Assembly: GCA_023140775.1 (NCBI GenBank)
Contig: JAGLLA010000021.1
Location: 1-34,333, forward strand
Source of the DNA: Candidatus Parcubacteria bacterium
GTDB taxonomy: Bacteria > Patescibacteriota > Minisyncoccia > JAHIHE01 > JAGLIN01
Direction of reading: 5' to 3'
DNA length: 34,333 nt
This document shows positions 1-34,333 of this stretch, one piece after another. A model generated the notes under the pieces. That model ran no database searches. It saw only the letters and a list, made by a program, of their open reading frames with translations, and was not told the DNA's origin. The translations under genes and the position numbers were made by a program. How positions within the stretch are numbered: the first letter of the stretch is position 1; every line of letters starts with the position of its first letter.

Positions 1-280
1 TTATTCCAATTTTCATGTAGTTCTTTACACATATTTCTTCCTCGGTCTATTGTGCATTTGCAATGTAGGGCAAGCACTTTTTGATTTTAATACATAACTA
101 TTATAAGTCAATGGTGGGAATTATTTTTTGGGTTGTCGGAGCATTTTTATTTGATTAATTCCATAATTATGCTATTTTATATATAGAAATAAAAACAAAC
201 ATATTAAGTAAAATAGAAACAAAAACAAGGAAGTAGTCCTTGTTCTTTTACAATAAAATAGCGTGTAAGGAGGGAATAAA

Positions 281-1069
281 TTGACAAAAGAAAGAAAGAA
301 AAAAGGAAGATCGATACTAACACCACCCACGATGGTAGTAATTGATTTTGACAATATCTCAAAATCTTTAAAAGAGCGTCTTGGTTGTAATATTGTAGAC
401 TTAATGAAATTGATTAATTATACTTGTAGCGATCTGGATAATCTAACAGGGATTGTAAATAGAGACAGTAGGTCGTTTAGTCCAATTATTTTGATTATCA
501 GTGAAAAAACGACAGAGAGAAAAAGAATTAAGCAAAACATATTATTGAGTAGAATAAAAGAATTGTCTTCTATCTCAATTGAAGTATTTACAATAAAACC
601 TAAAAGAATAAATAGCGGATCCCTGGTTAGTTGTACGGACTCTGATGTAGCTGTTTTTTTATCTATGGCTTTAAACGATAAGAAAATAAAAAGAGTTATT
701 TTATTTTCTGGGGATGGTGATTTTAAGAGATCATTAAGATGGACGGGAACGCGAGGTAAAAAAGTAGAACTTGTTTGTGTTACTAAGACTGATTCAAGTG
801 AATTGAAAGATCATGTTCTATTGCTTGGCGGAACAGTCTCAATAGTAGGGAAAGATATAATTACGATATTTAAAGATGAAAAGAAAATTCAAAGAAGGGG
901 AGAGATACCGGGATTAGCAAAGATAATAAAACCAAAGAAGATAGAAAGTACTTCAAATGATGGAGGAAAAAAGAAAAAAAATGGAAATGGAAAAAGTGGT
1001 AAGAAAAAGAATAAAAAGAATGGAAACGGAAATCGAAGAAGTAAGAAAAATCAAGAAAAAAAGAAATAA
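281..1069 (+). CDS. NYN/LabA-like (PIN-fold, DUF88-type) putative ribonuclease with Lys/Asn/Gly-rich basic C-terminal tail
   Basis: TTG start preceded by GGAGGG; MVVIDFDN N-terminal Asp motif, CTDSDVAVFLSMAL and LFSGDGDF motifs typical of NYN domains; tail KKKKNGNGKSGKKKNKKNGNGNRRSKKNQEKKK. Confidence 0.7.
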   Translation: MTKERKKKGRSILTPPTMVVIDFDNISKSLKERLGCNIVDLMKLINYTCSDLDNLTGIVNRDSRSFSPIILIISEKTTERKRIKQNILLSRIKELSSISIEVFTIKPKRINSGSLVSCTDSDVAVFLSMALNDKKIKRVILFSGDGDFKRSLRWTGTRGKKVELVCVTKTDSSELKDHVLLLGGTVSIVGKDIITIFKDEKKIQRRGEIPGLAKIIKPKKIESTSNDGGKKKKNGNGKSGKKKNKKNGNGNRRSKKNQEKKK

Positions 1070-1077
1070 ATCATATT

Positions 1078-1106
1078 CTGGATTTAATATAAACAATCCA
1101 GTCTTT
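1078..1106. terminator. Hairpin terminator between convergent genes
   Basis: CTGGATT-taatataaac-AATCCAG followed by TCTTTTTTT. Confidence 0.75.
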
Positions 1107-1119
1107 TTTTGTAAAAAAT

Positions 1120-3141
1120 TTAGGAAATACTCTCAGGGTCAATGTCGATGATCCAATCTTGTCCGACGAGTTCCAGAAGGGAATCGCGAAGTTTGAGATC
1201 TGCGCAAATTGATTTGATGATGATATTCCAGCGATATTTTCCATATTCAATAAAGCTGGAAGAGGCAAAAGGAGTAGTGACTTGGAAATTCTTTTTCAAT
1301 ATCTCATTTTCGAAGATTATCGTTTTGATGATGCGATACATATTTTCCGCTTCTCTCTTGCATTGAAATTGATTTTGATTCTTGTAGATTAGTTTGATGA
1401 GCTGTGAAAAAGGAGGATAGCCGATTCCAGAAGGTAATTTTCTGTTTTCGATCTCTTCCTTGTAAAAATCATTAATGTCGCTTTTCAGATATGAGAACAT
1501 CTTGTTTTCAATGTCATTTGTCTGCAAAATGACATTTTGATCAGCACTTGCCAAGCTTTCAATTAGTTTGAGAAACTGAATTGCTTTTTCTTTGGACTTG
1601 AATTCTGATTGATTGAAAATAATCTCAGGGAACAAAATTCCGATTGTGCTGATATTTTTCATATTCCAATTTTTCAGAACCATTTGAGTGCCGAGGAGGA
1701 TGTCAATTTTTCCCGCAATGAAATCAGCTTGGACCTCTGTTTGTTTGCTTCCCTCTGAGATGGTAGTGCTGTCCAATCTGACGATTTTGATATTTTTACC
1801 TGCAAACAATTTTTCAACTTCATTTTGAATTTCTTCGGAGCCATAGCCAAAGGAGTTAATCCTTTGCCCTTGGCATTTTGGACACTGCTTGATCAAGCTC
1901 GACTGTTCTTTGCATCTCGTACAATAGAGTTGATTATTTTGCATAATTAAGATATTTTCGCAATTCTTGCACTCGGCGATATATTCGCAATCTCGACATT
2001 TGGTGATCGTATTTTTTCCGAGACGGGGAATGAAGAGAATTGCTTGTTTTCTGTGATAAATATTTTCAAGTAAGTTTTCCTTTAGTTTTTCAGAGAGAGC
2101 GCAATAGTTTCCTGTTTTTCGCTCGTTTTCCATGTTGATCTTTTCCAGATTGTAACATTCCCTTTTCGCAAACAATTCAATTTTTGCAAACTGATCATCA
2201 TTTTCCAGTTGGTGGTATGTTTCAACAGAGGGAGAATGGGAGGAAAGAACAATTTTTACTTGCCAAATGTCAGCTAGTTTTTCGGCAACTTTAATTCCGT
2301 GATATCTGGGATTTTGATCCCATTGCTTATAGCTGGAGTTATGTTCGTCATCGCAGATGATGAGTTTCAGGTTTTGAAATGGCACAAAAACGGCTTGTCT
2401 GGTGCCAATGACGATTTGCGCCTCTCCGGTTTTGATCTTTTTCCACTGCTGGAAATATTGATTTTTGGTCAGCTCGCTTGTCATCATGGCAACGGTTTTT
2501 TCTCCAAATTTTTCTTGATAAAAATTTGCAAAATTATAAATGTCAAAATATTCAGGCAAAAGAAGTAAAACTTGTTTTGGTTCTTTATTCTTATTATCAT
2601 CGTGAGTTTCTCGAACTGTTTTTTTTATAATCTCAGCATACAAATCGTGTTTTTCGCTTTGTAGATTGTGGACGAGAAGAATTTTCTTTTTGTTTCTTGA
2701 TTTACTGAAGAATGTTTTTGCTAGACCATCTTCGATTGTGTTGATCTGACAGTTGGGATTCAATTCAATGTTTTTGCGGGCATCTTTTTTGGTGATTGGA
2801 GGTAGAGCTAATTTGACAGTGAAGCCTAAGGGAGAATAGTAATAAGCGGAAACAAATTCGAGAAGTTGAATGTGTTTTTCCGAAAATCTCAGGGAATCAT
2901 CCAAAATATTTTTGATTTCCTTTAGTTTATAATTTATTTTTCCAGGATCAAGCTTTTGCAGTTTGTAAACAATTCCCAGCACAGTTTTATTGCGCAGGGA
3001 TATTTCGACGACACTCCCAATTTTGATGTCCTTCGCGATTATTTGCGGAACGAGGTAGCCGAAAAATTGAGCCGTATGTCTGGGCATTTTGACAGCAGGA
3101 ATAACCTGAGCAACGAGTTTTTCTTTATTTTCCTTTGGCAT
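1120..3141 (-). CDS. priA: Primosomal protein N' (PriA) homolog with degenerate helicase motifs
   Basis: PriA-like GTRQAVFVPFQNLKLIICDDEHNSSYKQ, zinc-binding cysteines CRDCEYIAECKNCENILIMQNNQLYCTRCKEQSSLIKQCPKCQ, C-terminal GIGYPPFSQLIKL. Confidence 0.85.
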   Translation of the reverse strand: MPKENKEKLVAQVIPAVKMPRHTAQFFGYLVPQIIAKDIKIGSVVEISLRNKTVLGIVYKLQKLDPGKINYKLKEIKNILDDSLRFSEKHIQLLEFVSAYYYSPLGFTVKLALPPITKKDARKNIELNPNCQINTIEDGLAKTFFSKSRNKKKILLVHNLQSEKHDLYAEIIKKTVRETHDDNKNKEPKQVLLLLPEYFDIYNFANFYQEKFGEKTVAMMTSELTKNQYFQQWKKIKTGEAQIVIGTRQAVFVPFQNLKLIICDDEHNSSYKQWDQNPRYHGIKVAEKLADIWQVKIVLSSHSPSVETYHQLENDDQFAKIELFAKRECYNLEKINMENERKTGNYCALSEKLKENLLENIYHRKQAILFIPRLGKNTITKCRDCEYIAECKNCENILIMQNNQLYCTRCKEQSSLIKQCPKCQGQRINSFGYGSEEIQNEVEKLFAGKNIKIVRLDSTTISEGSKQTEVQADFIAGKIDILLGTQMVLKNWNMKNISTIGILFPEIIFNQSEFKSKEKAIQFLKLIESLASADQNVILQTNDIENKMFSYLKSDINDFYKEEIENRKLPSGIGYPPFSQLIKLIYKNQNQFQCKREAENMYRIIKTIIFENEILKKNFQVTTPFASSSFIEYGKYRWNIIIKSICADLKLRDSLLELVGQDWIIDIDPESIS

Positions 3142-3165
3142 TTGGACATTTATTAATAAACCAGC

Positions 3166-3325
3166 GTCATTGCGAAGGCGTGGAACGACTGTGGAGCATC
3201 AAGTCTCGATATAGAAATCTCTGAAAAACGAAGTTTTTGTCATTCCCGTAGATATTCATCGATTTACTAATAGAATTTATATAAATTCTGTCATCCTGAA
3301 CTTGATTCAGGATCTTCGTTTTCTT
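3166..3325. repeat. Intergenic palindromic repeat-like elements
   Basis: gcgtcattgcgaaggcgtgg..., gtcattcccg..., and ATCCTGAA-CTTGA-TTCAGGAT palindrome. Confidence 0.5.
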
Positions 3326-3501
3326 ACGCTTAAACGAACCAATAAATCATGAGCTATTTGTTTTAATCGAAAATACAATAACTCTATTTGAGTCTCCTTT
3401 AGTTTATATTATTAATCAAGAATAGTAAAATTGGTTGACTTTTTTTATTTTTAATATATTATAAATAAGTACTTGATTTTTGGTGTATAAAATAGTTTTC
3501 A

Positions 3502-3574
3502 CGGGGCGTGGCGTAACGGCTAACGCACTTGGTTTGGGACCAAGGGACTCCGAGTTCGAATCTCGGCGCCCCGA
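3502..3574 (+). tRNA. tRNA-Pro(TGG)
   Basis: CGGGGCG acceptor pairing with CGCCCCG; anticodon loop TTTGGGA; T-arm GAGTTCGAATCTC; upstream TTGACT and TATA-rich -10. Confidence 0.93.
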
Positions 3575-3619
3575 CATTTTAATTTACACTTTATAACTTA
3601 TATCAAAGTTAGGCGCGCT

Positions 3620-3710
3620 GGCTCCATAGTCCCCTTAGGGCTGTGGAGCCTTCGTGCAAATATTGGCTCCATTCTCCCGAGTGGAGTTTTTTGTGTATAA
3701 AATTCCACTC
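3620..3710. repeat. Two strong hairpins in a GC-rich non-coding patch after tRNA-Pro
   Basis: GGCTCCA(3620-3626)/TGGAGCC(3644-3650); GAGTGGAGTTTT/AAAATTCCACTC (3679-3710). Confidence 0.55.
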
Positions 3711-3931
3711 TTGACTGCCCGCCTTGGGAGGGAGAGGGGTGGACGCAGAGCGAATGGGTGTGTGAAAACGATAAAACCAATTACACAATTTTTTTATTAA
3801 CCTTCCTTCACTCATTTTTAATTTGTATATTTGAATAATTGTTGGTTTTGTGGTAATATATAGGTAAAGAAAGGGGAAAGGATTTGATAAAACAAGCCTT
3901 TGCCAGAATAATTATTTTATAGAATAATTAT

Positions 3932-4924
3932 ATGTTGAACACAACAAATAATAATTTAAAATTTATTGATTTTTGTGCTGGAATTGGCGGTGGACGAATT
4001 GGTCTTGAAAATTCTGGCATGCAATGCGTTGGTTTTTCTGAAATAAACAAGGATGCTGAAAAAACATACCGCTTATTTTTTGGTGAGAAAGAAAAAAATC
4101 ACGGTGATTTAATGCAAATTAATCCCAAAAACTTGCCAGATTTTGATTTGATGATTGCTGGTTTTCCTTGTCAGACTTTTTCAGTAATTGGGCAAAGAAA
4201 GGGGATGTGTGATAAAAGAGGTCAGATAATTTTTGGGCTTGTCAAAATAATGAAAGCAAAAAATTTAAAATATTTTATTTTGGAGAATGTCAAAGGTCTT
4301 TTAAATCACGATAATGGACAATCATTGAAGGTCATTTTAGACACATTGGATAAAGCGGGTTATAAGGTTTTTTGGAAATTGATTAGCAGTTTGCATTATG
4401 GCGTGCCACAAATGAGAGAAAGAATCTATTTTGTTGGCATTCGGAAAGATTTAATAAAAGATGATAAAGATTTTGAATTTCCAGAAGTTGTAGAAACTCC
4501 AGAACTTAAAAATTATTTGATAGATGACGGAAAATTAGAATTAAGCGAAAAAAAAAGAACCTATGAGACATTTTTAAAATATTTAGATAATAAATATAAT
4601 AAAAATAAATTTACAATTAATAAATTATTAAAAGAAGATTTTTTAATTATTGACACCAGACAATCTGATTTGCGTTTATATCGTGGCAGAGTGCCAACTT
4701 TGAGAGTTGGAAGGCATGGAATTTTATATATTAGAGATGGAAAATTCAAAAAATTGTCAGGATATGAGTCTTTATTGTTGCAAGGATTTCCAAAAAAATT
4801 ATCAAATAAAGCAAAAAATAAAATTCAGAATACACATTTGCTTGGTCAGGCTGGCAATGCAATGACAGTTAATGTTGTTGAGGCGTTTGGTAAAAACCTA
4901 ATTAATTTTTTAAACAAAAAATAA
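3932..4924 (+). CDS. C5-cytosine DNA methyltransferase (Dcm/HpaII-type)
   Basis: DFCAGIGGGRIGLE (motif I), AGFPCQTFSVIGQRKG (motif IV, PC), LENVKGLL (motif VI), GQAGNAMTVNVVEAF (motif X). Confidence 0.95.
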   Translation: MLNTTNNNLKFIDFCAGIGGGRIGLENSGMQCVGFSEINKDAEKTYRLFFGEKEKNHGDLMQINPKNLPDFDLMIAGFPCQTFSVIGQRKGMCDKRGQIIFGLVKIMKAKNLKYFILENVKGLLNHDNGQSLKVILDTLDKAGYKVFWKLISSLHYGVPQMRERIYFVGIRKDLIKDDKDFEFPEVVETPELKNYLIDDGKLELSEKKRTYETFLKYLDNKYNKNKFTINKLLKEDFLIIDTRQSDLRLYRGRVPTLRVGRHGILYIRDGKFKKLSGYESLLLQGFPKKLSNKAKNKIQNTHLLGQAGNAMTVNVVEAFGKNLINFLNKK

Positions 4925-4926
4925 AT

Positions 4927-5687
4927 ATGATAAAAAAAGATTTAGTAAAGCTAGGTTCAATTACCGCTAAGAACGGTTTTAAAAATGAGTATGACGTTAT
5001 TGATAAATTCAATAATTGGGAAAAAGACAAAACGGCTAAAAAATGGCTAGAAGCAATGGAATATAATGTCGCTGAGATTGAATCTGTTAAAGCTATAAAA
5101 GTAGAAAATAATTACAAGGCTGATATTCAAGTTCAAATAAATATTAGTATTAAATTAAAATCTCAGTTAGATGTTCAAAATTTACAAGTTAAATTGGTTA
5201 GTAATCCACAAGGATTTAATCAAATAGATAAAAGATGGATTGATAAATATGTTGAATTGTGGAATATACCAAAGGACATTACAAAATATCTCAAATTATT
5301 TACGGGAGAAACAAAACCTCAAAAGAAAAATATAAAGGATCCAAGAAGAATGTTATTTTTAGAAATGAGCGAAGAAGCTCAAAAACAAGTTATCAATTTT
5401 TTTGAAAATAATAAAATATTAATAGTTTCTGACATATTGAAGGGCAAAGGTAAATTTTCTGCTAATTGGATGTTAGTTGTTTTGAAGATTGATGGAAAAA
5501 ACAGTTGGGTCTTAAAATCAATTAACGAGGTAATGAATGTTTTTGGAAATGGAGATGTCAGAATAACCTCACAAGGAAGCTTAAAAATTGGGAGAATTGG
5601 ATGCAAAGAAAGGGTGGAGACAATGGAAGAGATACAGCAAAAATGCTTCAATTCAAGATTAATCCAGTTGAGCTTTTTGATAATTGA
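4927..5687 (+). pseudogene. Type II restriction endonuclease partner of the C5 methyltransferase, apparent -1 frameshift near 5598
   Basis: Starts 3 nt after the MTase stop; N-terminal part in frame from 4927; after ...GSLKIGRI the conserved-looking C-terminus continues in another frame as WMQRKGGDNGRDTAKMLQFKINPVELFDN* ending 5687. Confidence 0.65.
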
Positions 5688-5760
5688 TTTTGCTAGCTGG
5701 ATTCAAGTTTCGTCGCATAGGAAAATTGATGTAACTATGAAATTATTTTAAATAAATTGA

Positions 5761-5943
5761 ATTAAAACTGGGATAAAGGCTTCTGTTTTGTTGATTCAAA
5801 ACTGGGATGAAACAATCAATCCAAAATCTGATGATTATTCGATTTTTATAGTAGTCTCTGAAAATTCTGGCAAAGATAATTTAGGGGATGATTTTTCGAA
5901 GGGTGTAATCTTGATAAAAATATTATGTCAAAAATTAGGATAA
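5761..5943 (+). pseudogene. Remnant of type I RM N6-adenine methyltransferase subunit (HsdM)
   Basis: Uninterrupted frame IKTGIKASVLLIQNWDETINPKSDDYSIFIVVSENSGKDNLGDDFSKG resembles the HsdM 'TGVKASVLFLQKW...DYPIFMAVSEKSGKDNSGD' segment; no start codon or N-terminal part. Confidence 0.6.
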
Positions 5944-7718
5944 AATCAATTTCTATAAAAAATTACCGCTCCTTCAAAGGAACTCAATCTTTTATTTTTC
6001 CTAATGAAGATTATAAAAAACCTGTTGCAATAGTCGGATATAATAATTCTGGAAAAACAAATTTAATGAATTGTATTTTATATGGAATTGGGGAGAGGTT
6101 CGTTTCTGAAAATACTTTTGAAAAATCAGACTTACATCGTTTAAACTACAAAAATTTAATAAACATTTGTACTGTTTTAGATTCTTCTGAATATGAGATT
6201 TGGAGTGATTACCACGGAAGACTGGTTGAAAAATCTATAAAGGGTGAACATTCTATTTCCTCAAAATTTGAAGATGGGGAAATAAAATCAAAAGTCGACC
6301 CTTCTTTTTTTGGAGCAAACAAGCATTACAATATTTTTTTTATTAATTTTCACAAAATTAAAGAAGAAATTTCTACTCAAAAAACAAGTTGGGGGAATTT
6401 AAAATCATTTCTAGCAAAACATATAAAAAAAATTGTTGACAGTGATGAAGCGATGAAGGGTAAAAAAGAGGATTTTGAAAAAGAAATAAGCGAAAGCACG
6501 GACGGCGTTTTAAAAGGTTCTAGTTTAAATAAGTTTATTGAATTAATAAAGAAAAACTATACTACAAATTTAAGAAATAACGATTGTAGTGTTGAGTTCG
6601 GTCTTCCTGGATATGAAGATATTTTCCTACAAATGATGTTTAAGATTGGACTAAATGGGGATAAAGAAAATCTTGTGCCAATCGATCATTTTGGAGATGG
6701 ATATATTTCAATGTTTGTAATGGCTGTTATTCAGGCAATCGCAGAAAGCAACACTGAGGATCAATGTTTATTTTTGTTTGAAGAGCCAGAAAGTTTTTTA
6801 CATGAAAATCATCAAGAGTATTTTTATAAAACTGTTTTATGTGGATTATCAGAAAAAGGGCATCAAGTAATTTATACAACTCATTCGGCTAAAATGGTGG
6901 ATATTTTTGATACGAAGGGCTTAATTCGTCTTGAGGTTGATGAAAATAATGAAACCATTAAAAAATATAACAATATTGCTGAATTTTCTACTCAAAGAGC
7001 AGAGGGAGAAATTGTTACTTTAGAAAAATATAATGATTTCATTCGTAATATTGAGCCAAATTTAAATAAAATTCTATTTAGTAAAAAAGTGATCTTAGTC
7101 GAAGGACCAAACGACCTCATGGTTTATAATTTTGTAATTAAAAAAAAAGTTTTAGAAAAGATAGTTAATATGGTTAGTATTGGGAATAAAGAAAAATATG
7201 CAGAAACATATTTAAATTTTCATAATATTTCAATTATTCCTCATCACGGAAAATCTACCGCTTTATATTTGATTGAAGTATGTAAGCATTTTGGTTTAGA
7301 TTATTTTGTAATTAATGACTGGGATTTTGAAAATGATGATTTATCTTTTGATACAATTTCTGAATTTGATTCTCTAGAAAATCTTCAAACAGATAAGGTT
7401 TATACTTTAAGAAGTGGTATTGAAAAGGGAAAGATAACTAATAATTGGAATTTGATAAATAAAGCAGGTAAAGATAGAATTCATTTTAATACTCCAAAAA
7501 TAGAAAAAATAATTGATTATGATTCAGATGATAAAAATAGTTTGAAAATTTGGGAGAAATTAAATGATATTGGTTTTTCTTTTAACGAAAACTTATTTCC
7601 TGAAAATTTAGAGAAATTTTTGGAATTATATTTATTAGAATTTGATAATTTTAATAATCCAGAAAAGCATATAATTTCAGGCCAAGATGATATTAGAATT
7701 GAAGATATTCCCTTTTAA
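5925..7718 (+). CDS. OLD-family ATPase-TOPRIM endonuclease (AAA/SMC-like)
   Basis: IKNYRSFKG, Walker A GYNNSGKTN, FEEPESFLHENHQ Walker B, VIYTTHSAKMVD, TOPRIM motifs VILVEGPNDLMVYN and FVINDWDFENDD. Confidence 0.85.
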   Translation: MSKIRIKSISIKNYRSFKGTQSFIFPNEDYKKPVAIVGYNNSGKTNLMNCILYGIGERFVSENTFEKSDLHRLNYKNLINICTVLDSSEYEIWSDYHGRLVEKSIKGEHSISSKFEDGEIKSKVDPSFFGANKHYNIFFINFHKIKEEISTQKTSWGNLKSFLAKHIKKIVDSDEAMKGKKEDFEKEISESTDGVLKGSSLNKFIELIKKNYTTNLRNNDCSVEFGLPGYEDIFLQMMFKIGLNGDKENLVPIDHFGDGYISMFVMAVIQAIAESNTEDQCLFLFEEPESFLHENHQEYFYKTVLCGLSEKGHQVIYTTHSAKMVDIFDTKGLIRLEVDENNETIKKYNNIAEFSTQRAEGEIVTLEKYNDFIRNIEPNLNKILFSKKVILVEGPNDLMVYNFVIKKKVLEKIVNMVSIGNKEKYAETYLNFHNISIIPHHGKSTALYLIEVCKHFGLDYFVINDWDFENDDLSFDTISEFDSLENLQTDKVYTLRSGIEKGKITNNWNLINKAGKDRIHFNTPKIEKIIDYDSDDKNSLKIWEKLNDIGFSFNENLFPENLEKFLELYLLEFDNFNNPEKHIISGQDDIRIEDIPF

Positions 7719-7825
7719 TATTGAAATAATATGTCGCAAATCATAATGGAGAAAATTGAGAGGTAATTTTAAAAAAGTATGTTGATTTGGCGAAAAAGAG
7801 ATTGAATTATTAATTAACATAAATT

Positions 7826-9799
7826 ATGCAAAATAATCTATCAAAATATGCATTACTCTCAACGCTCTATGACGCACAGAATGATTTTATTGGAGTTTTT
7901 TCATTTTTCTGCCTTCGCACAATTTCTGGTAAAAAAACAATACTACAAATCCAGGAATCGCTAAAGGAAGAATTTGATATGGCGATTCCCTTGGATGTTG
8001 TAAGTACTCTGCTTAAACGTTTAAAAAAGAAGGGTTATGCTGAATACAAAGATAGAAATAAGGGCGCATGGCTGACGGAAGAAGGGCAAAAGAAAAAACT
8101 TGAGATTGATACTGCCGAAAGTAAATCAAAGGCTGATATTGACGAGCTTTTTTATAATATTCAGCAGTATTTTAAAAAAATAGGCAAGAATTATTCTACG
8201 GATCAGATAAAAAAAGTTCTCTATGAATTTTTAAAACACAACATGGATCAGATTTGTTTATTTTTGGGAGACTATTCGTCAACCAAAGAGGTGCGTACTG
8301 ATTCAGAAGGTGAGTATAAAGAATTGATGGCAGGATTAGTAGGGTATATCAATGATATTGAGAGTAATAATAAGAAAAACTATGAAAGATTAAAAACCTT
8401 AGTTTTTGGAACATTAATGGTGTCCACTCTAATTAACAGGGAGGTAGCAACTTCTAAATTTAATAAATTGGAAGTTTATCTTGATACAAATGTTATATTT
8501 AGTTTGTTGGGATTTCATAATGAAGTATACAACAAACCCGTCGTTGAATTGGTGGCAATTATTAATGATTTAAATATAGATTTGAAGATATTCTCAATTA
8601 CAAGAGATCAGATAATTGGTGTTCTAAAAGGTTATTTAAAAGAAAAAGATTATTACTCGAGATTTATAGAAGTAGACTCAATATATTGGAGACTTAAAAA
8701 AAATAAATATACTGCTCAGAGTGTTAGAGAGTTGATTTATAATATAGATAATGTACTAGAAGAAAAAGGGGTTTGCGTTGACTATTCAATTGATTTTGAT
8801 GAGTTGAAGTTAGACGAGAAAGATAACACTAATTTAATTGTTTGGAAACCTGATGCTACGCCGTTTTCTATAGAACATGATTTAAAAATAATAAAGGCGG
8901 TTAGAAAAAAAAGAAAGGATAAATCACCGACTGTAATAGAGAGAGCGAAGGTTCTTTTTTTGACGGCTGATCAGAAATTGTTCAAGTATAATTCAAGACA
9001 ACGAAATAAAGAAAGTGCAAAATTGGCAGTAATTCCAGAGGTTATCTTAAAGGATATTTTTACAAGTATTTTGTGGTTAAAAAATCCAGGACTAAGTAAT
9101 GGAGCAACAATTCACAACATAATTGCTGGGGTAGATTCGAAAATTATGGTGCAAGATTCTTTATGGAAAGACTTTGCTTATACGCTTAATGAACTTCAAA
9201 AAAGCGGTAGGGTTACTGAAGCAGAAATTGATATTTTAATATCAAGTGAAGAGACGGAGAAAATGCTCTTGGAATATCAGCAACACAGGAAGAGAAATGT
9301 GTCTAAATTGATTGATTGTCGAATTAAAGAAGTTAGACAAAAAAACAAACAGAGAGGTGATGAGATACGGTCTGTTCAAAACGAAAACTATAGATTAAAA
9401 GAAAAAATTATTGATCTTGGTAATCAGATTCCATATTTAATTCAAGAAGCTCAAAAGGAAGCACATAGCAAAGAAATTGTGGTCAATTGCAGAAAAAAGT
9501 GGAGAAGAATATCTTTCGGGTTTAATATCCTTGTTTTTCTTGTTGTGGTTGGCATTATTTATTTTGTATTCAAAGTTGATGGAATTGAGAGTTATGCAGT
9601 TCGAGCTCCCTTACTAATTGTTCTTATAACAGTTGTATGTAATATGTATTTTGATATTGAAAAATTAAGGAATTATAATCTTAAGCGGGCAAAGGATCAA
9701 TTTTTTGATAAGAAATTAAATCAGTGTATAAGGAATAGTCAAAAGAAGAGTTCTGGTATTCATGTCACTGAGCATATCCGTGACGAGCGACCAACTTAA
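7826..9799 (+). CDS. Winged-helix + PIN-like nuclease domain protein with coiled coil and two C-terminal TM helices
   Basis: N-terminal wHTH-like segment (VVSTLLKRLKKKGYAEYKDRNKGAWLTEEG); PIN-like LEVYLDTNVIFSLLG...; hydrophobic helices near residues 570-625. Confidence 0.6.
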   Translation: MQNNLSKYALLSTLYDAQNDFIGVFSFFCLRTISGKKTILQIQESLKEEFDMAIPLDVVSTLLKRLKKKGYAEYKDRNKGAWLTEEGQKKKLEIDTAESKSKADIDELFYNIQQYFKKIGKNYSTDQIKKVLYEFLKHNMDQICLFLGDYSSTKEVRTDSEGEYKELMAGLVGYINDIESNNKKNYERLKTLVFGTLMVSTLINREVATSKFNKLEVYLDTNVIFSLLGFHNEVYNKPVVELVAIINDLNIDLKIFSITRDQIIGVLKGYLKEKDYYSRFIEVDSIYWRLKKNKYTAQSVRELIYNIDNVLEEKGVCVDYSIDFDELKLDEKDNTNLIVWKPDATPFSIEHDLKIIKAVRKKRKDKSPTVIERAKVLFLTADQKLFKYNSRQRNKESAKLAVIPEVILKDIFTSILWLKNPGLSNGATIHNIIAGVDSKIMVQDSLWKDFAYTLNELQKSGRVTEAEIDILISSEETEKMLLEYQQHRKRNVSKLIDCRIKEVRQKNKQRGDEIRSVQNENYRLKEKIIDLGNQIPYLIQEAQKEAHSKEIVVNCRKKWRRISFGFNILVFLVVVGIIYFVFKVDGIESYAVRAPLLIVLITVVCNMYFDIEKLRNYNLKRAKDQFFDKKLNQCIRNSQKKSSGIHVTEHIRDERPT

Positions 9800-9978
9800 A
9801 TGGCGAAACGCTGTCCTGAATAAAGGCACTTCGCATGGGAACTGGTTTTCAACTAGTTCTTAATGTTTAAGAAACACAAAAAACTTTTTTATTCTTCAAA
9901 ACAAACAGAGTGGATTACAAATTCGTTCTTGTAGCGGAGCATTTTTTTAAAAAACTTCTTTTAAACAAAAAAATAAAT

Positions 9979-10824
9979 ATGATAAATCCAAAATCATTTT
10001 TAGAGCAAATTCTTTTTTCAACTTTAAGAATTGAACTTTTAGATAATGCCAACAATCCTCAAAGTATAGGAACGGGATTTTTGGTTAGAGTGAATTTTTT
10101 AGATGATCCAACCAAAAATTTAATATTACTAATTTCAAATAAACATGTACTGGAAAAAAATAATAAGGTTAATCTTATTTTTCACAAAAAGAAACAGAAT
10201 TCTGATCTCCCAAGCTTAAAAGATTTTTTTATTTTTCGCGCTGATGGTTATGAAGGAGCTTTATCTATTCATCCTGATCCTAAAATAGATCTTGCGTGCA
10301 TCAATATTTCAAATGTAATTTCTCAATTAGGACCACAGGTATATTTTAAATTTTTGGAAAAAACAATATTCGCAAATTTTAATGAAGCCGAACTTGATGT
10401 TGGACAAAAAGTGATTTTTGCAGGATATCCTAATGATCGCTATGATCAAAAACATAATCTTCCTATAATGCGAAGTGGCATTATAGCAAGTCATCCAAAA
10501 CTAGATTATAATGGAGAAAAACAGTTTATAATAGATGCGCAAGTTTTTCCTGGTTCGAGTGGAAGTCCTGTATTTTTGAATATGAAAGAAGCCCAGTATA
10601 ATAGAGGACAAATTATTTTAGGAGAAGGTTTTCCTTATTTGCTTATAGGAATCGTAGCGGCCACAATGATCAGAAACAATATTATAGAGCCACTACCCAC
10701 GAACCTTCTAGGAGTTTCTCAGGAAATAATTGGATTAGGTCTTGTTTTCAAAGCAACAACTTTAGATGATCTAATCAACGAAGCAATAAAAAAAGCACAA
10801 GATAACGAAGCTAATGAAAGTTAA
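9979..10824 (+). CDS. Trypsin-like serine peptidase domain protein
   Basis: GTGFLVRV...LLISNKHVL (His), KIDLACINI (Asp), FPGSSGSPVFL (Ser); the internal ATG at 9979 is preferred over GTG 9910. Confidence 0.75.
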   Translation: MINPKSFLEQILFSTLRIELLDNANNPQSIGTGFLVRVNFLDDPTKNLILLISNKHVLEKNNKVNLIFHKKKQNSDLPSLKDFFIFRADGYEGALSIHPDPKIDLACINISNVISQLGPQVYFKFLEKTIFANFNEAELDVGQKVIFAGYPNDRYDQKHNLPIMRSGIIASHPKLDYNGEKQFIIDAQVFPGSSGSPVFLNMKEAQYNRGQIILGEGFPYLLIGIVAATMIRNNIIEPLPTNLLGVSQEIIGLGLVFKATTLDDLINEAIKKAQDNEANES

Positions 10825-10893
10825 TATATTTTTATTATCTTATCAATCGTTGAATTTAACAGTGAAGATAAAAAAATAAATTTATAAATTCAA

Positions 10894-10995
10894 TCATTTC
10901 ATCAACCTTTCCACCCTCTCCAACTTCCCCTCAACTCGCACCCAATTCTCCAAAATGCCCACCCGAACCACCGGGAAATTGTTTGGGGTTATATC
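10894..10995 (-). pseudogene. Decayed ORF C-terminal fragment (DITPNNFPVVRVGILENWVRVEGKLERVERLMK*)
   Basis: Open minus-strand frame with GC-rich codons in an otherwise AT-rich gap; upstream in-frame TAG. Confidence 0.4.
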
Positions 10996-11058
10996 ACGCT
11001 ACTTCGACAGATGAAGTGTAAAAAAGACTGAGTTTCGTATTAATTTTCAAATAGCGGT

Positions 11059-11096
11059 GAAGTCCGATTTCAGATACCTGAAGTCGGACTTCTTTT
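11059..11096. terminator. Strong hairpin terminator at the island's right edge
   Basis: GAAGTCCGA-tttCAG-atac-CTGaag-TCGGACTTC then TTTT. Confidence 0.7.
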
Positions 11097-11217
11097 CTTG
11101 TTCGAGAGAAGTTTGAAAAATATATCTCGATTGTTATTTTTCGTATTGTTTGTTTCTTGGAAATCATTTATAATATAAATAATATAAATTGATTGAATTA
11201 AATTAAGAATAATTTAA

Positions 11218-12327
11218 ATGAATTTACTTGATTGGCGTAAAATATTCAAAAATCCATATGTAAAATTTATTTTAAATTTGATTTTAATTCTGACTGTTCT
11301 TTATCTGTTCTTGTTCAGTATAAAGTTGATGGGAACTTCGTTTAAAATGTTCGGAAAGGAGTTTGCTGAAAATATTATTTCCACAACATCGAATCCTTTG
11401 ATTGCTCTTTTTATTGGGATCTTGGCTACCAGTCTGATCCAAAGTTCTTCAACGACAACATCGATGGTGGTTGGATTAGTAGCTTCTGGAATTTTTCCAC
11501 TTGCCAATGCGATTCCAATTATTATGGGCGCGAACATCGGCACCACCGTGACGAACACAATCGTTTCGATGGCGCATATCACGAGAAAGCTTGAATTCAA
11601 GAGAGCTATTGCGGGGTCAATAGTTCATGACATATTCAATGTAATGACGGTTATCGTTTTATTTCCTCTGGAAATGAAATTTCATTTTCTTGAAAAGCTT
11701 TCCAGTGTGCTTGCTGGATTTTTTGTGGATTTTGGAGGTGCCAAACTTTTCAATCCTTTGAATGCAATTCTGAATCCAGCAATTCTTTTTGTGAAAGATA
11801 CTGTAAGTGCACCAAGTTATATCTTGGCGATCTCAATTGTCGTCATGTTTGCATCACTTATTGCGTTGGTAAAAATTATGAGAGGTCTGATTATTACAAA
11901 GGCAAAAGTTCTCTTGGATTATTATTTATTTCGTAATGATCGAACAAGTTTTGGAGTAGGTCTTGGGATTACAACGATCGTGCAAAGCAGTTCAATTTCA
12001 ACCTCCATGATTGTGCCTCTGGTTGGTTCAGGTCTTTTGACTATTAGGCAAATATTTCCTTATACTCTTGGAGCTAATATCGGAACAACAAGTACAGCAA
12101 TGATGGCTTCAATGGCAACGGCCAATCCAATCGCAATTACAGTTGCATTTGTTCATCTGCTTTTCAATATTTTTGGAATAATAATAATCTATCCTATCAG
12201 AGAAATTCCCATTAAGTTGGCAGAAAGGATCGCTGAATTTGCATCAAAATCAAGGAGAAATACGGTCTATTTTATAATATCATATTGCACTCTTTATCTT
12301 ATTCCGATTATTTTTATTATTTTTTAA
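11218..12327 (+). CDS. Na/Pi cotransporter family protein (PNaS)
   Basis: Duplicated QSSS-containing repeats (SLIQSSSTTTSMVVGL, TTIVQSSSISTSMIVPL) and GANIGTT repeats. Confidence 0.92.
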   Translation: MNLLDWRKIFKNPYVKFILNLILILTVLYLFLFSIKLMGTSFKMFGKEFAENIISTTSNPLIALFIGILATSLIQSSSTTTSMVVGLVASGIFPLANAIPIIMGANIGTTVTNTIVSMAHITRKLEFKRAIAGSIVHDIFNVMTVIVLFPLEMKFHFLEKLSSVLAGFFVDFGGAKLFNPLNAILNPAILFVKDTVSAPSYILAISIVVMFASLIALVKIMRGLIITKAKVLLDYYLFRNDRTSFGVGLGITTIVQSSSISTSMIVPLVGSGLLTIRQIFPYTLGANIGTTSTAMMASMATANPIAITVAFVHLLFNIFGIIIIYPIREIPIKLAERIAEFASKSRRNTVYFIISYCTLYLIPIIFIIF

Positions 12328-12364
12328 GAAAAAATAAATTTATTTAATTATTATATATAAAATT

Positions 12365-13042
12365 ATGTTCAAAAAATTAATGGAAGTTTTACATAGAGAA
12401 AACTTATTAAAACAATCTTTTGACACATTGGAGGTAATGCTTGAAAAAAATCGAGAGACATTTAAGCTTGTTACTGATTCTATGGTCACTGGAAAAGAGA
12501 TGGATATAAATATTCATAAGGAAGATAAAAAGATCAACCGTTATGAAATGGAAATTCGCAAGAAGATCTTGGAACATGTTTCTATCAATCCTGAGCAGGA
12601 TGTGACATTTGCGCTCATTCTTCTTGGCGCAACAAGAGATGTGGAACGAACAGGGGATTTTATGAAGAATATATATGACGTGTCTTTAAAGCTTGATGAT
12701 GGTTTTTTGGATGATAAATATTCAGAGATAATTGAGAAGCAAATTGAAAATATTTTGGAAATGTTTGATCTGACTCATAAGGCGTTTATTAATTCAGATG
12801 AAGAAAAGGCAAAAAAAGTTGTGCAGTTGTATCAGGATAATATTTGTAAAAGATCAGAACGGATTATTGCTGATACTATTGATGATAAAGAAATTAAGAC
12901 GAAGAATGCTGTGATCTATGCGTTGCTGGCCGTGTATTTTCGTCGGATCGGAGCTCATCTAGCCAATATATCATCGAGCGTGATTAGTCCTTTTGAAAAA
13001 GTACGATATATTGATAATAATAAAGAATTGTCGGATATTTAG
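12365..13042 (+). CDS. PhoU-domain protein
   Basis: Helical PhoU-like repeats ('DVERTGDFMKNIYDVS', 'YFRRIGAHLANISSSVI'), adjacent to the Na/Pi transporter. Confidence 0.8.
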   Translation: MFKKLMEVLHRENLLKQSFDTLEVMLEKNRETFKLVTDSMVTGKEMDINIHKEDKKINRYEMEIRKKILEHVSINPEQDVTFALILLGATRDVERTGDFMKNIYDVSLKLDDGFLDDKYSEIIEKQIENILEMFDLTHKAFINSDEEKAKKVVQLYQDNICKRSERIIADTIDDKEIKTKNAVIYALLAVYFRRIGAHLANISSSVISPFEKVRYIDNNKELSDI

Positions 13043-13104
13043 CAGATATGAAAAAAAACGTTTTCCGTGACATGAAAGCGAGTTTTTTAACAATGCTTAT
13101 AAAA

Positions 13105-13141
13105 AAAGATTACTGAAATGATTTTGAGTAATCTTTGCTTT
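13105..13141. terminator. Bidirectional hairpin terminator
   Basis: AAAGATTACT-gaaatgattttg-AGTAATCTTT followed by gcttttt. Confidence 0.7.
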
Positions 13142-13325
13142 TTAGAATGCTGTTATAAATCGTTGATAACCAAAAAATTACCGAGAAGATGGTTATAAAT
13201 GTTAATAGCATGGGAAACCCAGTTAAAGGGCTTGTTTTTGTTAGTATCATCGCTTGCACGATAAATTTTACTGTTATTATTAATACTGACCCCAATATAA
13301 TGATTGTTAATTCAATTATATTCAT
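13110..13325 (-). CDS. Small two-TM hypothetical membrane protein
   Basis: 71 aa, two hydrophobic segments; on the minus strand GGGAGG lies upstream of the ATG. Confidence 0.55.
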   Translation of the reverse strand: MNIIELTIIILGSVLIITVKFIVQAMILTKTSPLTGFPMLLTFITIFSVIFWLSTIYNSILKSKDYSKSFQ

Positions 13326-13390
13326 AGACTATCCTCCCTTTGTTGTCATTAATTGTACATTACAAATTGATTTTGTACAGGGTTACAGCG

Positions 13391-13418
13391 TTGACAAATT
13401 CTTTTTATTTGCTAGGAT
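13391..13418 (+). promoter_or_regulatory. Sigma70-like promoter for the tRNA-like RNA
   Basis: TTGACA (13391-13396), 16-nt spacer, TAGGAT (13413-13418); predicted start ~13425. Confidence 0.6.
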
Positions 13419-13425
13419 ATATTTT

Positions 13426-13493
13426 GTCGTATGGGGTAGTTGTTAGCCTTGCAGAGCTAGGCTTTGCAGACCCAGGTTCAATCCTGGTACGAC
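13426..13493 (+). ncRNA. Non-canonical tRNA-like RNA
   Basis: GTCGTA/TACGAC acceptor; D-loop AGTTGTTAG; GCAGA-gctaggc-TTTGC anticodon-like arm; CCAGG-ttcaat-CCTGG T-arm (6-nt loop). Confidence 0.6.
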
Positions 13494-13502
13494 GATTATT
13501 TT

Positions 13503-13539
13503 GAGAGCAGTCTATAAATAATTAGACTCGCTCTTTTTT
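13503..13539 (+). terminator. Rho-independent terminator of the tRNA-like unit
   Basis: AGAGC-a-GTCTA...TAGAC-tc-GCTCT (small bulge) followed by TTTTTT. Confidence 0.75.
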
Positions 13540-13597
13540 ATTTGTGGTTTTTGCGATTAAGTAATATAATAAAGTAAATTAATATTAATTAATAATA

Positions 13598-14785
13598 ATG
13601 CAAAATTTATTCTTGTTCATTGGGATAGCCTTTCTTTTCATTTTCATTTTTGGGAGATTGCTGGAAAAAATCAGAGTACCCTGGATCTTCTCTTCTCTCA
13701 TCTTTGGTTTTCTTCTTTCGATCTATAATCCTTTCATCTCCGTCACAACTTCCGACACTTTTATGTTCTTGGGAGAACTTGGTATGTATTTTTTACTTTT
13801 TATAGTTGGTTTTGAAATTAGTCTCCAAGAACTGAAGAAAAAGAAAATATTTATTTTGAAATCTACTTTTTTTATTATCTTGTTTGAAGCTCTTTTTGGA
13901 AGCTTGATCATTCATTATATTTTTCACTATAGTTTTTTGATCTCTTTTTTAGTCTCACTGTCCTTTGCTTCTGTGGGGGAAGTTATGCTTGTTCCTCTTT
14001 TGGATGAATTCAAGATTCTGAAAACCAAACTGGGAAGAGCGATCGTTGATATCGGTGTCACTGGTAATATTTTTGAAATCTCGATATTGATCATCGTTTC
14101 TGTCATCATCGGTTCTCACGATCCGGGTAGAATATATCTCACATTAATATCCTTGATGATCTTGTTTTTGCTCACGATGGGATTTGTGCATTTCAGACAA
14201 GAAGGTGAGCAATTTCGTTTTATGAATGTTGATACAATGTTCATCTTTTCGATGTTTGTTCTTTTTTTGTTCTTGGGGATTGGTTTTTATGCAAATGCCG
14301 CTCCGCTGGCCGCTTTGCTTGCTGGAATTTCGTTGAAAACTTTTATTCATCAGAGGAGATTAAACTTAGTGGAAAAGGAGGTCAAGGCGATTTCATATGG
14401 TTTTTTTGCCCCACTTTTCTTTTTGTGGGTCGGAATGTCGGTTAGTATTGATGTCTTGCTGAAATATCCACTTGTGATATTATTGATTATCGTAGTTACC
14501 AAAAGCATCAAAATTATTTCTAGCTATCTGTTGGGCAGAAAAGAGCTGGGCGCAAGAGAATCAATTTTGTTAGGAATTGGTCTTTCTGTTAAGTTCAGCA
14601 CTACGATCATTATTGTAAATATTTTGTTTCAAGAAAAATTTATTGGGATTGAATTATATTCAATTATAATTACTTCGAGCGTGATATTTAATTTTGTCGT
14701 TCCTTTTATATTTTCTCAATTGCTCGTGAGATGGAAGATCGTAGATAGTAAAAGTATATATAAGATATTTAAATTAAAAGTATGA
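13598..14785 (+). CDS. CPA2-family cation:proton antiporter (KefB/NapA-like membrane domain)
   Basis: ~12 TM segments; GELGMYFLLFIVGFEISLQELKK; FASVGEVMLVPLL; FAPLFFLWVGMSV. Confidence 0.85.
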   Translation: MQNLFLFIGIAFLFIFIFGRLLEKIRVPWIFSSLIFGFLLSIYNPFISVTTSDTFMFLGELGMYFLLFIVGFEISLQELKKKKIFILKSTFFIILFEALFGSLIIHYIFHYSFLISFLVSLSFASVGEVMLVPLLDEFKILKTKLGRAIVDIGVTGNIFEISILIIVSVIIGSHDPGRIYLTLISLMILFLLTMGFVHFRQEGEQFRFMNVDTMFIFSMFVLFLFLGIGFYANAAPLAALLAGISLKTFIHQRRLNLVEKEVKAISYGFFAPLFFLWVGMSVSIDVLLKYPLVILLIIVVTKSIKIISSYLLGRKELGARESILLGIGLSVKFSTTIIIVNILFQEKFIGIELYSIIITSSVIFNFVVPFIFSQLLVRWKIVDSKSIYKIFKLKV

Positions 14786-15348
14786 ATGTAAAATCAGCTG
14801 AATTTGTTAAAGGAATTGTCGGTCCCGACCAGATGTTGGAGGACGGTAAACACAAAATCGCATTTATCGGTAGATCGAATGTTGGAAAATCAAGCGTCAT
14901 AAACTCATTGTTGGGCAAAAAGGGATTGGTTAAATCAAGTTCAACTCCCGGAAAAACAAAAGAGATTAATCTTTTTCTCGTTAATGAAATAATGTATTTT
15001 GTGGATTTGCCTGGATATGGTTATGCAAAGATCTCAATGCAAGCTAGGGAAAAATTGCGAAATTTGATACTTTGGTATTTGACGTCACCAGAGATTGAAC
15101 ATTCTCGCATTGTGCTGATTATTGATGCAAAAGTTGGACCAACGAAGCTTGACGAAGAAATGGTTGAGATTTTGAAAAATCATGGTCATGACTTTATGGT
15201 GATCGCTAATAAGGCAGACAAGCTAAAAAGAAATTCCAGAATTGTTCAATTGAAGACCATTCAAAAAAAAATTGGCGCAGAAGTGATTTTATATTCTTCA
15301 AAAACGAGAGACGGGAAAAAGGAGGTTTTTGCTAAAATATTTGAATAA
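14782..15348 (+). CDS. engB: Ribosome biogenesis GTP-binding protein EngB/YsxC/YihA
   Basis: GRSNVGKSSVINSL, SSTPGKTKEINLF, VDLPGYGYAK, ANKADK. Confidence 0.95.
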   Translation: MNVKSAEFVKGIVGPDQMLEDGKHKIAFIGRSNVGKSSVINSLLGKKGLVKSSSTPGKTKEINLFLVNEIMYFVDLPGYGYAKISMQAREKLRNLILWYLTSPEIEHSRIVLIIDAKVGPTKLDEEMVEILKNHGHDFMVIANKADKLKRNSRIVQLKTIQKKIGAEVILYSSKTRDGKKEVFAKIFE

Positions 15349-15386
15349 AAAAGTAATTCATTATATTTAAGTGTAAAATAAAACAT

Positions 15387-15815
15387 ATGGAAACAAAATC
15401 GAACAAAATAGTAGGTTATGCTTTATTAGCATTAGGTCTGGCGGTAATATTTTTTGGTATATATTCTTCGTATAATATTTTTGCTGCAAAAAAAGATGCT
15501 CCACAGGTGTTCAAATATGACAATAGTCAGTCGATCAGTTCTGATTCTGAAGATAGTGTAGGTGTCAAAGAAGAAATCGTCGTCGATAGATCAAGATTGA
15601 CAGATCCAAATTATGTGAAAAATCTAGAAGACCAACAAAGAGCAATGGCTGAAAATTTAGTAAAAGATCAGATCGGGGGATTACTGAAGGAGATTATACC
15701 ACAAGAATTTATTATCAAGCTTCTTAATCTTTCGAGCTGGTCAATTTTTGTTTTTATTCTGATCTTTGCGGGAGGAAAGATTTCAGGGTTGGGGATTAAG
15801 CTGTTGAAGGATTAG
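15387..15815 (+). CDS. Hypothetical protein with N- and C-terminal TM helices
   Basis: ORF with two hydrophobic segments; no recognised family. Confidence 0.65.
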   Translation: METKSNKIVGYALLALGLAVIFFGIYSSYNIFAAKKDAPQVFKYDNSQSISSDSEDSVGVKEEIVVDRSRLTDPNYVKNLEDQQRAMAENLVKDQIGGLLKEIIPQEFIIKLLNLSSWSIFVFILIFAGGKISGLGIKLLKD

Positions 15816-15874
15816 ACGATCAATGGGGAAGTTGATTTGATCTTGGGGTTATTTATATACTTAATGCTAAAAAC

Positions 15875-16147
15875 ATGAGTGAAGAAAAACATTTTACAAC
15901 AGAAGAGGCAGAGAGAGTGGGAAACTCTTTGGGGATCAATTGGGATAAGTTTGATGTTATTCAATTTAGAATGGGGATGAATGTCGAATTAGAACATGGA
16001 ATTGTTGACGATCAGACAAATGTCACTGATGATGATCCTGTGATGACGGGCAAAATTGTTCTTGCTCACTTGAATGAATTTCCTGATTACTATTCAAGAC
16101 TTCATTCAATGGAAGCGGAAGCAGAAGACTTTTGGAACAAAAAGTAG
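15875..16147 (+). CDS. DUF5661-like small protein
   Basis: TTEEAERVGNSLGINWDKFDVIQFRMGMNVELEHG...DDPVMTGKIVLAHLNEFPDYYSRL. Confidence 0.7.
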   Translation: MSEEKHFTTEEAERVGNSLGINWDKFDVIQFRMGMNVELEHGIVDDQTNVTDDDPVMTGKIVLAHLNEFPDYYSRLHSMEAEAEDFWNKK

Positions 16148-16165
16148 AGAGAATATTAAGAAAAA

Positions 16166-16196
16166 AAATAATCTATGTAAATAGATTATTTTTTAA
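16166..16196. terminator. Bidirectional hairpin terminator
   Basis: AATAATCTA-tgtaa-ATAGATTATTTTTT. Confidence 0.75.
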
Positions 16197-16227
16197 GCAT
16201 ATTGCATTAAAATAATTTTCATGGAAA

Positions 16228-16404
16228 CTAGGAATTATCTTTTGCTGATGTTTTGATGCATTTTGTGCAAATTTTTATTTTCTCTCCATCGACATGTTTT
16301 GTTTGAACATTGATGAATTGTTTTCTTTTGGTGGCAATATTCGAGTGACTTCGAGATTGACTTGCTCTTGTTCCTCTACCACAAACTTGACATATTTTAC
16401 TCAT
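16228..16404 (-). CDS. rpmB: 50S ribosomal protein L28 (not in the supplied ORF track, 58 aa)
   Basis: Minus-strand translation MSKICQVCGRGTRASQSRSHSNIATKRKQFINVQTKHVDGEKIKICTKCIKTSAKDNS*. Confidence 0.85.
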   Translation of the reverse strand: MSKICQVCGRGTRASQSRSHSNIATKRKQFINVQTKHVDGEKIKICTKCIKTSAKDNS

Positions 16405-16462
16405 AAAGCAATAATTAAGATATTATGTTAGCACATAGCTATCTTAAACTAAATAATTAATT

Positions 16463-17104
16463 TTGGCAAGTATGGAAATCACTATAGCAATTTTTTTTGT
16501 AATCATCTTATTATTTTCTGCCGTTATTCATGAATTTGCTCATGGCTGGATGGCAAATTATTTGGGAGATCCGACGGCAAAATATATGGGTCGATTGACC
16601 TTGAATCCGATTGCGCATATTGATCCGTTGGGTTCAATTCTAGTCCCTTTATTTTTGATCATTTCTAATTTTGGTTTTATATTTGCCTGGGCAAAGCCAG
16701 TTCCTTATAATCCATACAATTTGCGAGACAAAAAAAACGGAGAAATGTTTGTTGCACTTGCTGGTCCCGTTTCGAATTTGATCATTGCATTTATTTTTGG
16801 AGCTATTATTCGGATAATGATATTTCAAAATATTGATTCGGGAATGATATCGTTCTTCTCTTTTATCGTGTATCTCAACATTATCTTAGCTCTTTTTAAT
16901 TTAATGCCCATTCCTCCTTTGGATGGTTCGAAGATCCTTTTTCATTTCATGCCATATTCGATGCAAGGTACAAAAGAATTTCTTGAGAAAAATGGTATGA
17001 TACTTTTGCTTGTCTTTATTATTTTTGGTGGATTCAGTCTAATTCTTTGGCCGATCTTGGAGCTACTGTTTGCTTTGTTTACTGGAAGTAATCGACTTTT
17101 ATGA
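16463..17104 (+). CDS. M50-family site-2 protease
   Basis: VIHEFAHGW (HExxH) and NLMPIPPLDGSKIL (NxxPxPxLDG). Confidence 0.92.
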   Translation: MASMEITIAIFFVIILLFSAVIHEFAHGWMANYLGDPTAKYMGRLTLNPIAHIDPLGSILVPLFLIISNFGFIFAWAKPVPYNPYNLRDKKNGEMFVALAGPVSNLIIAFIFGAIIRIMIFQNIDSGMISFFSFIVYLNIILALFNLMPIPPLDGSKILFHFMPYSMQGTKEFLEKNGMILLLVFIIFGGFSLILWPILELLFALFTGSNRLL

Positions 17105-17280
17105 TCGCTATTTTTGAAATTATTCGATTGAGGAAAAACGTTCTTGACATATTTATAACAATCTGTTAATCTTAGGTTTATTGAGGGATTAAATGAAATT
17201 GCGATATAGAAATTGCACAAACTAATGCAGTTGTGTTAATTTTATCTGATTTTTATAATAAAACTATATAAAATAAAACA

Positions 17281-17697
17281 ATGCCAACTATACAACAATT
17301 GATCAGAAAACCAAGAACAAAGACCGCCAAGAAATCAAAGACGCCTGCTTTAGCGCGTAATTTTAATTATCTAAAAAATAAGCCATCAGTCGCCAAAAAA
17401 GGAAATCCCTTCAAGAGAGGTGTTTGTGTGAAGGTTGGAACAATGACTCCCAAAAAGCCGAATTCAGCGCTTCGAAAAATTGCCAGAGTAAAACTGACAA
17501 ATGGAGCTGAGGTGACAGCATATATTCCAGGAATTGGACATACATTACAAGAACATTCCGTGGTGATGATTAGAGGTGGAAGAGTTAAGGATCTTCCGGG
17601 TGTCAGATATCATATTGTTCGTGGAGTTCTTGATGCTGGTGGAGTAGAAGGAAGAAAACAAGAAAGAAGTAAATATGGAACAAAGAGACCTAAATAG
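17281..17697 (+). CDS. rpsL: 30S ribosomal protein S12
   Basis: [12 protein letters not shown]..., [37 protein letters not shown]. Confidence 0.98.
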
Positions 17698-17738
17698 TTT
17701 TCATTTTAAATTGAATTTTAACATAATTATAAACAACC

Positions 17739-18212
17739 ATGGGACGAAGAAAAAAGACAATCGACAGAGGAATAAAATCCGACTATAAATATAATAATCC
17801 AATATTATCTAAGTTTATCAACTATATAATGGAAGACGGAAAAAAGACTGTGGCATGCAGAGTTGTTTATGATACTTTGGATATTATCAAAGAAAAGACA
17901 AAAAAAGATCCAATCGAAGTATTTGAGGAAGCTTTTAATAAAGTTGCGCCAGTTTTGGAAGTTAAGTCGAAGAGAATTGGAGGAGCCACATATCAAGTTC
18001 CTGTTGAAGTTCGTGGTGAAAACAGAAGAATGCAACTTGCTTTCAGATGGCTCATCGGCGCTGCTAAGAGTAAAAAAGGAAAACCAATGTCAGAAAAGCT
18101 TTCTGAAGAAATTTTGGATATCATTGGTGGAACAGGGATTGCTATGAAAAAGAGAGAAGACATTCAAAAGATGGCCGAAGCAAACAGAGCCTTCGCTCAT
18201 TTTGCAAGATAG
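17739..18212 (+). CDS. rpsG: 30S ribosomal protein S7
   Basis: GGATYQVPVEVRGENRRMQLAFRWL, NRAFAHFAR. Confidence 0.98.
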   Translation: MGRRKKTIDRGIKSDYKYNNPILSKFINYIMEDGKKTVACRVVYDTLDIIKEKTKKDPIEVFEEAFNKVAPVLEVKSKRIGGATYQVPVEVRGENRRMQLAFRWLIGAAKSKKGKPMSEKLSEEILDIIGGTGIAMKKREDIQKMAEANRAFAHFAR

Positions 18213-18235
18213 AATTGAAGTTATTTTGATATGAA

Positions 18236-18268
18236 ATCAAGCTTTTGTCAGCTTGATTTTTTTGTCTA
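18236..18268 (+). terminator. Terminator after rpsG
   Basis: ATCAAGC-ttttgtca-GCTTGAT followed by TTTTTT. Confidence 0.8.
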
Positions 18269-18396
18269 AAAGATTTTTTGTAGCCACATTTATAATTTTG
18301 TGTTATAATGAAAGAGTTATAATACTTTCAGTTAAAATAATTAAAATAGAAATCACAATACAATGCATGAAGAAATAAAAATCTTTCCTGTCTTTA

Positions 18397-18480
18397 GCTT
18401 GTTGATTCGCTTAACAAGCGTTTTTATGTGTGTTTATAGGATTCAGACAAAGTCCCTGCTCAAATGCAGGGTTTTTTATT
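18397..18480 (+). promoter_or_regulatory. Two tandem terminator-like hairpins in the leader of the terpene-synthase-like operon
   Basis: GCTTGTT-gattcgctt-AACAAGC-g-TTTTT and CCCTGC-tcaaat-GCAGGG-TTTTTT; TATAAT boxes upstream at ~18304 and ~18318. Confidence 0.6.
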
Positions 18481-18513
18481 ATTAAGTCACATTTTTATTT
18501 TTAAATTATCTTT

Positions 18514-19392
18514 ATGCAAGAAATTATTGAGCTCTACGAAAAAAGCGCACAAAAAAATTTGAATGAGATAAATCAGATATTAAAGCAAAGGAAAATAGAC
18601 AATAAAGTAGTTGGAGAAAGCTGTAATCAAATTCTTTCAATGTCTTGTAGAAACATCGCACAAAAATGGACGACTGGCAGAAAGTATCTTAGAACTTTTT
18701 TTGTCAAAGAGGCATTTGCTGATTTTTATCCAAAAAATATTCTTGAAACATCAACTTATGTGGATGTCATGATCAATATTTTAGATGATCTGCTAGATGA
18801 AAAAATGGATGATAATAATAAAAAGCTTTATGTCCTGGAGTTTTTGAGAGTTTTTTCATTATATAATTATGAATGCCCGACTAAAGAGTTTCAGATGTGC
18901 TTAGGTAGTTATTTTAATAAACTTATTTCTCTTGCTGTTACAGAAGAATGCTACAAAGATTTAATCGACAAGGAAAAAGAGTTGGCAAAAATAGTAAAAT
19001 ATTCTATAGAAGTATTAGACTGCAGAAGTATGGATATTGATATTTTTAATGAATTGGTGTTCGTAAATAATAATTTATATGATTTAAAAGAGGAGGAACA
19101 ATTAATGAGGATGGGTAGGTTATTCAGGGCAGTTAATATAATGAAAAAAGATATTATGGACATAGAGCATGATAATGAAACTGGTCAAGAGTCTCTGGTC
19201 TCCAAAATGACAAACAGAAAAAGTTTTGATATGAGTGCGTATGTCCTGACTGTAGCTGACTACTATATAAGTGAGGCTGATAAAATTATATCAAGAGAAT
19301 CTAATAAGGAAGAGTATACAGTTCCTCTTAAGAATTTCTATAATATGATCAAAACAGAAAAAGAGATGATCATTAATCTTGATTTAGGGTAG
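18514..19392 (+). CDS. Putative class-I terpene-synthase-fold protein (squalene/phytoene-synthase-like, divergent)
   Basis: All-alpha 292 aa; Asp-rich VDVMINILDDLLDE and second Asp-rich FRAVNIMKKDIMDIEHDNETG resembling the PSY/SQS 'TNILRDxxEDxxxG' motif; operon with polyprenyl synthase. Confidence 0.4.
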   Translation: MQEIIELYEKSAQKNLNEINQILKQRKIDNKVVGESCNQILSMSCRNIAQKWTTGRKYLRTFFVKEAFADFYPKNILETSTYVDVMINILDDLLDEKMDDNNKKLYVLEFLRVFSLYNYECPTKEFQMCLGSYFNKLISLAVTEECYKDLIDKEKELAKIVKYSIEVLDCRSMDIDIFNELVFVNNNLYDLKEEEQLMRMGRLFRAVNIMKKDIMDIEHDNETGQESLVSKMTNRKSFDMSAYVLTVADYYISEADKIISRESNKEEYTVPLKNFYNMIKTEKEMIINLDLG

Positions 19393-19414
19393 TATTTATA
19401 AATAATTTAGCGAT

Positions 19415-21685
19415 ATGCAAGTTGATTTTGATTTAATAACAAAAATAGCTGTTTTTTTGATTAATGCTATAGGTCTTTGGCTGATTTTAATTGTCTATTT
19501 CTCGGATAAAGAAAGGAACATAAAAAAATCTTTTATTTCAACGACGTTATTTATGCTTATTTGGGTTGATTTTGCGTATATTGCAAGATTACCAAGCCAA
19601 GTAGAATTAGCTTTATTTTGGATTAGAATAGCCTGGGCAGTTACTATACCACTTTTTGCGTCAATATATTTTTTCACAATTTATTTTCTCAACGAGCATG
19701 GAAAGCATAGGTTAACTAGTTTTATTGTTTTAATTACAGGAATTGTTTCTTTTCCTGCTACACTTTTAACAAACTGGGCAATTGCAGATATTCAGTCAAA
19801 GCAAGTGTGGTCAAAGTTAATTTATGGATATGGGATAATTGTTTTCTATGCAATTGTGCTTTTAATATCTTTTTTGACCCTAAAGTTATTGTTTAAAAAT
19901 TATTTTTCCTCCAAAGGAAAAGAGAGGGATAGTATTCAGTATTTTGTTATTGGGATTTTATTTTTTCTTACCATGAATGTAGTTTTTAATATTATCTATC
20001 CATTTATTTTGAATATTCCGAAGTATTATCAATTAGGAGATTACTCAACTGTGGTATTTTTAGGTTTTTTAGCATACGCTATAACCAAACATGACTTAAT
20101 GGGTATTAAAACTTTCTTAACTCAAATTTTAATAACTGTTATGTCAATTATATTGTTAATTGATATAGTTATACTTTCTTCAGATGATTTTATGAGAATG
20201 TTGAAAATTGGAATTTTGATTACCTTCTTATATTTTAGTAGAGAACTAGTGAGAAGTGTGAAGAAAGAAAAGAATTCAAAGGTAAAACTGCAAAATGCTA
20301 ATAAAAAAATAAAACATTACGTTGACAAGCTGGAAGATACGAATAAAAATTTGGAAGAAGGGAATAAGGATTTGAAGGCACTCCTTGAAGTTAATGACAA
20401 GGTGATGGAAAATTTCGATCCAAAAGAAATTGCACAGAGCGTTGTTGACATAATACCAGATAGTTTAGGTCACTTAGGAAATAAGGGTGGAATATTTATT
20501 TTATTTAGTGCTGAGAAAAAAGAAATTTATACTTACGCTATAACGAATACAACTTTAGTAAAAAAGGCTGAAAAATTATTGAATAAGTCTTTTTACAAGC
20601 ACAAAGTGAACATCAATGATATAGATAATCTCGTGGCAAGAACAATAAAGGAAAAGAAAAGTTTTGTGAGCACTAATTTGTCAGAATTTTTATATCCTAC
20701 TGTGGGCAAGAAATCTTGTAGTTTAATTCAAAAAGTGGTCAAGGCGAAATCATTTATTTCTATGCCAATTTTTTCTCGGAGAGATGTTATCGGTTTGCTA
20801 ATTTTTGTTGGAACCAAGCCGGTGAATAAGATCTTACAGAGAGATAAAAATATATTGTATATGTTTTCATCACATGTGGGGAATGCAATGGAAAATGCAA
20901 GACTCTATGAACAGACAAGTAGGCAAATCAAAGAAACAAAAAAATTAAATAATAATCTTGAAATTGCTAATACAAAATTAAAAGAGTTGTTGGAAATTAA
21001 AAATGAATTTTTGCATATCACTTCACATCAACTGAGAACACCTTTGACTGCTATCAGAGGAATGGTTTCAATGTGGTATGATGGAGATTTTGATGATTTG
21101 TCTGCGCAGGAGAAAAATAATATGATCAAAAAGATACTTGTTAGTACAGATAGATTGAATAATATTACGAATGATATGCTTGATGCGCTTGAACTTGAAG
21201 GAGGTTTTTTGAAATTCCAATTCCAATCTATTTCCTTGAAAAAGATGCTTCAAGAAACAATTGACACTTTGAAAGGAAATTTTGATAAAAAGGGTCTTTA
21301 TCTTCGATTAAAGTTTGATTCCAAAACTACAGACATTGAAGTTGAGCCGAATTATATTAGACAGGTTTTTATGAATACAATTGATAATGCCTGTAAATAT
21401 ACAAAAAAAGGAGGAGTGGATATAAATGTAAAAAAGAATAAAGATCATCTCGAAATTATAATCAAGGACACTGGAGTGGGTATTAGCAAGGAAGATCAAA
21501 AGAGACTTTTTCAAAAATTTACGAGAGGGAAAAATGCTTCCGTGGAAAATGCCTCGGGGAGCGGACTCGGTCTATTTATTGCGAGAAAAATAATTAGGGC
21601 TCATGATGGTGAAATTGAAATCAGCAGCGATGGTATAAATAGGGGTTCAGTGGTTAAAATATTTTTAAAAATTAAACATAATTAA
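19415..21685 (+). CDS. Sensor histidine kinase: 7TM N-terminal region, coiled coil, GAF-like, HisKA, HATPase_c
   Basis: About 7 TM helices; FLHITSHQLRTPLTAIRGMVS H-box; NTIDNACKYTKKGG N-box; GSGLGLFIARKIIRAHDGEI. Confidence 0.93.
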   Translation: MQVDFDLITKIAVFLINAIGLWLILIVYFSDKERNIKKSFISTTLFMLIWVDFAYIARLPSQVELALFWIRIAWAVTIPLFASIYFFTIYFLNEHGKHRLTSFIVLITGIVSFPATLLTNWAIADIQSKQVWSKLIYGYGIIVFYAIVLLISFLTLKLLFKNYFSSKGKERDSIQYFVIGILFFLTMNVVFNIIYPFILNIPKYYQLGDYSTVVFLGFLAYAITKHDLMGIKTFLTQILITVMSIILLIDIVILSSDDFMRMLKIGILITFLYFSRELVRSVKKEKNSKVKLQNANKKIKHYVDKLEDTNKNLEEGNKDLKALLEVNDKVMENFDPKEIAQSVVDIIPDSLGHLGNKGGIFILFSAEKKEIYTYAITNTTLVKKAEKLLNKSFYKHKVNINDIDNLVARTIKEKKSFVSTNLSEFLYPTVGKKSCSLIQKVVKAKSFISMPIFSRRDVIGLLIFVGTKPVNKILQRDKNILYMFSSHVGNAMENARLYEQTSRQIKETKKLNNNLEIANTKLKELLEIKNEFLHITSHQLRTPLTAIRGMVSMWYDGDFDDLSAQEKNNMIKKILVSTDRLNNITNDMLDALELEGGFLKFQFQSISLKKMLQETIDTLKGNFDKKGLYLRLKFDSKTTDIEVEPNYIRQVFMNTIDNACKYTKKGGVDINVKKNKDHLEIIIKDTGVGISKEDQKRLFQKFTRGKNASVENASGSGLGLFIARKIIRAHDGEIEISSDGINRGSVVKIFLKIKHN

Positions 21686-21689
21686 AAAT

Positions 21690-22763
21690 ATGGAAATGAA
21701 TGATTACTATACAAATTTGAAGAAGAGGATTGATATTGAGCTAAATGTTTTTTTTGAGAATAAACATAAACAAATAAAGTCTGATATTGAACTTACAGAA
21801 TTTTCAGAAATTATAGCTGATTTAGAAAATTTTGTGATGAGTTCTGGGAAAAGAATTAGACCCGTTCTTTTCTATTTTGGATATGTTCTTGCTGGAGGAA
21901 AAGATCGAGAAGAGGTCTTAAGAGCTGCAGTTTCAGTAGAGTTGATGCATTCATACTTTCTTATCCATGATGATATAATCGATAGGGATGATTTTAGGCA
22001 TGGCGATCTGTCTATGCACTGTAAGTACAGAAAAAAGGCCGAAAAAGATTTCAAGGATAATGATAGTCGGCACTTTGGAACATCCATGGCAATTCTGATA
22101 GGAGACTTAATGTCATCGTTTGGATATCAAGTTTTGAATAATTCTAATTTTAATGATAGCGAGAGGATAAAGGCACTGAATTATTTTAACAACATAATTT
22201 GCAATACGATGTTCGGTCAATTAATGGATTTGAATTTTGATAAGAACAAAAATTTAAATGTGGAAATGGTCTTTAAGGTGCAAAAATATAAGACGGCAAA
22301 ATATACGATTGAGGGACCTTTGCATTTAGGCGCAATCCTAGCTGGGGCTGATGATAATTTTTTGAAATTATTGAGCAGTTATGCAATTCCTGTTGGCATC
22401 GCATTTCAAATTCAGGATGATATAATTGGAGTTTTTGGCAACGAGAAAAAAATTGGAAAACCTGTGGGATCTGATATTCAAGAGGGAAAAAGAACTCTTC
22501 TTGTTGCCGAGGCAATGAAAACTGCAAGCGATGAAGAAAAAAAGATATTAGATGATATTTTAGGGAATGAGGATCTAACCTTTGATGAATTGGAGATCGT
22601 GCGTAGAATAATCAGAGACACAGGTGCTTTGAAAAAATCTGAAAACAAAGCGGAAGATCTTATAAAAGAGGCAAAAACAAATATTCAATCCTTTGCGGTT
22701 GATGAAAAATATAGAAAAGTTTTAAGTGATTTTGCGGATTTTATCATAACGAGGGATAAATAG
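21690..22763 (+). CDS. Polyprenyl (geranylgeranyl/farnesyl-type) diphosphate synthase
   Basis: LIHDDIIDRDDFRHG (FARM), GIAFQIQDDIIGVFGNEKKIGKPVGSD (SARM). Confidence 0.95.
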   Translation: MEMNDYYTNLKKRIDIELNVFFENKHKQIKSDIELTEFSEIIADLENFVMSSGKRIRPVLFYFGYVLAGGKDREEVLRAAVSVELMHSYFLIHDDIIDRDDFRHGDLSMHCKYRKKAEKDFKDNDSRHFGTSMAILIGDLMSSFGYQVLNNSNFNDSERIKALNYFNNIICNTMFGQLMDLNFDKNKNLNVEMVFKVQKYKTAKYTIEGPLHLGAILAGADDNFLKLLSSYAIPVGIAFQIQDDIIGVFGNEKKIGKPVGSDIQEGKRTLLVAEAMKTASDEEKKILDDILGNEDLTFDELEIVRRIIRDTGALKKSENKAEDLIKEAKTNIQSFAVDEKYRKVLSDFADFIITRDK

Positions 22764-22960
22764 TCAGAATAAAATTTAGAACTTTCGACTTGGTAGATGG
22801 AGTAATCGTAAAGTTTTTTGTTAAAGGATTTTGCAAAGTAATTAAAGAAAAGAAAAAGTGGGTAAGCTGTGGATAGTTTATCTGCTTTTTTATTCGTTTT
22901 TTGGAGAAATATGCCTTAAATATGGGCAATTGTATTTTTTGGTAGATGGGGTATTGTGGT

Positions 22961-23023
22961 TTGACTAATGTGCTATGTGGTGTATAATGGGTTTATAGGG
23001 TATAAAAGTGGATAAAAGTGGGG
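22961..23023 (+). promoter_or_regulatory. mraZ promoter with phased GGG/AAAGTGG boxes (putative MraZ autoregulatory sites)
   Basis: TTGACT-16 nt-TATAAT (22983-22988), then TGGG, AGGG, AAAAGTGGA, AAAAGTGGGG at ~10-nt spacing. Confidence 0.6.
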
Positions 23024-23054
23024 AATTAATAATTAGGAATATCATAGTATAAAT

Positions 23055-23486
23055 ATGTTTATTGGAGAATATAATCACAATCTAGATGAAAAAGGAAGAA
23101 TGGCCGTGCCAGTCAAGTTTCGCAGTGATTTGAAAAAAGGAGCTGTAATTACAAGAGGGCTTGACGGGTGCTTGTTTTTATACACAATATCCGAATGGAA
23201 GGTTTTGGCGGAAAAGCTAAGTAGCTTGCCGATTAGTCAGTCAAATACGAGAGCTTTTGCCAGATTAATGCTCGCTGGAGCTATGGATGTTCAGCTTGAT
23301 AAGCAGGGAAGAGTGATCTTGCCTGATTATCTGAGAAAATATGCCGGTTTAAAAAAGAAGATTGTGATCGGTGGTTTGTTCAATCGCCTAGAAATTTGGA
23401 ATGAGGAAACTTGGAATAAGTACAAGGAAAAGACAGAAAAGGATAGTAGTAATATAGCTGAAAAATTAGGGGAATTGGGAGTATAG
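23055..23486 (+). CDS. mraZ: Transcriptional regulator MraZ
   Basis: MFIGEYNHNLDEKGRMAVPVKFR...LDKQGRVILPDYLR. Confidence 0.97.
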   Translation: MFIGEYNHNLDEKGRMAVPVKFRSDLKKGAVITRGLDGCLFLYTISEWKVLAEKLSSLPISQSNTRAFARLMLAGAMDVQLDKQGRVILPDYLRKYAGLKKKIVIGGLFNRLEIWNEETWNKYKEKTEKDSSNIAEKLGELGV

Positions 23487-23517
23487 TATTATCTTGGTAA
23501 ATTATAAAATTTAAAGT

Positions 23518-24468
23518 ATGAATTATTTTCATATTCCAGTGTTAGCAAAAGAAATTATAGAAATTATTGATCCACAACCGGGGGAAAATTTAATTGACGG
23601 AACAATAGGTGGTGGAGGTCACGCGGAACTATTTCTTGAAAAAATATCTCCCAATGGAAAACTGCTGGGAATTGACTTGGATAGCGAAGCTTTGATCGAA
23701 AATAGAAGAAGACTGAAAAAATATTCAGACAGAGTTGTTCTTGAAAAAGGAAATTTTGTAGATTTTGTCAAAATCAAAGAAAATGTAAATTTTCCTCCCG
23801 TTGATATATTCTTTCTTGATCTCGGATTTTCTTCACAGCAATTAAATGATGATGATCTTGGAATTTCATTTTTAAAAAAAAGTCCGCTTGATATGAGAAT
23901 TGGAGGACAAGGAGCAGAAAATGATGATCGGTTTACGGCTGAACATATAATAAATAATTGGAGCGAAGAGGAAATAAAAAAGATACTCAAAGATTATGGT
24001 GAGGAAAAATATGCCTATTCAATTGCCAGAGAAATTGCAATGACTAGAAAAGAAAAAAAGATCGTAAATACTCAAGAGTTAGTAGACATTATTGGAAAAT
24101 CAGTTCCGACGAGATATAAAAATCAGAGAATACATTACGCGACAAAAACTTTTCAAGCTTTTCGAATTTCAGTTAACAAGGAGTTAGAAAATTTACAAAA
24201 CGTTTTACCTGTAATCCTAGATAATCTTGAAGTTGGAGGTAGGGTATGTATCATATCTTTTCATTCTCTGGAGGATCGGATTGTAAAGAATTTCTTTCGA
24301 AGAGAAGCAAAAAATTGTATATGCGATGTCAAGATTCCTCTATGCGTTTGCAAACATAAACAACAACTGGAAATTATCACAAAAAAGCCTGTAATGGCAA
24401 CGGAAGAAGAGATTGCATTTAATCCAAGATCAAGAAGCGCAAAGGTAAGAATAGCAAAAAAAATATAA
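23518..24468 (+). CDS. rsmH: 16S rRNA (cytosine1402-N4)-methyltransferase
   Basis: FHIPVLAKEIIEII, DGTIGGGGHAELFL, SPLDMRIG, YATKTFQAFRISVNKEL, ISFHSLEDRIVK. Confidence 0.97.
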   Translation: MNYFHIPVLAKEIIEIIDPQPGENLIDGTIGGGGHAELFLEKISPNGKLLGIDLDSEALIENRRRLKKYSDRVVLEKGNFVDFVKIKENVNFPPVDIFFLDLGFSSQQLNDDDLGISFLKKSPLDMRIGGQGAENDDRFTAEHIINNWSEEEIKKILKDYGEEKYAYSIAREIAMTRKEKKIVNTQELVDIIGKSVPTRYKNQRIHYATKTFQAFRISVNKELENLQNVLPVILDNLEVGGRVCIISFHSLEDRIVKNFFRREAKNCICDVKIPLCVCKHKQQLEIITKKPVMATEEEIAFNPRSRSAKVRIAKKI

Positions 24469-24488
24469 TTTTAATTCATTTATTTTTT

Positions 24489-24854
24489 ATGAAAAATTCA
24501 ATGTATACAAGAAAGCATAATTATAGAAATAGTAGATTCAAAAATATTACTGTTTCTCAAAAAATAAAAAATAGTGAAAAGATTACTAGTGTTTTGCTAA
24601 TACTTTTAATTGGTATGATTGGTTTTGTTTATATGTCAAAAACTGTCAGTATCACGACTCATGGGTACGATGTGAAGGGATATGAAAAACAACTAGACGG
24701 TCTTCAAAAAGAAAATCAAAAAATGATCATTGAATTAGCTGATTTGAAATCTTTAGATAATCTTGAAGACGAATCTGACAACTTGGTTGCAGTTGAAAAT
24801 TCAAATATTAAATATATTACATCAAGTCTCAGTGTAGTCGCTATGGAGAGATAG
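24489..24854 (+). CDS. FtsL-like small membrane protein
   Basis: Single TM plus coiled coil, between rsmH and ftsI. Confidence 0.6.
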   Translation: MKNSMYTRKHNYRNSRFKNITVSQKIKNSEKITSVLLILLIGMIGFVYMSKTVSITTHGYDVKGYEKQLDGLQKENQKMIIELADLKSLDNLEDESDNLVAVENSNIKYITSSLSVVAMER

Positions 24855-25059
24855 TTATAATGAGCTTGGTTTAAAATGCACGCATTTAATGTATTACGAA
24901 TACTGGACTTGTAGAATATATTTACAAGATTGAAATTGCGACATTTAGTCAGAAAATATATTTTTTGATAAAAAATTATGTGTATATTCTAGTTGTCTTT
25001 TTGAAATAGCAAAGTGTCATAATTTCGATTATTTAAAAAATATTTTCTAGTGAAGATCT

Positions 25060-26805
25060 ATGAAAAAAAATTTCTCGGTTCCATATGGCAAAGATGATTT
25101 TCTGACTCGTATCTATGTATTAATTCTGTTTATTGTCATTTGTTTTTGCTTGATTCTGCTTCGATTGGTTCAGGTGCAAGTAATTAAAAATGATTTTTAT
25201 AAGGTTTTGGCTCAGGGTCAGCACGAGTTTTTTCAAGAAATGATCCCAAAAAGAGGTGAAATTTTTATACAGGATTCATATTCAAGTCAATTATATCCTC
25301 TTGCAGTTAATAAAGAGCTTAGTACGATATATGCCTCTCCAAAAAATGTCATCAAGAAAAGAGAAACTGCAAAAAAAATATCAGAAATATTAGAGCTTGA
25401 TGAAGAAAAAGTATTTAATCTTTTGAGCAAGAAAGATGATCCGTATGAAGTAATCAAAATTAGTGTTCAAGATGACCTGATTGAAAAAATTAAAAATGAA
25501 CATTTTGTTGGTATTGGAATCATTCCCGAAATCGTCAGATATTATCCAGGTAATAATCTGGCATCAAATCTAGTTGGTTTTTTGGGGTATAAAAACGATA
25601 AGAGAGCAGGTCAATATGGCATTGAAGGATATTATAACGAAAGACTTGAAGGGGAAATGGGGTTTCTGGAAATTGAAAAAGATGTTTCTGGAAACTGGAT
25701 ATCATTTGGACTGAAAAGTTCTAAGGCACCGGAAAATGGTGATGATATCATATTAACAATTGATCAAACTATACAATATTTGGCAGAAAAAAAGCTGGAA
25801 ACAGCAGTTGAGAAGTACGGAGCTAAGAGAGGTGATCTGATCGTGATGGATCCTGTTTCGGGGGCGATCATCGCATTGGCTCAATATCCAAGATATAATC
25901 CGAATGAATATTCAAAGGTCTCGGATATGAGTTTATTTTTGAGTTCAAGTGTTCATGGTGTATACGAGCCTGGTTCGGTACAAAAGCCGATTACAATGGC
26001 TATTGGTATTGATCTAGGAAAGATTGGACCCAGCACCACATATATTGATGAAGGTTATTTGAAGATCGATGGTTGGCCGATCAGAAATTCCGACGGCAAA
26101 GCAAATGGTGAACAAAGTATGATTCAAGTCTTGGAGAAATCGCTAAATACGGGAACTGTTTTCGTGGTGAATCAGGTTGAAAAGAATGACTTTTATGATT
26201 ATTTGAAAAAATTTGGACTTGATGAATACACGGGAATTGAGATTGCAGGAGAGACCAGGGGAAATCTTTCAAACTTGGATAGGAAAAATGAAATTAACTA
26301 TGCGACTGCTTCTTATGGACAAGGAATTTCGGTTACGCCTCTGGCAATGTTGAACGCAATTTCGGTTTTTGCCAATAATGGAAAACTTATGAAAGCCCGT
26401 GTTGTTAGTGAATTCATCCATAATGGTATATCCGAAAAAAATGAACCTAAGATTGTCAGGCAGGTAGTCACTTCAAAAACAGCAAATTTAGTATCTGCAA
26501 TGATGGTCAGTGTTATTGAAAATGGTCACGCACAACAAGCAAAGGTCAAAGGATATAAATTTGCAGGAAAAACTGGAACAGCACAGATTCCAAAGAAGGA
26601 TGCTGGAGGATACGAAGAAGATAAAACTATTCATACGTTTGTCGGTTTTGGTCCAATGCCAAATCCCAGGTTCTCAATATTAGTTAAATTAGATGAGCCT
26701 GAGAATGGTTCATATGCTGCTAATACGACAGCAGTGGTATTTCAGGAATTGTCTCAAGAACTGGTAAATTATTACAATATCTCACCAACTGAAAATATTA
26801 AATAG
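25060..26805 (+). CDS. ftsI: Peptidoglycan D,D-transpeptidase FtsI/PBP2-type
   Basis: Single N-terminal TM, PBP dimer domain, YEPGSVQKPIT (SxxK), SLNTG (SxN), FAGKTGTAQ (KTG). Confidence 0.93.
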   Translation: MKKNFSVPYGKDDFLTRIYVLILFIVICFCLILLRLVQVQVIKNDFYKVLAQGQHEFFQEMIPKRGEIFIQDSYSSQLYPLAVNKELSTIYASPKNVIKKRETAKKISEILELDEEKVFNLLSKKDDPYEVIKISVQDDLIEKIKNEHFVGIGIIPEIVRYYPGNNLASNLVGFLGYKNDKRAGQYGIEGYYNERLEGEMGFLEIEKDVSGNWISFGLKSSKAPENGDDIILTIDQTIQYLAEKKLETAVEKYGAKRGDLIVMDPVSGAIIALAQYPRYNPNEYSKVSDMSLFLSSSVHGVYEPGSVQKPITMAIGIDLGKIGPSTTYIDEGYLKIDGWPIRNSDGKANGEQSMIQVLEKSLNTGTVFVVNQVEKNDFYDYLKKFGLDEYTGIEIAGETRGNLSNLDRKNEINYATASYGQGISVTPLAMLNAISVFANNGKLMKARVVSEFIHNGISEKNEPKIVRQVVTSKTANLVSAMMVSVIENGHAQQAKVKGYKFAGKTGTAQIPKKDAGGYEEDKTIHTFVGFGPMPNPRFSILVKLDEPENGSYAANTTAVVFQELSQELVNYYNISPTENIK

Positions 26806-26821
26806 ATTATAAATTCAAACA

Positions 26822-28084
26822 ATGAAACAGGTAGCTGTAAAAATACTCAATATATTAGCCATGAGAATACTGGAAAAATATGATCCAGTCGTTATTGGTA
26901 TTACAGGTAGCGTTGGAAAAAGCAGTACGAAAAAATCTATTTATGAGATCTTGAAAACAAAATATAATGTGGCGTGCGACAAAAGCTGTTGCAGTTCAGA
27001 CGTAAATATTATTTTGACAATAATCGGAATTGAAAGTGGGGGAAGTTCAATTATTGGTTGGTTGAAAGTTTTTAGCAGGGCTTTTAAAATATTGATGAAA
27101 AAAAGTGATTATCCTGACATAATCATTTTGGAAATGGGTGTGAATAGACCTGGAGATATGAAAAAAATGCTAGAAGTTGTGAAACCAAATATCGGCGTAA
27201 TGACTGCTATCGGAAAATATCCTTCACACGTCAAATATTTTAAAAATGCCAAACATGTCATAAGAGAAAAATCATTACTGATTAAGTCTCTAGGTAAAAA
27301 AGATTTAGCAGTTCTCAATTTTGATGATCAGAGTATAAAAGAGATTTCAAAAAACATAAAACCAAAAATAGTGAGCTATGGGCTTGATCATAGTGAGGAT
27401 GTAATTGCTGGAGAAGTTCTGTTAGGCGATCGAAAATTCAGAACAGAGGATGGTTTGATGGGTATGAGTTTCAAAATATCTTATAGAGGAACAACAGTTC
27501 CCTTTCGACTTCCTTATGCCATAGGAAAAGGGCAGATCTATTCTACTTTGTCTGCTGTGACAGTTGGAATTCATTTTGGATTTAATCTTGTGGAGATGTC
27601 AGAGATCATTTCTAACTATCATCCGTTAGCAGGGAGGATGAATTTAATATGTGGTTTTAATGGTTCTTTGCTAATTGACGATACATTTAATGCAAGTCCG
27701 AGCTCTATGGCAGTTGCTTTGGGGGCGGTAGAGAAGTTGAGCGCAAAAAGAAAAATAGCGGTTTTGGGCGATATGCTGGAGTTGGGTGAATATTGTGAAT
27801 CGGGACATAGAGAAGTGGGAAAATCTGTTTTCAAATCAGTCAACATGCTTTTTGCCTATGGCTCAAGAAGCAAGATAATATGCAAGCAAGCAGAAAAAAG
27901 TGGCATGTCAGAAGATATGATTTTTCATTTTGAGAATATGGATGAATTGATTAGGTCATTGAAGTCTATTCTAGAAAAAGAGGATGTTGTACTTGTTAAG
28001 GGGTCAAGGGTAATGCATATGGAAAAAATTGTGAGAGAGATTATGGCAAAACCTGAATTAGCGGATAAGTTGCTTGTGAAATAA
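26822..28084 (+). CDS. murF: UDP-N-acetylmuramoyl-tripeptide-D-Ala-D-Ala ligase (MurF-like Mur ligase)
   Basis: GITGSVGKSSTK, EMGVNRPGDM, DDTFNASPSSMAVAL, LGDMLELGEYCESGHREVG. Confidence 0.92.
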   Translation: MKQVAVKILNILAMRILEKYDPVVIGITGSVGKSSTKKSIYEILKTKYNVACDKSCCSSDVNIILTIIGIESGGSSIIGWLKVFSRAFKILMKKSDYPDIIILEMGVNRPGDMKKMLEVVKPNIGVMTAIGKYPSHVKYFKNAKHVIREKSLLIKSLGKKDLAVLNFDDQSIKEISKNIKPKIVSYGLDHSEDVIAGEVLLGDRKFRTEDGLMGMSFKISYRGTTVPFRLPYAIGKGQIYSTLSAVTVGIHFGFNLVEMSEIISNYHPLAGRMNLICGFNGSLLIDDTFNASPSSMAVALGAVEKLSAKRKIAVLGDMLELGEYCESGHREVGKSVFKSVNMLFAYGSRSKIICKQAEKSGMSEDMIFHFENMDELIRSLKSILEKEDVVLVKGSRVMHMEKIVREIMAKPELADKLLVK

Positions 28085-28088
28085 GATA

Positions 28089-28128
28089 TAACTAATTTCA
28101 ATATTTCGGTATTGCAAATTAGTTTTAT
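28089..28128 (+). terminator. Terminator after murF
   Basis: AACTAATTTCAATA...TATTGCAAATTAGTTTTATTT hairpin plus T-rich tail. Confidence 0.6.
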
Positions 28129-28207
28129 TTGTGATAGGTTAGTTAATGTAATGTCAGTTAAGATGATCTAGTCGATATTGAATGTTAAAATGATAAATAT
28201 AAATTAT

Positions 28208-28279
28208 GCCGCCTTCGTCTAACGGTTAGGACACCAGGTTCTCATCCTGGCAATAGGGGTTCGATTCCCCTAGGTGGTA
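28208..28279 (+). tRNA. tRNA-Glu(CTC)
   Basis: GCCGCCT/AGGTGGT acceptor, CCAGG-ttctcat-CCTGG anticodon arm, GGGGTTCGATTCCCC T-arm. Confidence 0.93.
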
Positions 28280-28287
28280 CACATTAA

Positions 28288-28316
28288 ATAATCCCTTAAA
28301 CAAGGGATTATTTTTA
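28288..28316 (+). terminator. Terminator after tRNA-Glu
   Basis: AATAATCCCTT-aaac-AAGGGATTATT-TTT. Confidence 0.75.
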
Positions 28317-28461
28317 TACCCCTAAAATAAAAATCAAACCCCTTTGATTAAATTGCACTTGAGAGTAGAATGTAGGAACGAAGGATTGACAAATATGAAA
28401 TATTCATCTATACTAAAAAGTCTTATCAAATTTGATAGATAAAAATTCGGAGGGATAATCA

Positions 28462-28770
28462 TTGACGCGTGTTGTCCGTGCATATAAAATAAAAATTATT
28501 TCTTTTAAAAATAGTATAATACCTCATATCGTCCTTTTTTTTGAGGGCACAAGCATTGAGGAAATTGAAAATAATCGTCCTAGGATTGAAGGAGTAAATT
28601 CGAATCTAGTGAAATTTCTTGGAGATCATAAAGATGTCCAGAAATGGGATTTTATTTTACGGGATGGAAAAGTGGCTTTGCTAGTCCCTAAAAGATATGT
28701 AATTTTATTGATAGGAAAGATATTTTCTATTCGTTTGCTTTTTGAAGAAAAAGAGCATGTCGAGGCGTGA
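28462..28770 (+). CDS. Hypothetical protein (102 aa)
   Basis: TTG start with upstream GGAGGG; TTGACA promoter-like element upstream; no family recognised. Confidence 0.55.
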   Translation: MTRVVRAYKIKIISFKNSIIPHIVLFFEGTSIEEIENNRPRIEGVNSNLVKFLGDHKDVQKWDFILRDGKVALLVPKRYVILLIGKIFSIRLLFEEKEHVEA

Positions 28771-28885
28771 AGAAGCAAATTCTTTCGCCTTTTATTTTGC
28801 TTATATGTCTGGTTTCAAGAAAATGGGTATTGATTATTTCCAAGCAACTGTTATGATAAGTGTATTAATTTGATAAAAGATTATA

Positions 28886-29581
28886 ATGATATATCCTATT
28901 AGAATAAATAAATATCTCGCAGAAAAGAAAATTTGTAGCAGAAGAGAGGCTGATGAATTGATTAAAAATGGCAAAATCAGGATCAATGGTAAGGTGGCAG
29001 AGCTCGGAGAAATGATTCAGGAAGCTGATGAAGTTGCGGTCAACGGGGAACTGAAAAAGCTGGTTTATCTGGCATTAAATAAGCCAAAGGGTGTGGTCAC
29101 ACACACAGGACAAGAAGGAGAAACATCGATTTCTGATACTGTGAAATTAGATGCTGATGTATATCCATTGGGCAGGTTAGACAAGGACTCTCGCGGCTTG
29201 ATCCTTTTGACAAATGATGGTCGCGTGACGGATAAATTGCTAAATCCCATTTATTCTCACGACAAAGAATATATTGTAAAGGTTAATAAGTTCATTGATG
29301 AAAATTTTGAGAATGAAATGGTAGGTGGAGTGCAAATTAGTGGTGGCTATAAGACAAAAAAATGTGTTTTCAAGAAAATCGATGATTTCACTTTTTCCAT
29401 AATCTTAATTGAAGGAAAAAATAGGCAGATTAGAAATATGTGTAAGGAGTTGGGTTTTGGCGTTGTTGACCTGAAGAGAATCAGAGTGATGAACATTGAA
29501 TTGGGGGATTTGAAACAGGGGAGATATAGAGTGATTAGTGGCGCAGAGAAGGATAAGTTATTGTCAGATTTAGGTTTATAG
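28886..29581 (+). CDS. RluB/RsuA-family pseudouridine synthase
   Basis: S4 domain INKYLAEKKICSRREADELI, LNKPKGVVT, YPLGRLDKDSRGLILLTNDG, EGKNRQIRNMC. Confidence 0.95.
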   Translation: MIYPIRINKYLAEKKICSRREADELIKNGKIRINGKVAELGEMIQEADEVAVNGELKKLVYLALNKPKGVVTHTGQEGETSISDTVKLDADVYPLGRLDKDSRGLILLTNDGRVTDKLLNPIYSHDKEYIVKVNKFIDENFENEMVGGVQISGGYKTKKCVFKKIDDFTFSIILIEGKNRQIRNMCKELGFGVVDLKRIRVMNIELGDLKQGRYRVISGAEKDKLLSDLGL

Positions 29582-29601
29582 CTCAGAGTAGCTGAGTTTT
29601 T
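29582..29601 (+). terminator. Terminator after pseudouridine synthase
   Basis: CTCAG-agtag-CTGAG-TTTTT. Confidence 0.6.
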
Positions 29602-29851
29602 ATGAGGAAATGAACAATAGAAAAACTTTATACTTAGTCCTTGACAAATCATAAGTATTTGTCATACTACCTGGTAAATAAATATTTTTTGAAAGTTAAT
29701 TGTAAAATTATTTTTAAATAATATAATATAAAATTATATATAAATTGAGCAGTTTGTTTTTGGCTTAGTTATTGATTGAGTAAAAATTAAACTAGAGGTA
29801 ACCTGCGCAATATGTGGGTTTACAGTTAAAAAACGAGGAGAATACAGCAAG

Positions 29852-30106
29852 ATGGCAACTGAATTAGAAAAATTATTACAGACGCTCAGAAAAGAGTCAC
29901 AGATTGATCAATCTGGCATATCTGACAAGACAAATGAAAGACGTTTTTCTGGTGTAGGAAAAATTGTATCGCATTCGAAAACGGTTGGCAGTCCTGTTAT
30001 TGAAATTCCAGGTGGTGCGCCAGTTACTTCTGCGCAAGCCTGTAAAAATGATATGATTAAAGAGTCACACGGGAGGAAGGTTACAACCCCCGATAGTAGT
30101 GATTAA
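29852..30106 (+). CDS. Hypothetical small protein (84 aa)
   Basis: ATG with GAGGAG ribosome binding site; no family recognised. Confidence 0.55.
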   Translation: MATELEKLLQTLRKESQIDQSGISDKTNERRFSGVGKIVSHSKTVGSPVIEIPGGAPVTSAQACKNDMIKESHGRKVTTPDSSD

Positions 30107-30170
30107 ACAATATGGGAAAGTGCTATAAATAAAATATCCCTTTCCTATATTTCCCAATTAAGAAAAAATA

Positions 30171-30198
30171 TTGACAAGATCTTTTGATATGCTAAGCT
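30171..30198 (+). promoter_or_regulatory. Promoter for leader peptide / cysteine desulfidase unit
   Basis: TTGACA (30171-30176), 16-nt spacer, TGcTAAGCT extended -10; alternative TATAAT at 30213-30218. Confidence 0.55.
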
Positions 30199-30222
30199 AA
30201 ATGTAAGATAACTATAATATTT

Positions 30223-30270
30223 ATGAAAACATTTGAAAACCAAATTTGCTGTTGTTGTAGCATCCTGTAA
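30223..30270 (+). CDS. Putative cysteine leader peptide MKTFENQICCCCSIL
   Basis: ATG AAA ACA TTT GAA AAC CAA ATT TGC TGT TGT TGT AGC ATC CTG TAA; stop lies in the first attenuator hairpin. Confidence 0.7.
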   Translation: MKTFENQICCCCSIL

Positions 30271-30354
30271 ACAGGTCGGTTTTTAAGTGTTATATAAATT
30301 TTGTGAGACTAATTTAGATGATGTTTATGAACCCGCCTGTTAGGCGTGTTTTTT
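30264..30354 (+). promoter_or_regulatory. Transcription attenuator (1:2 hairpin, 2:3 antiterminator, 3:4 terminator)
   Basis: 1:2 CCTGTAAACAGG; 2:3 AACAGGTCGG (30270-30279) pairs with CCCGCCTGTT (30332-30341), 9 of 10 pairs; 3:4 CGCCT-gtt-AGGCG (30334-30346) then tg-TTTTTT. Confidence 0.7.
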
Positions 30355-30410
30355 AGTGTGTTGATGTACATTAATAATTGAATATATTAAATATATGGAA
30401 GTGGTATTAA

Positions 30411-31757
30411 ATGAGTTCTAAGGATTTTAAGAAACTTGCTGATTTGAGTGGTGAAGAAAGAAGTGACTTAGCTCTGATGATTGAAATATTTAATCATGAA
30501 GTTGTTGAAACAGCTGGATGTACAGAGGTTGGGATGGTTGCTTTTATTTCAGCAACTGCTCGTGCAGTAATAGAAGAAAAGAAGAATGGAAAAATACAGA
30601 CATCAAAGATAAAGCTCACATTAGATCCTGGAACTTTTAAGAACGGTTTTAATGCGGGTGTTCCTGGAACTGAGGGAAAAAAGGGATTTCCAATTGCGAT
30701 TACATTAGGGTTAATTTCTGGCAATAGAAAGAATGGTCTTTTAGCACTTGATAATGTTAATTCTGACTCACTGCAAAAAGCAGAGGAAATAATAAGGAAA
30801 GGAAATATAGAAATTAAATCTGAACCAAAGTGGAAGGGAGGGTTAAAAGCAAAGATCGTCATAGAATCAAATCTTGGAAATGTATCAGTATTGATAAATG
30901 GAGGACATACTAATATAACTGAAATTATAATTAATGGTGAAATAATAAAAAATGCTGATATTAGTCATAGCAATACAGGGAATTATAAGGAAGAATTAAG
31001 AAAAAAGAGTCTTGCAGATTTAATTGGGATGTGTAGATTAGTTCACGCTGGAAATCTGAATTATCATTTAATTCATGGATTTATGGTGAATGATGACCTG
31101 TCAGAAAGAGGATCTGAAATAAGTAGTACAGCACGAAATCTTAGGGAAATGGTAGAAAGTGGAATTTTGCCGGATAACATTGTTTCTGAAATCAAAATCA
31201 AGGTTGCTTCTGCAGTTCAGGCTCGGATGGAACAAGGGTTCACTGCAATGAGTAGTGGTTGTAGTGGAAATCAGGGAAATGTAGCAATTTTAGTACCAGC
31301 TTTATATGGTAATAGATTTTGTAATTTTGATCATAGTAAAGTGATCGAAAGTCTTGCACTGTCACATTTGCTCAATGCTTATGTGAAGTGTTTTACAGGA
31401 GATCTTTCTGCAATGTGTGGTTGTGCGGTTGGTGCTGGAGTTGGTGCTACAGTTGCGATAATATATCAGAACAATGGTGGTGTTTATCATATGGAAAGAG
31501 CTATTAAATATATCATTGGAACAATTGCTGGTGAATTCTGCGATGGAGCAAGTTCGGGATGTGCAGCAAAAGCTGTTATTGCTATTGATGCAATATTTCT
31601 CGCAGTTTATTTTGCCGAGTATGGAAGTAATAAAGATGAAGACTTTTGTAATATTGCACAGGGATCAGCAGAAGAAGCTATAAAAGCGATGGGAAAAATA
31701 GCGACAAAAGGAATGGAGGGTGTAGATGAAGAAATTATAAATATAATGAAAGGGTAA
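30411..31757 (+). CDS. L-cysteine desulfidase family protein (CyuA/YhaM, UPF0597)
   Basis: EVVETAGCTEVGMVAF, SSGCSGNQGNVAI, MCGCAVGAGVGAT, GEFCDGASSGCAAK; cysteines consistent with Fe-S ligands. Confidence 0.88.
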   Translation: MSSKDFKKLADLSGEERSDLALMIEIFNHEVVETAGCTEVGMVAFISATARAVIEEKKNGKIQTSKIKLTLDPGTFKNGFNAGVPGTEGKKGFPIAITLGLISGNRKNGLLALDNVNSDSLQKAEEIIRKGNIEIKSEPKWKGGLKAKIVIESNLGNVSVLINGGHTNITEIIINGEIIKNADISHSNTGNYKEELRKKSLADLIGMCRLVHAGNLNYHLIHGFMVNDDLSERGSEISSTARNLREMVESGILPDNIVSEIKIKVASAVQARMEQGFTAMSSGCSGNQGNVAILVPALYGNRFCNFDHSKVIESLALSHLLNAYVKCFTGDLSAMCGCAVGAGVGATVAIIYQNNGGVYHMERAIKYIIGTIAGEFCDGASSGCAAKAVIAIDAIFLAVYFAEYGSNKDEDFCNIAQGSAEEAIKAMGKIATKGMEGVDEEIINIMKG

Positions 31758-31793
31758 TGATATATATGGATTTATTCCAAATATATTTTTTGT

Positions 31794-31847
31794 GCCAGGA
31801 TAGTAGAGTAGCAGAGTCTCGCTGACGGTTCGATTCCGCACCCTGGC
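31794..31847 (+). ncRNA. 54-nt truncated/minimal tRNA-like sequence
   Basis: GCCAGG/CCTGGC acceptor-like ends; GGTTCGATTCC T-arm signature; too short for a full cloverleaf. Confidence 0.5.
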
Positions 31848-31937
31848 TTTTAATGGTTCTTTGAAGTCATAGATAGAAATAAAATTATAGAGAGTTAATT
31901 ATATTGAATCCTGATTATATTAATAAAGAGTTTTAAA

Positions 31938-33059
31938 TTGAGAATGGAGGAATATTCAGTGAGCAAAGGTAGTAATGATGTATATATTCCAATTCTAAAT
32001 TACAACGTTACAACACTAGAAGATGAAATTAAATGGCTAAGAAGTCTTAGACATAATATGTTGGTTATGACAGCAAGGTCTGATAGAAAAATTACGAACA
32101 AATATAATTCAACGGCTGAGAAAATTCTGAAAATGCTTTGTCAGGAGAGTAGAAAATCGCTTGACGATGATTCAAAAAGAGAATTATTGAAGAAAATTGA
32201 TATTTCTATAAAGGAGAACAAGCCTATACCATTGAGTTTTACTATTGCGTTCGGATTTCGATTGCCAAATTATTTGAAATTTCAGGAACCTAGTAATCCA
32301 CCAACACTTGCCTGGCTTTATAATATATACAAACTAAGCTTAATTGCGGAGAAAGTAAAGAGAATTTATCCCGCAGGTGTTGAGTTTTTCATATTTGAAG
32401 AAGCGTATCTTATTAAAGATCTATTTAGAATTCAAGACGGAATAATTGAAAGGAATATGAAAATATTGCAACAAATGATAGTAGGTTTAGCTGCGCCAGT
32501 GAGAGTTATAGATCTAAAGAAAGAACAATTTCCAAAAAAGGAGCTAGAAGAATTAACAGTTGAGATTTCTGATGCTGATATTTTTTCAATCATGTGTTCA
32601 TTGCCAGAGATGAAAAACGAAAAAATAATGGGAATGTTATATACTGTCAGGAATAAACCATATCAAATAATAAAAAAAGAGAAAAAATATATATGGAATA
32701 AAGCAAAAGGCATTGCAAAAGTCAAAAATAGATATTTTGCTTATAGAAAAAAAATTAATCTTTTTCAAAGTATCTTAAAAAAAATGGAGGGAAATAATAT
32801 AGCTGAGCGTCTAATTGATGCTACAGTAACAGAGAAGAAAGGTCGACTGTCATTTAAATTTACCGGTGGAAGTTTATTCAATCATGGAGCAACTGTAATC
32901 GAACGAAAAGCTCAAGGCAAGAATAAATGCTATGTTGTTCCAGAATATAAGCTTAGAACAGGTTTATATAAGAATCAAAGTATAAGAAAACATGTAAAGC
33001 CAATCTATATTGAAATAGATGGTGTGTTATATATCTGGGCTTATGAGGTTCAAAATTAG
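31938..33059 (+). CDS. Possible PvcA/DIT1-like (isonitrile synthase family) protein, divergent
   Basis: IKENKPIPLSFTIAFGFRLPNYLK...LYNIYKLSLIAEKVKRIYPAGVEFFIFEEAYLIKDLF resembles the DIT1/PvcA 'I.LP.FP.KSPN..K...L..L..L...I...Y.PG' core. Confidence 0.35.
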   Translation: MRMEEYSVSKGSNDVYIPILNYNVTTLEDEIKWLRSLRHNMLVMTARSDRKITNKYNSTAEKILKMLCQESRKSLDDDSKRELLKKIDISIKENKPIPLSFTIAFGFRLPNYLKFQEPSNPPTLAWLYNIYKLSLIAEKVKRIYPAGVEFFIFEEAYLIKDLFRIQDGIIERNMKILQQMIVGLAAPVRVIDLKKEQFPKKELEELTVEISDADIFSIMCSLPEMKNEKIMGMLYTVRNKPYQIIKKEKKYIWNKAKGIAKVKNRYFAYRKKINLFQSILKKMEGNNIAERLIDATVTEKKGRLSFKFTGGSLFNHGATVIERKAQGKNKCYVVPEYKLRTGLYKNQSIRKHVKPIYIEIDGVLYIWAYEVQN

Positions 33060-33158
33060 TATGCGGTTGTTTATTAAACAGCCGTTTTATTTTTATTAAT
33101 TTTATTTAATTGACTATATCTATTTTTTCGCTATTATTTACTATATAAATATAAAAGT

Positions 33159-34160
33159 ATGATGAAATCTAGAGAACTTATATATGCGGCATGTGAAAAT
33201 AAGGAGGTGGATCGTATACCTTTGATTTTTTGGCGACATTTTCCCAGTGATGAATTATCAATTTCAAATTTTGCAAAAGCAATTATTAAATTTCAAAATA
33301 AGTTTGATTTTGATATGGTTAAAGTTACTTCTGCGAGTAATTTAATAACTGAAGCATGGGGAGGAAAACTTATTTATCGAGATGACAAAGAAGGCTCTTG
33401 TATTGGAACAAGAAAAGTGTTAGATTATCCTGTAAAAAATTACAAAGATTGGAAAAAAATTAAAAAATTAGATATATCACAAACATTACTACAAAAAGAA
33501 TTAGATGCTATTAAAATTATAAGAGAAAATATTGATAATAGTATTCCCGTAGTGTGTACAATACCTAATTCTCTGACTGTTGCTAAAATGCTATCTGGAG
33601 AGTTGTGGTTAAAAGATATGAAGGAACACGCGGAAGAATTTCATAGGGGATTGGTAATTATTACTGAGGTGATAATTGATTTTATTAAATTATATATGAA
33701 ATCAGGAGCTGAAAGTGTATTCTTTTATACTCATGCGGCTACTAACATCTTGCTAACTGAAAAAGAATATAAGACATTCGGAATCAAATATGATCTTCAA
33801 ATATTTAGTGAAGTTAAGAATTATGTAGATTTATTTATTTTTCATATGCACGGTTCTGATATTATGTTTGATTTATTGAAAGATTACCCAGTACAAGTTA
33901 TTAATTGGCATGATCGTACAACAAAACCTTCCCTAAAAGATGCTAAAAAAGTATTTCAAGGTGCAGTTCTTGGTGGAATTGATGAACATAATATTTTAAT
34001 GAAAAGAAATGTTGATGATATCAAAAAACAAGTAAGAGATACGATTCAGCAAACGAATGGAAGGGGGTTAATAATTGGTCCGGGTTGCGTTTTACCAGTT
34101 AATACTCCGGTGAAAAATATTTTGGCTGTTAAAGAAGCGATAGCTGAGTATCAAAATTAA
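33159..34160 (+). CDS. Uroporphyrinogen decarboxylase (UroD) superfamily / corrinoid methyltransferase-like protein
   Basis: VDRIPLIFWRHFP start, FIFHMHGSDIMFDLLKDYPVQVINWHDR, GAVLGGIDEHNIL, GLIIGPGCVLPVNTPVKNILAVKEA. Confidence 0.82.
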   Translation: MMKSRELIYAACENKEVDRIPLIFWRHFPSDELSISNFAKAIIKFQNKFDFDMVKVTSASNLITEAWGGKLIYRDDKEGSCIGTRKVLDYPVKNYKDWKKIKKLDISQTLLQKELDAIKIIRENIDNSIPVVCTIPNSLTVAKMLSGELWLKDMKEHAEEFHRGLVIITEVIIDFIKLYMKSGAESVFFYTHAATNILLTEKEYKTFGIKYDLQIFSEVKNYVDLFIFHMHGSDIMFDLLKDYPVQVINWHDRTTKPSLKDAKKVFQGAVLGGIDEHNILMKRNVDDIKKQVRDTIQQTNGRGLIIGPGCVLPVNTPVKNILAVKEAIAEYQN

Positions 34161-34210
34161 ATATGCTATATCAGAAGACTTTTGATACTTCTTAAATATG
34201 GTACTTAGTC

Positions 34211-34248
34211 TATAAATCTTTATCACTCACTTCTGATAAAGATTTATA
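34211..34248. repeat. 15-bp perfect inverted repeat
   Basis: TATAAATCTTTATCA-ctcacttc-TGATAAAGATTTATA. Confidence 0.7.
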
Positions 34249-34333
34249 AGTTACACCTTCCTATTTCTGGGAAAATATCAATCTTTTTGGTTTTGTTATT
34301 ATATTTTTTCTGAATAAGTTCACTCACATATTG

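Follow-up and report, generated by a model that had tools for sequence, protein, structure and literature searches.

A cysteine-codon leader upstream of a desulfidase gene

The stretch of DNA analyzed here (the window, 34,333 nucleotides) is the whole of one contig from a 70%-complete, ~0.64-Mb assembly of a Candidatus Parcubacteria bacterium. Toward its 3' end lies a gene for a cyuA-type L-cysteine desulfidase, preceded by a promoter, a short cysteine-rich leader ORF, alternative RNA helices and an intrinsic terminator (Table 1). An original prediction, made from the sequence without database searches, had named a promoter, a leader ORF with its Cys codons, a hairpin around the leader stop codon, an antiterminator, a terminator and a U6 tract upstream of this gene, and we located every one of these elements where it had been placed.

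Table 1. Coordinates of the leader element, cyuA and adjoining features in the window
Feature	Position	Strand	Description
Leader promoter	30171-30198	+	TTGACA 30171-30176, 16-nt spacer, extended -10 TGCTAAGCT 30190-30198
Leader ORF	30223-30270	+	MKTFENQICCCCSIL followed by a stop; 15 codons; Cys-rich in nearly all copies
Helix A (predicted protector), 5' arm	30228-30241	+	Within the leader ORF; some version possible in 13/13 copies
Cys sensor codons	30247-30258	+	TGC TGT TGT TGT; nearly every copy has 2-5 Cys codons
Small hairpin	30264-30275	+	CCTGTAAACAGG / CCTGtaaaCAGG, leader stop codon inside
Antiterminator (helix B), 5' arm	30270-30300	+	Core 30270-30284; pairing and covariation
Helix A, 3' arm	30278-30291	+	Common to the antiterminator
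Antiterminator (helix B), 3' arm	30311-30341	+	Core 30330-30341; overlaps the terminator
Region 3 pairing segment	30332-30341	+	CCCGCCTGTT
Intrinsic terminator	30334-30354	+	CGCCTgttAGGCG 30334-30346, U6 30349-30354
Direct repeat, left of cyuA	30391-30399	+	ATATATGGA, 9 bp
cyuA-type L-cysteine desulfidase	30411-31757	+	448 aa; PF03313 5e-28; PDB 9fsl 1.4e-26
Direct repeat, right of cyuA	31762-31770	+	ATATATGGA, 9 bp
Degenerate tRNA-like sequence	31794-31847	+	3' of the group-1 leader in several relatives (L023, L024, L025, L027)

The window promoter has a TG-extended -10 whose hexamer is nonetheless poor, relatives mostly having a better -10, and TTGACA is found 52-65 nt 5' of the leader ATG in all 13 aligned copies. 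No Shine-Dalgarno sequence was found at the window leader ORF. No other short ORF of the window (starting with ATG, GTG or TTG) contains even CCC, and CCCC occurred in 1 of 69,015 short ATG ORFs from 100 Markov shuffles of the window. The leader had a fold z score of -2.4; its hairpin, folded by itself, had one of -4.5. The leader ORF, with its run of codons for a single amino acid, is conserved as a coding sequence; in genome G003 its copy carries an in-frame 3-nt deletion that leaves one Cys codon less. The product of cyuA keeps the three [4Fe-4S] ligands (C336, C377 and C384) as well as C37, E39, R272, N287 and K387. It belongs to the same enzyme family as the CyuA of PDB 9fsl and of E. coli cyuPA, and desulfidase activity is predicted.

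Exclusive RNA helices and computed switching

The leader transcript can form two long, mutually exclusive helices, A and B, which have region 2 in common. In helix A, 14 bp join the beginning of the leader ORF to region 2; in helix B, the antiterminator, region 2 pairs with region 3. In an alignment of 13 leader copies the RNAalifold consensus is the antiterminator, with compensatory changes: 94.4% of its cells are standard pairs, its covariation score was reached by none of 500 shuffles, and the covariation was gone when the helix was slid by 1-3 columns. Helix A is 86% paired and its signal is also gone when slid, but its covariation is weaker than that of helix B and by itself stands weakly above the shuffle control (39/500). 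G-C to A-U changes in region 2 (GG to GA) of two copies (L043, L044) are matched in both partners. The leader thus has a covariation-supported antiterminator that excludes an intrinsic terminator. The hairpin around the stop codon, from which the original geometry had been built, is present, but the dominant competitor of the antiterminator is the 14-bp helix A and not a 4-bp CCTG/CAGG pairing, and judged from these alignments helix A is the main protector against the antiterminator.

We then placed ribosomes on the leader in a folding calculation, an equilibrium and not a kinetic one, in which the footprint was assumed to reach 15 nt to either side of the P site. The probability of the terminator in the window was ~1.0 without a ribosome, fell to 0.00, 0.51, 0.03 and 0.03 when the A site was occupied by the first, second, third and fourth Cys codon, respectively, and was 1.00 with the A site at Ser13, Ile14, Leu15 or the stop; a stall/stop switch like this appeared in 4 of 300 shuffled leaders. 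Since ribosomes on the codons preceding the Cys run likewise hold the terminator off in the calculation, the informative contrast is that between the Cys codons and the codons after them. In 27 of 31 leaders a stall at the first Cys abolished the terminator and arrival at the stop restored it, while four (L024, L028, L207, L208) showed no switch or a partial one; the terminator hairpins of L041, L042, L043 and L182 were picked by hand. In silico, the position of the ribosome on the regulatory codons decides the structure.

From these data we propose that RNA polymerase would start near 30205 at the conserved promoter and that a ribosome would presumably begin the 15-codon leader unaided by a Shine-Dalgarno sequence. 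With no ribosome, or with one past the Cys codons, pairing between regions 2 and 3 would be barred by helix A, by occupancy of region 2 or by both; the terminator would then form, and transcription would stop near 30354, as it does in the computed behavior. When Cys-tRNA is short, the calculation has the ribosome stalling on the Cys codons and covering the 5' arm of helix A, whereupon regions 2 and 3 would pair as the antiterminator and the downstream gene would be transcribed. The model thus predicts classical logic, with expression on when Cys-tRNA is short. Conservation, covariation and footprint folding all back the earlier proposal of a trp/his-type attenuator that senses through its Cys codons.

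The element resembles classical trp/his-type attenuators in its leader ORF rich in cognate codons, its exclusive antiterminator and terminator, its U-run and, in most copies, the biosynthesis gene downstream. It differs from them in that the protector is a long helix formed with the leader ORF's own start, in having no Shine-Dalgarno sequence, in occurring in Patescibacteria and in the position of the window copy before a catabolic gene. A Cys-codon uORF followed by an intrinsic terminator is also found in the uORFC-8-2 motif upstream of cysS in Rhodobacterales, for which ribosome-mediated attenuation was proposed (PMC8632094), but that motif has two tandem Cys codons, a cysS target and alphaproteobacterial hosts. 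We rejected identity with uORFC-8-2 on the different gene and lineage and the absence of an Rfam match, although Rfam may not hold uORFC-8-2. Poly-Cys leaders before mycobacterial cys operons and Bifidobacterium cbs (Seliverstov 2005, PMC1262725) likewise carry Cys codon runs near the stop upstream of cysteine genes; they have no conserved terminator hairpins, whereas the conserved U-run terminator found here places the element outside that class. The poly-Cys leader of Mycobacterium smegmatis is described as translation attenuation (Canestrari 2020, as cited in PMC13236596). A T-box or riboswitch was ruled out, as there was no Rfam match in the window or in L022/L041. Among the open-access papers searched, we found no report of leader-peptide attenuation in Patescibacteria/CPR.

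Leaders of cysteine synthase genes

A covariance model detected 18 copies at E<=5e-4, all within this order of Candidatus Paceibacterota (Patescibacteria/CPR), in 11 of the 15 family genomes and in a second family; matches at E 0.02-0.08 outside the order were taken as noise, L069 alone having been inspected. Twelve of the 18 copies lie directly upstream of cysK, whose product is a cysteine synthase (301 aa, with TIGR01136 as top match, slightly under its cut-off). The downstream gene in these copies thus acts in cysteine metabolism, as does the cysteine-degrading enzyme of the window. The original prediction had linked the element to a cysteine desulfidase. That control of such an enzyme is its characteristic role was not supported: the conserved partner is cysteine synthase, and the leaders of relatives are without cyuA. 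Alignment of orthologs, which had been suggested as a check, showed an antiterminator that covaries and a Cys run that is mostly kept. As to the concern that orthologs might lack this run, most copies retain CCC to CCCCC and two are eroded (one Cys in L027, two in L042; the G001 cysK copy reads CLCY and the G002 group-1 copy IYCWHRIL).

The remaining 6 of the 18 copies, the window copy included, we call group 1. In the window's genus, group 1 adjoins an rluF-like gene; in G003 the leader follows the same rluF-like gene, at 86% DNA identity to the window, with no cyuA. Three group-1 copies (L024, L025, L027) have no large gene directly downstream, and another (L026) precedes a 43-aa Cys-rich protein. 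Cys-rich proteins of ~43 aa ending in SC are also found 3' of group-1 leaders in G003 and G011 (L016 4914-5042; L054, reverse complement 655-786). A chimeric contig was ruled out, as three congeners have the neighboring PBP gene at 82-83% identity and synteny extends up to rluF and the leader.

Across the class, cysK is present in 34 of 387 genomes. Under a strict definition (three or more Cys, CC among them, within 270 nt), a Cys leader precedes cysK in 19 of 35 upstream regions. The corresponding figures were 277 of 7000 for shuffled upstreams and 2 of 151 for the other genes of these loci, a set from which the cyuA of the window and a misfiled cysK were left aside. A count by eye, which also admitted CC or CxC as well as two leaders lying farther away than 270 nt, put Cys-rich leaders before cysK in 27 of the 35 loci. 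These loci come from at least nine families within the class, and most of the leaders carry a terminator and a competing antiterminator. Leader peptides from outside the order, such as MDTKIVYNMESNCCCALMKSRACCCI, MKNRIIICCCACCLKLRD and MNPKKANSHNFQLNSLFCCCCNHLIAQGAAFFC, show no apparent relationship at the sequence level. Of the other 8 loci, several have a T-box-like motif (L206), a tRNA-Cys (L200) or an incomplete upstream (L201). The L206 motif, GGGGTGGAACCACGGG, had no Rfam match at E 0.05, and the tRNA-Cys (GCA) of L200 looks canonical and lies immediately 5' of cysK; both loci are from class genomes. In Synergistota MAGs (L164, L177), MLNHRTFKAIFEAVYCCCPFTF and MSIRFYSNIQAFHEAALCCCRFPF lie before cysK; a Shine-Dalgarno-like sequence is present but a U-run terminator is not evident, and this may be an independent Cys leader.

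The cyuA locus and its regulation

We found cyuA in no other of the 387 class genomes. Among 384 phylum genomes there was one other clear CyuA (G589, 38% identity), which has no leader, and one marginal match (G675, E ~1e-3); a related-locus search with a single CyuA protein as query returned no matches. With the other class genomes searched devoid of cyuA and the G589 gene without a leader, a conserved cyuA leader was ruled out. Because cyuA is absent from the other class genomes and congeners have the leader without it, we view the window element as a duplicated cysK-type attenuator beside cyuA. In G001 the DNA that flanks cyuA in the window is contiguous, each flank aligning better than any of 300 shuffles. 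This contiguity, together with the repeats that bracket the gene, indicates either a gain of cyuA by the window lineage or its loss from G001, and the gene was probably acquired horizontally.

Regarding the tRNA-like sequence beyond cyuA, ARAGORN calls a tRNA-Cys(GCA) in G001, a tRNA-Tyr(AUA) in G002 and none in the others; at 31794-31847 of the window no canonical tRNA was called, and G001 has a canonical tRNA-Cys besides. Both in the window (31938-34160) and in G001 (L052), the leader locus is followed by genes for a protein with weak similarity to PF05141 (PvcA/DIT1) and for a UroD-family methyltransferase, which may form a small pathway. The methyltransferases of the two genomes are 46% identical, and their PvcA-like proteins gave no mutual BLASTP alignment.

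Taken together, it appears very probable that the window element is a cysteine-responsive, ribosome-mediated attenuator of the family that controls cysK, in a duplicated copy with a probably horizontally acquired cyuA downstream. The window copy would be a member of the duplicated group-1 set whose first downstream gene is cyuA, missing in congeners. The model predicts cyuA expression under scarcity of Cys-tRNA, and cyuA may have its own promoter as well. A point against the attenuator reading is that, physiologically, there is little sense in turning on a catabolic desulfidase when cysteine is short. In E. coli, according to a study that mentions neither leader nor attenuation (PMC9040844), cysteine induces cyuPA through the regulator CyuR, so an attenuator would act in the reverse direction. 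The original prediction had raised this paradox and offered inverted logic as one way out; the paradox is real for cyuA, but it arises because a lone cyuA adjoins a pre-existing attenuator. That the same leader instead raises cyuA at cysteine excess would suit both the physiology of a desulfidase and the E. coli precedent, and the L026 copy does precede a Cys-rich protein, yet the geometry and computed switching match those of the cysK copies, with the terminator off on the Cys codons and on at the stop, which makes such use very unlikely.

It is quite possible, if short of an even chance, that cyuA uses its own promoter and that the leader unit is a decaying duplicate irrelevant to it. A promoter-like site (TTGATG-16-TATATT, 30361-30388) lies between the terminator and the cyuA ATG, but scores just 9/12 in AT-rich DNA, in which several such sites are expected by chance. 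The poor leader -10, the partial erosion of group-1 copies elsewhere (L027), the homologous G001 flanks without cyuA and the 9-bp repeat around the gene fit a leftover, whereas the leader ORF, Cys run, both helices and terminator of the window are intact and switch in silico. Induction at low Cys-tRNA would be useful if CyuA served sulfur transfer (for example tRNA thiolation, which CyuA of Methanococcus maripaludis supports; PMC12647591) or ran towards cysteine. All cluster and active-site residues are kept and no cysK was found in the window's 70%-complete genome; however, that genome is incomplete, the enzyme paper makes no mention of reverse activity and the cyuA-leader locus is a single instance, and we consider this role improbable. 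The group-1 copies without a large gene directly downstream would also fit an element that has a terminator but no regulatory function, either a small RNA standing on its own or a gene for a metal-binding micropeptide. We consider this extremely unlikely, as most copies precede cysK, Cys leaders built in the same way but unrelated in sequence are found before cysK across the class, and the Cys count of the peptide varies from 2 to 5, as expected of a sensor.

Within the attenuator reading, we entertain as a doubtful extension that the duplicated cysK attenuator was rewired to a second cysteine-linked locus (cyuA, the tRNA-Cys-like RNA, the weakly PvcA/DIT1-like protein and the UroD-family methyltransferase), the CyuA enzyme being switched on by Cys-tRNA shortage. 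If true, a degrading or sulfur-transferring enzyme would be on at Cys-tRNA shortage, against usual catabolic control. As far as sequence comparison tells, the leader and its RNA switch normally turn on cysteine synthesis at low cysteine, and the cyuA link is an oddity of one genome.

Patescibacteria have tiny genomes and few cultured members, and are often held to have little regulation. A covariation-supported Cys attenuator, and Cys leaders before cysK in at least nine families, suggest that some of them make cysteine and monitor their own Cys-tRNA. Such leaders would fill a gap, since they are cysteine attenuators that sit on the biosynthetic gene itself and have a proper terminator. In metatranscriptomes, they offer a testable measure of cysteine stress at the level of the gene.
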